Assembly (NCBI GenBank): GCA_016292015.1
Contig: JAEEZY010000029.1
Location: 62,001 to 126,000 of the forward strand
Origin: Bacteroidales bacterium
Lineage (GTDB): Bacteria; Bacteroidota; Bacteroidia; Bacteroidales; P3
Direction of reading: 5' to 3'
DNA: 64,000 bases
The position numbers were made by a program, and so were the translations under genes. The notes beneath the pieces were generated by a model, which saw nothing but the letters and a program-made list of their open reading frames with translations, searched no databases and was not told the DNA's origin. This document shows positions 1 through 64,000 of the stretch, piece by piece. Positions within the stretch are counted from its first letter, which is position 1, and each line of letters starts with the position of its first letter.

Positions 1-12
1 TGAAAAATAGCG

Positions 13-20
13 TATTTTTG
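13..20 (+). promoter_or_regulatory. Bacteroidetes-type -7 promoter box
   Basis: TATTTTTG fits the Bacteroidetes -7 consensus TAnnTTTG and lies 22 bases before the ATG of the first acyltransferase gene. No -33 box can be judged because the window begins here. Confidence 0.55.
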
Positions 21-42
21 CAAGCTCAACACTAGAGAAACT

Positions 43-900
43 ATGAGATACGGAACCTTGAAGAACAAAGATGGCGTGTTTGTCCCCATCGATCCCGAGA
101 CATTTCCTACCGACAATCCCTATCAGCATCGAGTCACTGTAGCCGAGGCTCCCAAAAGTAGCAGGCAATACACCTTTGACGAGACATATCCATACATAGA
201 TCGCTCGTTCTCGTACCTGATACAGCGCAACTTCATCGGTCCCCTGTTCATCTGGTTTGTCATAAACGTTGCCAACAAACTGAAATACGGTTTGCGAGTG
301 AGGGGACGCAGCAATCTGCGTGCATACCGAAAACAACTCAAAGGCGGGGCGATAGCCGTGTGCAACCATGTTTATCAGTTTGATGCCGCGGCAGTCAAGC
401 AGGCTTTGCAGCCGATGCGCAACATCTGGATTCCGATGTACGCTCCCCATTTCAACGGAGGACAGTATTGGTTTGTGCGCTATGTGGGAGGCATACCTGT
501 GCCAGAAACCATGGGAGGGCTTCGCAAGTTCGACGAGGCATTCGACCACTATCATGCCAAAGGTGACTGGATTCTTGTGTTTCCTGAGGAGGTGAGATGG
601 GATTACTACCAGCCCATCAGACCTTTCCGCAAGGGTGCGTTCACCATGGCCTATCGCTATGGCTGCCCCATTGTGCCGTGTGTGATTACTTATCGTGAGC
701 GCAAAGGCATATATAAACTATTCGGTTCAAAAGACATACCGTTGATGACCATCAATGTGGGAGAGCCTATAATGCCAGATAGGTCATACACACGAAAAGA
801 GGAGGTGGATCGCATGAGGCGTGTCGTGCATGAGAGCATGGAGCGCATGGCTGGCATAGAGGAAAACCCGTGGCCGGCGATTCCGGAGGAAGTGAGATAG
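43..900 (+). CDS. 1-acyl-glycerol-3-phosphate acyltransferase family protein (PlsC-like)
   Basis: A 285-residue protein of the PlsC/LPLAT acyltransferase family, which moves acyl chains onto lysophospholipids or related lipids at the inner membrane. The family HX4D motif is seen as HVYQFD at residues 109-114. The second block reads FPEEVRWD near residue 180 where FPEG(T/S)R is usual, followed by a basic stretch (RPFRKGAF) and a conserved CPIVPCVITY segment. A hydrophobic patch around residues 60-80 may associate with the membrane. The ATG follows a -7 promoter box by 22 bases. The fold is clear, but the acceptor lipid cannot be told; the altered second motif suggests it need not be the main PlsC of phospholipid synthesis. 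Confidence 0.85.
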   Translation: MRYGTLKNKDGVFVPIDPETFPTDNPYQHRVTVAEAPKSSRQYTFDETYPYIDRSFSYLIQRNFIGPLFIWFVINVANKLKYGLRVRGRSNLRAYRKQLKGGAIAVCNHVYQFDAAAVKQALQPMRNIWIPMYAPHFNGGQYWFVRYVGGIPVPETMGGLRKFDEAFDHYHAKGDWILVFPEEVRWDYYQPIRPFRKGAFTMAYRYGCPIVPCVITYRERKGIYKLFGSKDIPLMTINVGEPIMPDRSYTRKEEVDRMRRVVHESMERMAGIEENPWPAIPEEVR

Positions 901-1030
901 AGGTCAGCAGCAGGGTGATTGGATGCGTCATTTCATTGACAATGACAAAACGACAAGAGTCCTGCATCTTATTATTACATTTTGAAGTTTAATAATCACA
1001 ATACTCCCGTCAACTAAACAATAATACATC

Positions 1031-1720
1031 ATGAGACTCAACCCAGACACGCTGCCATTCTTCGACGAACTGATGATGAATAACAACCGCGAGTGGTTCA
1101 ACGCCCACAAAGAGCGCTGGCTGGCGATAAAGGCGGACTTCGAGACATTCACACAGGCTTTGATAGACGAGATGGTGAAACTGGACAAGTCGCTTGGCAA
1201 CCTGCAGGTGAAAAACTGTGTGTGTCGCATCTACCGCGACACACGATTCTCGCAGGACAAACGCCCCTACAAGACGCACATAGCATGCTTTCTGCCAAGT
1301 GGGGGACGGAAGAATATGGGAGTGCCGGGCTACTATCTGCAGTTAGGTCAGGAGGACTACGGCCTGCACGGCAACTGCTCGCTCGGAGGCGGCATATTCA
1401 TGCCAACGCCCAAAGACCTCTACTCCATCAGGCAGGAGATTTTCTACTGCACAGACGAATTCAAGTCCATCATGGCAGAGCCAAGCTATAAGAAGTTCTT
1501 CGGCAATGATTTTTTCACCACGAAGAAGCTCTCACGAGTACCTAAAGGGTTCCCAACTGACTGGCCGGATGCGGACTTGCTGAAATACAAGGACTACACC
1601 ACCTCTTACACGATGCCTGATAAATACATCACCAGTAACGAGATGTTGGAGCGTGTGGTGGAGGTCTTCCGTGCCAGCGTGCCGCTCAACCTCTTTATAC
1701 AAAGGGCGATAGGCTTCTAG
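1031..1720 (+). CDS. DUF2461 domain-containing protein
   Basis: A 229-residue cytoplasmic protein covered end to end by the DUF2461 (TIGR02453) family. Typical features are the N-terminal FFDELMMNNNREWFNAHK block, the RIYRDTRFSQDKRPYKTH block near residue 70-85, and a GGRK loop followed by a YYLQL strand. The family has no established biochemical role. It has no signal peptide or membrane segment. It stands alone between a plus-strand acyltransferase and a convergent secreted nuclease. Confidence 0.85.
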   Translation: MRLNPDTLPFFDELMMNNNREWFNAHKERWLAIKADFETFTQALIDEMVKLDKSLGNLQVKNCVCRIYRDTRFSQDKRPYKTHIACFLPSGGRKNMGVPGYYLQLGQEDYGLHGNCSLGGGIFMPTPKDLYSIRQEIFYCTDEFKSIMAEPSYKKFFGNDFFTTKKLSRVPKGFPTDWPDADLLKYKDYTTSYTMPDKYITSNEMLERVVEVFRASVPLNLFIQRAIGF

Positions 1721-1750
1721 CTGCAGACTCTCGAAAAAGACTGCCAATGA

Positions 1751-2503
1751 CTAGAACCAACAAGGGATGCAAAGCGTTCTTTCCATCTCGTCTTCGTTTT
1801 CGATGCCATGGAAGAAATCCACGCCAGAGGTGCGTTCAACCTCGTCGATGGTGACGGCAAACGAATGGAGAGGCCGTTTTGAGTTCCGGTGTTCGATGAG
1901 CAAGCCGATGCCCGTTTTGCGAGCGGGGTCGTAAATGACTTTGTAGAACATGCGAGGTATGCTGACGCCGTTGTGACCAGGGGCGGGCGACAGCTGCTTG
2001 CTGCCTACCAGCTTCGGCAGGTCGTAGTCGAGGACTGGTCCGGTTATGACGTATATGCTGTCGTACCGCACGGCCCATTGGCGTACCAGTTTCTCGGCGC
2101 GCTGCCAGATGCCGTCGTTAAACTCGCTTGTTTGAGGTGATATGTTGCTCATTAGGAAACTTTCGCGCATGGCTTGCACACTCCATTTCATATCGGCAGC
2201 CGGGGCGAGATGACCGCGCGAATATCCGCTGCCACTGTAGTCCCAGGGAGACGCGCTGCCCGTGGCAACAGTAGTGTCGGGGAAAAAACGGTCGTTCCCC
2301 TTTCTCGGCACATCACCATTCACCCGTTCTCTCGTCAACACGTATGCAACCCAGCGAGCTTGCTCGTGACATTCGTCGTAGGCCAGCGTGTAGCCAATAT
2401 GCTTGACCAGCTGGCAGTCGCAACCAGTCGTGTCTGGCAGCCACGACTGTGCCGAGGCATGTGCGGCGGCAAGCAATAATACAACTAGGACACAATGTTT
2501 CAT
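1751..2503 (-). CDS. Secreted DNA/RNA non-specific endonuclease (NUC1 family)
   Basis: A 250-residue sugar-non-specific nuclease of the NUC1/beta-beta-alpha-metal type. A signal peptide of about 18 residues ends at ASAQS. The active-site block reads SRGHLAPAADMKW near residues 94-106; here RGH replaces the common DRGH and the histidine is the general base. The metal-binding asparagine lies downstream in MSNISPQTSEFNDGIW, about residues 118-133. The protein is likely periplasmic or secreted and would degrade extracellular DNA and RNA. It is convergent with the DUF2461 gene. A promoter box lies only four bases before the ATG, so the mRNA may be leaderless. Confidence 0.9.
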   Translation of the reverse strand: MKHCVLVVLLLAAAHASAQSWLPDTTGCDCQLVKHIGYTLAYDECHEQARWVAYVLTRERVNGDVPRKGNDRFFPDTTVATGSASPWDYSGSGYSRGHLAPAADMKWSVQAMRESFLMSNISPQTSEFNDGIWQRAEKLVRQWAVRYDSIYVITGPVLDYDLPKLVGSKQLSPAPGHNGVSIPRMFYKVIYDPARKTGIGLLIEHRNSKRPLHSFAVTIDEVERTSGVDFFHGIENEDEMERTLCIPCWF

Positions 2504-2507
2504 GATG

Positions 2508-2515
2508 CAAAAGTA
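2508..2515 (-). promoter_or_regulatory. -7 promoter box of the nuclease gene
   Basis: Read on the minus strand this is TACTTTTG, a match to TAnnTTTG. Only CATC separates it from the nuclease ATG at 2503. Because Bacteroidetes transcripts start a few bases after this box, the mRNA would begin at or next to the start codon. Confidence 0.5.
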
Positions 2516-2687
2516 GTCATTTTTCCCGATATGTTGATACGGGTTTTTGTTGAAAGGTCGATAGGTCTATGAGTTGAAGGGTTGGTGGGCAGGAGCAATG
2601 GCTACGACGCAGTCGGAAACAAGAAATGTTTCTTGTCCATAATATTGGGATTTAAAATGACAAGTGCTTCAGTTGACGTTTTTTTTG

Positions 2688-2695
2688 TACTTTTG
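2688..2695 (+). promoter_or_regulatory. -7 promoter box of the OstA-like gene
   Basis: TACTTTTG fits TAnnTTTG and lies 13 bases before the ATG at 2709, implying a very short 5' leader. Confidence 0.55.
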
Positions 2696-2708
2696 CATAT
2701 TCTAACGA

Positions 2709-4283
2709 ATGGCAATGAGTGGTAAGTGTTTGAAAATAGCGATGTTCCTGTTGATGGTGCTTATGCAGGTGCCAACCGCTGGGGTGCTTAATGCGCAGAA
2801 GCTTATTACCTACGAGGCGGGAATGGGGTCGCGAAAGCCCGGCGATGCCGACGTGTGGATTCTGTACCAGAAGGTGAAGGCAGAGCACGAAGGCATGTGG
2901 TTGTATGCCGATTCGGCACTGTTGAACACGAAGAAGAACGACTTTACCGCCTACCGCCATATAAAAATCATAGTGAATGACACGACGACCATCACGGGCG
3001 ACAGCATGTATTATGATGGCGAGTCGCGGGTGGTCAACATCTGGGGCGACTCGGTCGTGCTTATCGACGGCCAGACCATCCTCAAGACACCGCAGATGTC
3101 CTACGACCGCAACGAAAGCCGCGCCACCTACTTCTGGTGGGGCCATACCGTCAACGGCAGCCGCACCCTCGACAGCCGCAAGGGCTACTATTTCTCCGAC
3201 ACCGAGGACTTCGAAATCTACGACGAGGTGACCCTGCGCGACAGCAGCTCGCGCCTCGTCACCGACACCCTCTTCTACAACATGCGTACGGCCGACGCTT
3301 TCTTCGTCGGTCCTTCCACCATCTACACCGACTCTGCTACGGTCTTCAGCACCAACGGCACTTACAACACCGACTCTCACATCTCCTGGTCCTACGAGAA
3401 CTCCAAGGTCGTCAGCGGCAGCAAGACGCTCACCGGCGACACCCTCTTCTTCGACGATGACCGCCGCTTCGGCGAGGCTTTCTTCAACGTCTGCATATTG
3501 GACACGGCGAACAACGTGTCCTGTACCGGGCACTACGGGCAGACCGACCAGCGGGAAAGGCTCTCTATGGTGACCGACAGCGCTCTGGTGATAAAGTATG
3601 ACCCCGAAAAGCCTGACGACACACTCTTCATGCACGGCGACACGGTGCAGGTATATAACAATGCTGACAACGAAGCAGAACTGGTGAAGGCGTATCACTA
3701 TGTGAAAACCTACCGAAAGGACTGCCAGGCTATGGCCGACTCGGCTAACTACTGGGTGAAAGACTCGCTGGTGGTGCTTTACGGCGACCCGGTGCTGTGG
3801 TATGACAGCATGCAGTGCACAGCCGACACCATCATGGCAACCCTTGCGTCGGGAGGCTTGCGTGAGGCCAGGATGAGGTCGAACTGCATGTTTGTAGAGC
3901 GGCTTGACAGCAAGCGCTACAACCAAGTGAAGAGCAGGGACGTGGATGCGTTTTTCGTCGACGGAGAGCCGTCATACACCGATTTCCTCGCCAATTCACA
4001 GATGTGCTATTACATAACCGAGGAGGATTCGGTGCTGACGGTCGAGGATAGCGCAGTGGTGAAGAAAGCACGCAAGACGATAGTCGGGGTCAATGCCGGT
4101 GTGAGCACAGACATGCGTGTCTATTTCAAGGACAACGAGCCCGTGCGCATATCCGCATTTGGCGAGCCGGACATGCAGACATACCCTGATGGCAAGTTGC
4201 CCGACGAATGGCGCTATCTGAAAGGTTTTCGATGGATTATGGACCGCCGTCCACGACAGCCGCGTGATGTGTTTGTATGGTGA
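2709..4283 (+). CDS. OstA-like (LptA/LptD N-terminal domain) envelope protein
   Basis: A 524-residue exported protein with an N-terminal signal region (hydrophobic stretch at about residues 8-28, ending near LNAQK). The body is built from repeated short strands of the form D(S/T)-x-Y-Y-D/T-D(T/S)LF, as in the OstA/LptA beta-jellyroll family of Bacteroidetes. The relatives of this fold carry lipopolysaccharide from the inner to the outer membrane. The length and multiple repeats fit the OstA-like proteins annotated in this phylum rather than a short E. coli LptA. Cysteines are few and there is no lipobox. The role in LPS transport is inferred from the fold. GrpE follows after a repeat-filled gap. 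Confidence 0.8.
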   Translation: MAMSGKCLKIAMFLLMVLMQVPTAGVLNAQKLITYEAGMGSRKPGDADVWILYQKVKAEHEGMWLYADSALLNTKKNDFTAYRHIKIIVNDTTTITGDSMYYDGESRVVNIWGDSVVLIDGQTILKTPQMSYDRNESRATYFWWGHTVNGSRTLDSRKGYYFSDTEDFEIYDEVTLRDSSSRLVTDTLFYNMRTADAFFVGPSTIYTDSATVFSTNGTYNTDSHISWSYENSKVVSGSKTLTGDTLFFDDDRRFGEAFFNVCILDTANNVSCTGHYGQTDQRERLSMVTDSALVIKYDPEKPDDTLFMHGDTVQVYNNADNEAELVKAYHYVKTYRKDCQAMADSANYWVKDSLVVLYGDPVLWYDSMQCTADTIMATLASGGLREARMRSNCMFVERLDSKRYNQVKSRDVDAFFVDGEPSYTDFLANSQMCYYITEEDSVLTVEDSAVVKKARKTIVGVNAGVSTDMRVYFKDNEPVRISAFGEPDMQTYPDGKLPDEWRYLKGFRWIMDRRPRQPRDVFVW

Positions 4284-4346
4284 ATGCTGACAAAATGTCA
4301 GTCGCAAGGCTGTTGGCATTGTAATGGCATTGTTAGGTGAGATTAG

Positions 4347-4552
4347 AGTTTCAAGTTTTTAGTTTTTAGTTTTTGTTTCAAGTTTTTAGTTTTTAGTTTT
4401 TAGTTTCAAGTCACCCCTCACATCTAACAGGTCACGGATCACAGGTCACAAAAAAATCACTATTGTCTAATCACTAATCACTATTGTCTAATCACTAATC
4501 ACTATTGTCAATTCACTAATCACTAATCACCATTCAAAATTTACAATTCACA
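4347..4552. repeat. Heptanucleotide tandem-repeat block (three families)
   Basis: The gap between the OstA-like gene and grpE consists almost entirely of short tandem repeats. First comes AGTTTTT/AGTTTCA with period 7 (about 4347-4411), then GGTCACA-type units (about 4428-4452), then AATCACT/ATTGTCT units (about 4457-4530), ending in ATTCAAAATTTACAATTCAC. None of the units encodes anything and no promoter can be picked out within them. Confidence 0.9.
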
Positions 4553-4559
4553 ACAAGCG

Positions 4560-5162
4560 ATGGATAAGAAAAAGAAAGAACAAGCCGAAACCGATGAGGC
4601 ACGGCAGGTTGAGCAAGCCGCCAAGGAGATGGAACCGGAGGCGCAGACGGAAGCCAGGATAGAGGGTGTTGAGGAAGAATCCGACACGGCCGGGGAGGAA
4701 AATACGACCGACGAAGCGGCCGCCAAGCTTCAGCAGTTGGCTGAGCAGCTTGCCGCGATGCAGGAGAAATACATGCGCACATACGCCGAGTACGAGAACT
4801 ACCGCAAGCGTACAAGCCTGCAGATGGTCGACTTGCAGCTCAACGGCCACAAAGATATGGCCAAGGCGATACTGCCCGTCATCGACGACTTCGAGCGAGC
4901 CCTGGCCGCCATGCCCGCTGACGATGCGGCGCGCGAGGGTGTGAAACTCATATACGACAAGATGTTGTCGATACTACAGCAGAAGGGGGTGAAGCAGATG
5001 ACCACGATCGGCGAGCCGTTCGATGCCGAACTCCATGAAGCCGTCACCCAGATCCCCGCAACAGATCCGGGTCAAAAGAACAAGATCATTGACGAAGTTC
5101 AGAAAGGTTATACCCTTAATGACAAGATACTTCGCTACGCCAAGGTGGTCGTGGCGAAGTGA
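4560..5162 (+). CDS. grpE: Nucleotide exchange factor GrpE
   Basis: A 200-residue GrpE, the factor that releases ADP from DnaK. Residues 1-60 are a charged, Glu/Lys-rich, low-complexity tail. A coiled coil (AAKLQQLAEQLAAMQEKYMR) leads into the diagnostic YAEYENYRKRT motif near residues 75-85. The C-terminal beta domain holds VIDDFERAL, GVKQMTTIGEPFDAELHEAV and the final GYTLNDKILRYAKVVVAK. Length is normal. dnaJ follows directly on the same strand across a repeat-filled gap, the usual grpE-dnaJ pairing; dnaK is not in the window. Confidence 0.97.
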   Translation: MDKKKKEQAETDEARQVEQAAKEMEPEAQTEARIEGVEEESDTAGEENTTDEAAAKLQQLAEQLAAMQEKYMRTYAEYENYRKRTSLQMVDLQLNGHKDMAKAILPVIDDFERALAAMPADDAAREGVKLIYDKMLSILQQKGVKQMTTIGEPFDAELHEAVTQIPATDPGQKNKIIDEVQKGYTLNDKILRYAKVVVAK

Positions 5163-5164
5163 GA

Positions 5165-5376
5165 AAGTTTTTAGTTTCAAGTTTTTAGTTTTTAGTTTTT
5201 AGTTTCAAGTTTTTAGTTTTAAGTTTTTAGTTTTTAGTTTCAAGTTTCAAGTTTTAAGTCACAGGTCACAAAAACAACCCCTCACAATTCACTATTGTCT
5301 AATCACTAATCACTAATCACTATTCACCATTCACTAATCACTAATCACTAATCACCATTCACAATTCACAATTCGC
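5165..5376. repeat. Heptanucleotide tandem-repeat block between grpE and dnaJ
   Basis: Nearly the whole grpE-dnaJ gap is repeat. AGTTTTT/AGTTTCA units run to about 5258, followed by a short AGGTCAC stretch and then AATCACT/ATTCACT units to about 5370. The order of families is the same as in the gap upstream of grpE, so the two blocks look like diverged copies or parallel expansions. Confidence 0.9.
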
Positions 5377-5403
5377 AGATAATTACAAATCATACTCAGC
5401 TAA

Positions 5404-6567
5404 ATGGCGACAAAACGAGATTATTACGAAATACTTGGTGTTGACAAGAACGTCTCGCCGGAAGACTTGAAGAAAGCCTATCGCAAACTGGCCCTCAAAT
5501 ACCATCCCGACCGCAACCCGGGCGACAAGGAGGCCGAGGAGAAGTTCAAGGAGGCGGCCGAAGCCTACAGCGTGCTCAGCAACCCCGACAAGAAGGCGCG
5601 CTACGACCAGTTCGGCCATGCCGGCGTCGACGGTGCCGGCGGCTTCGGCGGCGGGGGGATGGACATGAACGACATCTTCTCCCAGTTCGGCGACCTCTTC
5701 GGCGACCTCTTCGGCGGACGCGGAGGCGGCTTCGGCTTCGGCGGCTTCGGCGGCGGCCGCCAACAGCGTCGCGTCATGCGGGGGTCAAACCTCCGCATCA
5801 AGATGCCCCTCACCCTCGAAGAGATCGATTCGGGCGTAGAGAAAAAAGTGAAAGTAACCAAATATGTCAGCTGCAAGACCTGCTCGGGATCCGGCTCGCG
5901 CACAGGCAGCCTCGAACCCTGCCCCCACTGCCATGGCAGCGGCGTCGTGACCGAGGTCCGTCGCACCATCCTGGGGCAGATGCAGACTCAATCCCCATGC
6001 CCTCACTGTGGCGGCGAAGGCCGTGTGGTCAAGGACAAATGCCCCGACTGCCATGGCGACGGAATCGTCAAGGCTGAGGAAGTCATATCCATCCAGGTGC
6101 CCGCAGGCGTCACCGACGGCATGCAGTTCGCCCTCTCCGGCAAAGGCAACGCCGCCCCCCGCGGTGGCATCCCCGGCGACCTCGTCGTCGTCGTCGACGA
6201 GCAACCCCACGAACTCTTCGAGCGCCAAGAGCAAAACCTATACTACAACGCCTTCGTCACCTTCTCCGACGCCGCCATGGGCGGCTCCGTCGAGATCCCC
6301 ACCCTCCACGGCAAGGTCCGCGTCAAGATCGAGCAGGGCACCCCCTCCGGCAAGGTGCTCCGCCTCAAGGGCAAAGGGCTCCCGTCGGCGGGCGGCTACG
6401 GCCGCGGCGACCTGCTCGTATGCGTCAACGTCTGGGTCCCCAAGAGCCTCACCAAGGATGAGAAAGCCATCCTCGAAAGCCTCAAGTCCAGCCCCAACTT
6501 CAAACCCAACCCCACCCGCCAGGAACGTGGATTCTTCGACAAGATGAAAGACCTGTTCAATCAGTGA
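5404..6567 (+). CDS. dnaJ: Molecular chaperone DnaJ
   Basis: A 387-residue type I J-protein, co-chaperone of DnaK that delivers unfolded clients and stimulates its ATPase. The J domain spans residues 1-70 with the HPD tripeptide in [11 protein letters not shown] Gly/Phe-rich linker follows (about 75-120). Four CxxCxGxG zinc-finger repeats occur in order: [24 protein letters not shown] and CPDCHGDG (about residues 160-225). The C-terminal substrate-binding domains contain [23 protein letters not shown]-type sequence. All parts are intact. Codon use is strongly GC-rich in the middle of the gene. Confidence 0.98.
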
Positions 6568-6584
6568 CCAGTGACCTGAACATA

Positions 6585-6703
6585 GGTTGATATGTTGATA
6601 TGTTGATAGGTTGATATGTTTCAAGTTTTTAGTTTTGAGTTTTTAGTTTCAAGCGCCCCGCAAATGTCTAATCACTAATCACTAATCACTAATCACTATT
6701 GTC
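6585..6703. repeat. Tandem-repeat block downstream of dnaJ
   Basis: Starts with GTTGATAT units of period 8 (6585-6620), continues with AGTTTTT/AGTTTCA heptamers (about 6620-6651) and ends with AATCACT heptamers (about 6664-6700) abutting the next gene. A TTG codon inside the last repeat is in frame with the following gene, but the ATG at 6714 is the better start. Confidence 0.88.
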
Positions 6704-6713
6704 AATCCCCCCA

Positions 6714-7997
6714 ATGACCAAGGCTTTCCTGCAATATGTGTGGCGACACCGGATGCTCTCCGGCCAACTCACCACGTGCGACGGACAGGCCGTTATCGTG
6801 GAAAACCCCGGAGTTCAGAATGGCAACGCAGGCCCCGACTTCGAAGGCGCCGTGGTGACCATCGGCGGTGTGCGTTGGGCCGGATGCGTCGTGGTTCACG
6901 TCTGTTCGGCCGACTGGAACGCACACCGACATTTCTCAGACGCCGCATACAACAACGTGATCCTCCATGTGGTTTATGAACACGACTGCGACATCCGCAC
7001 TCAGGCAGGCTCCGCATTGCCCGTATTGGAAATGAAGCGTTTCCTCCCAATCGAGCTGTGGAACCGCTACCAAGAGCTGATGAACGCACCCGTGCAGACA
7101 CCGATAGCCTGCGCCTCTCGAGTTCCGGAAGCCGCAGGGTTCACATGGGACGCATGGCTGGAACGCCTCGCGGTCGAACGCCTCGAACGCAAGGCAACGG
7201 CCGTATCGCAGATGCTCAACGACAGCAAAGGCAGCTGGGAAACCGCTTGCTATTGGTTGACGGCACACTATTTCGGGGGCAAGGCAAACGCCTTCCCCTT
7301 CGAACTGCTGGCCAAATCAACACCGCTCACACTGTTGGCACGCTATCGCAACGACCGTGACCGCATCGAAGCCCTGCTCCTCGGGCAGGCCGGTCTGCTC
7401 AATGGATATTTCGAGGACGAATACCCACGGCAGCTACAGACAGAATACGAGGCCCTGCGAAAGGGATTCTCCCTTACCCCCATATCTCCACATCTATGGA
7501 AATTTTTCCGTTTGCGCCCATCCTCCTTCCCCACCGTGCGTATCAGCCAGTTCGCGTCACTGATGGTCTCGTCTAAAAACCTCTTCTCAAAACTGCTCGA
7601 GACCGCCGACGTGAAAGACCTGGCGACATTCTTTGACGCAAAGGCCGCCGACTACTGGAACGACCATTACCAGTTCGACAAGCAGTCGAAAGCCTCCGGT
7701 AAGAATGTCGGCAAGATGTTGATCGAATCGTTGCTCATCAATGCGTGGCTGCCGCTATTGTTTGTATATGGCAAGTGCCACGGGAGAGAAGAACTGTGCG
7801 ACAGAGCGGTGGAAACGTTGCGCCAGATGAACCCCGAAAGCAACAATATAACAACCAAGTGGAAAGCCTGCGGGGTAAAGCCACGCAACGCAGCCGACAG
7901 CCAGGCACTCATACAGCTCTACAGCCACTATTGTGACGAGCATCGTTGTCTCGACTGCAGAATAGGGTACTTAATGATAAGCAATAATATAGTGTGA
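6714..7997 (+). CDS. DUF2851 family protein
   Basis: A 427-residue protein of the DUF2851 family, common in Bacteroidetes and without known activity. It begins MTKAFLQYVWRHRM and carries the family blocks VIVENPGVQNGNAGPDFEGA (about residues 25-45) and HVVYEHDCD (about 85-95). The C-terminus contains four closely spaced cysteines (YSHYCDEHRCLDCRIGYL) that could bind metal. An upstream in-frame TTG would add five residues from the repeat block; the ATG was chosen. The stop codon overlaps the ATG of murF-alr in TGATG, so the two genes are translationally coupled. Confidence 0.85.
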   Translation: MTKAFLQYVWRHRMLSGQLTTCDGQAVIVENPGVQNGNAGPDFEGAVVTIGGVRWAGCVVVHVCSADWNAHRHFSDAAYNNVILHVVYEHDCDIRTQAGSALPVLEMKRFLPIELWNRYQELMNAPVQTPIACASRVPEAAGFTWDAWLERLAVERLERKATAVSQMLNDSKGSWETACYWLTAHYFGGKANAFPFELLAKSTPLTLLARYRNDRDRIEALLLGQAGLLNGYFEDEYPRQLQTEYEALRKGFSLTPISPHLWKFFRLRPSSFPTVRISQFASLMVSSKNLFSKLLETADVKDLATFFDAKAADYWNDHYQFDKQSKASGKNVGKMLIESLLINAWLPLLFVYGKCHGREELCDRAVETLRQMNPESNNITTKWKACGVKPRNAADSQALIQLYSHYCDEHRCLDCRIGYLMISNNIV

Positions 7998-10489
7998 TGA
8001 AATATTCTGAGATATCCAAAATCATCAAATCGAAAGACTTCAAAGTGGCCGACGACGAGTGTGTCATAGTACACCTCCTCACCGATAGCCGCACCCTTAT
8101 CGACCCTTGTGGCACCATTTTTTTCGCAATAACCACAAAACGGAATACCGGGTGCAGGTATGTCGAGGAACTGTATGCCAAGGGCGTGCGTTCCTTCGTC
8201 CTCCCCAACGGGGCAGGGGAGGAGTTGCGGTCGGTCGTGTCCGGCTGGGCTGACGTGAACGTGTGGTATGTGAAAGACGTGGTAAAGGCGTTGCAGGCTA
8301 TCGCCGCCGCCCATCGCGACCATTTTGGCATACCGGTGGTCGGCATCACTGGCAGCAACGGCAAGACCATCGTGAAGGATTGGCTCGTGCAGCTGCTGTC
8401 GCCCGACAGGCATGTCGTGGCCTCGCCCAAGAGCTACAACTCCCAGATAGGTGTTCCGCTCTCGGTATGGCAGATGAAGCCGTCTGACAGTATCGCCATT
8501 TTTGAAGCCGGTATCTCTGAATCGGGCGAGATGGTCGCCCTGCGGAATGTCATCAAGCCTACCATCGGCATATTCACCAACATTGGCCAGGCTCACGACG
8601 AGAACTTCCTGACACGTCCGCAGAAAGTGGCCGAGAAGCTGCAGCTCTTCACCCACTGCGAGACGCTGATATACTGCAGCGACCACAAGGATATCCGCTA
8701 TGTCGTGTCGGAACAGGAGAGCTTGAAGGACGTGGCCTGCTACACATGGGGCCATTCGTCGGACGACAAAGTCCAGCTGCTCGACGTGAAATACGGCCCG
8801 CACAGCACCACGCTCTCGATAAAACTGGCCGGAGGCTGTCACGACATAGTAATCCCCTTCATCGACTACGCCTCTGTTGAAAACGCGATGCATTGCATCA
8901 CCTTCATGGTTTATGCAGGCTATTCCGTCGAGGAGATCAAAGAACGTTGCTCCAAGCTGGTGTCAGTCGAGATGCGTCTCGAACTCAACGAAGGCATCAA
9001 CAACAGCATTCTCATCAACGACGGCTATAGCCTTGACATGAACTCCCTTTCCATAGCCTTGGACTATCTGCAGCATGTGCAGCAATACTACAACAAGACG
9101 TTGGTGCTGAGTGACTTTGTCCAGTCGGGGATGGTCGAGCAGGAACTCTATTCCCAGGTGGCGCAGCTCATACGTCAACGCGGCATAACCAAGTTTATAG
9201 GCATCGGTGAGGCCTTGTCCCGTAACAGGAGCCTCTTCGAGGACGTTGCGTCAGACTTCTACCCGACGACCGATGCATTCTTGTTGGAATACCCAATATC
9301 GTCCATCTCGAACGAGACAATATTGCTCAAAGGCGCCCGCAAGTTCCGTTTCGAAAACATAGCCAAGGTGCTTCAACGCAAGTCTCACGAAACCATCATG
9401 GAGGTCAATCTCGGGGCGCTTGTATCCAACCTCAATTATTTTCGAGGACGGATAAAGCCCTCTACCAAGCTGATGGCGATGGTCAAGGCTGCCTCATACG
9501 GCATGGGTAAGGTTGAGGTGGCCAATACCCTGCAGTTCAACCATGCCGACTATCTCACGGTGGCCTACAGCGACGAGGGGGTCGAGCTGCGCCGAAACGG
9601 CATAAGGCTCCCGATAATGGTCATGAACCCCGAAGAGGAGAGCTTCGCCGACATGGTACGCTACCAGCTGGAACCGGACATATACAGTTTCCGGATCTTC
9701 AAATCGTTCTCCAGTACGGTCCGAGCCTTTGGCAGTCGTGACTATCCAGTGCATGTGGAATTCGATACCGGCATGCACCGACTGGGCTTCTCCGAGCAGG
9801 ACATAAACGGATTGGCCGAGAGTTTCAACGCAGGCGACAACGTCTTACGGGTAAGGTCGGTTTTCTCTCATCTTGCATGCAGCGAAGACCCTGCAATGGA
9901 TGACTTCACCAACTCCCAGATTTCGAAATTCAAGAATTGGAGCCGGCGCCTCAAGTCAAAGCTGCCCTATTCCGATGTGCTGTGCCATATCCTCAATTCG
10001 TCAGGTATAGCACGGTTCCCCGAGGCGCAAATGGATATGGTGCGACTCGGAATCGGGCTGTACGGCATATCGCCCGACCCGGACATACAGTCTCACCTCA
10101 AATCGGTCAGCACCCTTAAGACAAAAATATCACAGGTGAAGGACATCCCGGCCGGCGATTCTGTGGGCTACAACCGCCGCTGGATCGCCTCACGCCCTTC
10201 GCGTCTCGCCATCATTCCTATCGGCTACGCTGACGGATTCGCCCGCAGGCTGGGCTATGGCAACAGTGAAGTTACGATCAATGGACAAAAGGCAAAGGTG
10301 GTGGGGAGCGTGTGCATGGATATGTGCTTTGCCGACGTTACGGATATTGATTGTCGCGAGGGCGATGACGTGGTCATATATGGCGATGCACAGACCATAC
10401 ACCATCTTTCGGCAGTCGGCGACACCATACCCTACGAGATATTCACCTCGGTGTCACAGCGTGTGAAACGGGTCTATTACCACGAATAA
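7997..10489 (+). CDS. murF-alr: Bifunctional MurF ligase / alanine racemase
   Basis: An 830-residue fusion making the D-alanine-containing end of the peptidoglycan stem peptide. The N-terminal half (to about residue 450) is the UDP-MurNAc-tripeptide:D-Ala-D-Ala ligase, with the ATP-binding loop GITGSNGKT near residue 115 and the EAGISESGEM segment that follows. The C-terminal half is a fold-type III alanine racemase with the PLP lysine in MAMVKAASYGMG (about residue 496), where AVVKANAYGHG is usual, and the catalytic tyrosine region near GYNRRW. This fusion is characteristic of Bacteroidetes. The start overlaps the DUF2851 stop. A strong terminator follows. Confidence 0.95.
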   Translation: MKYSEISKIIKSKDFKVADDECVIVHLLTDSRTLIDPCGTIFFAITTKRNTGCRYVEELYAKGVRSFVLPNGAGEELRSVVSGWADVNVWYVKDVVKALQAIAAAHRDHFGIPVVGITGSNGKTIVKDWLVQLLSPDRHVVASPKSYNSQIGVPLSVWQMKPSDSIAIFEAGISESGEMVALRNVIKPTIGIFTNIGQAHDENFLTRPQKVAEKLQLFTHCETLIYCSDHKDIRYVVSEQESLKDVACYTWGHSSDDKVQLLDVKYGPHSTTLSIKLAGGCHDIVIPFIDYASVENAMHCITFMVYAGYSVEEIKERCSKLVSVEMRLELNEGINNSILINDGYSLDMNSLSIALDYLQHVQQYYNKTLVLSDFVQSGMVEQELYSQVAQLIRQRGITKFIGIGEALSRNRSLFEDVASDFYPTTDAFLLEYPISSISNETILLKGARKFRFENIAKVLQRKSHETIMEVNLGALVSNLNYFRGRIKPSTKLMAMVKAASYGMGKVEVANTLQFNHADYLTVAYSDEGVELRRNGIRLPIMVMNPEEESFADMVRYQLEPDIYSFRIFKSFSSTVRAFGSRDYPVHVEFDTGMHRLGFSEQDINGLAESFNAGDNVLRVRSVFSHLACSEDPAMDDFTNSQISKFKNWSRRLKSKLPYSDVLCHILNSSGIARFPEAQMDMVRLGIGLYGISPDPDIQSHLKSVSTLKTKISQVKDIPAGDSVGYNRRWIASRPSRLAIIPIGYADGFARRLGYGNSEVTINGQKAKVVGSVCMDMCFADVTDIDCREGDDVVIYGDAQTIHHLSAVGDTIPYEIFTSVSQRVKRVYYHE

Positions 10490-10515
10490 ACTTCTGCCAG
10501 GCAAAATGAAACAAA

Positions 10516-10552
10516 CAGCCGCCTGCACCATGTGCAGGCGGCTGCTCTTTTT
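10516..10552 (+). terminator. Intrinsic terminator after murF-alr, probably bidirectional
   Basis: A perfect 13-bp stem (CAGCCGCCTGCAC at 10516-10528 with its complement at 10532-10544) and a 3-base loop is followed by CTCTTTTT. The other flank is A-rich, so it can also end the convergent minus-strand gene at 10570. Confidence 0.93.
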
Positions 10553-10569
10553 AAACGTAAGGGGTTTCC

Positions 10570-11358
10570 TTATTCGAAATACTCAATACGGCGGTTTGTT
10601 ATGAAAGTCGGCACGGCATTGTCCTTCTCCAAAGTGTATTGGGTCTTCTGAACCCAGTTGCCGTGGTCGTCGTATTTGTATTGATACAGTGTGGTGCTTA
10701 CTTCGGCGTCTTCGTCGGTATAGTCGTAGGTTGTCACGTTGATGGGCTGCAGGTGTGAGTCATACTCGTAGTGGTAGTCCATTATCTTGCTGTTCGAACG
10801 GTCGAAAACCGACGTATGATGCACCGCCCCGTCGAAGTCGTAGCCATAGACCTCACGGCGATAGACATTGTTCTTGGCATCGTTGTAGCTGCGTTGTTTC
10901 AGTTTTCCCGACTCGTCGTATTTGTAGAGTACACGGTGTTCTATCTGGCGTTCGGCGTCTTCCACGTAACTCTCGCACAGCACATTGTTCTTGTCGTAGA
11001 TATAGTATGTGCGTCCAATGATCTGTTCTTGGTTGTCAACAATGTGTTCCAAGGTTACAAGGCCGAAGCCGTCGTGTTTGTATCGTGAACGGAAAAGCAT
11101 ATTGTCTTCGTCAGCGGACAGGAAGGTCATGCTGCGGCGCTGACCTTTCTCATTGTAGAGTGTCTCGGTTTTTTCCAGCTGTGAGCCATACTGCATGTCG
11201 CCATCCCGGTCCACAAGAGCTTCATACATCGTCGACGACACCTTCTTCACGTTGCCCCTTAACCCATCCTGTTCGCATTCACGCTGTGCAGTCTGTGCTG
11301 AGGCAGAGGAAATCAATGCGCCAATCAAAAGTGCCGATACTATGACATTAGTTTTCAT
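10570..11358 (-). CDS. Secreted YD/RHS-like repeat protein, function unknown
   Basis: A 262-residue exported protein with a clear signal peptide (about residues 1-21, ending SSASAQ). The mature part is a series of beta-hairpin repeats of the type Y-x-Y-D-x-x-G/N (for example YKYDESGKLKQRSY, YGYDFDG, YHYEYDSHLQP, YQYKYDDHGNW), similar to single YD/RHS repeats, each 20-25 residues. There is no RHS toxin core or nuclease domain. Such small secreted repeat proteins are common in Bacteroidales and have no assigned role. It faces murF-alr across a terminator. MORN-type relatives occur elsewhere in the window at 41009, 60453 and the right edge. Confidence 0.65.
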   Translation of the reverse strand: MKTNVIVSALLIGALISSASAQTAQRECEQDGLRGNVKKVSSTMYEALVDRDGDMQYGSQLEKTETLYNEKGQRRSMTFLSADEDNMLFRSRYKHDGFGLVTLEHIVDNQEQIIGRTYYIYDKNNVLCESYVEDAERQIEHRVLYKYDESGKLKQRSYNDAKNNVYRREVYGYDFDGAVHHTSVFDRSNSKIMDYHYEYDSHLQPINVTTYDYTDEDAEVSTTLYQYKYDDHGNWVQKTQYTLEKDNAVPTFITNRRIEYFE

Positions 11359-11451
11359 CCTGCGTATTTTTAAGTTTATGCAATGATTAACGCAGCATCT
11401 TCGGTTTTATTTTGTTTAATGGTGATATTGTAAAAATTATGACGTCCTTTT

Positions 11452-12417
11452 TTATTTACCGGACAGCCATTGGTCAATATGCCCGAAAACGATGTCGGCC
11501 CTTGCGGCGAAGCTTTCCTCGGTGGCAAAGGCGATATGTGGAGTGAGCAGGCAGTTCGGCGCGTCGAGGAGGCAGTGTGACAGGGGAAGCGGTGGTTCCT
11601 GTTCAAACACATCAAAAGCGGCACCAGCTATAGTCCCCTCTTTCAAGGCTTCGGCCACGGCTTGTATGTCGCATACCAGACCGCGTGCCGTATTGACCAG
11701 CAATGCCGTCGGTTTCATCATGTTCAACTGCTCTTTCCCGACAAGCCCCCTCGTTTCATTATTCATCGGAACGTGTAGGCTTACGATGTCGCATTCTTTC
11801 ATCAATTCTTCGAGGGATACGTATTTTACCCCCATCTCCTCTATGTCTTTGTGGCGGCTTCGGCTGTAGGCAATGACCTTGCACCCGAAAGCCAGCAGTA
11901 GCCGTATCATTGCGGTGCCTATGGCGCCGGTGCCGACAATGCCCACGGTTTTGCCTTTCAATTCACGCCCCAGGAACAAACCGCGCCCTTTGCCTTCACG
12001 TATCACGCCATCCATGCACGTAACTTGGCGCAGCAAGTCAATCATCATCCCCACCGCAAGCTCGCTGACCGCTGTGGTCGAATAGCCGGCGGCGTTCTGT
12101 ACCTCGATGCCGTGCTCGCGACAGTAGTCAAGGTCAATATGGTCAAGCCCTGTGAATGCCACTGAAAGGTATTTCAGTTTTGTGCATTTTTCAAGCACCT
12201 CACGCGGTAGCTTTATATTGGATACCACCACCACGTCGGCATCATGCATACGTTCAATCAAGGTGTCCTGACTCTCGTTGCGGTCAAGGAAGTAGTTGAA
12301 GGCGTGTCCTTTGTCAGAATATTTTTTTTTCAGTTGCTCGAAACGCTCTTTTGATATGCCCAATGGCTCAACACATGAAATAATCATTTTTTTAATGTTT
12401 TGGTTATAGTTGTTCAT
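11452..12417 (-). CDS. D-isomer-specific 2-hydroxyacid dehydrogenase
   Basis: A 321-residue NAD-dependent dehydrogenase of the D-2-hydroxyacid family (glycerate/phosphoglycerate dehydrogenase-like). The Rossmann loop reads GIVGTGAIGTAMIRLLLAFG near residues 145-165. The catalytic Arg is in VNTARGLVCD, the Glu in DVFEQEPPLP and the His in LTPHIAFATEE. The substrate is not determined. The ATG at 12417 overlaps the stop of the upstream flavin reductase in ATGA; a second ATG ten codons in (MIISCVEPLG) is also plausible. The pair probably forms a two-gene operon. Confidence 0.88.
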   Translation of the reverse strand: MNNYNQNIKKMIISCVEPLGISKERFEQLKKKYSDKGHAFNYFLDRNESQDTLIERMHDADVVVVSNIKLPREVLEKCTKLKYLSVAFTGLDHIDLDYCREHGIEVQNAAGYSTTAVSELAVGMMIDLLRQVTCMDGVIREGKGRGLFLGRELKGKTVGIVGTGAIGTAMIRLLLAFGCKVIAYSRSRHKDIEEMGVKYVSLEELMKECDIVSLHVPMNNETRGLVGKEQLNMMKPTALLVNTARGLVCDIQAVAEALKEGTIAGAAFDVFEQEPPLPLSHCLLDAPNCLLTPHIAFATEESFAARADIVFGHIDQWLSGK

Positions 12418-12983
12418 TTTTTCTTTTTCACAGAGAATCCGAATCCTCCCAATCGTTCCCCAAGTCCATAGTAGCGTCCGTGAGAGTAGGCGAGGGGTTG
12501 TGCGTGGTTCAGCTGGAAAGAGCCGGTGCCCTTGTCAATCAGGTTCTCCTCTGCGTCTATGGCCACAACTTCGGCTATGAACATATCATGGCTGCCGAGT
12601 TCCTTTACCTCTGTCACACGGCATTCGATATTTAGAGGACTTTCTCCTATAAGCGGAGCCTTCACCACCTGACCTCTTTCCGCTGTCAGCTTCATCTCCT
12701 TGAACTTGTCGAAATCCCGGCCGCTTTTAACTCCACACCAGTCAGTGGCGTAAGCCAGTCGCTCAGTTGTGAGGTTTATCACAAATTCGCCGCTCTCTGC
12801 AATCATGTGATGCGAGTATCGTTCTTTCCTTACCGAGATGTAGCACATCGCAGGATCTGAGCATATCGTACCAGTCCACGCCACTGTAATGATGTTTTTC
12901 TCTCCGTTTAAATCCCCGCACGATACCATCACGGCGGGTAAAGGATAAATAAGTGTTCCAGGTTTGAATCCTACCTTACCCAT
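12414..12983 (-). CDS. Flavin reductase family protein (FMN-binding split barrel)
   Basis: A 189-residue protein of the flavin reductase/DIM6-NTAB family that binds FMN and passes electrons from NAD(P)H. Conserved blocks are the N-terminal YPLPAVMVSCG, NIITVAWTGTICSDPAMCYISVRKERYSHHMI (about residues 30-62) and FVINLTTERLAYATDWCGVKSGRDFDKF (about 68-95). It ends in a lysine cluster. Its stop overlaps the start of the 2-hydroxyacid dehydrogenase. A hairpin just upstream separates it from dnaA. The partner oxygenase or substrate is not identifiable. Confidence 0.88.
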   Translation of the reverse strand: MGKVGFKPGTLIYPLPAVMVSCGDLNGEKNIITVAWTGTICSDPAMCYISVRKERYSHHMIAESGEFVINLTTERLAYATDWCGVKSGRDFDKFKEMKLTAERGQVVKAPLIGESPLNIECRVTEVKELGSHDMFIAEVVAIDAEENLIDKGTGSFQLNHAQPLAYSHGRYYGLGERLGGFGFSVKKKK

Positions 12984-12994
12984 TTTGCTGTCCT

Positions 12995-13032
12995 TATAAA
13001 AGACAATCAGACACTCGGTCGGTGTCTGATTG
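12995..13032 (-). terminator. Intrinsic terminator of dnaA
   Basis: CAATCAGACAC at 13004-13014 pairs with its complement at 13022-13032 around a 7-base loop. On the minus strand the hairpin is followed by TCTTTTAT. It lies between dnaA and the flavin reductase gene. Confidence 0.75.
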
Positions 13033-13084
13033 CCTTGAATTCATTCTGTTAAAAAACAAAGATTATCATTTGGCCTGCGTTTCG

Positions 13085-14521
13085 CTAGTCTTTCAGTTTC
13101 TTGTCCAGTTCGTCAACCCAGCATTGGAACTGCTTGTCGGTCTCCGCCAGGTTAGCCACTGTTTTGCATGCATGCAGCACTGTTGCGTGGTCCTTGTTGC
13201 CACACTGTAGGCCGATGATTGCCAATGATGACTTTGTGAGTTTTTTTGCGAAATACATCGTCAGCTGGCGGGCCTGCACTATCTCACGTTTCCTTGTGTG
13301 TGACTGGATGCTATCGACAGGCAGGTTGAAGTAGTCGCATACCACTTTTTGTATGTAGTCAATCGTTATCTCTCTCGACGTGCTCTTCACAAACTTGTCA
13401 ATCATCTGTTTGGCCAGTTCAATTGTGATTTGCTTCTTGTTCAGCGACGACTGTGCAATCAGTGAAATCAGCGCCCCCTCAAGCTCTCTGACGTTGGTGT
13501 TGATGTTGTAGGCGATATACTCTATCACTTCGTGAGACATCTCTATACCCTCGTTTTCGAGTTTCTTCTTCAGTATGGCCATTCTGGTCTCGACATCTGG
13601 TGCCTGCAAATCTGCCGACAGTCCCCACTTTAGTCTCGAAAGCAGCCTGGGTTCCAGCCCTGCCAGCTCCGATGGAGCCTTGTCGCTGGTGATTATAATC
13701 TGTTTGTTGTTCTGGTGCAGATGGTTGAAGATGTGGAAGAATGCCTCCTGTGTTCTTGGGGCTTTGTTTGCCCAGAACTGAATGTCGTCAACAATCAGCA
13801 AATCGACCATCTGGTAGTAGTGGATAAAGTCGTTGGTTCTTCCGTCCCGTCCAGCGTTCATAAACTGCTGAAGGAACGTCTCCGATGTCACGTACAGCAC
13901 CACCTTGTCGGGGTGGTTCTCCTTTGTCTTTATGCCTATGGCGTTTGCAAGGTGAGTCTTGCCAAGTCCAACACCACCATATATCAGCAGTGGGTTGAAC
14001 GATGTTGTGCCAGGGTTCTTAGCCACAGCATATCCAGCCGAACGTGCTAGACGGTTACAGTCGCCCTCCACGAAGTTCTCAAGCGTGTAGTTCTCATTCA
14101 ATTGCGAAGGAATCTTTACCTTTGCAAGTCCCGGGAACACCAGCGGATTGGGCATGTCCTTCTGGCTACCATCGTTCAGGTTCACAGGAATGTCTTTCGG
14201 TCTGTTGTTTACAGCCTGTTTGCCGGTCGAAGGCGCTGACGTCGTTATCGGGGTGATTTGGTCCATGACAATACTGTATTTTAACATTCCTTTGGGGCCG
14301 AGTTCCAGTTTTATGGCCTTTCTCAGCAGGTCGATATAGTGCTCCTCAATATATTCATAATAATATGCACTGGGCACCTCTATCGTCAGTGTTCCGTTCT
14401 CCAGCTGTACCGGCTTTATCGGCGCGAACCATGTCTTGTACAGTTTCTCATTGTCTTCTCCAAGGTTGTCTTTTATCACTTCAAGGCAGTTTGCCCATAC
14501 TGTTTTGTAACTTTTCTCCAT
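13085..14521 (-). CDS. dnaA: Chromosomal replication initiator protein DnaA
   Basis: A 478-residue AAA+ initiator that binds DnaA boxes and opens the origin. Domain I is at the N-terminus (MEKSYKTVWANCLEVIKDN, to about residue 90), followed by a variable linker and domain III. Walker A is LLIYGGVGLGKTHLANAIG, Walker B is VDLLIVDDIQF and sensor motifs lie in KQIIITSDKAPSELAGLEPRLLSRLKWGL. The C-terminal DNA-binding helix-turn-helix ends with the signature GNKDHATVLHACKTV. The start at 14521 was chosen because it gives the family N-terminus; an upstream in-frame ATG would add 30 unrelated basic residues. A possible promoter box (CACCTTTG) lies at 14692-14699. Confidence 0.97.
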   Translation of the reverse strand: MEKSYKTVWANCLEVIKDNLGEDNEKLYKTWFAPIKPVQLENGTLTIEVPSAYYYEYIEEHYIDLLRKAIKLELGPKGMLKYSIVMDQITPITTSAPSTGKQAVNNRPKDIPVNLNDGSQKDMPNPLVFPGLAKVKIPSQLNENYTLENFVEGDCNRLARSAGYAVAKNPGTTSFNPLLIYGGVGLGKTHLANAIGIKTKENHPDKVVLYVTSETFLQQFMNAGRDGRTNDFIHYYQMVDLLIVDDIQFWANKAPRTQEAFFHIFNHLHQNNKQIIITSDKAPSELAGLEPRLLSRLKWGLSADLQAPDVETRMAILKKKLENEGIEMSHEVIEYIAYNINTNVRELEGALISLIAQSSLNKKQITIELAKQMIDKFVKSTSREITIDYIQKVVCDYFNLPVDSIQSHTRKREIVQARQLTMYFAKKLTKSSLAIIGLQCGNKDHATVLHACKTVANLAETDKQFQCWVDELDKKLKD

Positions 14522-15303
14522 CTTTGTCAATCTGTTCTGCTTTTTTGTGTTTACTTGGTTTGTGTATTCAGTTCCTATTTGTTGCGTTCTCGATGCTTTT
14601 CTGGCCCTCACGACTCCTCGTAATCCATTTCCCTGACTACTACTTTTTTGACATATTCAGTCTCAGGTGTCCTCGTTCCTTCAACGCAATGCAAAGGTGC
14701 AACAATTCCTTCGGATGCTTGGTGAAATATTTTTTTGCATAATTAAATTTTTTTTTATAAAGCAAAATCCGCCAAATGTTAAAATGAATCCAGCCTTACC
14801 ACATATTCCACTATAATCTATTTGTTTTATAGCCTTTTATTGAAAAAATCCACATTTGGCCGACGATTATACAACTTATTCTGAAAACCTCCAAATTTTT
14901 TATCGAAAAAAACACCTTTTTCTCTCCATTTTTTCACTTGTTTCTAACCCCTTGATTTGTTTTTTATTGCATGGAATCTTATTTTTATTGTTCTGAAATA
15001 TAGTGGTTTACTATAAACTTTTGACTTTCAGTATTGCTTTGGGATCACACCTTTCTACCGCTCAAAAAATCACTTGTTTCCGTTCTCTCCGTTGTAACTT
15101 GCTGTTAATATCTCGACGTTATCAACAAAAAAATTGTCATAACACTTTTCAACATCATCCGTTGGCCTTTTGTTAGTATGTCGCATCTCCCGCGTCATAT
15201 GTTCTGTATTTGTAACTTATAGATACAAAAATACATCTCTTTGAATAATATTTTCCAGAATCTTGTGTTTAAATAGTGGATTAAATTTGTAATAATCGTC
15301 CTA
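14522..15303. other. AT-rich 780 bp gap beside dnaA; candidate replication origin
   Basis: No gene is visible between dnaA (minus) and the divergent TPR gene (plus). The sequence is strongly AT-rich with many T- and A-runs. It holds near-matches to the DnaA box TTATCCACA, such as TTATCAACA at about 15119-15127, TTATACAAC near 14867 and AATCCACA near 14847, but no perfect box that I can see. The position next to dnaA, length, composition and divergent flanking genes fit an oriC. The weak boxes keep the call tentative. Confidence 0.35.
15282..15289 (+). promoter_or_regulatory. -7 promoter box of the TPR gene
   Basis: TAAATTTG matches TAnnTTTG, 14 bases before the ATG at 15304. A TTG 16 bases upstream could serve as the -33 element. 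Confidence 0.45.
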
Positions 15304-16125
15304 ATGAAGCGCACCTTTTTCCTCTTTGTTTTCATTTTTTCAATTTCCCTTCATGCGCAGAACTCCGCTGACGCTTTGATTGCCCGTGGTATGGGTTACG
15401 ACAGCGGCAACCGCTACGACAGCTCTTCCGTTTGCTACCGTCAGGCGTTGGCTCTCGACCCCCTCAACGTCGAGGCTGGTTGGCGCCTCGCTGCTGTTCT
15501 TTATAAGCAGGACAGTGTCCGCCAGGCCATCGACCTCTGCCAGTCGGTCATCGAGATTGACCGCAAGTGCAAGGATGTCTATAATCTTCTCGGCACCATC
15601 TTTCTCAATCAGTCCAGCTGCAAGAGTGCCGAAGAGTACCTGCGTCGTGCCACCGAGTTTGGTGGCCCCGCATTTGTCCAGGCTTGGTGCCGGCTGGGTG
15701 AGAGTTATCTTTGCCTTGCCGACACTGTGCAGGCCGAGCGTTGCTTTAATTCCGTGATCGAAAATGACCCCTCTTTTCAGCGCGCTTATTTTCTCATGGG
15801 TGAGATTGCTCGTTCCCGCAGCCTCCATTCCCAGGCGGTCGAGTGGTATGGGCAGGCCCTGCGCCGCTTCCCGCTCTATCCCGAGGCACTCGGCTCTATG
15901 GCTCAGAGTTATATTGCGTTGGCCAACCTCAAAGGTGCCATCGACTGCCTATCTAAACTCGCCCGTCTTGTCCCCGACGATCCGGATGTTCACTACCGTC
16001 TTGGGCGTTGTCTGTATCAGAATGGCGAAAACGATAAGGCTCAGCGTTCACTGCAGCGTGCGTTGTCGTTAGATCCGAACTATGCTCAGGCACAGGCGCT
16101 CCTGTCTGTCGTGAACGGGCAGTAG
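15304..16125 (+). CDS. Exported tetratricopeptide-repeat protein
   Basis: A 273-residue protein with a signal peptide (hydrophobic residues 4-17, cut near LHAQN) followed by about six to seven TPR units of 34 residues, for example the repeats beginning NVEAGWRLAAVLY, CKDVYNLLGTIFL, FQRAYFLMGEIAR, YPEALGSMAQSYI and PDVHYRLGRCLYQ. Such helical repeats act as protein-interaction scaffolds in the periplasm or at the outer membrane. Specific partners cannot be inferred. It is divergent from dnaA across the AT-rich gap and ends one base before the convergent FtsB-like gene. Confidence 0.8.
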   Translation: MKRTFFLFVFIFSISLHAQNSADALIARGMGYDSGNRYDSSSVCYRQALALDPLNVEAGWRLAAVLYKQDSVRQAIDLCQSVIEIDRKCKDVYNLLGTIFLNQSSCKSAEEYLRRATEFGGPAFVQAWCRLGESYLCLADTVQAERCFNSVIENDPSFQRAYFLMGEIARSRSLHSQAVEWYGQALRRFPLYPEALGSMAQSYIALANLKGAIDCLSKLARLVPDDPDVHYRLGRCLYQNGENDKAQRSLQRALSLDPNYAQAQALLSVVNGQ

Positions 16126-16434
16126 TCAGTGTTTGGTCAATACAAACACATCCTCGTCTTTTGCTTTCAGGTAATATGTTTCCCTGCCATATTTTTCTAT
16201 GGCAGGCAGGTTCTCTCTCTTGTTTTTCAGCGATGCAGCCTGTATGCTGTCGTTCTTGATCGCCTCGCGGTAGCTCGCCTCCACAGCGTGCAGCTCTTTC
16301 ACCTCCTTCTCCTGTTTCAAGGTCACCAGCAGGTTGTTCTCGTCTAAAAATAGGAACACCACAGCGAAGATAACCAGCGTGGCAACATATTTGTTGCTCA
16401 ACACCTTCCATATCTTTAAAGCCACCTTTTTCAT
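16126..16434 (-). CDS. FtsB/DivIC-like septum formation initiator protein
   Basis: A 102-residue bitopic membrane protein. A short cytoplasmic N-terminus and one membrane helix (about residues 16-31, VATLVIFAVVFLFL) are followed by a coiled coil (LLVTLKQEKEVKELHAVEASYREAI) and a short globular tail (KYGRETYYLKAKDEDVFVL). This is the layout of the FtsB/DivIC family that works with FtsL and FtsQ at the division septum. The YGRE(T/K)Y(Y/F)L tail motif is typical. The adjacent minus-strand lytic transglycosylase is also a cell-wall enzyme, which fits a division or wall context. Confidence 0.85.
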   Translation of the reverse strand: MKKVALKIWKVLSNKYVATLVIFAVVFLFLDENNLLVTLKQEKEVKELHAVEASYREAIKNDSIQAASLKNKRENLPAIEKYGRETYYLKAKDEDVFVLTKH

Positions 16435-16493
16435 AATAAACTAGCCTCTGACCACTTAAAACTTACAGCTTAAAGCCTAAAACAAAAAAACGA

Positions 16494-17744
16494 TCACCTA
16501 ACCCTTATCCTCTGTCCTGCACGTATGCGGTCGCCTTTCAGTCCGTTGCGTTTTTTTATCTGAGCCACGGATGTGCCATATTTTGCCGCAATCTTCGTCA
16601 GCGTCTCGCCTTGTTTCACCTTGTGATACACTGTTGAGCCGCCTCCCTTTCCGCTGCTTGGCTTAACCTCTTTCTCTATGGCTGCCACGGGTTTCTTCTG
16701 CAGCGAGTCCTGTGTGTGCCCGTATATCGAATCCTCCGCCATGATGAACCCATGCACTTTGTCGGCTGGCAACGTCAGATGGTACTTGCCTGTTGACCCT
16801 GGTACAAAGTCGGTCTTGTATTGCGGATTGAGAGTCCTCAGCTCCTCCGCACTCACGCCGGCATACTGTTCCACGAAGCAGTACATCGCGTCATTCCTCA
16901 GCATGACCGTGTCGTTTCGTGATGGAAGTTCGATGCGGTGAGGCTTGATGCCGTGTTCGGGGTAGTAGTTCATCACGTAGGTGGCGGCGATGAAGGCCGG
17001 AATGTAACCGCGCGTCTCGCGAGGCAGGTATGGGTATATCTCCCAATAGCCAGTTTTGCCGCCCGATCGCGCAATGGCTTTGTTTATGTTTCCCGGGCCG
17101 CAGTTGTAGGCTGCGATAGCCAGTATCCAGTCGCCGAATATGCGGTGAAGGTCTCTCAGATAGCGAGCCGCTGCCACTGTCGAGGCGTAGGGGTCCCTGC
17201 GCTCGTCAACCAGCGAGTTCACCTCCAGGTCGTACACCTTGCCTGTATGGTACATGAACTGCCAAAGTCCTGCCGCACCCACTCGTGAGGTCGCCTGCGG
17301 GTTCATGGCCGACTCCACTATGGCCAGATATTTCAGCTCCTCCGGCACCCCGTAGGCCGTCAGCGTCTCCTCGAAAAGCGGGTGGTACATCTCACACAGA
17401 CTCGTCATCACGTCCAGCCGGTTTGACATTATTTTCAGGTATGTCCTGATATATGCCCGCACGGCGTCGTTGTACGACATCTGTATCACAGTGTGTAGCC
17501 GCTTCAGTCGCCCCTCTATCACGGAGTCTGGTATCTGGTCGAAGTCCGCCACCGACACAGAGGCGTCGTGGTTACTGGTGCGAACCGCATGGTTCTTCAG
17601 GTAGAACGAGTGCATCAGGCTGTCGTAACTGGCGTTGAAACGCGCCGTCATAACCGCCGTCTCGGCCTCGTCGGCATTCTGCGCAACAGCACCGCAAGAG
17701 AGCATACACAGGCAGGCAAACGACAATATGATTTTTCCTTTCAT
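16494..17744 (-). CDS. Lytic transglycosylase with LysM domain (MltD-like)
   Basis: A 416-residue murein-cleaving enzyme. A signal peptide (residues 1-21, ending GAVAQ) leads to an SLT (Slt70-type) domain. The catalytic glutamate is in LAIVESAMNPQATSRVGAAG (about residues 140-160) and the substrate-binding motif is AIAAYNCGPGNINKAI. A linker rich in Lys/Ser/Gly precedes a single C-terminal LysM domain (YHKVKQGETLTKIAAKYGTS to the end) that binds peptidoglycan. The cysteine near residue 16 could make it a lipoprotein, but LSCGAVA does not fit the lipobox well. Downstream is the FtsB-like gene. Confidence 0.92.
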   Translation of the reverse strand: MKGKIILSFACLCMLSCGAVAQNADEAETAVMTARFNASYDSLMHSFYLKNHAVRTSNHDASVSVADFDQIPDSVIEGRLKRLHTVIQMSYNDAVRAYIRTYLKIMSNRLDVMTSLCEMYHPLFEETLTAYGVPEELKYLAIVESAMNPQATSRVGAAGLWQFMYHTGKVYDLEVNSLVDERRDPYASTVAAARYLRDLHRIFGDWILAIAAYNCGPGNINKAIARSGGKTGYWEIYPYLPRETRGYIPAFIAATYVMNYYPEHGIKPHRIELPSRNDTVMLRNDAMYCFVEQYAGVSAEELRTLNPQYKTDFVPGSTGKYHLTLPADKVHGFIMAEDSIYGHTQDSLQKKPVAAIEKEVKPSSGKGGGSTVYHKVKQGETLTKIAAKYGTSVAQIKKRNGLKGDRIRAGQRIRVR

Positions 17745-18065
17745 TACATTATCTAACGTCGAAGACTGGTTTTTATTTTGCGACGTCAGATAAAATCCGC
17801 TCCGAAAGGGGAACGAATGGTGTGCAGCATAACTTTTCTTTCCAGCCCTTACCCCTCAAGTCACGACATGGGGGTACGCCATAAAACATCTGTATCGAAC
17901 ATTTTGAAAGGGCTGTCCCTGCTCTGAGGGTAATGCCTTTTTATCTTGTACCTTTACTTTTAATTTGCAGTTTTCGCTTTTTATGTATAGTTTCTTTTTT
18001 CTTTGTATCTTTGCAATCACTTACAACAGATGACAAATTTCATAAAGTAACACAATAACACAACT
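17745..18065. other. Intergenic region with predicted RNA structure
   Basis: No gene is visible between the transglycosylase (minus) and the methionine gamma-lyase gene (plus). It contains a nested pairing: CAGCCCTT at 17843-17850 with AAGGGCTG at 17908-17915, enclosing TACCCC (17850-17855) and GGGGTA (17871-17876). I do not recognise a known riboswitch or small RNA. The main promoter box of the downstream gene lies beyond this structure, at 18006. Confidence 0.45.
18006..18013 (+). promoter_or_regulatory. -7 promoter box of the methionine gamma-lyase gene
   Basis: TATCTTTG matches TAnnTTTG, 52 bases before the ATG at 18066, implying a leader of about 45 bases. Confidence 0.55.
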
Positions 18066-19268
18066 ATGAACAAATTTGATCCCGCAACAGCTATCCAGCG
18101 TCACGACGGACGCGACGCCAACCGTGGTGTGAACCCCGCAATCTGCGACAGTGCCACCTTCACCTTCCCAGAGGCTCACCTCATGACAGAGACCTTCCAC
18201 GGCGAAACCGAGGGCTACTTCCTCTACAGCCGCCACTGGAACCCGTCGAACCTCGCCCTCTGCCAGAACCTCGCCGCTATGGAAGGCACCGAGATGGCTT
18301 GGGTCACCGGTTCCGGCCTCGCAGCCATCACCAGCGCCCTGCTCCACGAAGTCAACGCTGGCGACCACATCATCGCTTCAATGACCACCTACGGCGGCAC
18401 CTTCGCCTTCATGGCCAACTACCTCAAGAAATTCAATGTCAACACCACCTTCGTCAACATGCAGAACCTCGACGCCGTGAAGAAAGCCGTCGCCGAGCAC
18501 CCCAACACCAAGGTTCTCTACACCGAGACGATGAACAACCCCCTGCTCCGCATCGCCAATGTGCCCGAACTGTCGAAGATTGCTCACTCCATCGGTGCCA
18601 AGCTGATTGTTGACAACACCTTCACCCCGATGATTTTCAGCCCCTGCCGTCTGGGTGCCGATATCACCGTCTATTCCATGACCAAGTACATCAACGGTAC
18701 CAACGACTGCGTCGCCGGCGCCATCTGCGGCTCTGCTGAGTATATCAACAGCCTCATCGATGTGAATAACGGCACTTGCATGCTTCTCGGCCCCGTGCTC
18801 GACCCGATGCGTAGCGCCTCTATCAACAAGAACCTCCACACCCTCCATATCCGTATGAAGAAACACGGAGAGAACGCCATGTACCTCGCCAAGCGTTTCA
18901 AGGAGGTGGGATTCAAATACAATTATCCCGGCCTTCCTGAGCATCCCGATTACGAGCTGTTCTGCAGCATGATGAACGAAGGCTACGGCTTTGGTGGCAT
19001 GATATCCATCGACATGGGCACCGCCGACCGCGCCAGCAAGATTATGGAGGTCATGCAGCAGAAAGGCGTCGGCTACCTCGCCGTCTCGCTGGGTTACTTT
19101 AAGACCCTCTTCAGCAACAGCGGTAAGAGCACCAGCTCTGAAGTCCCCGAAGACATCCAGAAGGAGATGGGCATGAGCGAAGGCCTCATCCGCTTCTCAA
19201 TGGGTCTTGACAACGACATCGAGGCTACCTTCCAGCTCATCAAAGAGAGCGTGGACGCTTGCAAATAA
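18066..19268 (+). CDS. Cys/Met metabolism PLP-dependent enzyme, methionine gamma-lyase-like
   Basis: A 400-residue fold-type I PLP enzyme of the Cys/Met metabolism family. The PLP lysine lies in the YSMTKYINGTNDCVAGAI block near residues 203-220. Upstream are the active-site YFLYSRHWNPSNLAL segment and VTGSGLAAITSALL, and the substrate loop TTYGGTFAF. It could cleave methionine to methanethiol, ammonia and 2-oxobutyrate, or act as a cystathionine lyase or synthase; the sequence alone does not settle this. luxS, which also handles sulfur metabolites, lies 2 kb downstream. The transcript appears to end in a repeat-derived hairpin at 19285-19334. Confidence 0.88.
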   Translation: MNKFDPATAIQRHDGRDANRGVNPAICDSATFTFPEAHLMTETFHGETEGYFLYSRHWNPSNLALCQNLAAMEGTEMAWVTGSGLAAITSALLHEVNAGDHIIASMTTYGGTFAFMANYLKKFNVNTTFVNMQNLDAVKKAVAEHPNTKVLYTETMNNPLLRIANVPELSKIAHSIGAKLIVDNTFTPMIFSPCRLGADITVYSMTKYINGTNDCVAGAICGSAEYINSLIDVNNGTCMLLGPVLDPMRSASINKNLHTLHIRMKKHGENAMYLAKRFKEVGFKYNYPGLPEHPDYELFCSMMNEGYGFGGMISIDMGTADRASKIMEVMQQKGVGYLAVSLGYFKTLFSNSGKSTSSEVPEDIQKEMGMSEGLIRFSMGLDNDIEATFQLIKESVDACK

Positions 19269-19284
19269 ATATTTACAATAAGTG

Positions 19285-19334
19285 AAAAGTGAATAGTGAA
19301 TTGACAAATGTAATGTCGTTCACTATTCACTTTT
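19285..19334 (+). terminator. Terminator-like hairpin made from inverted heptamer repeats
   Basis: AAAAGTGAATAGTGAA at 19285-19300 pairs perfectly with its complement at 19319-19334 around an 18-base loop, and T5 ends the right arm. The arms are built from the same AGTGAAT/ATTCACT units that occur as tandem repeats elsewhere in the window. It follows the methionine gamma-lyase stop by 17 bases. Confidence 0.65.
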
Positions 19335-19337
19335 TCT

Positions 19338-19380
19338 AATGTTATATCAACGTATCAACATAAAACATATCAACAATAAC
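19338..19380. repeat. ATATCAAC-type octamer repeat block
   Basis: Three or four ATCAACnT units (reverse complement of the GTTGATAT family) fill the bases just before elbB. They follow the repeat-derived hairpin of the preceding gene. Confidence 0.7.
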
Positions 19381-19381
19381 C

Positions 19382-20071
19382 ATGAAAATAGCCATAATCC
19401 TTTCAGGCTGCGGCAACCGCGACGGTAGCGAACTTCAGGAGTCACTCTCTCTAATGCTCGCCATCGACCGTCGTGGCTGGCAGTATCAGTGTTTTGCCCC
19501 AGAAGGCATGTTCGAGGTGGTGCCTCATGTCGAAGTCGAAGACCCAGACGACGCCGAAGAGGGAGCCTTGGTCGATACCGAACAGAGAGATATCTTCGTC
19601 GAGTCGGCCCGCATAGCCCGCGGCGACATCAAGCCGTTGGAGGACTATAATCCATCCGACTACGACTGTCTCGCCTTGCCGGGCGGCATGGGAGCGGCCC
19701 GCAACCTCTCCACCTTCGCTTTCGACGGCCCTCGCATGGAAGTCATCGACAGCGTAGCCGACGCCATACTCGAGACCTACCGCGCCAAGAAGCCAGTAGT
19801 GGCTATGTGCATAGCCCCGATGGTGCTGGCTAAGGTGCTGGGTCGCTACGGTGTCGAGCTCACTCTCGGCGCATCAGACAATCAGGCGGCTCTCGCAGCA
19901 CAGCAGCTGGGGGCAAAGCCTCAGGAGTGCGGCCCGACGGACGTCTGTGTCGATACCGAACATAAGGTCATCACCACTCCCGCCTACATGGCAGCCAGCC
20001 GCATAAGCGAGATCTTCGCTGGCGCCGAAAACATGGTCGCCCGACTGGAGGAGATGCTTGAGATTGCGTGA
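19382..20071 (+). CDS. elbB: Isoprenoid biosynthesis glyoxalase ElbB (DJ-1/PfpI fold)
   Basis: A 229-residue protein matching the ElbB family of the DJ-1/PfpI superfamily across its length. Hallmarks are the N-terminal ILSGCGNRDGSEL, the CFAPEG block near residues 38-43, ESARIARGDIKPL, the LPGGMGAARNLSTFAFDG block (about residues 99-116) and AMCIAPMVLAKVLG with the nucleophile-elbow cysteine near residue 142. E. coli ElbB was linked to isoprenoid production and shows glyoxalase activity; the cellular role remains uncertain. It appears cytoplasmic. Confidence 0.92.
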   Translation: MKIAIILSGCGNRDGSELQESLSLMLAIDRRGWQYQCFAPEGMFEVVPHVEVEDPDDAEEGALVDTEQRDIFVESARIARGDIKPLEDYNPSDYDCLALPGGMGAARNLSTFAFDGPRMEVIDSVADAILETYRAKKPVVAMCIAPMVLAKVLGRYGVELTLGASDNQAALAAQQLGAKPQECGPTDVCVDTEHKVITTPAYMAASRISEIFAGAENMVARLEEMLEIA

Positions 20072-20123
20072 ATGGTGCGTGCCCGCACAGGGCATTAAAT
20101 TGTGAGAATTAAGTGTTTAGAAT

Positions 20124-20279
20124 ATGAAGAGGTTTTCGTTATACAAAGTTGCGGCTATCCTTATTGTTGCTGTTTTGGCTTTGTTCGCAAGCTGCAAGAA
20201 AGACAAGAGCGAGGAGGAGATGATGGTCATGTACGGCTGCCCCGAACAGCATGTCGACACCACGTCTGGTGGAAGATAA
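20124..20279 (+). CDS. Small lipoprotein, 51 residues
   Basis: A short gene encoding a 51-residue protein: a basic start (MKRFSLYKVA), a hydrophobic core, a lipobox LFASC with cysteine at residue 24, then a charged KKDKSEEE stretch and MMVMYGCPEQH. The MYG(C/T)P motif after the lipobox resembles the start of longer Bacteroidales lipoproteins, so this may be a shortened relative ending after GGR. It is followed 31 bases later by another lipoprotein gene on the same strand. No role is known. Confidence 0.6.
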   Translation: MKRFSLYKVAAILIVAVLALFASCKKDKSEEEMMVMYGCPEQHVDTTSGGR

Positions 20280-20310
20280 GCGGGCGGCAAAATTGAACGG
20301 TTCTGATGAT

Positions 20311-21123
20311 ATGCTAAAACGATTCTTTTATCCAATACTGGCGTCGCTCCTTCTGGTCTCCTGCGGTGGGGCAAAGGAAAAGTTTACCGTCACCGTCGGC
20401 GACGTCTCGTTCGATATGGTGCGCGTGAAAGCCGGCACCTTCACCATGGGTTGCACCCCCGAGCAGGCGGCCTTCCCTCGTGGCGAGTGGGAGGTTGAGG
20501 ACAACTACGACCGCACCGCCTTCGAGCGTGTGCACGAGGTGACCATTACGAACGACTACTTCATCGGCGAGACCGAGGTGACACAGGCACTCTACGAGGC
20601 TGTGATGGGACGGAACCCCAGCGGCTTCGCCAACGGCGGCTTGTTACCCGTCGAGACCGTCTCTTATTACGACGCCATGGAGTTCTGTCGCCGTCTTTCG
20701 GAGTTGACCAGACGCACCTTCACCCTCCCCACCGAGGCGCAATGGGAATATGCGGCACGTGGTGGACACAAGGCTTCGGCTGAGCAGACCGTCTTCGCTG
20801 GCAGCGCCACCCTCGACGAGGTGGGCTGGTATATGGACAACGCCGATGCGACCACCCACGAGGTGGCCACACTCAAACCCAATGCGCTCGGCATCTACGA
20901 TATGACCGGAAACGTGTGGGAATGGTGCCGCGACTGGTGGAGTGAAGACTTCGGCAGCGACCCTCTTGCCGACCCTGAAGGCCCTTCGGATGGCATGAAA
21001 CATGTTGACCGCGGCGGCAGCTGGAACAAAGTTCCCTCCCATTGCCGACTTTCCTTCCGCTACGGTCTCAATCCCGACTACAAAGCCAACAACCTCGGCT
21101 TCAGGGTGGTAAGTGTGGAGTGA
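20311..21123 (+). CDS. Formylglycine-generating-enzyme (SUMF1/FGE-sulfatase) domain lipoprotein
   Basis: A 270-residue lipoprotein: lipobox LLLVSCGG gives a cysteine near residue 18. The rest is a complete FGE-sulfatase (C-lectin-like) domain, with MVRVKAGTFTMGC near residue 35-50, GETEVTQALYEAVMGRNPS, LPTEAQWEYAARGG, the GIYDMTGNVWEWCRDWW block and the final DRGGSWN...LSFRYGLNPDY...LGFRVV. True FGEs convert a sulfatase Cys to formylglycine using a cysteine pair; this protein has scattered cysteines (TMGC, EWC, SHC) whose positions do not clearly match, so it may be a non-catalytic relative. The start at 20311 gives the lipoprotein signal. Confidence 0.85.
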   Translation: MLKRFFYPILASLLLVSCGGAKEKFTVTVGDVSFDMVRVKAGTFTMGCTPEQAAFPRGEWEVEDNYDRTAFERVHEVTITNDYFIGETEVTQALYEAVMGRNPSGFANGGLLPVETVSYYDAMEFCRRLSELTRRTFTLPTEAQWEYAARGGHKASAEQTVFAGSATLDEVGWYMDNADATTHEVATLKPNALGIYDMTGNVWEWCRDWWSEDFGSDPLADPEGPSDGMKHVDRGGSWNKVPSHCRLSFRYGLNPDYKANNLGFRVVSVE

Positions 21124-21144
21124 ATAGCAGTCAGTAGTTTTCCC

Positions 21145-21212
21145 TTTTAAACCTTTACAACCTTTTAAACTTTTAAGTTCCACCACCTATCTACGTATCA
21201 ACATATCAACAG
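21145..21212. repeat. Short tandem repeats upstream of luxS
   Basis: TTTTAAAC/CTTTACAA octamer-like units (about 21145-21177) followed by ATCAACAT units (about 21186-21212) fill the gap before luxS. Confidence 0.75.
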
Positions 21213-21228
21213 ATGAACATTAAACACC

Positions 21229-21723
21229 ATGGAAGTAATACAAAGTTTCACCATCGACCACACTCATCTTAAGCCCGGCATCTATGTGTCGCGCATCGAC
21301 AAGGGGTTCACCACTTTCGACCTCCGCATCACCGAGCCCAACCGTGAGCCAGCGGTGGCGCCGTCGGCCATGCACAGCATGGAGCATCTGATGGCCACAT
21401 GGTTCCGCAATTCGTCGGCCAAGGAGGATGTGGTGTATGTCGGCCCCATGGGCTGCCTCACGGGCATGTATGTCATCATGACGGGCAATTATACCGTAGA
21501 GGATATGCGGCGGCTCACCATGCAGTGTCTCGAGTGGATACTGACGCAGACGGAGGTGCCGGCAACGACTCCCGAGACGTGCGGCAACTGCCTTCTGCAC
21601 GACCTGCCGATGTGCCACTGGGAGAGCCGCCGCTATCTGGACCGCCTGAAGAACGACTTCCACAGCGAGTACACCAAGTTGCAGGTGACCCTGGGCGACG
21701 GCAAGGTGTTCGCCGACGCGTGA
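21229..21723 (+). CDS. luxS: S-ribosylhomocysteine lyase LuxS
   Basis: A 164-residue LuxS, which cleaves S-ribosylhomocysteine to homocysteine and DPD, the precursor of autoinducer-2. The metal ligands are visible: H49 and H53 in HSMEHLMAT and C118 in ETCGNCLLHD. The catalytic cysteine is C76 in VGPMGCLTGMY, and E52 is in the HxxEH motif. Length and order are normal. It recycles the S-adenosylmethionine by-product SAH in the activated methyl cycle. AI-2 signalling itself cannot be inferred since no receptor gene is in the window. Confidence 0.95.
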   Translation: MEVIQSFTIDHTHLKPGIYVSRIDKGFTTFDLRITEPNREPAVAPSAMHSMEHLMATWFRNSSAKEDVVYVGPMGCLTGMYVIMTGNYTVEDMRRLTMQCLEWILTQTEVPATTPETCGNCLLHDLPMCHWESRRYLDRLKNDFHSEYTKLQVTLGDGKVFADA

Positions 21724-21784
21724 TTGATGCCGGAAAATAGTGAATCAAGTATATTGAGGTCAATCTGTCGAAACGGGAACCAGG

Positions 21785-22747
21785 ATGGGAGATAAGCCGG
21801 GATGCCGTCGCTTGATGACGGGTATGAAAAAGACTGTCGGTTGGCTTAGGGCGAAGTGGAGTATTTTGGGGGAGAAACGCCGCCATTTCCAAGAGTGGCA
21901 AAAGAAGCCCTATTGTGTCAAGGCGATGTCGCAGGCGGAGCATGAGTGCGCAACCTGCCACACCGTCTATACTGGCAACTTCTGCCCTCGCTGTGGCCAG
22001 TCGCGGCTCATTGTCCGCTACTCGTTCAAAACGGCCTTCCTGAATTTTCTGGACGTATGGGGATTGGGCAACCGCGGCATGTTCCGTACAATACGCGATC
22101 TGCTGCTGCGTCCGGGTTATATGATTCGCGACTATATCGGTGGCATGCAGATGGCCTACTTCCCTCCGTTCAAGATGTTCTTCCTCCTTGCTGCACTCTC
22201 CATCGTTGTGACACACGGAGTGAATATCAAAGGGGAGCGGCTGACGGCCAGCAGTCAAGATATGTTATCGACCACCCAAGCCAGCTCAATAATGCCCCGT
22301 CAGGGCACGGACCAGTCAAGCAACAAGGAAGTGCAGGTGCAGGAACTTTTTAGAAGTCTATCAGTCAGGGCGGGACGTTTCCAGGAACGATTCCCCAATA
22401 TCTTCGCTTTGCTTGTGCTGATGTACATCTCGGGTTGTCTGTACCTTTTCTTCCAACACAGCCCAAGCGTTCCCGACCTTCGTTATTCGGAGTTTTTTGT
22501 GTCGCTGGTATATATCGCCAACATGTATTCCATCATCTCCATAGTCTTCTCTTTCTTCTGTGTCCCGATACTGACCGTCTTGTCGTTCTTTTTGATATTC
22601 ATCCCGCTGAAGCAGCTGTCGGGCTACGGCTGGTGGCGAGTCATTGCCTGTTCGTTGCTCTCGCTGGTAGCGATGTTTCTTGTTTTTGTGGTTATAGTCG
22701 TCCTCATAGCCTTAGCCGCCACCGCATACGTGGGATGGGTAAACTGA
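21785..22747 (+). CDS. DUF3667 membrane protein with N-terminal zinc ribbon
   Basis: A 320-residue integral membrane protein. The N-terminal part has a zinc ribbon with the two pairs CATC and CPRC (about residues 56-76). The DUF3667 signature follows: FLDVWGLGNRGMFRTIRDLLLRPGYMIRDYIGG near residues 90-120, then membrane helices (about 130-143, 205-222, 245-275 and 290-318). The family has no known function and is common in Bacteroidetes. A second in-frame ATG (MKKTVGW, residue 14) is another possible start. Confidence 0.82.
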   Translation: MGDKPGCRRLMTGMKKTVGWLRAKWSILGEKRRHFQEWQKKPYCVKAMSQAEHECATCHTVYTGNFCPRCGQSRLIVRYSFKTAFLNFLDVWGLGNRGMFRTIRDLLLRPGYMIRDYIGGMQMAYFPPFKMFFLLAALSIVVTHGVNIKGERLTASSQDMLSTTQASSIMPRQGTDQSSNKEVQVQELFRSLSVRAGRFQERFPNIFALLVLMYISGCLYLFFQHSPSVPDLRYSEFFVSLVYIANMYSIISIVFSFFCVPILTVLSFFLIFIPLKQLSGYGWWRVIACSLLSLVAMFLVFVVIVVLIALAATAYVGWVN

Positions 22748-22835
22748 CAGCAGCCATTGTGTTCGTCAGGCGTAGGTTGGAAACCGAATGACTTTAAAAC
22801 CATTAAAGTGAAGCGATTTTTTAACATTAAACCCA

Positions 22836-23843
22836 ATGCGTCAATCTAATTTTGAACTTTTGCGTCTGGTTTCCATGCTGATGATACTTGGTCTGCATGC
22901 AAATTTCTTTGCATTGGGCAAGGTCGGCATCTCCGAGGTGCATTCGTTGCCACTGCAGGATTTTGTCCGTACTTTTTTTGAGTGTTTGTGTATCGTCGGT
23001 GTTAATGTGTTTATACTAATTTCCGGTTGGTTTGGTATCAAACCGTCTCTCAAGGGCATCTTTTCGATATCGTTTCAGGTGCTCTTTTACACTGTTTTGT
23101 TGATTCTGCTTTCATTGGCTTTGGGTGCGCCGATACCGGCTGGTTTCCATAAGAGCATACTATACCCTGATCGCGGCTATTGGTTTATTTCGGCATATCT
23201 GATGCTCTATATCCTGTCGCCTGTTTTGAACAGGTTTGTTGAGAATGTTTCGGCGCATATGTTCCGCCGACTCTTGATCTGCTTCTTCCTGGCGGTAGTG
23301 TTCTGGGGCTATCTCAGCGATTCTCTTCGTATTAGCGGCGGCTATCATGTCGTTTCCTTTATCGGACTCTATCTTCTTGCACGCTATCTGCGATTGTATT
23401 ATACCGCCGGTTCAAGGTTGAAATCATGGCATTTCCTTTTGCTGTTCTTTCTCTGTGTCGGTGTTTCAACTCTCTTTTATTTTGTAAAGTGGTTGCCGAC
23501 AACAATTTTATATACAACGCCTTCTGTTATTCTGGCCTCTGTTTTTCTGCTGCTTGCTTTTTCCAGGATGCGCTTCAGTAGCAGGGTGGTCAATTGGTGC
23601 GCTTCTTCGGCATTCTCTATTTATCTTGTTCACTGCAACGTTCTTGCCTTGGGCACCTATGTGTCATGTATGCTGGCTATATATGCACGAACAGGTTGGC
23701 TGCTCTATGTGGTTGTGTCACCGCTCGTGATGCTCCTTTTCGGCCTTTGTTGCATTCTTGTTGACAAACTGCGGCTCGCCTTGTGGAATCCTCTTTGTCG
23801 TATTCCGTTTGTCGAAAGGCTCTTTTCAATCCGGTTGGGGTGA
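22836..23843 (+). CDS. Acyltransferase family membrane protein (OafA/WecH-like)
   Basis: A 335-residue, all-helical integral membrane protein of the acyltransferase-3 family with about ten membrane segments. The N-terminal RLVSMLMILGLH segment supplies the family R-x10-H pattern at residues 10-21. Members transfer acetyl or other acyl groups to cell-surface polysaccharides, LPS or peptidoglycan. No glycan genes are adjacent, so the target is unknown. It is the last gene before the non-coding left flank of the restriction-modification island. Confidence 0.83.
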   Translation: MRQSNFELLRLVSMLMILGLHANFFALGKVGISEVHSLPLQDFVRTFFECLCIVGVNVFILISGWFGIKPSLKGIFSISFQVLFYTVLLILLSLALGAPIPAGFHKSILYPDRGYWFISAYLMLYILSPVLNRFVENVSAHMFRRLLICFFLAVVFWGYLSDSLRISGGYHVVSFIGLYLLARYLRLYYTAGSRLKSWHFLLLFFLCVGVSTLFYFVKWLPTTILYTTPSVILASVFLLLAFSRMRFSSRVVNWCASSAFSIYLVHCNVLALGTYVSCMLAIYARTGWLLYVVVSPLVMLLFGLCCILVDKLRLALWNPLCRIPFVERLFSIRLG

Positions 23844-24024
23844 TATAATCCACCCATGAAAGAACATTGCAACACTTTTTTTCACCGTCGTGTTGAATGA
23901 AAATAGGAAACTATATACCTGTTGATAGAAATGTAACAAAATATTAACATGGTTCTTTCGGACTGTGTTTTTGTATTGCACTATAAACGTTTTGTCAAAT
24001 TGTGTTATTCATTGTTTGACATGT

Positions 24025-24051
24025 GAAATCACCGTTAACTGTTAACCGTTG
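24025..24051 (+). repeat. GAAATCACCGTTAAC repeat, copy 1
   Basis: GAAATCACCGTTAAC, one base, then GTTAACCGTTG. The same pattern returns on the other side of the restriction-modification genes at 29042-29069 (inverted, two bases between the halves) and 29357-29385 (direct, three bases between). Confidence 0.8.
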
Positions 24052-24084
24052 GAATTTAGTTTTTACCAATCAGGGTTGATTTAG

Positions 24085-24092
24085 TATATTTG
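24085..24092 (+). promoter_or_regulatory. -7 promoter box of the mod-res genes
   Basis: TATATTTG fits TAnnTTTG. A transcript from here would have a leader of nearly 300 bases containing the palindromic region before the mod ATG at 24396. Confidence 0.5.
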
Positions 24093-24190
24093 CAAACTGA
24101 CAAAGAATTTATTAACCCATAAGAGAATAGGACAAAAAACAGAGATAAAACAACAATAAATTAATAACATAGCGTTTGCTACTATTCGGA

Positions 24191-24353
24191 AGTTCTAAAG
24201 TTGGCGCTTTAATAACTATCATCACGAATAAGTTCAGCGAACGTCTGCGCGAAGCGTAGACGGAACTTATTGATGATAGGAGTTGCGCCAACACTCAAGA
24301 ACTTGATAAGCGAAGTTTACGCTTTCTCGTTGCCTGGTGTTGACGCAACTCCT
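24191..24353. repeat. Large imperfect palindrome with a third inverted copy
   Basis: The segment AGTTCTAAAGTTGGCGC (24191 on) is mirrored by GCGCCAACACTCAAGAACT ending at 24303, with further pairing inward: CTATCATCA opposite TGATGATAG, AATAAGTTC opposite GAACTTATT, and CGTCTGCG opposite CGTAGACG at the tip. A third copy, GGTGTTGACGCAACTCC (about 24335-24352), is the complement of GGAGTTGCGCCAACACT (about 24279-24295) with one or two mismatches. Alternative cruciforms or RNA hairpins are therefore possible. I do not recognise the element. Confidence 0.75.
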
Positions 24354-24395
24354 TTCCACCGATATGTAGTCCGCGCAAAAAAAAACGCAGATATT

Positions 24396-25970
24396 ATGCC
24401 TACATTAAACTGGATTGGCAAAGACAAGGTTGTCACTCACCATAATGATGTGCCGTACCGTGTGCTCAACCGAAATTATACTTTTGGGGACACGCCCAAT
24501 AGTGGCAATATGATTATTCATGGCGACAATCTGGAAGCACTAAAAGCCTTGCTCCCTGAATATGAGAATAAAATTAAGTGCATATATATCGACCCTCCTT
24601 ACAACACGGGAAACGAGGGATGGGTGTACAACGACAACGTAAACGACCCTCATATACGAAAATGGCTCGGCAAAGTTGTCGGCTCCGAATTGGATGACCT
24701 CACTCGACATGACAAGTGGCTTTGTATGATGTATCCGCGACTTGTACTACTGCAAAAACTTCTTTCGGAAGATGGAGTCATTTTTATTTCAATAGATGAT
24801 AATGAGCAGGAAAAACTCAAACTAATTTGTGATGAGATATGGGGCGGGCAAAACTTCGTTGGAATGTTAACTTGGGAATCAACAACCCAGCCAACAAATG
24901 TAGGAAAGGCAAAATTTAATCTACAAAAGAAGGTGGAACCAATATTTATGTACCGTAAGAGCTCATTAAGGTGTACATATATTCTGGAAGAGTTGGAAAG
25001 CGAATGTAGGTATCCACACATTGGGAAACATGGAGCTTGTAGATTTGAAATAATTGAAAAATCAGATGCAGGTGGATATAACAGAGAAACCATGAAATTC
25101 CCGATTCTTGGGCAATATCCTCGCAATGGCAAAAGATGGCAAATAGGTAAAGATACCGCCGAGGAACTGGTGAGAGAAGGAAAAGTTGAGATTGTTGACG
25201 GAATAGTAAAAAGGGCTGTATATCCAGAAGATGAAATAGACAAAAGAAGGTTTAGGCCTTTTTGGTCGCACTTCGATGCGAAAAACTATGGTACAGCAGA
25301 AAGTGGGAAAGATCTTTTGAACAAGATTATGAATGAGGCGACAGGGTTTGACACGGTAAAGCCTCCGCAACTAATAACAGAACTATTATCGCATTTTCCA
25401 AAGGACTCCATTATTCTCGACAGCTTTGCCGGGAGCGGCACCACAGCTCATGCTGTCCTTAATCTCAACAAGCAGGATGGCGGTAACCGCAAGTTTATCC
25501 TTGTGGAGATGATGGATTATGCAGAGGAGATAACTGCCGAGCGTGTACGTCGTGTGATGAGTGGTTATGGAAAAGGTAATAATAAAGTTGAAGGCACAGG
25601 TGGCAGTTTCGATTTCTATGAACTTGGCGAAACTATTTTCGACCCCGTAACTGGCAACATAAACGACAATGCTGACACAGAGGCTATCCGTCGTTATGTT
25701 TGGTTCAGCGAAACCAACTCTGACTATACCAAACCGAAGAAAGGCGATCATCCCTACTTACTCGGTTCTTTCCAACACAATAACTACTATTTCTACTACA
25801 AAAAGGGAGAAGAAACTTGCCTCGATTGGGATTTTCTCAACACTTTTACAAAAAAAGACAAGTCCGAAATGTACATTATTTATGCCGACCGATGCGTGCT
25901 GACCGAAGATGAGATGATGCGGCTAAATATAAGATTCAAAAAGATACCAAGAGACATTAAACGCGTATAA
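24396..25970 (+). CDS. Type III restriction-modification methyltransferase (Mod)
   Basis: A 524-residue beta-class N6-adenine DNA methyltransferase. The catalytic motif IV DPPYNTG is at residues 66-72 and the S-adenosylmethionine motif FAGSGTT comes after it, near residue 343, the order of the beta class. The region between holds the variable target-recognition domain (about residues 150-290), which sets the methylated sequence. With the adjacent Res it forms a type III system. The ATG at 24396 gives the family N-terminus (MPTLNWIGKDKVV). The reading frame is open 42 codons further upstream, through the A9 run and palindrome, which may matter for phase variation. Base composition is AT-richer than the neighbours, which suggests horizontal transfer. 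Confidence 0.93.
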   Translation: MPTLNWIGKDKVVTHHNDVPYRVLNRNYTFGDTPNSGNMIIHGDNLEALKALLPEYENKIKCIYIDPPYNTGNEGWVYNDNVNDPHIRKWLGKVVGSELDDLTRHDKWLCMMYPRLVLLQKLLSEDGVIFISIDDNEQEKLKLICDEIWGGQNFVGMLTWESTTQPTNVGKAKFNLQKKVEPIFMYRKSSLRCTYILEELESECRYPHIGKHGACRFEIIEKSDAGGYNRETMKFPILGQYPRNGKRWQIGKDTAEELVREGKVEIVDGIVKRAVYPEDEIDKRRFRPFWSHFDAKNYGTAESGKDLLNKIMNEATGFDTVKPPQLITELLSHFPKDSIILDSFAGSGTTAHAVLNLNKQDGGNRKFILVEMMDYAEEITAERVRRVMSGYGKGNNKVEGTGGSFDFYELGETIFDPVTGNINDNADTEAIRRYVWFSETNSDYTKPKKGDHPYLLGSFQHNNYYFYYKKGEETCLDWDFLNTFTKKDKSEMYIIYADRCVLTEDEMMRLNIRFKKIPRDIKRV

Positions 25971-25971
25971 C

Positions 25972-28620
25972 ATGGAGCTTAAAGACTATCAAAAATCGAA
26001 CCTTGACGCATTGGACCGTTTCCTGTCATGCGTTGAAAAGTCACGCACATTGGCAGATGCTTTCAATGAATTCTGGCAAACCAATAATCCGCCACTCACA
26101 CCATTCCCTGGATCAATTATTGAACCATATAAGAACAACGTAAAGGGGGCGCCGCATATCTGCCACAAAGTGCCCACGGGGGGAGGAAAAACCTATATTG
26201 CATCTGCTGCTTTGAAAGTTGCAATTGACCATCTTAATCCGCTTTACAAGGTTGTAGTGTGGCTGGTTCCCTCAAATGCCATATTGGAGCAAACCTTACG
26301 CAATCTGCGCAATAAGCAACATCCATATCGTCAGCGTATTGATACCGATTTTCAAAACCGAGTAGAGATATTCGACAAACAACAAGCTCTTACTGGACAT
26401 GGGTTTAATCTGACAGCTGTTCGGGAGAATCTTTGCATTTTGGTAATGTCTTTTGACTCTTTTCGTACAAGCAACAAGGAAGGCAGGAAGGTGTATCAAG
26501 AGAATGGGTATTTGCAGTCATTTGCACCTCTTGTGTCTTCTCAACTCGAAGGCGATGACGAGGTGCAGTTAATGAAAGTCTTGCAAGCTGTTCATCCAGT
26601 AGTGGTGGTTGATGAAAGTCATAATGCAACATCTGACCTGTCGGAGCGGATGCTCAACGATTTATACCCATCGCTTGTGCTGGACTTGACGGCAACGCCT
26701 CGCGAAAACAGCAACATCATCTGTTTTACCGATGCCTTGGAGTTGAAACGCAACAATATGGTGAAACTGCCTGTTATCGTGTACAACCATACTAAAAAAT
26801 CTCAAGTTATAGATTCTGCCCTGCACCTGCAAAGACGACTAGAGCAGACGGCTAATCAGGATGGGAGCGGTAACTACATACGCCCGATTGTTCTTTTCCA
26901 AGCCGAATCCAAACAGCAAGGTTCTGAAGACAGAGAAACTTTCGAAAAGGTAAAAAACACCTTACTTTCACTAAAAATACCGGAAGAACAAATAAAAATC
27001 AAAACAGCCGACATCGACGAACTGAAAGACGTCGATTTGATGTCGCGAGATTGCCCGGTTCGTTACATTATAACCATTAACGCCCTCAAAGAAGGTTGGG
27101 ATTGCCCGTTTGCTTATATTCTGGCTTCGCTGGCAGACCGTTCTTCCAGTGTGGATGTTGAGCAGATTGTGGGACGCGTATTACGCTTGCCTTATGCACG
27201 GCGAAACCATAACGACATTTTAAATCTAAGTTATGTTCTAACAGCGTCGGCCAAATTCCAAGAAACACTTGATAATGTTGTTAAGGGCCTGAACCATGCT
27301 GGTTTTTCAGACAGAGATTATCGTGCAGTTAATACAGCAGAACCACCATGCGAAGCAGAAAAACAACCAGTAAATCCTGGATCTTTATTCCCTGGAGATA
27401 AAACTGAAGAAGTTCCAACAAATGATGATTTTGATTTGACACAAATCACCTTTAAGGCAGACGAATACGAGCATTACACGTCATGTTCAACAAAGAACGA
27501 AAAACAACCCCCAAACAGTTCTGCCATATCCTCTGTCGAAAATATTATAGGAAACGCCCAGAAACAAGCAGAGGAAATGAACAAACAAATTGAAAGTAAT
27601 GATGATGTTTTTATGGTAACGCCTGAAATCGCACCGCAAGTAAAAACAGCCACAATACAAACAATATTTGCCGATTCTGCAAAACAGGTGGTTTTGCCGA
27701 TGTTTTTTATTTCAAATGATTCTAATCAAGAAAGTCTCTTTGGAAGACCATCTGAAATAAAACTTGAAGGCCAACATCTCCTCAAAACATTCAAACTGTC
27801 AGCTCAATCCGCTGATATAACTTTCGTTACTGCCGAAAAAAAGATGTATGAGGTTGATATCGATGAAAAAACTGATGAACACACTCCTAGATACAAAGAG
27901 ATAAGAGGCAAAACTTATGATTTTATCCTTGATTATATTCGAAAAGCAGAAACATCTGAGGCCAAACTATTACGCTGCTCACATGTCGTAGCGGAGACCA
28001 TGGGGAAAATGATTCCTCTAACACAGAAAGACATTCAAGGATATGTTGCACGTATCTTTGAGTCTTACAATGACGAACAACTTGATGAATTTACGGATCA
28101 TCTTCAGGAATATACCGCTGTTATTAAGGAGAAAATCCTAGCTTTAGAAGAAGAACATAAAGAAAAAGAATTTCGAAACATGATCGATACCGATCTAATC
28201 TTTACCAAAGCTGCCTATTCTATTCCAAATAAAATCACATTGAAATCACCATCACAGAGCATAATAAAGATGTTGCATACAAAAGAAGAAGCCATTAATG
28301 GATTTGAGGCTGATGTCATCAATGCCGTGGCAAATCTGGAAAGTGTGGAATGGTGGACTCGCAATGTTGAAAAACGTGGATTCTATATAAATGGATTCAT
28401 AAATCATTATCCTGACTTCATCATAAAAACGAAAAAGGGCAAAATTGTACTTCTCGAAACAAAAGGAGATCATCTGGAAGCCGAGAAAAAAATACGACTT
28501 GGAAATATTTGGGCGAACAAGGCTGGCAATGAATACCGGTATTGTTTGGTGTACGATAAACGACAAGTAGAAGGCTCATACACAAAATCGGATTTTCTGG
28601 ATTTAATGAAAAATTTATAG
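25972..28620 (+). CDS. Type III restriction endonuclease subunit (Res)
   Basis: An 882-residue superfamily 2 helicase-nuclease that needs Mod to cut unmethylated DNA. Walker A is KVPTGGGKTYIA near residue 66, the DExH motif is VVVDESHN (about residue 213), and motif III is LDLTATPRE. Motifs V and VI are INALKEGWDCPFAYIL and VEQIVGRVLRLPYARR (about 365-405). The C-terminal PD-(D/E)xK nuclease is seen in HYPDFIIKTKKGKIVLLETKG near residues 808-830. All parts look intact, so the enzyme is probably active. It starts one base after the mod stop and is AT-rich like mod. Confidence 0.94.
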   Translation: MELKDYQKSNLDALDRFLSCVEKSRTLADAFNEFWQTNNPPLTPFPGSIIEPYKNNVKGAPHICHKVPTGGGKTYIASAALKVAIDHLNPLYKVVVWLVPSNAILEQTLRNLRNKQHPYRQRIDTDFQNRVEIFDKQQALTGHGFNLTAVRENLCILVMSFDSFRTSNKEGRKVYQENGYLQSFAPLVSSQLEGDDEVQLMKVLQAVHPVVVVDESHNATSDLSERMLNDLYPSLVLDLTATPRENSNIICFTDALELKRNNMVKLPVIVYNHTKKSQVIDSALHLQRRLEQTANQDGSGNYIRPIVLFQAESKQQGSEDRETFEKVKNTLLSLKIPEEQIKIKTADIDELKDVDLMSRDCPVRYIITINALKEGWDCPFAYILASLADRSSSVDVEQIVGRVLRLPYARRNHNDILNLSYVLTASAKFQETLDNVVKGLNHAGFSDRDYRAVNTAEPPCEAEKQPVNPGSLFPGDKTEEVPTNDDFDLTQITFKADEYEHYTSCSTKNEKQPPNSSAISSVENIIGNAQKQAEEMNKQIESNDDVFMVTPEIAPQVKTATIQTIFADSAKQVVLPMFFISNDSNQESLFGRPSEIKLEGQHLLKTFKLSAQSADITFVTAEKKMYEVDIDEKTDEHTPRYKEIRGKTYDFILDYIRKAETSEAKLLRCSHVVAETMGKMIPLTQKDIQGYVARIFESYNDEQLDEFTDHLQEYTAVIKEKILALEEEHKEKEFRNMIDTDLIFTKAAYSIPNKITLKSPSQSIIKMLHTKEEAINGFEADVINAVANLESVEWWTRNVEKRGFYINGFINHYPDFIIKTKKGKIVLLETKGDHLEAEKKIRLGNIWANKAGNEYRYCLVYDKRQVEGSYTKSDFLDLMKNL

Positions 28621-28652
28621 AGTCATCGATGTAATCATACATTATCGTTTCT

Positions 28653-28835
28653 ATGCCACGAAAGAACAAATACCGCCATCAGGATTGGATTGCCATGCGC
28701 ATTGCTGCCCGATATGATTTGGTCGAGGAGTATAAGACTGCTCGGCGGCATGGGCGGAGTCCGTTGCAGGCTCTGGAGGAATGGGATCTGCTGACGGAAG
28801 AAAACTTGAAGCTGATTCTTGACCAGTCTCGATAG
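28653..28835 (+). CDS. Small hypothetical protein downstream of res
   Basis: A 60-residue, strongly charged, soluble protein (PRKNKYRHQDW..., ending ENLKLILDQSR) that looks all-helical. Its ATG is 32 bases after the res stop, on the same strand. Its base composition is closer to the host genes than to the AT-rich mod and res. I do not recognise a family. It may be a host gene the island landed beside, or a small accessory to the restriction system; the sequence does not decide. Confidence 0.5.
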   Translation: MPRKNKYRHQDWIAMRIAARYDLVEEYKTARRHGRSPLQALEEWDLLTEENLKLILDQSR

Positions 28836-29041
28836 AAAAATGTAGCCCGAATTAAGTGTTTGGAAGTTTTTTGTAGGATTTTGAATGTTTTTTGTGGGGT
28901 TTTGAGGGGGGATATGGGGCTTTGAAATCACCCTTTGCGGTGGGGAGGATGGGTTGATGTGGTGGTGGTTAAGTGATTAATATTTTGATTTGCTGATTAT
29001 TGGTTATGTTTCCCGTCGTCTTGTCTTTTGATGAATTTTGC

Positions 29042-29069
29042 CGACGGTTAACGGGTTAACGGTGATTTC
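29042..29069 (-). repeat. GAAATCACCGTTAAC repeat, copy 2 (inverted)
   Basis: On the minus strand this reads GAAATCACCGTTAAC, then CC, then GTTAACCGTCG. It is inverted relative to the left copy at 24025. Confidence 0.8.
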
Positions 29070-29356
29070 ATTTGCAAAACAAGAGAACGTTGGGAGGTTG
29101 ATAAGATGATAGTTTGATAAGGAACGGTTAATTTTGTTTTTGAAATTCCATTGCAGAATTGGGTTGGGGACTTTCATTTTTTTCAAAAATCGGTTCAAAA
29201 ATTGGAGATTTTAGTTCATTTTTTTCTGATTTTATACATCATTTTATTCAAATATTATAAATGTTAAAAATTATAATATATTGTAATATAATAAGTTATG
29301 CGTAACTATACTACTTATATATATTTTGTTTGAGCGCACACTGGCTAAAGACATAA

Positions 29357-29385
29357 GAAATCACCGTTAACCGTGTTAACCGTTG
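29357..29385 (+). repeat. GAAATCACCGTTAAC repeat, copy 3
   Basis: GAAATCACCGTTAAC, then CGT, then GTTAACCGTTG, in the same orientation as the left copy at 24025. Confidence 0.8.
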
Positions 29386-29391
29386 ACTTTT

Positions 29392-29422
29392 TTGCACGGA
29401 CCTCCGCGCTAGCTCCGTGCAA
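29392..29422. repeat. Hairpin in the right flank
   Basis: TTGCACGGA at 29392-29400 pairs with TCCGTGCAA at 29414-29422 around a 13-base loop. Another CCGTGC follows near 29437. There is no T-run, so it is not an ordinary terminator. Confidence 0.6.
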
Positions 29423-29718
29423 GCTCTGGGCCTGGACCGTGCGTATAAGACTCCCTCTTCCCCACTCTCTGGTTAGATTTTTTGGGGGAGGGAGAATTAC
29501 TGGCGGGAATATTATTTGAGGATGAGTTATTTATAATAAATATCTTTGTTTTGACGATAACTAACCAGGGTTTACTTTTGCATCATGATTCGAATCAGTG
29601 CATGCACAGAAAAAAAACGTCAACTGACTAAAAAACAGACCACAGTCCCAACGGAAACCATCAACCCCTATCAACAAAAAACAACAACCATCATGACAAC
29701 CATCTCCTACAAAGCAAA

Positions 29719-29751
29719 AAAACAAGGGCGACACACTTATGTATGCCGCCC
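29719..29751 (-). terminator. Intrinsic terminator of hppA
   Basis: On the minus strand GGGCGGCATAC pairs with GTGTGTCGCCC, including two G-U pairs that would be A-C mismatches on the plus strand, and is followed by TTGTTTTTTTGC. The strand-specific wobbles support transcription from the minus strand. Confidence 0.75.
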
Positions 29752-29773
29752 AGTTGTTGTGGTTGTCAGCCTT

Positions 29774-32203
29774 TTATTTCTTTTTCTTCTGATCAACGCG
29801 CATCCTGTAGAACGAGCGGTAGACGAAGACAAGTGCAATCACCAGGAATATCACTCCGAACCAGGGAGCCATGCCGCGGAAGCCTTCGCTGATGGCTATC
29901 TCCATAGCCAGCACTCCGAAGAGGGTGGTGAACTTGATGATGGGGTTGAGTGCTACAGAGGAGGTGTCTTTAAAGGGGTCGCCTACGGTGTCGCCCACAA
30001 CCGATGCGTCGTGCAGCGGAGTGCCTTTGGCTTTCATGTCGACTTCGACAACCTTCTTGGCGTTGTCCCAAGCACCACCGGCGTTAGCCATGAAGACGGC
30101 CTGGAAGAGACCGAATACGGCTATGGAGATGAGGTAGGCGATGAACAGGCACACGGCGTTCTGGCCACCGATGCTCTCGGGGGAGGAGAGGCAGGCGAAG
30201 GCGAGGGCGAAGCAGAAGATGGCGATGAAGATGTTGATCATGCCACGCTGAGCATAGTTGGTGCAGATCTTCACCACTTCCTGGCTTTTCTGAGTGTCGG
30301 CTTTCTTGGGAGCGTTGGGGTCGAGCTTGATGTTGTCCTTGATGAACTCAACAGCACGGTTGGCACCAGTGGTGACAGCCTGCATGGAGGCGCCGGTGAA
30401 CCAGTAGATCACGCAGCCGCCAAGGATGAAACCGAGGATGGAGTAGGGGTTGAGCATGTTCAGTATGCTCTCGGGCTCGATGCCGAGGGTCTTCTGAATC
30501 ATGAGGATGAGGGAGAAAATCATCGTGGTGGCACCTACGACGGCGGTTCCGATGAGGACGGGCTTGGCGGTAGCCTTGAAGGTGTTGCCGGCACCGTCGT
30601 TGGCTTCGAGGTAGTATTTGGCTTTCTCAAAGTCGGGTTTGAAACCGAACTCGCTTTCCACCTCACGGGTGGTCTTCTCGATGTCGTCCTCGATGAGGGA
30701 GAGCTCATAGACGCTCTGGGCGTTGTCGGTCACAGGGCCGTAGCTGTCGACGGCGATGGTCACAGGACCCATGCCCAGCATGCCGAAGGCGACGAGGCCG
30801 AAAGCGAAGATGCTATAGTAAACGCCGAAGACCGGCTCGATGTTGAAGGCTGTGGAGGCAAAGTAGGCGATGACCATCAGCACGAAGAAGACCATGCCTG
30901 TCCAGAAGCCGCCCATGTTGCCAGCTACGAGGCCGGAAAGGATGTTGAGCGACGCGCCGCCTTGCTCGGAGGCTTTGACCACCTCTTTCACATGTTTCGA
31001 GGTAGGCGAGGTGAAGAGTTTGGTGAACTCAGGGATGAGAGCAGCGCCGAGGGTGCCGCAGGAGATGATGATGGAGAGTGCGAGCCAGAGGTTGGGAACG
31101 AGAGCGTTGACCGCTTCGTTGTTGAGGATGAAGTAGGAGGCGAGGAAGGTGCCGCAGATGGAGAGTATCGAGGTTATCCACACGAGAGAGGTGAGGGGCT
31201 GCTCGAAGTTGATGTCGTCGGCGTTTTTGTATTTGGCTTTGGCGATGGCACCGTTGATGTAGTAAGCCAGCACGGAAGCGATGATGCCGAGGATACGCAT
31301 TGCGAATATCCACACCAGCAGTTTAACCTGCATGGAGGGGTCGGGGACAGCGAGGAGGATGAAGGAGACAAGGGCCACGCCGGTGACACCGTAGGTCTCG
31401 AAGCCGTCGGCGGTGGGTCCAATGGAGTCGCCAGCGTTGTCGCCGGTGCAGTCGGCTATGACTCCTGGGTTGCGCGGGTCGTCCTCACCAATCTTGAAGA
31501 CCACTTTCATAAGGTCGCTTCCGATGTCGGCAATCTTGGTGAAGATGCCGCCAGCGATGCGGAGGGCGGAAGCACCGAGGCTCTCGCCGATGGCGAAACC
31601 GATGAAGCAGCTGCCAGCCAGATTCTCGGGCATGAGCAGAAGGATGACGAGCATAAGCACCAACTCGACGCAGATGAGTACGATGCCGATGCTCATGCCG
31701 GCACGCAGCGGGATGTTGAGCAGGTCGAGGGGTTTTCTTCTAAGCGAGGCGAAAGCCATGCGTGCGTTGGCGTAGGTGTTCATGCGGACACCGAACCAGG
31801 CCACACCGTAGCTGCCGAGAATGCCTACCACCGTCCAAGCCAGGACGAGCAGCACGCTGCCGAACGGCATGTGGCTCAGCACTCCGAAATAGAGCGCCAT
31901 GGCGGCTCCGATGAAAACGAACAACAGGAGCAGGAACTTACCCTGCTGTTTGAGGTAGGTGGAGCAGGTCTTAAAAATCACGTTGCCGATTTCAAGCATC
32001 GACTTGTGGGCTTTCAGTTTGCGGACTTTGCTGAACTGCCAGAATCCGAACAGCAATCCGATAATCACAACGGCAAAGCCCCAGTAGAGGATCGACGCCT
32101 CGCCGCTCTGAGCGAATCCGGCGGGCATTTCGAGGTCTGCCTCGCTGGCAAAAGCGAAAACGGGCGCTGCCAGCGCAAGTAGTGTTGTTGCTAATTTCTT
32201 CAT
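29774..32203 (-). CDS. hppA: Membrane-bound pyrophosphatase (ion-pumping, HppA)
   Basis: An 809-residue integral membrane protein with about 16 membrane helices that couples pyrophosphate hydrolysis to H+ or Na+ export. The active-site block reads DIGSDLMKVVFKIGEDDPRN followed by GVIADCTGDNAGDSIGPTADGFETYGVTG (about residues 225-275), with further acidic clusters in GPVTDNAQSVYELS and DTVGDPFKDTSSVALNPIIK near the C-terminus. The K+-dependence site reads GNTFKATAK, with Lys where K+-dependent enzymes have Ala. A hydrophilic insert rich in charged residues precedes it. Transcription starts from the box at 32246-32253 and ends at 29719. Confidence 0.95.
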   Translation of the reverse strand: MKKLATTLLALAAPVFAFASEADLEMPAGFAQSGEASILYWGFAVVIIGLLFGFWQFSKVRKLKAHKSMLEIGNVIFKTCSTYLKQQGKFLLLLFVFIGAAMALYFGVLSHMPFGSVLLVLAWTVVGILGSYGVAWFGVRMNTYANARMAFASLRRKPLDLLNIPLRAGMSIGIVLICVELVLMLVILLLMPENLAGSCFIGFAIGESLGASALRIAGGIFTKIADIGSDLMKVVFKIGEDDPRNPGVIADCTGDNAGDSIGPTADGFETYGVTGVALVSFILLAVPDPSMQVKLLVWIFAMRILGIIASVLAYYINGAIAKAKYKNADDINFEQPLTSLVWITSILSICGTFLASYFILNNEAVNALVPNLWLALSIIISCGTLGAALIPEFTKLFTSPTSKHVKEVVKASEQGGASLNILSGLVAGNMGGFWTGMVFFVLMVIAYFASTAFNIEPVFGVYYSIFAFGLVAFGMLGMGPVTIAVDSYGPVTDNAQSVYELSLIEDDIEKTTREVESEFGFKPDFEKAKYYLEANDGAGNTFKATAKPVLIGTAVVGATTMIFSLILMIQKTLGIEPESILNMLNPYSILGFILGGCVIYWFTGASMQAVTTGANRAVEFIKDNIKLDPNAPKKADTQKSQEVVKICTNYAQRGMINIFIAIFCFALAFACLSSPESIGGQNAVCLFIAYLISIAVFGLFQAVFMANAGGAWDNAKKVVEVDMKAKGTPLHDASVVGDTVGDPFKDTSSVALNPIIKFTTLFGVLAMEIAISEGFRGMAPWFGVIFLVIALVFVYRSFYRMRVDQKKKK

Positions 32204-32245
32204 TATAAGATGTTTTGTTTGTTTTTCTGCTTATTCAAATCTGTG

Positions 32246-32253
32246 CAAAGGTA
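32246..32253 (-). promoter_or_regulatory. -7 promoter box of hppA
   Basis: Minus-strand TACCTTTG matches TAnnTTTG, 42 bases upstream of the hppA ATG. It is divergent from the argS box 30 bases away. Confidence 0.6.
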
Positions 32254-32283
32254 CTTATTTATATTTAATGCACAAAAAAAACG

Positions 32284-32291
32284 TATCTTTG
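32284..32291 (+). promoter_or_regulatory. -7 promoter box of argS
   Basis: TATCTTTG matches TAnnTTTG. The likely transcription start lies downstream of an in-frame ATG at 32268, which rules that codon out and supports the ATG at 32310 as the argS start. Confidence 0.6.
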
Positions 32292-32309
32292 CACTCTAAA
32301 TATAAAAAT

Positions 32310-34097
32310 ATGAATATCGAGACATTGTTACAACAGGGTATAGGTCAGGCTCTTGACAATTTGTATTCTATCTCCGTTGAACCGTCGCAGGTTCAACTGC
32401 AGGGAACTAAAAAAGAGTTCGCAGGCGATTTTACGCTGGTCGTATTCCCATTCGTGAAGCAGGCCCGCAAAGCGCCGGAGGCTGTAGCCAACGAGATTGG
32501 CGTGCAACTGAAGGCTAATCTGCCTGAGGTTGCCGATTTCAACGTGGTCAAGGGATTCCTCAACATCTCGATAGCCGACAGCTACTGGGTGAATTTCGTG
32601 AATGACATATCGGGTAACGATGGGTTCGGATTGAAGGCTGTGGCTGCCGACGCCAAGCCTGTGGTGATAGAGTATTCGTCGCCAAACACCAACAAGCCGC
32701 TCCATCTTGGACATATCCGCAACAACCTCCTGGGTTGGTCGGTAAGCGAGTTGCTGAAAGCCGACGGGCAAAACGTGAAGCGTGTGAACCTGGTGAACGA
32801 CCGTGGCATCCACATCTGCAAGTCGATGCTTGCATGGCTGCGTTTCGGAAACGGCGAAACACCCGAATCGTCTGGCATGAAGGGTGACCATCTGGTTGGA
32901 AAATACTATGTGGAGTTCGACAAACACTATAAGTCTGAAATTGCCGACCTGGTGGCCAATGGCATGGACGAAGAGGAAGCAAAGAAAGAGGCTCCGCTCA
33001 TGAAAGAGGCTCAGTCGATGCTCAAACGTTGGGAGGAGGGGGACAAGGAAATCCGCGACCTGTGGGAGAAGATGAACGGGTGGGTGTATGCCGGTTTCGA
33101 CGAGACCTACCGCTCGCTCGGCGTAGGCTTCGACAAAATATACTACGAGTCTAACACCTATCTGCTCGGCAAGGAGCTGGTTCAGAAAGGGCTCGACCTC
33201 GGAGTGCTCTATCGCCGCGATGACGGGTCGGTATGGTGCGACCTCACGGGTGACGGCCTTGACGAGAAGCTGCTGCTGCGCCGCGACGGCACGTCGGTCT
33301 ATATGACTCAGGACTTGGGCACCGCTCTGCTGCGTCACAACGACTTCGACGCCGACCGCCTTGTCTATGTCGTAGGCAACGAGCAGGATTACCACTTCAA
33401 GGTGCTGAAACTCATTCTCGGCAAACTCGGGTTCCCTTGGGCCGACAAAGTCTATCATCTCTCGTACGGCATGGTGGAACTGCCTAACGGCAAGATGAAA
33501 TCGCGCGAAGGGACGGTGGTCGACGCCGACGACTTGATAGCCGACATGGAGCAGACGGCCGAGCAGATGAGCCTCGAACACGGCAAGAACGACGAGCTGA
33601 GCGACGACGAGCGCAAACGTTTGTATCATATCTTGGCTCTCGGTGCGTTGAAGTATTTCATTCTCAAGGTTGACCCGACGAAGAACATGCTGTTCAACCC
33701 CGCCGAGAGTATCGACTTCAACGGCAACACCGGCCCCTTCATCCAGTACACCTATGCCCGTATCCGCAGCATAGTGCGCAAGAGTGGCCAAGATGTTGGA
33801 TTCAATATTCAAAATTCAGAATTCAAAATTAGTGATAAGGAGCGCGAGATAATCAAGCTTTTGCACTCTCTGCCTTCTGTCGTCGAACAGGCGGCACAGA
33901 ATTTCAGCCCTGCGATGGTGGCCAACTATGCCTACGACCTGGCAAAAACGTTCAACAGCTTCTATCAGGATACTCCTATCCTCCGTGAAGAGAACGCCGA
34001 CATACGCTCGTTCCGTGTTGCTCTGTGCGACGTCGTTGCAACGGCCATACGCAACACCATGACCATACTGGGCATCGAAGTCCCCGAGAGGATGTGA
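32310..34097 (+). CDS. argS: Arginyl-tRNA synthetase
   Basis: A 595-residue class I synthetase charging tRNA-Arg. The N-terminal Add-1 domain comes first (to about residue 110). The HIGH-type motif is in SSPNTNKPLHLGHIRNNLLG (about residues 124-143) and the KMSKS position reads GKMKSREGTVV (about 392-402). The C-terminal anticodon-binding domain runs to the final RNTMTILGIEVPERM. Between them, residues about 497-507 (FNIQNSEFKI) are encoded by tandem ATTCAAA heptamers, so a genomic repeat sits inside the reading frame in what is normally a variable linker. The start follows from the promoter position. Confidence 0.96.
   Translation: MNIETLLQQGIGQALDNLYSISVEPSQVQLQGTKKEFAGDFTLVVFPFVKQARKAPEAVANEIGVQLKANLPEVADFNVVKGFLNISIADSYWVNFVNDISGNDGFGLKAVAADAKPVVIEYSSPNTNKPLHLGHIRNNLLGWSVSELLKADGQNVKRVNLVNDRGIHICKSMLAWLRFGNGETPESSGMKGDHLVGKYYVEFDKHYKSEIADLVANGMDEEEAKKEAPLMKEAQSMLKRWEEGDKEIRDLWEKMNGWVYAGFDETYRSLGVGFDKIYYESNTYLLGKELVQKGLDLGVLYRRDDGSVWCDLTGDGLDEKLLLRRDGTSVYMTQDLGTALLRHNDFDADRLVYVVGNEQDYHFKVLKLILGKLGFPWADKVYHLSYGMVELPNGKMKSREGTVVDADDLIADMEQTAEQMSLEHGKNDELSDDERKRLYHILALGALKYFILKVDPTKNMLFNPAESIDFNGNTGPFIQYTYARIRSIVRKSGQDVGFNIQNSEFKISDKEREIIKLLHSLPSVVEQAAQNFSPAMVANYAYDLAKTFNSFYQDTPILREENADIRSFRVALCDVVATAIRNTMTILGIEVPERM
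33800..33831 (+). repeat. ATTCAAA heptamers inside argS
   Basis: About four units of ATTCAAA/ATTCAGA with period 7 lie within the argS frame. The same unit type is visible in a gap repeat near 4529. Confidence 0.8.
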
Positions 34098-34413
34098 TGA
34101 ATAGTGAATTGACAAATGAAGGGAATTGTGCTTTCGGCTCTGCCGCTTGGCTTGGCCAAGAATTGTCGCCTTCGGCGTCATTCTGCTACGGTTCGGAAAA
34201 ACAAGCGAGTTTGATTTTCACTCACCTTAAACGCAGAATTGTGAATAGTGAATTGACAATTGTAAGGCGCTAACACAATCGCACAATCCCTGTCAACTTA
34301 TCAACCTATCAACATCCCTCCACCACTTTAAAACCCTTTAAACCTTTCAAGCGAAGCGAACCTTTTAAACTCTTTAACTTTTAAACTCTAAAACTCTTAA
34401 ACTTTTAATTTCT
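34098..34413. repeat. Mixed tandem-repeat gap between argS and the thioesterase gene
   Basis: Contains GAATAGTGAATTGACAA stretches at 34101 and 34244, a unique insert between them, ATCAACCT octamers (about 34295-34312), then a long run of TTTTAAAC/TCTTTAAC octamers (about 34325-34408) interrupted by AAGCGAAGCGAACC. No gene is supported here. Confidence 0.85.
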
Positions 34414-34419
34414 TACCCC

Positions 34420-35175
34420 ATGCTTGACGAGAAAAACATTTACACCAACGACTTCTTTATTGAGTCTTACTTCTGCGACTGGACCGACCACCTCTCCATG
34501 TGGGGACTTTCGCGTCTGTTGCAAACCGTTGCCGAGGAACATACAACCCTGACCCACATCAGTTATTTCGACCTCATAAAAGACCAGAAGGCATGGGTCT
34601 TGAGCCGTATGTACTATCAGGTTGAGTCGATGCCTGCCTATGGTTCCACCGTAAGGATCTCCACCTGGTCGCGTGGCGTCGATGGCCTGTTTGATGCACG
34701 AGACTTCCTTGTTTGCGACATGGAAGGCAGGCGGCTCGCTTCAGCCACCGCCTACTGGGTCGTTATCGACTTCAACACCCGACACGTGGTGCGTCTTAAC
34801 GACATCATGGACGGCTATATGCACAACGCCGTTTGTGCCACCGACAAAGAAAGGCTTACAAAACTCAGGCTTCAGCCGATGGACGAGAGTCATCGCATCG
34901 AGCATTTCAACGTAAAGCCTTCCATGCTAGATCATACTGGACATGTGAATAACTGCGAGTACATCCGCTGGGTTGACGACAACCTGCCAGAGGGAAAACA
35001 GATAAAAACCATCGAGGTTGCCTATGTGGCCGAAACCCGCCCCGGCGAAATGGTGGACATCCTGCGTTGCCAACCCGATGCCGACACCGCCCATTACCAC
35101 ATATATGTTGAGGGCAGTCAGCCTGGCGAGAGCAATCGAAGGCTCTCTTTCTCCGCTCTTGTGACGTTGCGATAA
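34420..35175 (+). CDS. Acyl-ACP thioesterase
   Basis: A 251-residue double hot-dog enzyme releasing fatty acids from acyl carrier protein. The N-terminal half has YFCDWTDHLSMWGLSRLLQTVAEEHTT (about residues 18-44) and RISTWSRGVDGLFDARDF. The second hot-dog carries the catalytic Asn-His region in LDHTGHVNNCEYIRWVDDN (about residues 168-186). Length matches bacterial acyl-ACP thioesterases. It would set the fatty-acid chain length in the cytoplasm. Confidence 0.9.
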   Translation: MLDEKNIYTNDFFIESYFCDWTDHLSMWGLSRLLQTVAEEHTTLTHISYFDLIKDQKAWVLSRMYYQVESMPAYGSTVRISTWSRGVDGLFDARDFLVCDMEGRRLASATAYWVVIDFNTRHVVRLNDIMDGYMHNAVCATDKERLTKLRLQPMDESHRIEHFNVKPSMLDHTGHVNNCEYIRWVDDNLPEGKQIKTIEVAYVAETRPGEMVDILRCQPDADTAHYHIYVEGSQPGESNRRLSFSALVTLR

Positions 35176-35198
35176 AGTGGGCTTGTGGTGCTACGGTG

Positions 35199-36665
35199 TC
35201 ATTTCGCACCTATCACCGCCTTGTAACCACGAACTTCCTTCTCGGCTCGCATCATGCGTTCCAACTCCATCGGGTTTCGCTTGATGTGTTCTATCAGCGC
35301 CAGCTGCATATCGACGGCCATCCGTTGCATGTCTCCATAGATACGCAGGTTCTCACGCGTCGCTATCGAACCTTTGTAGTCATAGGTCTTCATCATCGTG
35401 TTGTATGCACGGCGTATGTAACTGTAGTTCTTGGTAAGTGACAGTATCTCTTTCTCGTTTATGCCTTGTGTGATGATATTGTCGCTTATTGCAATACATT
35501 CTTGTTGCATGGCGAGCAACCCTTTCAGGTTGTCAAAAAAGGCTCTTCCTTCTTCTGGCGTGCTGAAGTCGGGAGTCCACTTTGTGAATTTCTTCAGCGT
35601 CCGTTGGCCGTCGCGCAGCGTCTTGGTCGAATGGTCGGTGATGTTCTCGTTGTTGGCAATCGTGTCGCGCAGGTAAACCAGACGCAGGTACTGCCCCGCC
35701 ACCGTTTTGTAGTCCTTGAGTTTCCGGTTGTAAACGTCCAGCTCCTCTCGGTTGCGGAAGGCGGGATACAGGTCCGTCCCTTGCTGCACAACTCTGAAGG
35801 CAGCTGTAAGGTCGCTGTATTTCCGTCCGATGCGGTAAATCGAGTCGGACAGATGCTCCAATTCGCGAATCCTTTTTTCGCAACTCAGATACTCCTGCTG
35901 TATCGTCTCAAACTCTCGCAGTTTGTCGATGAATTGTATTCCGCCTTCCTCTGTGGTGAATACTGGCACGAAGTTTGTGTTTGCAACGATGTTCTTGTAT
36001 GGTGTGGCGTGTCCGGTGTTGCCTAGCATTGCGACGATACTGCCTGAGTTGGCTTCTATTCGGTCCAACCACCCTAGACATTCCAGGTATAGTTCCTGTA
36101 TCTTCGCCACAGCGCGGTGCTGCCTCACGTATGCGTAGTACTCCGTGACAGTCGTGAAGTTGATGGCAATGGTGGGCGGCTGGTAGGTTCGGCAATACGA
36201 CTTGTACACCTCCGCATGCTCCTTCCCCGTCTTGAGTTTCAGGGTGTTCTTGAAGTTCTCGATACGGCTGGGGTATGAATCGGTGCCTACAATACTGTCA
36301 CGCAGGTGGCGCTGCATGCTGTCCAACTCTTGCAGCTGGGCGTAGTATTCGGCCGACTGGTCGATGCTGTTGATGTTGTAGTGGTTGTAAACAGATAGAT
36401 AGGCGTAGTAGATGTTCTTCAGAAAGCGGGCTCTGTTTTTATCTACTACACCTTCGTCGCTGCACTGGATTCTGAGTCGTGAGTGTTGTGCCCTGATACG
36501 GTCTTTTATCACCACCAGCTTCTGTTCCCGTATGAGCGCTTCGCGTTCGTCGGCACCGTTGATGACTAATGGCTTACTGCTGACTGTCGATTGCGACAGC
36601 GTGTCCTGAGCATTCGCAACACACAACAACGCCATCAGAGTCAACAATATAGCTGTATTCTTCAT
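35199..36665 (-). CDS. Exported coiled-coil protein of unknown function
   Basis: A 488-residue protein with a signal peptide (residues 1-19, ending VANAQ). The mature part is mostly helical and highly charged with heptad-like stretches, for example REALIREQKLVVIKDRIRAQ, YYAQLQELDSMQRHL and FETIQQEYLSCEKRIRELEHL. No enzyme motif or membrane anchor is visible and I do not recognise a family. It is convergent with the thioesterase gene. It is probably periplasmic or surface-exposed. Confidence 0.6.
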   Translation of the reverse strand: MKNTAILLTLMALLCVANAQDTLSQSTVSSKPLVINGADEREALIREQKLVVIKDRIRAQHSRLRIQCSDEGVVDKNRARFLKNIYYAYLSVYNHYNINSIDQSAEYYAQLQELDSMQRHLRDSIVGTDSYPSRIENFKNTLKLKTGKEHAEVYKSYCRTYQPPTIAINFTTVTEYYAYVRQHRAVAKIQELYLECLGWLDRIEANSGSIVAMLGNTGHATPYKNIVANTNFVPVFTTEEGGIQFIDKLREFETIQQEYLSCEKRIRELEHLSDSIYRIGRKYSDLTAAFRVVQQGTDLYPAFRNREELDVYNRKLKDYKTVAGQYLRLVYLRDTIANNENITDHSTKTLRDGQRTLKKFTKWTPDFSTPEEGRAFFDNLKGLLAMQQECIAISDNIITQGINEKEILSLTKNYSYIRRAYNTMMKTYDYKGSIATRENLRIYGDMQRMAVDMQLALIEHIKRNPMELERMMRAEKEVRGYKAVIGAK

Positions 36666-36735
36666 GTCAGCAGTCAGCAGTCAGCATATACAATTGTCAA
36701 TTCACTAATCACTAATCACAATTCACAATTAAGCA
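36666..36735. repeat. GTCAGCA and AATCACT heptamer block
   Basis: Three GTCAGCA units (36666-36686) are followed by ATTCACT/AATCACT units to about 36733. This block lies between the PurF-like gene and the coiled-coil gene. Confidence 0.85.
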
Positions 36736-36737
36736 TC

Positions 36738-38144
36738 TCATTCCCCATACGACGACCCGTCGAAGCAGTGGGTGCAAACTTTGTCTTTGGGCAATCCTAT
36801 GGCATCGCATACGGTCTTCAGGCTGTTGAACTTCAAGGTGTCCACACCGACTCTCTGACGTATCATCTCCACCATGTTGGCATATTCTTTGGTGGTTTCG
36901 TCGCGATAGGCTTCGATGTTGCGTATCTCGCCGTTCTCCAGCTCTTCGATACAGCGACGGGTGATGAGCTCCATGTCGTTCTTCGATGCCGAGAAGTTCA
37001 GGTATTGGCAGCCGTGTACCAACGGCGGACAGCTGATGCGGACATGCACTTTCTTCACGCCGCAGTCGTACAGCATCTTCACGTTGTCTCTCAGCTGGGT
37101 TCCACGCACGATCGAGTCGTCGCAGAAGACCACCTCTTTGCCTTCCAGCATCTTGCGGCTGGGTATGAGTTTCATCTTTGCCACCAGGTTGCGGGCTTCC
37201 TGGTTCACCGGCATGAAGCTGCGTGCCCAGGTGGGGGTGTATTTCAGTACTCCGCGTTTATAGGGTATGCCCTTTCCTTCGGCATAGCCGAGGGCCATTC
37301 CGATGCCCGAGTCGGGTATAGCCGAGACGTAGTCGGCCTGCACGTCGTCCTGCTGACCCATAGCATATCCCAGCTGATAGCGCACCTCTTCGGCGTTGAT
37401 TCCCTCGTATTCGACGCAGGGGTATCCGTAGTATATCCACAGGAACGAGCATATCTGCATCTTGTCGTTGGGTGCCAGCAGTTGCTCCAATCCGTTGGTG
37501 GTGACCTTTATTATCTCGCCCGGACCTACAAAGCGTGTTGTGTTGTAGTCGAGGTTGATGTAGCTGTGGCTTTCCGAGGCGATGGCATAGCTGGTTCCCT
37601 TGCGGCCTATCACAAGCGGTGTGCGGCCAAGGTAGTCTCTTGCGGCAATCACTCCGTCGGGAGTGAGGATGAGCATCGTGCAGCTGCCTTTGACGCTTTT
37701 GTACACGTTCTGTATGCCCTCCACGAAGGTCTTGCCTTGCGTTATCAGCAGGGCAATCAACTCGGTGGGATTGGTGCTGCCCATGCTCAGTTCGGTGAAC
37801 TGTTGGTTCATACCGAGGCACTTCTGTTCCAGTTCCGGTATGTTGTTGATTTTCGACACAGTGACGATGGCGAAACGACCCAAGTGGGAGTTTACCACAA
37901 TCGGTTGTGCGTCGGTGTCGCTTATCACACCGATGCCGTAGTTTCCTGTCATCTCGTGCAGGTCGCCGGTGAACTTGGTTCTGAAATACGAGTTCTGGAT
38001 GTTGTGGATGTTGCGATGAAAGGTACCATTGTCCACTGTGCTCAAGCCGGCACGCTTGGTACCCAGATGTGAATGATAGTCCGTCCCGTAGAACAGATCT
38101 GTGATACATGGCTCTTTTGAGACAATACCGAAAAGTCCGCTCAT
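36738..38144 (-). CDS. PurF-like amidophosphoribosyltransferase family protein without the N-terminal nucleophile
   Basis: A 468-residue protein with the two-domain architecture of glutamine PRPP amidotransferase. The N-terminal Ntn-hydrolase domain begins MSGLFGIVSKE, where active PurF exposes Cys at position 1 after Met removal (MCGI/ECGV). No cysteine occurs at that site; the first is Cys13. The PRPP-binding loop is intact as EVVFCDDSIVRGTQLRDN (about residues 333-350). A C-terminal CTHC could be part of an Fe-S site. Bacteroidetes have a canonical PurF elsewhere and this second type, so its role is uncertain. It has its own promoter box. Confidence 0.85.
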   Translation of the reverse strand: MSGLFGIVSKEPCITDLFYGTDYHSHLGTKRAGLSTVDNGTFHRNIHNIQNSYFRTKFTGDLHEMTGNYGIGVISDTDAQPIVVNSHLGRFAIVTVSKINNIPELEQKCLGMNQQFTELSMGSTNPTELIALLITQGKTFVEGIQNVYKSVKGSCTMLILTPDGVIAARDYLGRTPLVIGRKGTSYAIASESHSYINLDYNTTRFVGPGEIIKVTTNGLEQLLAPNDKMQICSFLWIYYGYPCVEYEGINAEEVRYQLGYAMGQQDDVQADYVSAIPDSGIGMALGYAEGKGIPYKRGVLKYTPTWARSFMPVNQEARNLVAKMKLIPSRKMLEGKEVVFCDDSIVRGTQLRDNVKMLYDCGVKKVHVRISCPPLVHGCQYLNFSASKNDMELITRRCIEELENGEIRNIEAYRDETTKEYANMVEMIRQRVGVDTLKFNSLKTVCDAIGLPKDKVCTHCFDGSSYGE

Positions 38145-38190
38145 AACATTTTGTGTTTAATAATGATGAATTATATGTTGATTAAAAAGA

Positions 38191-38198
38191 CAAAAGTA
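38191..38198 (-). promoter_or_regulatory. -7 promoter box of the PurF-like gene
   Basis: Minus-strand TACTTTTG fits TAnnTTTG, 46 bases upstream of the ATG at 38144. Confidence 0.55.
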
Positions 38199-38346
38199 GT
38201 CCTTTTTTATAGATTTGCTCTTTTTGTGTGACGTTAGTTATAAACAATTTATGCACAAGGCGATGGCTTGTGTGTCAAGTGTCGGTTGTTTATGGCGTTT
38301 ATAGTTGTCTGTGTGGCCCTTCTGCAATGGCCTGCCGCCATCGGTG

Positions 38347-38742
38347 TCAGTGCGTTCTCTGTGGCGCGTGGGCGAGCCATTTCCCGTCTCGTTTGCGTAC
38401 TTCGACGGTGAATTGCATGTCTTTCTTTATAGGGGTGTTTTTTACCAGGGTGACTGTGGCCGAGGTGTCCGATGTCATCTCTGTCTTTGTCACTTCTATT
38501 TTGGCTGGGGTGTCAGATGCGATATAGTCGATATCGACAAACTGCATGAGTGACTTGCCCGTAGTGATGGTTGTGTTGATAGTCTCTTCGGTTGCGTATT
38601 TTTCTGCCTCGTCCAGTTTATAGTTGGCCATCTCGTAAGAGTAGTTGTATGCCGCCTTCTGCGCTTTCTGTTCGTCCGATGTGCACGACATCATTCCGAA
38701 TACGATAATCGTTATTGTACAGAACAAAAGTCTCTTTCTCAT
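38347..38742 (-). CDS. DUF4878-like lipoprotein
   Basis: A 131-residue lipoprotein with the lipobox FGMMSC (cysteine at about residue 20). The mature part has the helix-then-sheet layout of the DUF4878/SnoaL-like group (YNYSYEMANYKLDEAEKYATEE, then TPAKIEVTKTEMTSDTSATVTL and a final VRKRDGKWLAHAP). No active site is evident. A hairpin terminator of the next upstream gene separates it from that gene. Confidence 0.75.
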   Translation of the reverse strand: MRKRLLFCTITIIVFGMMSCTSDEQKAQKAAYNYSYEMANYKLDEAEKYATEETINTTITTGKSLMQFVDIDYIASDTPAKIEVTKTEMTSDTSATVTLVKNTPIKKDMQFTVEVRKRDGKWLAHAPQRTH

Positions 38743-38782
38743 GATGCAATGGTGTGTGTCTTTATTGGTGAAGTGTTGTTTC

Positions 38783-38818
38783 CAAAAACAAATAGAGGCT
38801 GCCGAAGCAGCCTCTATT
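38783..38818 (-). terminator. Intrinsic terminator of the 38838-39545 lipoprotein gene
   Basis: AATAGAGGCTGC (38791-38802) pairs perfectly with its complement at 38807-38818 around a 4-base loop; on the minus strand it is followed by TGTTTTTGG. Confidence 0.88.
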
Positions 38819-38837
38819 TTGATTGTCTACAAGACTA

Positions 38838-39545
38838 TTAAAGTCTGATTTTCTTAATTCCTTTCACGGATTTTCCAGTTTGCCACTGAACGGGCTCCCA
38901 GGTCGCATTGGTAAGCGTGAGGGTGAACTCTTTTCCTTCGAGAACTTGTTGGCTCGTGTAGTTTTTGAGGTTGACAAGACCGTCGTAATACACGCAAGTC
39001 ATTGTGTAGTTGTTCATGTCAATGGCAGTGATGTTCTGAGAAGGACCTTCCTGAGTGAAGTTCAGCTGCCCCCAGACATTTGTCCAAGAGTCACCAAATG
39101 CGCCGCAGCTGGCCCATGTTGGCATGTCGTCGCCGTTGTAGTCGAAAAAGTCAGCGTTGTCGTCGCCGGTGAAATAGATTGCCATTACATCACTGTCGTA
39201 GTCATAGGTGCCGGTTGTGGTTCCACCGAAGGGGAACTGGAGGCCATAGGTGCCGTTGTATAAAACCTGAGCGAGGAACTCTTCTCCGCTTGTAGAAGAT
39301 GCCATGCCAGCACCGAATTCATCGATGGTGTAGGTCTGGCCGTCTATTGCAATCGTCATCACTGTTGTCGGAGTGACGGGATCAGTCGGATCAGTTGGAT
39401 CGGTTGGATTGGTTGGGTTGGTGGGATTGGTCGGAGTGTTCGTGTTCGTGTTGTTGTTGGTGTCGTCTTCATCCTTTTTGCAAGCAACGAAGAGCATGCT
39501 GCCGGCGATAAGAGCTACAGCAAGAACTTTGAAAATGTTTTTCAT
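38838..39545 (-). CDS. Lipoprotein with a Thr/Pro/Asn/Asp repeat linker
   Basis: A 235-residue lipoprotein. The start at 39545 gives MKNIFKVLAV... with lipobox LFVAC near residue 22. A tether of NPT then DPT tripeptides (about residues 34-55), encoded by a nine-base tandem repeat, separates the lipid anchor from a beta-rich domain without recognisable family. The domain has many short strands (YTIDEFG, GTYDYDSDVMAIYF, NYTMTCVYYDG). It is probably outer-membrane-anchored and surface-facing or periplasmic. A promoter box lies at 39600-39607 and a strong terminator follows the gene. Confidence 0.7.
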   Translation of the reverse strand: MKNIFKVLAVALIAGSMLFVACKKDEDDTNNNTNTNTPTNPTNPTNPTDPTDPTDPVTPTTVMTIAIDGQTYTIDEFGAGMASSTSGEEFLAQVLYNGTYGLQFPFGGTTTGTYDYDSDVMAIYFTGDDNADFFDYNGDDMPTWASCGAFGDSWTNVWGQLNFTQEGPSQNITAIDMNNYTMTCVYYDGLVNLKNYTSQQVLEGKEFTLTLTNATWEPVQWQTGKSVKGIKKIRL

Positions 39546-39599
39546 GATTTTGTAATTTAAATGGATTAATAAATTTAGTTTCTGTAAAAAATTACGGTG

Positions 39600-39607
39600 C
39601 AAATATA
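39600..39607 (-). promoter_or_regulatory. -7 promoter box of the repeat-linker lipoprotein
   Basis: Minus-strand TATATTTG fits TAnnTTTG, 54 bases upstream of the chosen ATG at 39545. Confidence 0.5.
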
Positions 39608-39695
39608 CGAATAATTCTAGATATACACCTGTTTCGCGCAAAAATCATCTTAAAATTAGTTAAAATCATTCTGTCTCGTATCCTGCACCATCTCC

Positions 39696-40976
39696 TCAAT
39701 CGGTTGGTGCTCCGACGACTATGTTTTCTTTCGACAGCACCACTTCTGTGACGGTGTTGCTCAGCTCTGGGTCGTATTCTCTACGCACTCTGATGTAGTT
39801 GTCCGTCAACCCGTACATTTCGCCATCATGTCGGCTGCTTTCCCATAGCACCTTGCGTTCTTTCCCTACCTGGCTCTCCACGAATGCCCTCATTTTCTTT
39901 TCCGACAACTCATGCAACTCCTGGCTTCGTTTCCTCCGTTGGTGCATGTCGGTCTTGGGCGTTATTTTCAATGCCATTGTGTTGGGCCGTTCCGAATATG
40001 TGAACACATGCAGGTAGGAGAGGGGCAGCGTGTTCAAAAACGCCTTCGCCTCGCCAAAATCGTCCTCCGTCTCGCCGTTGCATCCCGCTATTATGTCTGC
40101 CGCTATGCACGCATCGGGCATCTCCGACTTTATTTTCTCCACCTTCTCCCGGTACAGCGCTGTGTCGTAGTGTCGGTGCATCAGGCGTAGCACATTGTCG
40201 CTGCCTGCCTGCAAGGGTATGTGGAAATGGGGCAGGAAGGCTCGCGAACGTGCCGTGAATTCTATTATTTCGTCGGTAATCAGGTTGGGCTCGATGCTTG
40301 ATATCCGATAGCGTGCTATCGATTCTATGTCGTCCAGCTTGCGCAGCAACTCTATGAAGCTCTCGCCTCGTTGCTGGCCGAATGTCCCTGTGTTCACTCC
40401 TGTAAGCACTATCTCCTTCGCTCCGCTTTTTGCACATTCCTCCGCCATCTTCACTACCTCTTCGATTGTCGCGCTGCGCGACCGTCCTCGTGCCTGCGGT
40501 ATGGCACAGTAGGTGCAAAAATAGTCGCAGCCGTCTTGTATCTTCAGGAAGGCTCTTGTCCTGTCTCCCGACGACCACGCTCCTGCAAACTCCCATCGCC
40601 CGTCTTTAATCAGCTCTGCCGACAATTCGCTCTCCGCCTTTTCCGCTCTTTCCACTATCTCCAGAAGTCGGTGTTTCTCGTCGTTGCCCAGAATCCATGT
40701 CACACCTTCGATTTTCTCTATCTGCTGGCGTCCGTTTTGCGCAAAACAGCCCACCACCGCCACCTGCGCTTTCGGGTTCTGTCTCACTGCCTGGCGTATG
40801 GCGGTGCGGCATTTGCGTTCCGCCACGGCGGTGACGGTGCATGTGTTCACTATGTATAGGTCGGCTTCTTCGTGGAAATCCACAACGGTGTGCCCGGCTT
40901 GCGCAAAGCGCCGTAACAGCTGGCTCGTTTCGGCAAAGTTAAGTTTACACCCAAGTGTGTGTGCCGCAACTCTCAA
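39696..40976 (-). CDS. mtaB: tRNA t6A37 methylthiotransferase MtaB
   Basis: A 426-residue radical-SAM enzyme adding a methylthio group to t6A37 of tRNA. The N-terminal UPF0004 domain has cysteines in AHTLGCKLNFAETS, NTCTVTAVAE and VGCFAQNG. The radical SAM cluster motif is DGCDYFCTYCAIP (about residues 145-160). A C-terminal TRAM-like region follows. The start chosen is TTG at 40976, because the family begins with this LRVAAHTLGC block; the open frame continues upstream through a repeat and into the neighbouring gene without an ATG that fits. No Shine-Dalgarno sequence is evident. Confidence 0.92.
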   Translation of the reverse strand: MRVAAHTLGCKLNFAETSQLLRRFAQAGHTVVDFHEEADLYIVNTCTVTAVAERKCRTAIRQAVRQNPKAQVAVVGCFAQNGRQQIEKIEGVTWILGNDEKHRLLEIVERAEKAESELSAELIKDGRWEFAGAWSSGDRTRAFLKIQDGCDYFCTYCAIPQARGRSRSATIEEVVKMAEECAKSGAKEIVLTGVNTGTFGQQRGESFIELLRKLDDIESIARYRISSIEPNLITDEIIEFTARSRAFLPHFHIPLQAGSDNVLRLMHRHYDTALYREKVEKIKSEMPDACIAADIIAGCNGETEDDFGEAKAFLNTLPLSYLHVFTYSERPNTMALKITPKTDMHQRRKRSQELHELSEKKMRAFVESQVGKERKVLWESSRHDGEMYGLTDNYIRVRREYDPELSNTVTEVVLSKENIVVGAPTD

Positions 40977-40978
40977 AA

Positions 40979-41003
40979 CTGTGACCTGTGACCTGAGTTC
41001 AAA
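40979..41003. repeat. GTCACAG heptamers between two genes
   Basis: A short run of CAGGTCA/CAGGTCA units (minus-strand reading) fills almost the whole 32-base gap between the MORN-repeat gene and mtaB, abutting the mtaB TTG start. Confidence 0.7.
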
Positions 41004-41008
41004 ATCAC

Positions 41009-42046
41009 TTACTCGCCTGGAACCACTCCGTTCTTTTCGTTCGTCATGGCCTGTACCAGCTTGATGCAGTCCTCGTCGGGGAAGATGACGAACGTCGGCA
41101 CAGGGTCTAAATCCAGTATGTCGCGTCCTTCGGGGTCTTTCTTCAGCCCTTTGATGCACGACGTGGAGGCCACTATGCGGTTTTTCTTGTTCACCACCGA
41201 GAAGAGCTCGTCGCCCATTCGGTTGCGCACCAGCTCGGGGTCTTCGGTGGCGGTGAACTTCGTGCCGTCGGTCAGATAGACTATCAACTTGTTCTGGTTC
41301 TGACCTACCGGCACAAGGTACGCTATCTTGTATATCGACAGGTAGTGCGCCTTCTTGCCTTCCAGTATAAGCACGGTGCGGTCAATAAAGATGCCTTTCT
41401 GCCAGCTCTCGTCTATACTCTTCAGTCCGTTCTCGTAGTATATGCTGTGACCGTCTTTCGACCCGTGGCTGTATGTGCACTCGTGCGACAGCTGCCCGTT
41501 CTCGTTATACTCCACCAATCGGCCGTCCAGCGCCCCATCTTTATAGTTGGCTGTCAGGTAGGCTTTGGTGCCCGTACGCTTCCACCAGCGCCCTTCCTTC
41601 TTGTTGTCTTTCCAGGTCAGCACCTCGGCGGTGTCGCCGCTGTGGGTGAAGATGATGTGTTTCCCTTGTTTCACTCCCATCTTGTACTCGGCCGACTTTA
41701 TGAGTTTTCCGTCTTCGGCATAGTATTCCCACTTGCCGTCGCGGTTCTTGAGGCAGTATTCGCCTCTTGCCACCAGCCGCCCTTTCTCGTCGTAGGCTTC
41801 ATGTTTGCAGCGTTTGCCATCGTTGCCGACGAATGTGTTGCGCAATCTCACCGTGCCGTCGGCATAGAAATATTCAAACACGCCGGTCTCGTGCCCGTCC
41901 TTGAAGTTGCCTTCGAATATTTTGTGCCCTTGCTTGTCGGTCTTAATCCAGTGTCCTTGCTTGCGACCCTGCTTGTCGATGGTGTTCTGAGCTCCGCAAA
42001 TGAGACTTAATCCTATGAATAACAGAAGAAAAGATTGTGCTTTCAT
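41009..42046 (-). CDS. Secreted MORN-repeat (YwqK-like) protein
   Basis: A 345-residue exported protein with a signal peptide (residues 1-19, ending CGAQN). The mature N-terminal two thirds are MORN-like beta-hairpin repeats of about 20-25 residues with the pattern G-x-x-x-G-x-(W/F)-x-(Y/F), such as KQGHWIKTDKQGHKIFEGNF, RDGKWEYYAEDGKLIKSAEY and KEGRWWKRTGTKAYLTANY. The last 120 residues have no recognised domain. Family members include YwqK-type proteins, but function in Bacteroidales is unknown. Confidence 0.75.
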   Translation of the reverse strand: MKAQSFLLLFIGLSLICGAQNTIDKQGRKQGHWIKTDKQGHKIFEGNFKDGHETGVFEYFYADGTVRLRNTFVGNDGKRCKHEAYDEKGRLVARGEYCLKNRDGKWEYYAEDGKLIKSAEYKMGVKQGKHIIFTHSGDTAEVLTWKDNKKEGRWWKRTGTKAYLTANYKDGALDGRLVEYNENGQLSHECTYSHGSKDGHSIYYENGLKSIDESWQKGIFIDRTVLILEGKKAHYLSIYKIAYLVPVGQNQNKLIVYLTDGTKFTATEDPELVRNRMGDELFSVVNKKNRIVASTSCIKGLKKDPEGRDILDLDPVPTFVIFPDEDCIKLVQAMTNEKNGVVPGE

Positions 42047-42142
42047 TTATTTCTGGTTTATACTTTGAGGTGCAAATGTATGAAAAAATCGTCAATTTGT
42101 CACCAAACAATCGGGGAGGGTAGTGTGGATGCGCTTTTTTTC

Positions 42143-42865
42143 CTACTTCTTCCTGCATTTCTTCGCATACTCGGCTTTGGCTTTTTTCATCTGCTCGAGA
42201 AACCTTTCGCTCGTGTGCAGTCGCGCCACTGCCGCGCTGGCTGCCAGCATGGCTGCGTTCACGTCGCTCTGCCAGTGGAATCCGGCAATCACTCGGCTCT
42301 CTCCATAGGCGTAGCCTCGTGCCAGCAGCTTGTCTTGTGCTGCCGGGTTCACCTCCATGAGTACCAGCGCCGAGCTCCATCCGAGCATGGTGTGACCCGA
42401 TGGGTACGAGCCGTTGTGCCGCAGTTCTTCCTCGTCGTTGGGCACAAGCGAGGGTTCGTTGAATCTGGCGTATGGGCGTTTGCGCATATAGTGCTGTTTG
42501 GCTTTGTGGGTTGCAAGGTCGCAGGTGGCAATGCTCATCTCCAGTAGGTGGTACAGTTCGGGCGTGTTCTCTTTCGATATCTCCATGCCGAAGGGATCGC
42601 TGAAAATCTTGCATACAATCCCGATGCCCCATTCGGCGTCTCTGAAGGCTTGGTCGGCGCGCTCTTTGTTGTGCCGCTGCTGTTTTCCCCATTGGTAGCG
42701 CAGCACGTCGTACATGAAATCGACCGATGTGGTGTCGGGAGGCGCTGGCAGATAGTTCACCCCGTTGGGCATCTCGTCCTCGGTGAACAGCTCGTTCTGC
42801 GCTTGCAACCCCGCATGAGCCAGCAGAACCAAGACGAAAAAAATATAAAGACTACGTTTCATCAA
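42143..42865 (-). CDS. Class A non-specific acid phosphatase (PAP2 superfamily)
   Basis: A 240-residue exported phosphatase with a signal peptide (ending GLQAQ). The three PAP2 motifs are present: KAKQHYMRKRPYARF (KX6RP), GSYPSGHTMLGW (PSGH) and SRVIAGFHWQSDV (SRX5HX3D), at about residues 122-205. The overall form resembles PhoN/PhoC class A acid phosphatases, periplasmic enzymes that dephosphorylate varied organic phosphates. An alternative start is the second Met, one codon in. Confidence 0.92.
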   Translation of the reverse strand: MMKRSLYIFFVLVLLAHAGLQAQNELFTEDEMPNGVNYLPAPPDTTSVDFMYDVLRYQWGKQQRHNKERADQAFRDAEWGIGIVCKIFSDPFGMEISKENTPELYHLLEMSIATCDLATHKAKQHYMRKRPYARFNEPSLVPNDEEELRHNGSYPSGHTMLGWSSALVLMEVNPAAQDKLLARGYAYGESRVIAGFHWQSDVNAAMLAASAAVARLHTSERFLEQMKKAKAEYAKKCRKK

Positions 42866-42957
42866 ATGAAATATAAAATGACTTATTTGACCTATTTCTC
42901 TTATTAGACTTAGTACATCCTGTTTTTCTAGTTTGTCTTGAGAATATAGTAAATCTC

Positions 42958-43028
42958 TTTAACCCGTAACCTCTCTAACCTTTAAAACCTTTTAAGCGAA
43001 GCGATCCTTTTTAACTCTTAAACTCTCA
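42958..43028. repeat. TTTTAAAC-type octamer block downstream of prfB
   Basis: CTTTAAAA/CTTTTAAG/TCTTAAAC units with period about 8 and an internal AAGCGAAGCGATCC element. Copies of AAGCGAAGCGA also occur in the blocks at 34350 and 45070. Confidence 0.8.
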
Positions 43029-43029
43029 C

Positions 43030-44142
43030 TCACTCTTTCCCCCCGAACTGCATCAAGTACGCTTTGATAAACTCGTCTATCTTGCCGTCCATCACCCCCG
43101 TCACGTCGCCCGTCTGGTAGTTGGTGCGGTGGTCTTTCACTCGCCGGTCGTCCATCACATAGCTGCGTATCTGGCTGCCCCATTCTATCTTTTTCTGCGA
43201 TGCTTTTATCTTGGCCTGCTCCTCCATGCGGTGTTTCATCTCTCGGTCGTAGAGCTGCGAGCGCAGCAGCCTCATCGCGTTTTCTTTGTTCTTCGGTTGG
43301 TCGCGCGTCTCGGTGTTCTCTATCAGTATCTCCTCCTCTTCGCCCGTGTAGGGGTCCTTGTATTGGTATCTCAGGCGCACTCCGCTCTCCACCTTGTTCA
43401 CGTTCTGGCCGCCGGCGCCTCCGCTGCGGAAGGTGTCCCACGACAGCCGCGACATATCCACCACCACCTCTATCGTGTCGTCCACCAGCGGCGTCACACT
43501 CACCGAGGCAAACGAGGTCATCCGCTTGCCTTGGGCGTTGAACGGACTCACCCTCACCAGGCGGTGCACTCCCGTCTCGCTTTTCAGGTATCCGAAGGCG
43601 AAGTCGCCCTCTATCTGCATCGTGCAGCTCTTGATGCCCGCTCCGTCGCCGTCCAGCGAGTTCGAGATGGCCACCTTGTAGCCCGACCGCTCGGCATAGC
43701 GTATATACATCCTCATCAGCATCTCCGCCCAGTCCTGTGCCTCCACTCCGCCGGCTCCGGCGTTGATTGAAAGCACCGCGTCAAAACGGTCGCTCTCGCC
43801 CCTCAGCATGTTTTTGAACTCCAAGCCCTCCACCAGCTTCGTGGTCGCCTCTATCTGGGCGTTCACCTCCTCCTCGCTGGCGTCGCCTGCGTCGAAAAAC
43901 TCCGCCATCACCTCCAGGTCGTCGCAGCTGGCGGCCACCTCGGCGTAGGCTGTCGTCCAGCTCTTCTTCGCTTTCAGCTTCTTCATCACCGCCTGCGCCT
44001 CCTTCGGGTCGTTCCAGAAGTCGGCCGCCTCCGTCTGCTTCTCCTCCTCGGCAATCTCCTTGGTCAACCCCTCGATGTTCAGGAATTTATACAGCGCCTC
44101 CTTGCGCTCAATAAGGTCTTTTACAGATTCAGGTATAGTCAT
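43030..44142 (-). CDS. prfB: Peptide chain release factor 2
   Basis: A 370-residue class I release factor that recognises UGA and UAA stops. The GGQ hydrolysis motif is in SGGAGGQNVNKVES (about residues 244-257). The SPF-type recognition motif reads VSPFNAQGKRMTSFASV near residues 195-211. The gene is open from MTIPESVKDL, and the internal in-frame UGA frameshift site used by E. coli prfB is absent. The start lies directly after a repeat block. It looks complete. Confidence 0.95.
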   Translation of the reverse strand: MTIPESVKDLIERKEALYKFLNIEGLTKEIAEEEKQTEAADFWNDPKEAQAVMKKLKAKKSWTTAYAEVAASCDDLEVMAEFFDAGDASEEEVNAQIEATTKLVEGLEFKNMLRGESDRFDAVLSINAGAGGVEAQDWAEMLMRMYIRYAERSGYKVAISNSLDGDGAGIKSCTMQIEGDFAFGYLKSETGVHRLVRVSPFNAQGKRMTSFASVSVTPLVDDTIEVVVDMSRLSWDTFRSGGAGGQNVNKVESGVRLRYQYKDPYTGEEEEILIENTETRDQPKNKENAMRLLRSQLYDREMKHRMEEQAKIKASQKKIEWGSQIRSYVMDDRRVKDHRTNYQTGDVTGVMDGKIDEFIKAYLMQFGGKE

Positions 44143-44149
44143 CTAACTT

Positions 44150-44220
44150 GAAACTAAAAACTAAAAACTTGAAACTAAAAACTAGAAACTTGAAACTAGA
44201 AACTAAAAACTAAAAACCAT
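44150..44220. repeat. CTAAAAA heptamer block overlapping the end of the ZIP gene
   Basis: CTAAAAA/CTTGAAA units with period 7 fill the gap between prfB and the ZIP transporter gene. On the minus strand the first units supply the last Phe codon and the TAG stop of that gene. Confidence 0.88.
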
Positions 44221-44998
44221 ATATCTCCGGGCACCCAGGTGTGAAATATGCCGCCACGAAGGCCACGACGATGGTCACCAGCTTCTTCCACGAGAAGTTG
44301 TTGTGGTCGTGGTCGAACAGTATGCTCACGCTCACATGCAGCAGTATGCCGACCACCACGCCCATGATGACGCATTGCAGCGCCTCGTTCTCTGGCACGA
44401 GGAATATGTTGGTCAGCGAGCCCAGTGGCGTCATCAACCCAAACACCGTCAGCAGCCCCAGCGACTTCCAGAATCCGTAGCGGTTGCTCATGAAAAGCGT
44501 CACCATCACTATCGCTATCGGTATGTTGTGCAGCACTATCCCGTACAGCAGCCCTTGGTGGATGTCCACCTCGCCGCCCTCCTCAAACTCTATCATCGGC
44601 ATACCCTCAAGAAAGGCGTGCACGCACAGCCCTATCATAAGCCCCGTGATGGGGTGTATGTGGTGTTCGTGGTGGTCCGTCTCGCAGTTGTGGCAGTGGT
44701 TGTGGCCATGCTCCGCCCCATGCGTCAGCTGCTCCAGCAGCAACTGTATGATGAACCCTATCATCACCGCCGCCGCCACCTTGAAGTGCATCCCCTCGGT
44801 CACGAATCTGTACGGCTCCTCGCCGAGGAACATGTGCGGCACAAGGTTGATGAAACACGACGCCAGCAGAAACGCCCCTCCAAAGACGGTGATATACATC
44901 ATCCATTTCTCCGACACCCTCTTGCGTCCCGGTATCAGCGCCGCCCATGCCACCACCCCGACCACAATCAAGAGATAAGAAAGTATTATAGCAGTCAT
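44210..44998 (-). CDS. ZIP family metal transporter
   Basis: A 262-residue membrane protein of the ZIP family, importing divalent metals such as zinc, with about eight helices. A histidine-rich cytoplasmic loop (HGAEHGHNHCHNCETDHHEHHIH, about residues 97-118) is a metal sensor or buffer. The conserved helix IV motif is LCVHAFLEGMPM (HxFxEG), and helix V holds LHNIPIAI. The C-terminus ends PEIYGF with its stop inside a heptamer repeat, so the last few residues are repeat-derived. Confidence 0.9.
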   Translation of the reverse strand: MTAIILSYLLIVVGVVAWAALIPGRKRVSEKWMMYITVFGGAFLLASCFINLVPHMFLGEEPYRFVTEGMHFKVAAAVMIGFIIQLLLEQLTHGAEHGHNHCHNCETDHHEHHIHPITGLMIGLCVHAFLEGMPMIEFEEGGEVDIHQGLLYGIVLHNIPIAIVMVTLFMSNRYGFWKSLGLLTVFGLMTPLGSLTNIFLVPENEALQCVIMGVVVGILLHVSVSILFDHDHNNFSWKKLVTIVVAFVAAYFTPGCPEIYGF

Positions 44999-45012
44999 AT
45001 TGTATTTTTATC

Positions 45013-45100
45013 CTTTTAAAACTATCAACTTATCAACACCATCGAACCTTTTAAACCTTTAAAACCCTTCAAGCGAAGCGAACCTTTTAAACTTAAAACC
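45013..45100. repeat. TTTTAAAA and ATCAACTT octamer block
   Basis: TTTTAAAAC and ATCAACTT units, then an AAGCGAAGCGAACC element and more TTTTAAAC units. The block lies between the ZIP gene start and the SRP RNA 3' end. Confidence 0.8.
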
Positions 45101-45109
45101 ACTCACAAT

Positions 45110-45214
45110 AAAAAAAAGGGTAAGCTGATTATATCGCACCGCTACAACCAAACACCCTTGCTGTATTCCTACCCTGGGGGATTCAATGGGAGCTGGTCGT
45201 ATAAGACTTACCCG
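45110..45214 (-). ncRNA. ffs: Signal recognition particle RNA (small bacterial type)
   Basis: Read on the minus strand, the segment at 45153-45176 is domain IV of SRP RNA: CAGG, a 3-bp stem (GTA/TAC), the GGAA tetraloop, then AGCA and AGGG, the Ffh-binding signature. The 5' and 3' ends pair (GGGTAAG with CTTACCC) to form a single rod-like molecule of about 100 bases with no Alu domain. A U-tract (A-run at 45110-45117 on the plus strand) ends it. A TAnnTTTG box lies five bases upstream of the likely 5' end. Confidence 0.88.
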
Positions 45215-45218
45215 ACTG

Positions 45219-45226
45219 CAAAAGTA
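45219..45226 (-). promoter_or_regulatory. -7 promoter box of the SRP RNA
   Basis: Minus-strand TACTTTTG fits TAnnTTTG and ends about five bases before the GGGTAAG that starts the predicted RNA. Confidence 0.65.
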
Positions 45227-45763
45227 CTACTTTTTTTCATATCCGCAACTTTTTTTATCCCTTAGAGCCTCCAATAAACAAGACGTGCTTTATTATCAGC
45301 ATCTTATTATTACCTAATTAATATCTGTCCTCATTTTGCAACCCAAGCTTCAATGAGCCTTGGTCCCAATAACCCATAACAACCTCCACTAATACCAAAC
45401 ACGAAGGAACCCTAAATGGGTCACGAATGGGTCTCGAACATACCCCATAGCCGGAATAAGGGTAATACCTCACTGATACACCAGTGATACAGTAGTAAAA
45501 CGAAAGTGATTGATTAAGTCTTTTATTGATAATGTGTTACAAGCGGTAAAGATACTGCTGTAAAAACCGGAAAAAGGCCCATGTCCCCGTCTATATAATT
45601 GATATGTCGCATTATATAAAGATGTAAGTCTGTTCCTTCCAGTTTACAAAAATACAAAAAAAATCCCTACAAAACAAACATTCTCCACAAAATTGGCAAA
45701 AAAAATCCCCTTTGACATTCAGTATGAAGTCAATGGGGACTCTCAGAGGCTACTGTTCTCGCC
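45227..45763. other. AT-rich gap of 540 bases without a recognised gene
   Basis: No gene is supported. I see a doubled AATGGGT motif (near 45415-45435), a doubled CTGATACACCAGTGATAC region (near 45471-45490) and an 8-base inverted repeat, TATATAAT with ATTATATA, near 45592-45618. None matches a known element. The downstream end is AT-rich and precedes the GlsB-like gene, which reads from the other direction. Confidence 0.5.
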
Positions 45764-46012
45764 TTACTTCTTCTTTATCAGAGAAATGACCCACAGCAGA
45801 ATCACTGCTCCTATTACAGCGGTGACTATCTGTCCGATAATTGTTTCGCCCCAGTGGATGCCAATCCAAGCAAGCACGTTGCCGCCGATAAATCCACCGA
45901 CTATGCCGACCAGCAGGTTGATCCAGAATCCGAAACCGGCGCCTTTCATAATCTTGCCAGCCAAGAAGCCGGCCAGTGCTCCGATAAGAATTGTAATGAT
46001 GATACCTAACAT
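45764..46012 (-). CDS. GlsB/YeaQ/YmgE family membrane protein
   Basis: An 82-residue protein of three membrane helices (about residues 2-20, 28-50 and 57-78) with glycine-rich segments, including GALAGFLAGKIMKG and LVGIVGGFIGG. This is the transglycosylase-associated (Tgt/GlsB) family of small stress-related inner-membrane proteins. No enzyme activity is proven. The first ATG was used. Confidence 0.88.
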   Translation of the reverse strand: MLGIIITILIGALAGFLAGKIMKGAGFGFWINLLVGIVGGFIGGNVLAWIGIHWGETIIGQIVTAVIGAVILLWVISLIKKK

Positions 46013-46065
46013 AATTTTAATTTTTAAAGGGTTATAAAATGTGTTTATCTATAATGTTGTTTCTT

Positions 46066-47064
46066 TTATGGAATATTAATAATAGATACCTTTTTGTCAT
46101 TGTTATCCATAAAATGTCCGCCAGGATATGCGTCGGTATAGTCAAGGTTTATCCAGTATGTATCACCTTCTTGATGATAGCATATTTTCTTACCTGCCGA
46201 TTCGGTTGGGAATAGTTCCCGTTTTATCAAATATACAACACCACTCCAATCCTTTTTGTCGATTCCCATTTCAGGATATGCGTGATCATAAGTTATGACT
46301 ATACGGGTTTTTACATTAATAGCACGTATGCATGATGCAAGAAATATTGCATGGCAGTCGCAGTCGCCGGCAAGAGTTTCCACAGATGCGCTGGCTTTTG
46401 CATAGTATTCTCTCTTTGGAGGATCCATGACATAATGCCACTTCTTGTTAGTGTTGACATATTTGAATATTGCAAATGCTTGAATTATTTCCCTGTATTT
46501 GTAGTATTCATCAGCATCTGCGTATTCGCAAAATTCTTCATTTTCGCTTATGCACTTTCTTGCAAAATTAATCACTTTGGGAGAGCTGTAATCACAGGCA
46601 TTCACGATTTTTACGCGTTCTGGAGTTGACATCATATTGACAATGTAGTCAACGGGTTCCGATTCTTCTGCACTAGCGTACACTATTGATTTGTAGTCGA
46701 ATATGGCATTTTTCCAGCTATAATGGTTTCCTTTTGCAAAACTGCCATAAGTTAAAAATCCAACGCCAAATAATAAACCCAATATTGACAGCCACTTTAC
46801 CCACTGCATCATCATATATACGACAGCAACCACCAATAGACCTAATAACCATCTGTCCAGATTCCATCGCCAATCGAGGTCGGGTAATATTCGCGCTAAC
46901 ATAAGAAATAGCGGGAGTGCAACTAATAGGCTCACCCAACCAAGAATATCGTCCCAGATGCTTGACGATTCTTCATCATTTTTTTGTGTGGATGTTTCTG
47001 TATTGTCTTGTATAGGAACGGATTGGGCGGGATCTTGAAAATTGTTGTTCTGATCTTGTGTCAT
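46066..47064 (-). CDS. Membrane protein with transglutaminase-like domain
   Basis: A 332-residue protein. A hydrophilic N-terminus (about 35 residues) precedes three membrane helices (about 36-110). The soluble part contains the transglutaminase-like core, with the candidate nucleophile cysteine in TLAGDCDCHAIFLASCIRAI (about residues 228-247), the histidine in YDHAYPEMG, and an aspartate in YWINLDYTD. The substrate is unknown; the fold also serves as a cysteine protease. Start codon and length are as read, with no competing start. Confidence 0.75.
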   Translation of the reverse strand: MTQDQNNNFQDPAQSVPIQDNTETSTQKNDEESSSIWDDILGWVSLLVALPLFLMLARILPDLDWRWNLDRWLLGLLVVAVVYMMMQWVKWLSILGLLFGVGFLTYGSFAKGNHYSWKNAIFDYKSIVYASAEESEPVDYIVNMMSTPERVKIVNACDYSSPKVINFARKCISENEEFCEYADADEYYKYREIIQAFAIFKYVNTNKKWHYVMDPPKREYYAKASASVETLAGDCDCHAIFLASCIRAINVKTRIVITYDHAYPEMGIDKKDWSGVVYLIKRELFPTESAGKKICYHQEGDTYWINLDYTDAYPGGHFMDNNDKKVSIINIP

Positions 47065-47085
47065 ACTTTGTTTTATTATTTGTGT

Positions 47086-48129
47086 TTATTGGATTTTCTT
47101 CGCATTCAAAGCCCTATGATACCTGGCGGCGTTGGCGAGGTGTTGTTGGTAACTGGATGCAAAGTTGTGGCTGCCCGAGAAGTCTTCTTTGGCGCAGAAA
47201 TAGATATAGTCGGTCTTTTTGTTGGCCAGCACAGCGTCGATGCTTTCCGCCGAGGGCAGGCATATCGGTCCTGGCGGCAAACCTCCGTTGAGGTAGGTGT
47301 TGTAAGGACTGACCGTTTGCAGGTGCCGTTCAAGTATTCTCCGCAAAGTAAAGTCTCCGACGGCATATTTCACCGTTGGGTCGGCCTCCAGCCGCATCCC
47401 TTTCTTCAGACGGTTGAGATACACCGAGGCGATGTCGGCTTTCTCGGCCTGCTTGTTGGTCTCTTCCTCCACTATCGAGGCGAGCGTCACCGCCTCGTTG
47501 CGGCTCAATCCCATCTTCTTTAGCTGTGCGGTGCGTTCGTCGTTCCAGAAGGCGTCGCTCTCCATCATCATCCGCTCTACAAAGCGTTTGGGGCTGGTGT
47601 TCCAATACACTTCATAGGTGTTCTGTGTGAACGCGCCGATTATTGTCTGTGGCGTGTGGTTGTAAACCTGGCAGAAATCTTTGTCGTTAAGTATTTTATA
47701 CAACGTGTCGGACGTGAATTCCATCTTCGTCGCCACTCCGTCGCACAGCTGTCTCAATGTGCGGTATTTCCCTATGGTGATGCGTATGGGGTTTTGGTTT
47801 CCGGTGTAGAGTTTCTGGACGAGTTGCAGGTAACCCATGCCTCTCTTTATCACATAGCTGCCAGGTTTCACATGCTTGTCCAGCCCTCGCGCCTTTGCCA
47901 ACAGGCCAAAAAGTGCTTTATGTTCTATGATGTCATGCGCCGCCATCGTGTCGCAAAGGTCGTTGTAGCTTGCCCCTGTGGGGATGTATATCCTGGTGTC
48001 CTCAACCACGGTGACTCTCTTGCCCACATTGGCGACGGCCAGCACGGCGAGCATGATGACGACGACACCGAGAACGATAAGTATGGCCTTGGTTTTGGAT
48101 GATGATTTCTTTTTTGATTTACCTGCCAT
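47086..48129 (-). CDS. mltG: Endolytic transglycosylase MltG (YceG)
   Basis: A 347-residue murein lytic enzyme that cleaves nascent glycan and limits chain length. One N-terminal membrane helix (about residues 16-33) anchors it. The catalytic glutamate is in TLASIVEEET (about residue 222). Other family blocks include IGAFTQNTYEVYWNTSP, MRLEADPTVKYAVGD and YNTYLNGGLPPGPICLPSAESI (about residues 280-302). All look intact. It lies just downstream of a GNAT gene on the same strand. Confidence 0.93.
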   Translation of the reverse strand: MAGKSKKKSSSKTKAILIVLGVVVIMLAVLAVANVGKRVTVVEDTRIYIPTGASYNDLCDTMAAHDIIEHKALFGLLAKARGLDKHVKPGSYVIKRGMGYLQLVQKLYTGNQNPIRITIGKYRTLRQLCDGVATKMEFTSDTLYKILNDKDFCQVYNHTPQTIIGAFTQNTYEVYWNTSPKRFVERMMMESDAFWNDERTAQLKKMGLSRNEAVTLASIVEEETNKQAEKADIASVYLNRLKKGMRLEADPTVKYAVGDFTLRRILERHLQTVSPYNTYLNGGLPPGPICLPSAESIDAVLANKKTDYIYFCAKEDFSGSHNFASSYQQHLANAARYHRALNAKKIQ

Positions 48130-48159
48130 GAAACTGGTTTCTGATTAAAGAATTGCCTT

Positions 48160-48204
48160 TTTGTGAATAGTGAAGTTGTGAAAACTAAAAACTAAAAACT
48201 TGTC
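48160..48204. repeat. Short heptamer run between mltG and the GNAT gene
   Basis: GAATAGTGAAGTTG is followed by CTAAAAACTAAAAACTTG, two families of the window's repeats side by side. Confidence 0.7.
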
Positions 48205-48585
48205 TCAAATTATGGCTTGCATTCTCACTGCGTCCGTCCAGCCTTGTGGCGTGGCGGTCCATTCTTTCAGTATGCCGCAGCGTGTGAAGCCTATACGCTC
48301 AAACAGCCTTAGGCTTGCCAAGTTGTCCACCGCCACGTCACACACCACCTGATGCAGTCGCAAGGTCTCCTTGCAGTGTCGCAGCAGCTCTGCAAGTGCG
48401 GCTTTGCCATACCCCTTGCCTCGTTCCGTCTCTTTGATGAACAGGCCTACTTCGGCACGCATATCGACGGGGTCATAGTTGAACAGCTCGACCACTCCGA
48501 CGACCTCCTCGCCTCTCACGACGGCATACTCCTGACGACCTTCCTTCCTCAGTGTGTTCTCCTTTATGTTAAGTGTTACATTCAT
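48205..48585 (-). CDS. GNAT family N-acetyltransferase
   Basis: A 126-residue acetyl-CoA-dependent acetyltransferase. Motif A, which holds the acetyl-CoA pyrophosphate loop, reads VGLFIKETERGKGYGKAALAELL (about residues 47-70), followed by motif B with VCDVAVDNLASLRLFERIGFTRCG. It is short, so it covers the minimal fold, and may act on a small molecule or protein side chain. Substrate unknown. Confidence 0.83.
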   Translation of the reverse strand: MNVTLNIKENTLRKEGRQEYAVVRGEEVVGVVELFNYDPVDMRAEVGLFIKETERGKGYGKAALAELLRHCKETLRLHQVVCDVAVDNLASLRLFERIGFTRCGILKEWTATPQGWTDAVRMQAII

Positions 48586-48594
48586 GATTTTTTT

Positions 48595-48745
48595 GTGACC
48601 TGTGACCTGTGAATAGTGAAGATGTAAAAACTAAAAACTAAAAACTTGTGCCGAAGGCCATGAGCACCGCTGAAATAAATAAAATGAAGCGAATAAACTA
48701 AAAACTAAAAACTTGAAACTAAAAACTTGAAACTAGAAAAAAAAA
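48595..48745. repeat. GTGACCT and CTAAAAA repeat block upstream of the GNAT gene
   Basis: A GTGACCTGTGACCTGTGAATAGTGAA stretch is followed by CTAAAAA heptamers, a short unique segment around 48650-48690, and more CTAAAAA/CTTGAAA units to about 48735. Confidence 0.8.
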
Positions 48746-48757
48746 CTGTTCACTCTC

Positions 48758-50848
48758 TTACGAAATTTTGTTCCATTCGATATGCACTGTCTTGGCCACT
48801 CGTTTCTTCAGCATGTAGTGGTCTGCCTGTTCAAGGCGTGGGTCTTCTTCGAGTATTCGTCTTACCTCGTCTCGCGTCGCTTTCACCATTGGTTCGTCCT
48901 CCACTATGTCGGCAAGTTTCAGCTCGAGCATCCCGCTCTGCTGCAACCCCTGTATGTCGCCTGGGCCGCGCAGCCGCAGGTCGGCTTCGGCTATCCGGAA
49001 ACCGTCGTTGGTCATGCACATGGTCTGTATCCTCTCGCGGCTGGTCCCGCTCAGGTTGTCTTTGGTCATCAGTATGCAGTACGACTGCTCTCCGCCGCGT
49101 CCCACGCGTCCTCTCAGCTGGTGCAGCTGCGAGAGCCCGAACCGCTCGGCGTTTTCTATCACCATCACAGTGGCGTTGGGCACATCGACTCCGACTTCTA
49201 TAACGGTGGTTGATACCATTATCTGGTTCTCTCCGCTCTTGAAGTGCGCCATCTCGTAGTCCTTGGCGTCGGGCGGCATCTGTCCGTGCAGTATGCTGAC
49301 GCCGTATTGCGGCAGCGGAAACGTGCGACGGATGCTCTCGTATCCGTCCATCAGGTCTTTCAGGTCGCTCTTCTCCGACTCGTTTATGAGTGGATAGACA
49401 ACATACACCTGGCGTCCTTTCGCTATCTCCTCTCTCATAAACCCGAACAGCCGCAGCCGTTGTGCATCGGTGGCGTGGAGTGTCTGGATGGGGTGGCGTC
49501 CTGGTGGCAGCTCGTCTATCACCGAACATTCCAGGTCGGCATACAATGTCATCGCCAGCGTCCTCGGTATCGGTGTGGCCGTCATTACCAGCACATGCGG
49601 CGGTATCTCGTTCTTCGCCCACAGTTTGGCTCGCTGCTTCACTCCGAATCTGTGCTGCTCGTCAATGACCACAAGCCCCAGTTGGTTAAACACCACGTCG
49701 TCCTCTATCAGTGCGTGGGTGCCGATTAGTATGTCTATCTCGCCTGCCGCCAGACGGGCTTTTATCTTGCGCTTCTGTGCGGCTTTCAGGCTTCCGGTCA
49801 GCAACTCCACCGTTATGCCGAGTCCTTCGGTCATACGACTTATGGTGTTGTAGTGCTGGTTGGCCAGTATCTCGGTGGGAGCCATCATGCAGGTCTGGCA
49901 TCCGTTGTCCAGTGCAATGAGCATGGTGAACAGCGCCACCATCGTCTTGCCGCTTCCCACATCGCCTTGCAGCAGGCGGTTCATCTGGCGTCCGCTCCTT
50001 AGGTCTGCTCGTATCTCCTTGATGACTCTTTTCTGTGCTCCAGTCAACGCAAATGGCAGCCTCTCGTTGTAGAAGCGGTTGAAGTGCTCTCCTATGGTGT
50101 CGAACACACGTCCTTGCGACTGGTTCAGCCTCAGCGACCGCGTGTACTGGTAGTCCAGTTGCATGGCGAACAATTCCTCGAATTTCATCCGTTGTGTCGC
50201 CAGCGCCAGCAACTCGTTGCTTTTCGGAAAGTGTATGTTTGCCAGCGCCTGCTCTCTCCCCATCAACTTGTATCGTTCTCTTATGTCCGATGGCAGCGTT
50301 TCGGGCAACAACCCCTTGACTTGAGCCAGCAACGTCTCCACCAGACGTCCTATGCCTTTCGGGTTGAGCCCCTTGGCTTTCGCTTTCTCGGTTGTGGAAT
50401 ATATAGGTATGAAAGGGTGGGAGAGGGCTTTGTCTTCATTCGATGCCGGCTCTATGTCGGGGTGCGCCATCTGCAGGACGTTGCCGTAGGCCGTAACCTT
50501 CCCCATCACCAGATACAGCGTGTTCGGCTTCAACATGTCGCGTATCCAGTTCACCCCTTGAAACCACACCAGGTCTATCATGCCGCTCCCGTCGCGAAAC
50601 TGTGCTGTCAGTCTCACCGTGTGTCCGTTGGTGACGGTCTGCATGTTCGATATGGTGCCTTTGAGCACCACGTAGTCTTTCTCTGTATCTATCTCTGACA
50701 CTCGGTTTACCACCGACCTATCGACATATCTGAACGGGAAATAGTTCAGCAGGTCTTCACATGTGAAGATTCCCAACTCTCGCCCCAGCACCTGCGCCCT
50801 CTGCGGCCCTACTCCTTTCAGATATGATATGTCCGTGGTGAGATCCAA
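48758..50848 (-). CDS. recG: ATP-dependent DNA helicase RecG
   Basis: A 696-residue branch-migration helicase that rewinds stalled forks and processes recombination intermediates. The N-terminal wedge (OB-fold) domain is seen in TISNMQTVTNGHTVRLTAQF. Helicase motifs follow: Walker A RLLQGDVGSGKTMVAL, the RecG-type DEQH box VVIDEQHRFG, MTATPIPRTLAMTLY, and the C-terminal RVGRGGEQSYCILM. Length and order are normal. Confidence 0.96.
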   Translation of the reverse strand: MDLTTDISYLKGVGPQRAQVLGRELGIFTCEDLLNYFPFRYVDRSVVNRVSEIDTEKDYVVLKGTISNMQTVTNGHTVRLTAQFRDGSGMIDLVWFQGVNWIRDMLKPNTLYLVMGKVTAYGNVLQMAHPDIEPASNEDKALSHPFIPIYSTTEKAKAKGLNPKGIGRLVETLLAQVKGLLPETLPSDIRERYKLMGREQALANIHFPKSNELLALATQRMKFEELFAMQLDYQYTRSLRLNQSQGRVFDTIGEHFNRFYNERLPFALTGAQKRVIKEIRADLRSGRQMNRLLQGDVGSGKTMVALFTMLIALDNGCQTCMMAPTEILANQHYNTISRMTEGLGITVELLTGSLKAAQKRKIKARLAAGEIDILIGTHALIEDDVVFNQLGLVVIDEQHRFGVKQRAKLWAKNEIPPHVLVMTATPIPRTLAMTLYADLECSVIDELPPGRHPIQTLHATDAQRLRLFGFMREEIAKGRQVYVVYPLINESEKSDLKDLMDGYESIRRTFPLPQYGVSILHGQMPPDAKDYEMAHFKSGENQIMVSTTVIEVGVDVPNATVMVIENAERFGLSQLHQLRGRVGRGGEQSYCILMTKDNLSGTSRERIQTMCMTNDGFRIAEADLRLRGPGDIQGLQQSGMLELKLADIVEDEPMVKATRDEVRRILEEDPRLEQADHYMLKKRVAKTVHIEWNKIS

Positions 50849-51057
50849 CGCTAAAACTTATAATTCAACGCTCTGTAATTGATTCTGCCCAATCCGGCCT
50901 TCAGCTTCGCGATAAGTTCTGCTGTTTTGCCGTTCTCTCATATCAAAATAACAATTTTTTCAGCCATTTATTGCACATCAGCCAAATCATACTTTCCCTC
51001 ACCCGAAGAGAGGGTAAGCAGCGAAAGTGCAAATCCCCGACCCACAGACACAGACTT

Positions 51058-51498
51058 CTAACTTCTGCCTGCAGCCCTACCGGCAATCCTCAGCTTCTCT
51101 CTTTCTATTGTGCTGCTCACATCTTTGTATTCCAAGTCCGAAAACAGTATCACTGTGTCTATATCGGGTGCCAGCTTTCTGTTCACCGCCGCCACCGTCT
51201 GTTCGTATTCAAAGTCTTTTGTGTTGCGAACCCCTCGTAGTATAAATCCGGCATCCTCACGCCGGCAGCAGTCGACGGTCATGTCACTGTAGCTCACCAC
51301 CTTTATTCGTTCTTCCCCATCAAATCGCTTTTCAATCATACTCACCCTTTCTTCGCTTGAGAACATATACTGCTTGTCGCTATTTATCCCAACTGCGATT
51401 ACCACACGGTCAAATAGCTCCAACGCTCTTCTTACAAGTGCTTCATGACCATCGGTGAAGGGGTCGAACGAACCTGGAAAAAGTGCTGTTTTTTTCAC
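51058..51498 (-). CDS. coaD: Phosphopantetheine adenylyltransferase
   Basis: A 146-residue nucleotidyltransferase making dephospho-CoA from ATP and 4'-phosphopantetheine. The TxGH-type motif is PGSFDPFTDGHEALV near residues 8-22, and the ISSTxIR-like end reads KDVSSTIEREKL. The start chosen is GTG at 51498, which matches the family N-terminus (KKTALFPGSFDP). A GTG eight codons upstream, at 51522, overlaps the previous gene's stop (GTGA), so coupled translation from there is the alternative. Confidence 0.93.
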   Translation of the reverse strand: MKKTALFPGSFDPFTDGHEALVRRALELFDRVVIAVGINSDKQYMFSSEERVSMIEKRFDGEERIKVVSYSDMTVDCCRREDAGFILRGVRNTKDFEYEQTVAAVNRKLAPDIDTVILFSDLEYKDVSSTIEREKLRIAGRAAGRS

Positions 51499-51518
51499 TC
51501 TGCAATTCTCTCTGTCGT

Positions 51519-52217
51519 TCACCGTCTCTTTTTGGACCGTTTCCCTACAATCCCGTTGTCGTCACCGGTGCCGAACTCATAAATCAAGCGTGCGGAGATG
51601 GAAATGTTGCGGCAGTTGTTATACCACACGTTGGGATTGTCGTTCTGGATTTGGCTCTCGTTTTCATACTCCGAAAACTTCCAGTCTTTCTTTATCGGAA
51701 TTATAGAGTATTGGAATCTGAGGTTCAGTTGCAGGCCGCGCCATACGGTGAAGCGTAGGTCAAGCAATGCCGCAAAATCGTTTTTCAGAAACGACATATC
51801 GGTCGAGTCGGGGATGAATGTGCTGGGATGGTCGAGCTCTCCATGTGGTTGTCTTACCAGGCGGCCATACAGCAATCCGGCACCTACTTCAAGGCCTCCT
51901 TTGTTGTCGTGGAAATGGAAGGTGATCGGTATGTCGATGTAGTTGAGTGTCAAATTGATGTCGTAAGGGTTGCGTGTGTTGTTCCTGAAACCCCGTTGAG
52001 CAAAGTCGGCCTCCACACTCATCTTCCACTTCCCGTTTTCGGTTAGCCTCACCATTGCACCCACTCCGGCGGTGCCACCCCATTTCTTGAACCCTTTCAG
52101 CTCGTCGCCTTCCACCTGTGAAACGGTGGCTCCGGCCGCTACGTATGCGTGGATTCGCTGTGATTGTGCTGCGGTTACCATGAGCAGCAAGGCTGTCAAT
52201 AAAAAGGCCTTTTTCAT
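51519..52217 (-). CDS. Outer-membrane beta-barrel protein
   Basis: A 232-residue exported protein. The start at 52217 overlaps the glycosyltransferase stop in ATGA and gives a clean signal peptide (MKKAFLLTALLLMVTAAQSQ). The mature part is a chain of amphipathic strands with turns, such as AYVAAGATVSQVEG, WKMSVEADFAQRGF and GLQLNLRFQYSIIPI, ending in a basic tail. This matches the small PorT/OmpA-like barrel family of Bacteroidetes. No ligand or function is known. Confidence 0.8.
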   Translation of the reverse strand: MKKAFLLTALLLMVTAAQSQRIHAYVAAGATVSQVEGDELKGFKKWGGTAGVGAMVRLTENGKWKMSVEADFAQRGFRNNTRNPYDINLTLNYIDIPITFHFHDNKGGLEVGAGLLYGRLVRQPHGELDHPSTFIPDSTDMSFLKNDFAALLDLRFTVWRGLQLNLRFQYSIIPIKKDWKFSEYENESQIQNDNPNVWYNNCRNISISARLIYEFGTGDDNGIVGKRSKKRR

Positions 52218-54208
52218 ATCTTTAGTATGTTTTTCCATAATATTGTCATATCTGTGGCAATGTGGTAGTTCCTTGCATAGCGCAAGGCGACGGCTTGCTC
52301 GCCACCCGCTATCTGCTGTCCCTCTTCTGCCTCGTCCGGGCACGATCCCTGCTGCCTCTCATTTGCCCCATGCGGACTTGCACTGATTATGTCTGCTGGC
52401 GAGAAGATGCCGTTGTCGCCGACCCATGTCTTGCGTCCCACCAGCACATTGAACACGTCTCGGAAGTAGTTGCCTTTACGTTTCTGGAACCAGAAAATCA
52501 CGGGAGACACCAGTAGTAAGAGCAGTGCCGACACAATGTCAAACAGTCTCTTGTTGCGGCGGTTCATCGGTGTGGTGACTGCGTTCAGCTCCTCTGAAAA
52601 TAGGTCTTCAGGGCTGCTTATGCTGTTGCTTCCAATCACGAAGTCTCTCTCAGAGGGTATTATCTTGTACTCCACGTTCTTCGGTGTCCGCCAGCTCATA
52701 AGGCTTATGATTTCTGCAGTCGTCAAGTCTCGCCCGCAGAACACAACTTCGTCTGCTCGGTGGTTGTGTATCAGTTCGTTGAGATGTCTTTTCTCTTCTG
52801 GGTTCAGCCTCACAATCTTCTTGCTTTCCTGCCCCGATTGGGCATACAGCCGTTCTGTGCGACGACATTCCTCCTCGCTCCCCACCACTATGGCTGTGCG
52901 TTTTCTCTTGTTTTGGAACCCTTCAACGCCCGCCGCTGTTAGCAGAGCCCTGATGCCGATTGTCGTCATGGTTGTCCACAATGCACCAAGCAGCAGTATG
53001 GCCCTCGAGTAGCGTTGTGTCTCGTCAAGCAGCGAGTAGAACACCAGCAGCACCGTTGCCCCTATCGCCATGCCTTTCACTATTCTGCTTCGTTTCAACG
53101 GCTTGTCGTATCCGCCGTTGAGCCATGTGGAAATCATCAGCACCATTATATAGATAGGCAGTACTGCGTAGGTGTATTCCGCTGGATAGTAATTCACGGT
53201 ATTGGCAAGGTGTTTGGCCCAGAGGCTTTTGATAAGCACGAATCCACCGAAGGCGGCAGCAAAGTCTATTGCTGGCAGCGCTATGCGGGTTAGGATTCTT
53301 CTCAAGAAAGAAAGCCCTGCCCTCATCCATATTGCTGCATGTATCAGTACGTTGTACATCTTGGCATGGCTTCCTGTGAAGTACTTCTTCGAGAAGATAG
53401 CCATTGCGTTGTAGAAAGTATAGACATAGTTCATACTTCCCTTCTTCGTACTCTCGCCTTTGTAGTGTATTATGCGTGCCTCTGGCAGATAGTAGTTCTT
53501 ATACCCTGTCAGTATGAACCGCCACGAGAAGTCGATATCCTCGCCGTACATAAAGTAGCTTTCGTCAAGCAACCCAACCTTTTCCAATGCTTTGGTGGTA
53601 GTCATGATGAAAGCTCCGGGCAATATCTCGATTTCCGCTGTCTGGCTGTCCGCAATGTGCCCCATATAGTAAGCTGCAATCCTCTTCGAGTGGGGAAACA
53701 GCTTTATCAGACCTGACAGTTTGTAAAACGATGCCGCCGGAGTCGGAAATCCTCTCTTGCTCTCTTTCAGGTAGCGTCCTTTGCCGTCCACCATCTTCAC
53801 ACCCAACGCTCCGCAGTCGGGATGCTCTGCCATGAAATCGATGCACTTCACAAATGTGTCGTGCTCCACCAGTGTGTCGGGGTTAAGCAGTAGCACATAA
53901 TGAGAGCCTACCGCTGTACATTGCCCACTGCTGTCTGCCTCGTGCGAGCATGCTTTCAAAATCTCACTCAACGCCTGGTTGTTGGCTTTCGCAAAACCTA
54001 CGTTCTCCTTGTTAGCTATCACCCTTACTTGCGGAAACCGTTCACTCAGCATTTTCAGAGAGTCGTCGGCCGAGTCGTTGTCAACTACATATACCTCCAG
54101 TTCCAAACTCCCCTTGTCACACGTAAGCCTTGAGTTATAAACCGACTCCAAGCACTGCTCCAGGAAGAACCGGACATTGTAGTTGACGATGACAACCGAC
54201 AGTCTCAT
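52214..54208 (-). CDS. Fused glycosyltransferase: GT2 domain, membrane region and sugar-transferase-like tail
   Basis: A 664-residue membrane protein. Residues 1 to about 280 form a GT2 (GT-A) domain with VVIVNYNVRFFLEQCLESV, VVDNDSADDSL, LLNPDTLVEHD and the GEDIDFSWR acceptor motif. Several membrane helices follow (about 300-440). Residues about 450-560 resemble the nucleotide/CoA-binding region of polyprenyl-phosphate sugar transferases (TAIVVGSEEE..., VVFCGRDLTT). The tail (KRLFDIVSALLLLLVSPVIFW...) resembles the membrane anchor of that family without an obvious catalytic block. It likely adds a sugar to a surface glycan lipid; the donor is unknown. Confidence 0.82.
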   Translation of the reverse strand: MRLSVVIVNYNVRFFLEQCLESVYNSRLTCDKGSLELEVYVVDNDSADDSLKMLSERFPQVRVIANKENVGFAKANNQALSEILKACSHEADSSGQCTAVGSHYVLLLNPDTLVEHDTFVKCIDFMAEHPDCGALGVKMVDGKGRYLKESKRGFPTPAASFYKLSGLIKLFPHSKRIAAYYMGHIADSQTAEIEILPGAFIMTTTKALEKVGLLDESYFMYGEDIDFSWRFILTGYKNYYLPEARIIHYKGESTKKGSMNYVYTFYNAMAIFSKKYFTGSHAKMYNVLIHAAIWMRAGLSFLRRILTRIALPAIDFAAAFGGFVLIKSLWAKHLANTVNYYPAEYTYAVLPIYIMVLMISTWLNGGYDKPLKRSRIVKGMAIGATVLLVFYSLLDETQRYSRAILLLGALWTTMTTIGIRALLTAAGVEGFQNKRKRTAIVVGSEEECRRTERLYAQSGQESKKIVRLNPEEKRHLNELIHNHRADEVVFCGRDLTTAEIISLMSWRTPKNVEYKIIPSERDFVIGSNSISSPEDLFSEELNAVTTPMNRRNKRLFDIVSALLLLLVSPVIFWFQKRKGNYFRDVFNVLVGRKTWVGDNGIFSPADIISASPHGANERQQGSCPDEAEEGQQIAGGEQAVALRYARNYHIATDMTILWKNILKI

Positions 54209-54228
54209 TAGGATTACTTGACTGCTGA

Positions 54229-56559
54229 CTACTTCTTCCCCTTCGGTTTCTTGTTTTTCGTGGTGTTGGTGATTATTGCCACCGCCTCATCCAGAGTCAC
54301 CTTCAGCGGGTCGCTCTCCTTGGGCAGCTTGAAGTTCTCGCCGCGATAAGTCAGATAGGGGCCGTATTTGCCCACATTCGAGCAAACAGGAGCATCCTTG
54401 TAGTTGCCTATCGTGTAGGGGAACATCTCTTTCAGCTTCTCTTTGTCTTTCTCGGCCTTGCGTTTTGTGTCTATGATTTCGATGCAACGTTTGAGGTCTA
54501 TCTCGTAGGGGTCGTCGCTCTTCGAAAGCGAGTAGAATTTGTTGTCCAGTCTTACGTATGGGCCGAATTTGCCGATAGACACTATCACCTCTTTGCCATC
54601 GTATTTGCCCACGGTTCTCGGCAGCGAGAACAGACTCAGGGCTTCCTCCAGCGTGATGGTTTCGATACTCTGGCCTTTCTTCATCGAGGCGAACTTCGGC
54701 TTCTCTTCGTTGTTGGTGTCACCCACCTGAATCAGCGTGCCGTAGCGTCCAATCTTGGCATACACGTTCTTGCCGCTCTTTGGATCTACTCCCACCAGTC
54801 GCTCGCCGCTGCTGCGGTGTGAGTTCTTCTGCGTTGTCTCTATGTTTTTGTGGAACGGGCGGTAGAATCCGTCGATTACCTTGCGCCATACCTTTTTGCC
54901 GGCTGCAATCTCGTCAAAGTCTTTCTCCACCGCCGCCGTGAAGTTGTAGTCCAATATGTTCGTGAAATGCTGCATAAGGAAGTCGTTCACCACCGTTCCG
55001 ATGTCTGTCGGCACCAGCTTGCCCTTTTCTTCACCGATTTTCTTCGCCTTCTCGCTCTTCTTAAGGCTGTTGTTGTGCAGCTGGATGACGGTGATGTTTC
55101 TCAACTCGGGGTTGCGGTCCTCCTTGTTCACATATTCACGTTTCAGTATGGTCGAAATCGTGGGGGCGTAGGTTGACGGTCGTCCGATTCCCAACTCTTC
55201 CAGTTTTTTGATGAGGGTGGCCTCCGTGTAGCGGGGTGGATGCTGTGTGTAGTGCTGTGTTGCCTCGCCGTCTTCGAGTTTAAGCTCCTGACCTTTTGCT
55301 ACCGTCAGGTTGACTACACCCTCCTGCACCTCTTCTTCTTCGTCGTCGCTCGACTCGAAATAGACTTTGAGGAATCCCTCAAACTGCACCTGCTCGCCAC
55401 TCCACACAAACTTGTCCGCCACCGTTTCGCTGCCTATCTCAACTGTGGTCTTCTCTATTTCGGCATCTGCCATCTGCGATGCTATAGTTCTCTTCCAAAT
55501 CAGTTCATAAAGCCTGCGCTGAGCCACGTCGGCGTTTATCGTTTGGCTTGCCAGGTCCGTCGGGCGTATGGCCTCGTGGGCCTCTTGGGCCCCTTTCGTC
55601 TTGGTGTGGTAGCGCCTGGTTTTATGATACCTCTCTCCGTACAAGCTGCATATCTCATCAGCCGCCATTTTCAACGCCAGCTCCGACAGGTTGACCGAGT
55701 CGGTACGCATATATGTGATATAACCTGATTCATAGAGCTGCTGTGCTATCTGCATCGTCCTGGCTACCGAGTATCCCAGTTTGCGGCTCGCCTCCTGCTG
55801 CAGGGTCGAGGTGGTGAACGGTGCTGCTGGAGAACGGTGAGCCGGTTTCTTCTCCACGTCTGTCACAACCCATGCCGCTGCGCCTATGGCCTTCAGCAGT
55901 TTCGAGGCCTCTTCCTCGCTGCCGATTTTCCTGCTGATTTCACCAGTGATTGCGCCACCTTCGGCGTTTTTAAACTGTGCCGTTATCTTGAAATAGCTTT
56001 CGCTCTTGAATTCCTTTATCTCACGCTCGCGTTCCACTATAAGCCTTACCGCCACGCTCTGCACCCTGCCCGCCGACAGTGCCGGCTTTATTTTGCTCCA
56101 CAGAATTGGACTTATCTCGTATCCCACCAGGCGGTCCAGAACTCTGCGTGCCTGCTGGGCGTCCACCAGGTTCATGTCTATCTTTCTCGGGTTCTCTATT
56201 GCGTGGAGTATTGCGTTCTTTGTGATTTCGTTGAAAACAATGCGCTTCGTCTTCTCCTTGTCCAGTTTCAGTGTCTCCTGCAGATGCCACGCTATAGCCT
56301 CTCCCTCGCGGTCCTCATCGGATGCCAGCCACACCTGTTCCGCTTCCCCCGCCGCCTTTTGCAGCTCCGATACCAGTTTTCGTTTGTCTTCCGAAATCTG
56401 GTACTCCGGTTCATAGTTGTTTTCCACGTCTATAGACATGTCGTTCTTCGAGAGGTCACGGATGTGTCCTTGACTCGACTTCACGGTATAGTCCTTACCG
56501 AGAAATTTCTCAATCGTCTTTGCCTTGCTTGGCGACTCAACTATTACAAGATTTTTCAT
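54229..56559 (-). CDS. topA: DNA topoisomerase I
   Basis: A 776-residue type IA topoisomerase relaxing negative supercoils. The N-terminal TOPRIM domain has LVIVESPSKAKTIEKFLG and SDEDREGEAIAWHL. The catalytic tyrosine is in SGYITYMRTDSVNLS (about residue 295). The C-terminus carries repeated topo C-terminal segments (GRYGTLIQVGD, GKFGPYVRLD, GKYGPYLTYRG) without four-cysteine zinc fingers, and ends in a lysine-rich tail. It is next to the glycosyltransferase gene, 20 bases away, on the same strand. Confidence 0.96.
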   Translation of the reverse strand: MKNLVIVESPSKAKTIEKFLGKDYTVKSSQGHIRDLSKNDMSIDVENNYEPEYQISEDKRKLVSELQKAAGEAEQVWLASDEDREGEAIAWHLQETLKLDKEKTKRIVFNEITKNAILHAIENPRKIDMNLVDAQQARRVLDRLVGYEISPILWSKIKPALSAGRVQSVAVRLIVEREREIKEFKSESYFKITAQFKNAEGGAITGEISRKIGSEEEASKLLKAIGAAAWVVTDVEKKPAHRSPAAPFTTSTLQQEASRKLGYSVARTMQIAQQLYESGYITYMRTDSVNLSELALKMAADEICSLYGERYHKTRRYHTKTKGAQEAHEAIRPTDLASQTINADVAQRRLYELIWKRTIASQMADAEIEKTTVEIGSETVADKFVWSGEQVQFEGFLKVYFESSDDEEEEVQEGVVNLTVAKGQELKLEDGEATQHYTQHPPRYTEATLIKKLEELGIGRPSTYAPTISTILKREYVNKEDRNPELRNITVIQLHNNSLKKSEKAKKIGEEKGKLVPTDIGTVVNDFLMQHFTNILDYNFTAAVEKDFDEIAAGKKVWRKVIDGFYRPFHKNIETTQKNSHRSSGERLVGVDPKSGKNVYAKIGRYGTLIQVGDTNNEEKPKFASMKKGQSIETITLEEALSLFSLPRTVGKYDGKEVIVSIGKFGPYVRLDNKFYSLSKSDDPYEIDLKRCIEIIDTKRKAEKDKEKLKEMFPYTIGNYKDAPVCSNVGKYGPYLTYRGENFKLPKESDPLKVTLDEAVAIITNTTKNKKPKGKK

Positions 56560-56979
56560 GATATATATTTGTTTATTTTTGTTTCACTGATAAATTGCTC
56601 CGTCTAACCGCCTCTTATGCCAGTGGTCATGTATTGGCATGCACCGTTTTAACCTCGAACCTTGAGCTTTGCTAACTTTTTATATATTATTTATTGTGTG
56701 AGCCTTGTGGCGTTATTCACATTCTCCCTTTGTCATTCAAAACCCTGCAAATTAACACAAAAAAAATATAACAACCAATTTATTTTCCATATTCGCTTGA
56801 AAAAGATGGCATCCCGACATCCAAATACCAACCCCTCAATGTTCACAGGTCACAGGTCACTGTTCGCTCCCGTGAGGCAATAAATTCTCCCTTTTCACGT
56901 AATAAATAAAACCATCCTCTCTCAGGTCATTGGTCACTGTTCACAGGTCACACACAGTAGTCGTCAACATTCCGGACAA
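56560..56979. repeat. Repeat-rich gap between topA and the S41 protease
   Basis: The first half is AT-rich with no gene. From about 56841 GTCACAG/GTCACTG/TTCACAG heptamers begin (56841-56870) and return at 56922-56955. The same unit continues into the coding sequence of the protease at 57008. Confidence 0.8.
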
Positions 56980-58677
56980 ATGAAAAAACAAAGCAAAACA
57001 CCAACCCCTCTCAGGTCACAGCTCACAGGTCACAGGTCACTGTTCACACTCACACTTCTGGCGCTCGCATTGCTTCTCTGCATGCCCGCCCAGGCGCAGA
57101 GAAAACACGGCAAACGCAGTCGTTCGTTCGACACTACGGCGGCTGCTGAGGCGCGCATTAAGGAAATGTGGAGTCTCATCCAGGAACGTTATGTCGAGTC
57201 GCCCGATATGGACAGCCTCGCAACGCAAGCCATTGTCGCTATGCTAAAAGCGCTCGACCCTCACAGCATCTATATCCCCGCAAAAGATGTACAGAAAGCC
57301 AACGAGAACCTGCAGGGCAACTTCGAAGGTGTCGGCATCTCGTTTCAGATAGTAGATGACACCATTCACGTCGTTGAAGTCATCGAAGGTGGCCCTTCAT
57401 CCAAGGTTGGAATCCTCCCCGGCGACAAGATCGTAAGCATCGACGGCCGACCCGCTGTAGGCGACAGTGTAAACAACACCTTCGTCTCCAACCACCTGCG
57501 AGGACCTAAGGGCAGTCAGGTGACCATCACTATCCTTCGTAGCTCCCCCGAGAAAGGAAACGCCAACTCCTCTCACGTCACCGGTCACGGTTCACCGGTC
57601 ACTGAAAATTTCACCATCACTCGCGGCAAGGTGCCTATCCGCAGTATCGACACTTGGTTTATGGCCAGCGACACCGTCGGATATATCAAACTCGAGCGTT
57701 TTGCCCGCACCAGCGTCGATGAGTTCCGCGCTGCCCTCGCCGACCTCCAGCGTCAAGGCATGAAGTCGCTCATGCTCGACCTTCGGGGCAACAGCGGCGG
57801 ATTCCTCGACGTCGCCACATCCCTCGCCAACGAGTTCCTCCCTGCCCGCAAGCTGATTGTCTATCAGGAGGGCCGTCGTCAGCCGCGCCATTCCTATTCC
57901 ACCAACGCCACCGGTCGCTTCCGCGAGGGACGTCTTGTGGTCATCATCGACGAGAACTCTGCCTCCGCCTCCGAGATCGTCTCGGGTGCCGTTCAGGATT
58001 GGGATCGCGGCACCATCGTCGGCCGCCGTTCTTTCGGCAAAGGTCTGGTTCAGCGTATGTTCTCTCTCAAAGACGGCTCTCAGGTGCGCCTCACCACCGC
58101 TCGCTACTATACCCCCTCGGGTCGTTGCATACAGAAACCCTACAAGGCTGGCGGCGACGCCTACCGCAACGATATCTACGAGCGCTACAAGCATGGTGAG
58201 CTTATCTCGCAGGATTCCATCCATTTCCCCGACTCTCTGAAGTTCAAGACCTCATCCGGACGTGTCGTCTATGGCGGCGGCGGCATCATGCCCGATGTGT
58301 TTGTCCCCATGGACACAACGAAGCTCGCCGACTATTTCGTCACCCTCCGCAACAAAGGCCTCGTCAACGAGTTCCCACTCCGATGGAGCGAAAATCACAG
58401 AGCGGAATTGAAGGACCTCTCTTTCGACCAGTTCTTGCAAAAATATGACTCATACCGCGTTGACGACGAGTTTGCCGCTTTTGCAACGGCGAAAGGCCTT
58501 GCCACAACCGACACTACCGGCGCCACCGACGCACAGCGGATGGCTACCACCGAGAACTATTTGCATCTCGTGTTGAAAGCCCTTATTGCAAAGAATATTT
58601 TCGGCACAAAATACTACTATCAGATAATGAAAGAGGTTGACCCGTGCTACAAGAAAGCTTTCGAAGTGCTTTTGTAA
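56980..58677 (+). CDS. S41 family C-terminal processing peptidase (CtpA-like)
   Basis: A 565-residue exported serine protease. The N-terminus holds an unusual basic tail (MKKQSKTPTPLRSQ...) before the hydrophobic signal core (LFTLTLLALALLLCMPAQAQ). The N-terminal cap precedes a PDZ domain (about residues 105-190, GVGISFQIVDDTIHVVEVIEGGPSSKVGILPGDKIVSIDG). The catalytic dyad is Ser in IDENSASASEIVSGAV (about residue 327) and Lys in SFGKGLVQRMF (about residue 352). Heptamer repeats encode part of the signal region and a segment between PDZ and protease (HVTGHGSPVTE). Confidence 0.93.
   Translation: MKKQSKTPTPLRSQLTGHRSLFTLTLLALALLLCMPAQAQRKHGKRSRSFDTTAAAEARIKEMWSLIQERYVESPDMDSLATQAIVAMLKALDPHSIYIPAKDVQKANENLQGNFEGVGISFQIVDDTIHVVEVIEGGPSSKVGILPGDKIVSIDGRPAVGDSVNNTFVSNHLRGPKGSQVTITILRSSPEKGNANSSHVTGHGSPVTENFTITRGKVPIRSIDTWFMASDTVGYIKLERFARTSVDEFRAALADLQRQGMKSLMLDLRGNSGGFLDVATSLANEFLPARKLIVYQEGRRQPRHSYSTNATGRFREGRLVVIIDENSASASEIVSGAVQDWDRGTIVGRRSFGKGLVQRMFSLKDGSQVRLTTARYYTPSGRCIQKPYKAGGDAYRNDIYERYKHGELISQDSIHFPDSLKFKTSSGRVVYGGGGIMPDVFVPMDTTKLADYFVTLRNKGLVNEFPLRWSENHRAELKDLSFDQFLQKYDSYRVDDEFAAFATAKGLATTDTTGATDAQRMATTENYLHLVLKALIAKNIFGTKYYYQIMKEVDPCYKKAFEVLL
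57008..57056 (+). repeat. GTCACAG heptamers inside the S41 protease, signal region
   Basis: About seven units of GTCACAG/CTCACAG/GTCACTG/TTCACAC, period 7, are read in frame as residues about 10-26, in the n-region and start of the hydrophobic core of the signal peptide. Confidence 0.88.
57570..57605 (+). repeat. GTCACCG heptamers inside the S41 protease, linker
   Basis: Units GTCACCG, GTCACGG, TTCACCG and GTCACTG, period 7, are read in frame between the PDZ and catalytic regions, encoding about 11 residues near 198-208. Confidence 0.85.
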
Positions 58678-58754
58678 GTTGGTGATATTTATGTGTTTGT
58701 GTGCTGAATTGCAAAAAAAGATAGAAAAAGGGGTGTTGAATTAAAAAAAGTTTG

Positions 58755-58762
58755 TACCTTTG
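58755..58762 (+). promoter_or_regulatory. -7 promoter box of tRNA-Glu
   Basis: TACCTTTG fits TAnnTTTG. A TTG near 58737-58739 is a possible -33 element. The tRNA begins 28 bases downstream. Confidence 0.65.
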
Positions 58763-58789
58763 CACCCGCAAAAAGGCCACAAGCCACCT

Positions 58790-58863
58790 GCCGCATTCGT
58801 CTAGTGGTCCAGGACATCTGCCTCTCACGCAGAAGATCGCCGGTTCGACTCCGGCATGCGGTA
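58790..58863 (+). tRNA. tRNA-Glu (anticodon CTC)
   Basis: The cloverleaf is complete: acceptor GCCGCAT/ATGCGGT (one G-U pair), D-loop with AGTGGTCCAGG, anticodon stem TCTGC/GCAGA around loop CTCTCAC with anticodon CTC, and T-arm GCCGG-TTCGACT-CCGGC. The discriminator is A and no CCA follows, so the 3' CCA must be added by the enzyme encoded just downstream. Confidence 0.93.
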
Positions 58864-58870
58864 CAAAATG

Positions 58871-58899
58871 AAAATCCGACCATCTTGGCCGGATTTTTT
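58871..58899 (+). terminator. Intrinsic terminator after tRNA-Glu
   Basis: AAATCCGACC pairs with GGCCGGATTT (one mismatch) around a small loop and is followed by T6. Confidence 0.8.
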
Positions 58900-58996
58900 C
58901 GTTTATAGGTTAAGTTAAATTATGTCTGCTTTTAATGGTGCCTGCTGTCCTACTGACCGTCGGCAACGGCAGTACGGGTGCTGCCCGTGATTTGTA

Positions 58997-60418
58997 TCAA
59001 ATATTCGCCGCTGGCGTCAAGCCTAATTCGGCAGCCACCTCGTACATCATTTTCAGGGCGGCATCTCGCTCGTTGGGTATCTTGCCGTCGAGTATGGCGT
59101 CTTTGATGCGATCTTTTATGATGCCTATCTCGTGGCATGGAGGTATTCCGAATGTCCGCATAATCTCTTCGCCTCCGACGGGTGGCTGGAAGTTGCGTAT
59201 GCGGTCTTTCTCTTCAAGTTCTACCAGCTTGCGGCGAACGGTGGCGAAGTTGTGCATGAACCGCTTCACCTTCACTTCGTTTTTCGAGGTGATGTCGGCT
59301 TCGCAGAGCGTCATGAGGTCATCGATGTCGTCGCCGGCTTCGAAGAGCAGACGTCTCACCGCCGAGTCGGTCACGATGTCTTCCGAGAGTATGATAGGCC
59401 TCATGTGCAGCATGACGAGTTTCTCCACATAGCGTTCCTTGCCGTTGAGGGGGAGATGCAGGTCCTTGAAAAGGCGTTTCACCATGTGACTGCCTTTGGC
59501 TTCGTGACCGTGGAATGTCCATCCCAGCCGCTCGTCGTAGCGTTTGGTGTAAGGTTTGCCAATGTCGTGCAGCAGGGCGGCCCATCTGAGCCACAGATTG
59601 TCGCTTTTCTCTGCGACGTGGTCGAGCACCTCCATGGTGTGGTAGAAGTTGTCCTTATGACCACGACCTTCGACGGTCTCTATGCCTTTCAGTTTTGAAA
59701 GCTCGGGGAAAATCAGTTTCAGCAAGCCGCACAACTCCAGTAGTTTGAATCCTACCGACGGTCGGGGCGACATGATGATTTTGTTCAGTTCTGTGGCGAT
59801 GCGCTCTTTCGACACAATCTCAATGCGTTCTTTGTTCCGCCCAATGGCTTCGAAGGTCTTGTCGTCGATGCGGAAACCCAGTTGCGACGCAAATCTCACA
59901 GCTCGCATCATGCGGAGTGGGTCGTCACTGAATGTAATGTCAGGGTCGAGAGGGGTGCGCAGCAGACCTTCGTTTAGGTCTCTGATGCCTCCGAAGGGGT
60001 CCACCAGTTCGCCCCAAGTCTCCTCGTTGAGCGATATTGCCATCGCGTTGACGGTGAAGTCCCTGCGGTTCTGGTCGTCTTCCAGGGTTCCGTCTTCCAC
60101 TATGGGCTTGCGGCTCTCGCGGCGGTATGACTCTTTCCTTGCGCCAACGAACTCGATCTGCCAGTCGATGCCGTTGTATCGGTAGCCGAAGGCGGCGGTG
60201 CCAAAATTCTGGTATATCGACACCTTCGTGTGTCCGCCGGCACTTTCCGCAGCCGCTTTGGCCAGCTCGATTCCGCTTCCCACACAGACGACATCGATGT
60301 CGGTGCAGGGACGTTGCAGAAAATAGTCGCGAACCACCCCGCCAACGGCGTAGGCTTTCACCCCCATGCGGTCGGCCTCACGGCCGATGATCTTGTATAT
60401 AGGATTGGAGTCAAGCAC
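58997..60418 (-). CDS. cca: CCA tRNA nucleotidyltransferase (with HD domain)
   Basis: A 473-residue class II nucleotidyltransferase adding CCA to tRNA 3' ends. The head holds AYAVGGVVRDYFL (G-x-VRD) and the metal ligands in CTDIDVVC (DxD, about residues 38-42), then RRDFTVNAMAI. The EDxxR-type element is in DDPLRMMRAVRFASQLGF. A C-terminal HD domain (LLHDIGKPYTKR, HGHEAKGSHMV, about residues 260-310) may have phosphohydrolase activity. It is convergent with the tRNA-Glu gene, which lacks an encoded CCA. Confidence 0.95.
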   Translation of the reverse strand: MLDSNPIYKIIGREADRMGVKAYAVGGVVRDYFLQRPCTDIDVVCVGSGIELAKAAAESAGGHTKVSIYQNFGTAAFGYRYNGIDWQIEFVGARKESYRRESRKPIVEDGTLEDDQNRRDFTVNAMAISLNEETWGELVDPFGGIRDLNEGLLRTPLDPDITFSDDPLRMMRAVRFASQLGFRIDDKTFEAIGRNKERIEIVSKERIATELNKIIMSPRPSVGFKLLELCGLLKLIFPELSKLKGIETVEGRGHKDNFYHTMEVLDHVAEKSDNLWLRWAALLHDIGKPYTKRYDERLGWTFHGHEAKGSHMVKRLFKDLHLPLNGKERYVEKLVMLHMRPIILSEDIVTDSAVRRLLFEAGDDIDDLMTLCEADITSKNEVKVKRFMHNFATVRRKLVELEEKDRIRNFQPPVGGEEIMRTFGIPPCHEIGIIKDRIKDAILDGKIPNERDAALKMMYEVAAELGLTPAANI

Positions 60419-60452
60419 CAGTGAAAAACGCTATTTATCCTCTGGTTGTTGA

Positions 60453-61160
60453 TTAGAATTTCTGACGGTGGGCGATGTTGCCCTCTTCGTCGTAAAACTC
60501 CCACTCGCCGCAGCGGCGACCGTTCTCGTAAAGTCCTTGGTAGTAGGGTATTCCGTTGTCGCGATAGACAGTATATTTCCCGTTTTCTTTGCCATCCACA
60601 AAGGTACCTTCGGTTTGCAACATTCCGTTAGGGTGGTAGAAGAGCCAGCGGCCGTCACGTTTGCCGTCGATGGTTTTGCCGGATGAGCGTAAGGCGCAGT
60701 TGCTGTAGAACTGGTAGATGTATTGTGTTGAGCCTTGGTGGAATATCACCGAAGCAGGAGTGCCCAGCTCGCTCCATTCGGCTATCTGCAGCGAGTCATA
60801 ATCACCCTGCATATAGCTTTTCCCTTCGCGGTCGAGAAGTGTCCAGTCGCTGCCTTTCTCATGGTTGGTCTTGTAATCGCCACTTACGAACAGCTCGCCT
60901 GTGGGGTAGTAGTACTTCCACACACCGTCGGGCGTCTCGTCTTTGCCGCTGAAGTGTTTCTCGTATTGCAGCTGCCCGTTGCTGTAGTACAGCCGTTCGC
61001 CGATCTTGACCGCTTTGGCATCTTTGCCTTTCATGATATATACCAACTGGTTGCTTCCATCGGGGTAGGATGATATCACCTGCTCATATTCAGAGTTGTC
61101 GCTGCACGCCGCCACAAGCGCCACAATGGCGACTGCAAGTAAAAAATGGATTTTTTTCAT
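60453..61160 (-). CDS. MORN-repeat (YwqK-like) lipoprotein
   Basis: A 235-residue lipoprotein with lipobox LVAAC (cysteine at about residue 19). The mature part is MORN-like hairpins: KIGERLYYSNGQLQYEKHF, PDGVWKYYYPTGELFVSGDY, RDGRWLFYHPNGMLQTEGTF, ENGKYTVYRDNGIPYYQGLY and RCGEWEFYDEEGNIAHRQ. The repeats are of the G-x-W-x-x-(Y/F)-x-x-(D/N)-G type. Function unknown; it may sit at the outer membrane. Confidence 0.8.
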   Translation of the reverse strand: MKKIHFLLAVAIVALVAACSDNSEYEQVISSYPDGSNQLVYIMKGKDAKAVKIGERLYYSNGQLQYEKHFSGKDETPDGVWKYYYPTGELFVSGDYKTNHEKGSDWTLLDREGKSYMQGDYDSLQIAEWSELGTPASVIFHQGSTQYIYQFYSNCALRSSGKTIDGKRDGRWLFYHPNGMLQTEGTFVDGKENGKYTVYRDNGIPYYQGLYENGRRCGEWEFYDEEGNIAHRQKF

Positions 61161-61199
61161 TCGTCTGGATTTGTTAATTCTGACTTATATAACGCAGAA

Positions 61200-61895
61200 C
61201 TAATCAAATTCGTATGCAAAGCCGAGAGCAAAGTATCGGTCGGGATTTTTCACCTGTACCTCGATGGCGGCCTTCAGCTGTAAGCTTACGGTGTTGTGTC
61301 GGTCAATCTGGTAGTCGGCGGAGAGGACTGTGCGGCTCTCGTCCATGACTTTCCTCGACGGGTGGTTGAGCCTCTGGAACAGCTCTTCGGTGAGCGACAG
61401 CTTCCAGGGTTTGTCGGGAAACGTATAGCTCACACCGATGCGGTTGCGGAGGTACATCTGGGGGTTGTATTTGTATTCGCCGATGCGCTCGTTGCGGAAG
61501 GTCGTCTGGTAGCGCATACGGTAACCTATCGTCCAGTCGCCGAACTTCTTGGTGAGCGACAGGTTGAGGTTCAACCGATGCTGGTCTTCGTAGTAGTGCT
61601 TCGAATTGTAGCGGTAGATGAAGGCATAGCTGGCGCCCAGCTTGAGTTTCAAACCGTATGGTTTCAGTTGGCGGCGGAAGAGCGATTGCGACAACCCCAG
61701 CGTTGTCTCCGTCTTGGTGAATCGTGTGCTCATCTGCTTGAATCGCAGCTCCTCGCCGACGAATATCTCGGTGCCTTTGACGATGGCATGAGAGTATTGC
61801 GCCTCCCACTCGGTGCCGAAATCATAGCTCTGAGCCCCAAGAAACCCTCCGGGCAGCAGAACAACAAGCAATATAAGCAACCGTAATCGACTCAC
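61200..61895 (-). CDS. DUF2490 outer-membrane beta-barrel protein
   Basis: A 231-residue exported protein with a signal peptide (ending GFLGAQ) and a chain of amphipathic strands ending in FALGFAYEFD, where the final aromatic-containing strand is typical of outer-membrane proteins. It belongs to the DUF2490 family of porin-like barrels in Bacteroidetes. Function unknown. DUF4956 and a polyphosphate polymerase-like gene follow on the same strand across repeat-filled gaps. Confidence 0.85.
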   Translation of the reverse strand: MSRLRLLILLVVLLPGGFLGAQSYDFGTEWEAQYSHAIVKGTEIFVGEELRFKQMSTRFTKTETTLGLSQSLFRRQLKPYGLKLKLGASYAFIYRYNSKHYYEDQHRLNLNLSLTKKFGDWTIGYRMRYQTTFRNERIGEYKYNPQMYLRNRIGVSYTFPDKPWKLSLTEELFQRLNHPSRKVMDESRTVLSADYQIDRHNTVSLQLKAAIEVQVKNPDRYFALGFAYEFD

Positions 61896-61897
61896 GA

Positions 61898-62000
61898 CTG
61901 GTGAATAGTGATTAGTGAATAGTGATTAGTGATTAGTGATTAGACAAATGAAGCTTGCTGTGTGCTGCGAATTACTTAAAACTAAAAACTCAAAACTAAA
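61898..62000. repeat. AGTGATT and CTAAAAA heptamer block with a shared 28-bp insert
   Basis: AGTGATT/AGTGAAT units (61903-61942), then a unique 28-base sequence starting TAGACAAATGAAGC at 61941-61968, then CTAAAAA units. The unique segment is found again at 63761-63788. Confidence 0.88.
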
Positions 62001-62003
62001 TCC

Positions 62004-62813
62004 TCACACCGTTCCCTTGTATTTGGTCACCATATCGATGCTGTTGCCTTGACCGTTCTCGGGACGGTAGAACACTTTGACGTAGGCGGTGTCTTTCAGG
62101 AAGTTGATATATCCCACTTCAGCTTTCACTATATCCAACCCCGTGCGCTCACGCAGGTCGGCGAGCATGTCCTCGTAGCGGTCGGGCTTAATCAGTTCGA
62201 TCTTCTCATACATAATCATCTTGGTCGCCTGCGTGTTCTTGCTGTGTTTGCCGATGCCCGACTCCATGACCCAGGTCATCAGTACAACCAGCACGTTGGT
62301 TGCGAACAGCGCCACGTAGCTGCTCGCCGCCATTCCGAAGCCGTTGATGATGGAGATGCCGATGATGACGAACAGGTAGGTCATCTCACGGATGGGCACC
62401 GCGTCGGTGCGGTAGCGCAGCAAACCGAAGATGGCAAACAAGCCCAATCCGAATCCAATCTCTATCGAGAGATTCTTCAGCATGAATAGCAGCGCAAAAA
62501 TCGTGACGCTGAACAGCATATATGTGAAGTAGTAATCCTTGCGGCGACTTTTCTTATAGTAGAAAAAATGCACTATAATCCAGCACACCAGCACGTTGAA
62601 GGCAAAAAGGGCAAGGAGGTGTATCAACCCAGGACCGTCAAACACGGGTATGCCCAGAAAGTCCATAACGGGTTGTTCTTCGCCGAATTGGCTGCTTATT
62701 ATTGTGTCCGTGGCGTGCGATGCCTGTGCGTTGAGTGTTTCGTCAAGCAATTCCTGTCCCATCGGTGTGGTGTCCGCCAACGGCGTCCCCATGTAAGCTT
62801 GTAAGAGTTTCAT
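62004..62813 (-). CDS. DUF4956 membrane protein
   Basis: A 269-residue integral membrane protein with about four helices (about residues 62-82, 93-110, 115-130 and 145-180). The family hallmark GFGLGLFAIFGLLRYRTDAVPIREMTYLF lies near residues 118-146. The C-terminal soluble domain ends in AYVKVFYRPENGQGNS. DUF4956 genes frequently occur next to VTC polyphosphate polymerase genes, as here. A role in polyphosphate transport or synthesis is therefore inferred, not shown. Confidence 0.85.
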   Translation of the reverse strand: MKLLQAYMGTPLADTTPMGQELLDETLNAQASHATDTIISSQFGEEQPVMDFLGIPVFDGPGLIHLLALFAFNVLVCWIIVHFFYYKKSRRKDYYFTYMLFSVTIFALLFMLKNLSIEIGFGLGLFAIFGLLRYRTDAVPIREMTYLFVIIGISIINGFGMAASSYVALFATNVLVVLMTWVMESGIGKHSKNTQATKMIMYEKIELIKPDRYEDMLADLRERTGLDIVKAEVGYINFLKDTAYVKVFYRPENGQGNSIDMVTKYKGTV

Positions 62814-62825
62814 GATTTATTTAAA

Positions 62826-62926
62826 TTGTTGATAGGTTTAATGTTGATATGTTGATATGTTGATATGTTCCAGGAAACCACCTGCTCAAAACTAAAAACT
62901 TGAAACTAGAAACTAAAAACTAAAAA
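62826..62926. repeat. GTTGATAT and CTAAAAA repeat block
   Basis: GTTGATAT octamers (about 62826-62868) upstream of the DUF4956 gene are followed by CTAAAAA/CTTGAAA heptamers up to the stop of the polyphosphate polymerase gene. Confidence 0.85.
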
Positions 62927-63694
62927 CTAATAACTAATAACTTTCTCAATATACCTCAGTTTGTCCTTGAATCTGTTTGTTTTTGCGTTAGGGGCGGTGA
63001 GCGCCGTGCCTATACAGTATTTACTCATCCGTTTCGGGTGTATCCTCATGTCCATCAGCGCACGGTCGATTGCCGTCGAGGGGCCACCCACCTCGCGTTT
63101 CACCTCCATCACCACCAGCGGCGAGAGGTCGTAATAGATGCCGCTCGTGTGGTTTCGGAATCGTATCTCGCTGTCGATGGTCACCCGCTCATGCATCCCT
63201 TTGTCCACCAGCGTGATACGGCGGAACGAGTTCTCCAGCTGATCTTTCAGCGAGTCGATAGGGTAGGGGCTCTCTTTTTTCAGAAACTCCCTCACTTCGG
63301 CCACATCGAGGCAGTGGTTGAACAGCTCCGTCTCAATCGGGATGCGTATCTTGTTGGTCTTGCCTTTGTTGTTCTTGTTCTTTATCTCGAAGAAAGTCGT
63401 CTGGTTGCTGCGATAGCAGCGCACACGCAGCTTCTGACGGTTCAACTTGCGGTTGTGGTGGGCGGTGTACATCGCCAGCTCTTCGGTGTCGAAATAGAGT
63501 GTGTGATATGGAGCCAGCGCCTCACCGTCGATACGCTGCACGAAATATTGCGGCGCAATCCGCTCGAGCAGTTCCATCAGCTGACGCCGGTTGATGAGGT
63601 ATTTGTCGTCAACACGGTTCATCAGCCTCACCGCTTTCATCTCCTTCAGGGTGATGGGCGACATCGTGTCCAATATGGGATTATACTGCTCCAA
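62927..63694 (-). CDS. Polyphosphate polymerase (VTC) domain protein
   Basis: A 255-residue protein of the VTC/CYTH-like tunnel fold. Basic and acidic residues line the tunnel: MNRVDDKYLINRRQL near residues 25-40, KLRVRCYRSNQTTFFEIKNKNNKGKTNKIRIPI (about 90-122) and VVMEVKREVGG (about 200-210). In yeast Vtc4 this fold polymerises ATP phosphate into polyphosphate. Bacterial homologues paired with DUF4956 are presumed to act alike. It sits upstream of DUF4956 in the same direction. The start directly follows a repeat block. Confidence 0.85.
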   Translation of the reverse strand: MEQYNPILDTMSPITLKEMKAVRLMNRVDDKYLINRRQLMELLERIAPQYFVQRIDGEALAPYHTLYFDTEELAMYTAHHNRKLNRQKLRVRCYRSNQTTFFEIKNKNNKGKTNKIRIPIETELFNHCLDVAEVREFLKKESPYPIDSLKDQLENSFRRITLVDKGMHERVTIDSEIRFRNHTSGIYYDLSPLVVMEVKREVGGPSTAIDRALMDMRIHPKRMSKYCIGTALTAPNAKTNRFKDKLRYIEKVISY

Positions 63695-63704
63695 TGGGGG
63701 GGAT

Positions 63705-63884
63705 TAGTGAATGGTGAATTGACAATAGTGATTAGTGATTAGTGATTAGTGAATGGTGAATAGACAAATGAAGCTTGCTGTGTGCTGCTAATTATTTATA
63801 ACTAACTACTAAAACTTAAAACTAAAAACTAAAAACTTGAAACTTGAAACTAAAAACTAGAAACTAGAAACTAGAAACTCGAAA
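63705..63884. repeat. AGTGATT and CTAAAAA heptamer block, right edge
   Basis: ATAGTGATTAGTGATT units (about 63724-63762), the 28-bp insert shared with 61941-61968, and then CTAAAAA/CTAGAAA/CTTGAAA heptamers up to the stop of the truncated gene at 63885. Family order and insert are the same as in the block at 61898. Confidence 0.88.
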
Positions 63885-64000
63885 CTAATTCTCCCTAACT
63901 ATCCTTTCGAAAATCTTTGTGCTTTTCAGCTTGCCGTTGGGCAGGTAGGTGTATTGTTTTGCTTTCGTTCCGTCGGCGTTGTATTCGTATTTTTTCACCG
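63885..64000 (-). CDS. C-terminal end of a YD/MORN-like repeat protein (cut by the window edge)
   Basis: The last 38 codons of a gene running in from the right. The visible residues (KKYEYNADGTKAKQYTYLPNGKLKSTKIFERI) show two hairpins of the Y-x-Y-x-x-(D/N)-G type, like the YD/MORN-repeat proteins at 10570 and 41009. The TAG stop lies just inside the repeat block. Nothing else can be said. Confidence 0.5.
   Translation of the reverse strand, partial: VKKYEYNADGTKAKQYTYLPNGKLKSTKIFERIVREN

Follow-up and report, generated by a model that had tools for sequence, protein, structure and literature searches.

Repeats that have entered bacterial proteins are best known from Rickettsia. Judged by analogy, the Rickettsia palindromic elements (RPEs; Ogata et al. 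2000, 2002, as reviewed in PMC10969869) are the closest known case to the locus described here: in the parts of the review devoted to them, they appear as dispersed short repeats, found in frame within unrelated and often essential genes, where they are kept as an extra peptide. They are about 150 bp long, and these descriptions present them neither as tandem heptamers nor as recruited into the core of signal peptides, whereas the inserts in our locus are arrays in a single orientation without a hairpin. The TAACTGA repeats of Beggiatoaceae, Cyanobacteria and some Bacteroidetes (PMC4679880) also consist of tandem 7-nt units enriched before start codons, but they have one invariant motif and are almost only intergenic, whereas here we found many motifs, in degenerate and frequently coding arrays, and TAACTGA was not among them. 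Palindromic amphipathic repeat coding elements (PARCEL; PMC2996958) are likewise coding, dyad-symmetric repeat DNA that spreads within genomes, but they encode a tandem motif of 25 residues, lie in ORFs of unknown function and are not short inserts in housekeeping enzymes. The enterobacterial intragenic units of MITE/ERIC type (PMC2759123) are mobile intergenic repeats found fused in frame to genes, where new peptides have been suggested to arise from them; they measure 103-168 bp and have no heptamer structure. According to the citation in the same paper, Ohno (1987) proposed that early genes were oligomeric repeats, a hypothesis that concerns ancient genes, whereas the insertions reported here are recent and lineage-specific. 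In the literature we searched, we found no heptamers in Bacteroidales coding sequence and no report of heptamer-coded signal peptides.

The host of our locus belongs to a group of uncultured gut bacteria in which seven-base repeats are common between genes. The gene under study lies at 56980..58677 on the plus strand of the window, by which we mean the whole 64,000-nucleotide stretch of DNA analysed (all window features given below are on the plus strand). According to Pfam, it encodes a 565-residue S41 (C-terminal processing) peptidase with PDZ and S41 domains; the Peptidase_S41 match (PF03572; 1e-48, 165.5 bits) covered residues 233-386 and the PDZ_2 match (PF13180; 42.4 bits) residues 118-189, both above the cut-off. 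On the basis of its sequence we assign the product to the CtpA/Prc type. S329 and K354 were invariant across 29 homologues, thus the enzyme looks intact as far as can be judged from these residues; their spacing of 25 is presumably the same as in E. coli Prc. At the N-terminus, a hydrophobic stretch (LFTLTLLALALLLCM) and an AQAQ site were recognized by eye, and a helix was modelled at residues 22-32. All genomes used for comparison were drafts, mostly metagenome-assembled, with one genome per species.

Two segments of this gene carry heptamer repeats. The first, a CTCACAG/GTCACAG array at 57008..57054, encodes residues 10-25 of the leader. When each base was compared with the base 7 positions further on, 28 of 40 matched, a score reached by none of 100,000 base shuffles and none of 20,000 synonymous recodings; TRF independently listed the same array. 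Among the coding windows of G016 (200 kb), a repeat-free member of the genus, none attained the score of this segment or of the second one. The leader array was absent from the sister sequences L002/L031, L032 and L265. The latter two have the same upstream neighbour gene as the window protease; neither heptamers nor TCAC arrays were seen in their upstream gaps, and they count 45 residues from the start to AAAEARIKE, as against 62 in the window protease. Since the repeat occupies the place of the relatives' own start and n-region, the leader looks, from this comparison, more like a replacement plus extension than like a clean insertion.

The intergenic gap upstream of the gene contains repeats of the same kind, as the initial annotation had stated, although not as one array at 56841-56955: sequence inspection and the array scan resolved TTCACAG GTCACAG GTCACTG at 56839..56867 and a second, also periodic, array at 56917..56955, which ends 25 nt 5ʹ of the start codon. 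The 11-mer ACCAACCCCTC, counted only four times in 2.54 Mb, occurs here twice as a direct duplication, with the copies 173 bp apart and each adjoining a GTCACAG array: at 56827..56837, as the flank of the upstream array, and at 57000..57010, within the gene and immediately 5ʹ of the leader array. Through this local duplicate of ACCAACCCCTC and its array, the leader is tied to the intergenic array. An array that extended, or was copied, across a start codon would account for the leader. It was probably copied, together with its flank, from 170 bp upstream and would have taken the place of the ancestral start and n-region in the putative signal peptide, with the ATG at 56980 presumably now acting as the start.

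The second segment is a 51-nt (17-residue) in-frame insertion at the junction of the PDZ and catalytic regions (57556..57606; G193-E209). Its residues are GNANSSHVTGHGSPVTE, about 12 of the 17 being encoded by the heptamer core of TCACCGG/TCACGGT units at 57570-57605. About 110 Bacteroidales S41 sequences were aligned, and every row spanning the linker, including sisters 85% identical to the window protease, lacked the 17 residues; so did those of 16 further S41 loci in which the linker was readable. At the codon level, GAA AAA GAC TTC of L002 corresponds to GAG AAA, the 51 nt and AAT TTC in the window. In the model (29 sequences), the insertion was predicted as a low-confidence coil located after the PDZ domain, with strands 180-187 and 207-214 on either side. 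The core gave 19 period-7 matches out of 29, a score that 1 shuffle in 100,000 attained; among 20,000 synonymous recodings, 57 did so. This array is degenerate, and under the synonymous null its significance is only moderate. When the leader was left out, the window gene still had the highest period-7 score among 107 S41 homologues (16/21; at most 14 in the rest).

The degeneracy of the linker array, and the 57 recodings that score equally high, could be taken to mean that nothing but ordinary protein sequence is present, resembling repeats by an accident of codon bias, low complexity or convergence. We consider this highly improbable, because the leader lies far outside every null, both segments match the genome's own intergenic family, and all homologues show a 17-residue gap exactly where the linker segment lies. 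The proposal of the initial annotation that heptamers had entered this gene twice is upheld by periodicity beyond shuffles at both places, with small corrections to its extents (leader residues 10-26 and about 11 linker residues, now 10-25 and about 12 of the 17 inserted). Its expectation that homologues would lack these segments agrees with the alignment, exactly so for the linker, and in the nearest sisters the leaders are short and, like the gap upstream, free of repeats. It had also allowed for the residues being ancestral; none of the S41 homologues examined has the same residues without the repeat. The origin of new protein sequence from repeats, as suggested there, gains support from the homologues that lack the linker segment and the sisters whose leaders are repeat-free.

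What did not hold was the suggestion that the reading frame had been kept by chance or selection. As 7 mod 3 is 1, three units make seven codons and all frames yield one heptapeptide cycle (VTGHRSQ in every frame of GTCACAG), so that an array needs no frame luck and only the net inserted length must be a multiple of 3; in the S41 linker it is 51 nt. Ohno is said to have pointed out that a repeat unit that is not a multiple of 3 has the same peptide period in all frames. The frame of a heptamer array depends on net length and orientation only: the opposite strand of GTCACAG, CTGTGAC, has a stop in each frame. TCACTAA and AAACTAA, which have stops on both strands, form arrays that stay intergenic, and these stops fit the absence of both motifs from coding sequence here. 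Within the window, AGTTTTT/AAACTAA and TCACTAA arrays adjoin one another at 4347-4553, 5165-5374 and 62888-63888, and in the window's genome such arrays are often joined by boundary motifs, e.g. GACAAATG or ACATTTGCGGGGCGC.

Copy number could also matter as a contingency device, in which the loss or gain of one leader unit shifts the frame and switches the protease, while three units restore it. The tandem units adjoin the start codon, a three-unit change was found at another gene (see below), and a 7-bp repeat reportedly takes part in the expression control of Haemophilus hmw1A. However, the units here are imperfect, which would reduce slippage, and like arrays occur in housekeeping enzymes, where switching makes little sense; we regard such a device as quite unlikely.

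In the sampled contigs of the window's genome (G000), TCAC arrays of at least three units were nearly all intergenic. By a hand tally, 26 were sense and 8 antisense to the next gene (p=0.003), and they often lay no more than 30 nt from its start. The sense orientation and the position a few tens of bases from many start codons would suit a regulatory, RNA- or DNA-binding array that ran into the gene, the coding effect being a by-product. A regulatory role was proposed for similar heptamers before start codons in Beggiatoaceae (PMC4679880), which favours this explanation. It is nevertheless doubtful, in view of the linker copy in the middle of the gene, the unrelated motifs and both orientations of the relatives' arrays, and the absence of any arrays in 200 kb of G016.

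We surveyed arrays in six contigs from five genomes (about 1.19 Mb, sampled by stretches). Period-7 arrays were frequent, with 71 in 220 kb of G002, and control periods were rarer; the 200 kb scanned in G016 had no period-7 arrays. Of the coding arrays in the six contigs, 18/55 fell within the first 40 codons, where 10% were expected (p=6e-6). The motifs in the genus include TCACNNN, AAACTNN, TTTTCAA, CACCTTT and others. A search for four exact units of TTTTCAA was positive in 13 of the 37 genus genomes examined and negative in all 24 from other families of the order. A looser TCAC pattern gave low counts in a minority of these 24; the control with the pattern reversed is a weak one for TCACNNN, whose reverse is itself a heptamer family of the genus. 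Period-11 arrays were seen in all sampled contigs, nearly all of them non-coding, and also in the heptamer-free G016. The loss of MutS was rejected as a cause of repeat growth, as MutS is present in G000, and a YchF-like ORF with an apparent heptamer N-terminus (G000 C34:202935) was set aside as a probable case of a wrong start codon.

The period-7 scores of S41 leaders were bimodal across the genus. Leaders of about 16 genus genomes are built of heptamers (TTTTCAA, TTCTCAA, CACCTTT and, in the window, GTCACAG) and the rest have none, and the S41 tree requires at least 8 changes between the two states. In L044 and L046, which come from two species, the gene bodies are 97.3% identical over 1,539 nt and the upstream genes near-identical, and yet their heptamer leaders are unrelated. 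The S41 leaders of L039, L271, L275 and L276 apparently consist of a 9-nt repeat (TCTATCGCC-like; SIASIASILSIFSIVS) and not of heptamers.

Heptamer inserts were also found elsewhere than in the S41 protease. In about nine of 30 species, a single loop of a phosphotransferase-like protein with a RapZ C-terminal domain contains heptamer inserts, which differ among the species (the recurrent insert site in L235-L264 lies before the motif LYYIDYQG), and a GTCACAG insert orthologous between G014 and its sister G000 differs in length by exactly 21 nt, i.e. three units. A FeoB-like iron transporter of G002 (C1:18091-20226; L174, L175) contains about 45 residues of heptamer-coded THHSSLP repeats. Many arrays in G002 C1, G012 C1 and G014 C9 (L165-L184, L195-L204) are inverted pairs around a short loop, with arm motifs that vary among copies and match within a copy; several contain TGCGTCAGC, which we rejected as a universal loop, since it marks several inverted pairs in these three genomes and none in G000. 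Arrays at G014 C9:153290-160600 (L172, L173) have an apparent 8-nt unit around a TGCGTCAGC loop.

In G012, LeuRS and NrdD share a near-identical insert of about 70 bp, composed of a left arm of AGTGGGT-like units, a loop and a right arm of ACCCACT units. The core of this hairpin element was found in 27 copies (L281-L307, e.g. G012 C1:27910 and C1:32213), which are spread over 11 of the 119 genus genomes. A sample of 393 genomes of the order, only two of which (G000 and G128) belong to the genus, yielded no copy. Of the 27 copies, 26 lie within long ORFs, all sense and in one frame, a count biased towards coding copies by the search pattern, which was derived from them. The encoded peptide is V(G/D)SG(E/Q)CVVDS(S/T)RGQ(A/V)LPTTHYPLPT; coding copies have GAG or CAG in place of the TAG of the pure repeat, which the lone non-coding copy retains. 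The hosts include thymidylate synthase, PurL, a Mur ligase, UvrD-like helicases, RecG, TruA, DapF, NrdD, LeuRS and a second class I tRNA synthetase. Direct comparison with orthologues showed an insertion in LeuRS and the phosphotransferase, and in thymidylate synthase and NrdD it is suggested by the surplus length against the Pfam model. The arms are inverted repeats, which in MITEs are terminal and go with target site duplications and a parent transposase, and the element folds strongly (z -4.35 and -3.67). REP sequences mobilised by RAYT are hairpins tagged with GTAG/CGTC, in genomes with a Y1 transposase; GTAG and GCGTCAGC are also present here, which may be chance. This hairpin form of heptamer DNA may, judging from its sequence, be mobile.

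With its stable hairpin and many dispersed in-frame copies in unrelated ORFs, the 27-copy element closely fits the RPE pattern, as far as the available RPE descriptions go. This heptamer-armed example, 26 of 27 copies of which are in frame, together with the locally duplicated array and flank in the window, raises the question whether the S41 inserts themselves are copies of a mobile, protein-coding palindromic element. We think this improbable and rejected the hairpin element itself as their identity: the inserts in the window gene lack an opposite arm and do not fold into a stable hairpin (z -0.6 and +2.6), and the conserved core is absent from G000.

We have good confidence that both S41 segments are lineage-specific DNA of the TCACNNN family, the linker as an in-frame insertion and the leader as a copied array, and that they belong to a genus-wide process. 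The source would be the family dispersed in intergenic regions, mostly in the sense orientation before start codons, which would have spread by slippage plus ectopic copying; the 51 nt of the linker would have entered a tolerant loop. Near-neutral, in-frame accumulation of heptamer DNA by these two routes is the most likely course. Leaders and surface loops would tolerate such additions, aided by the open heptamer that gives one heptapeptide in every frame. The window gene would then be one case among signal peptides and loops repeatedly rebuilt in the genus. With somewhat less assurance, we favour the broader view that the genus harbours an active heptamer-DNA system, in part mobile one-frame hairpins, which enters essential enzymes and rebuilds signal peptides.

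The genus displays many stages of this process: arrays between genes and at start codons, leaders that were rebuilt although the genes are otherwise near-identical, insertions of different motifs at the same spot of a loop, and three-unit copy changes that keep the frame. It shows how fast a signal peptide, here a putative one, can be replaced. It also makes an old idea testable: repeats whose unit length is no multiple of three should serve well as a source of new protein, since they yield one peptide whatever the frame. If the heptamer system is indeed active, the genus would offer a living model of how repeats that read alike in every frame give rise to protein sequence.
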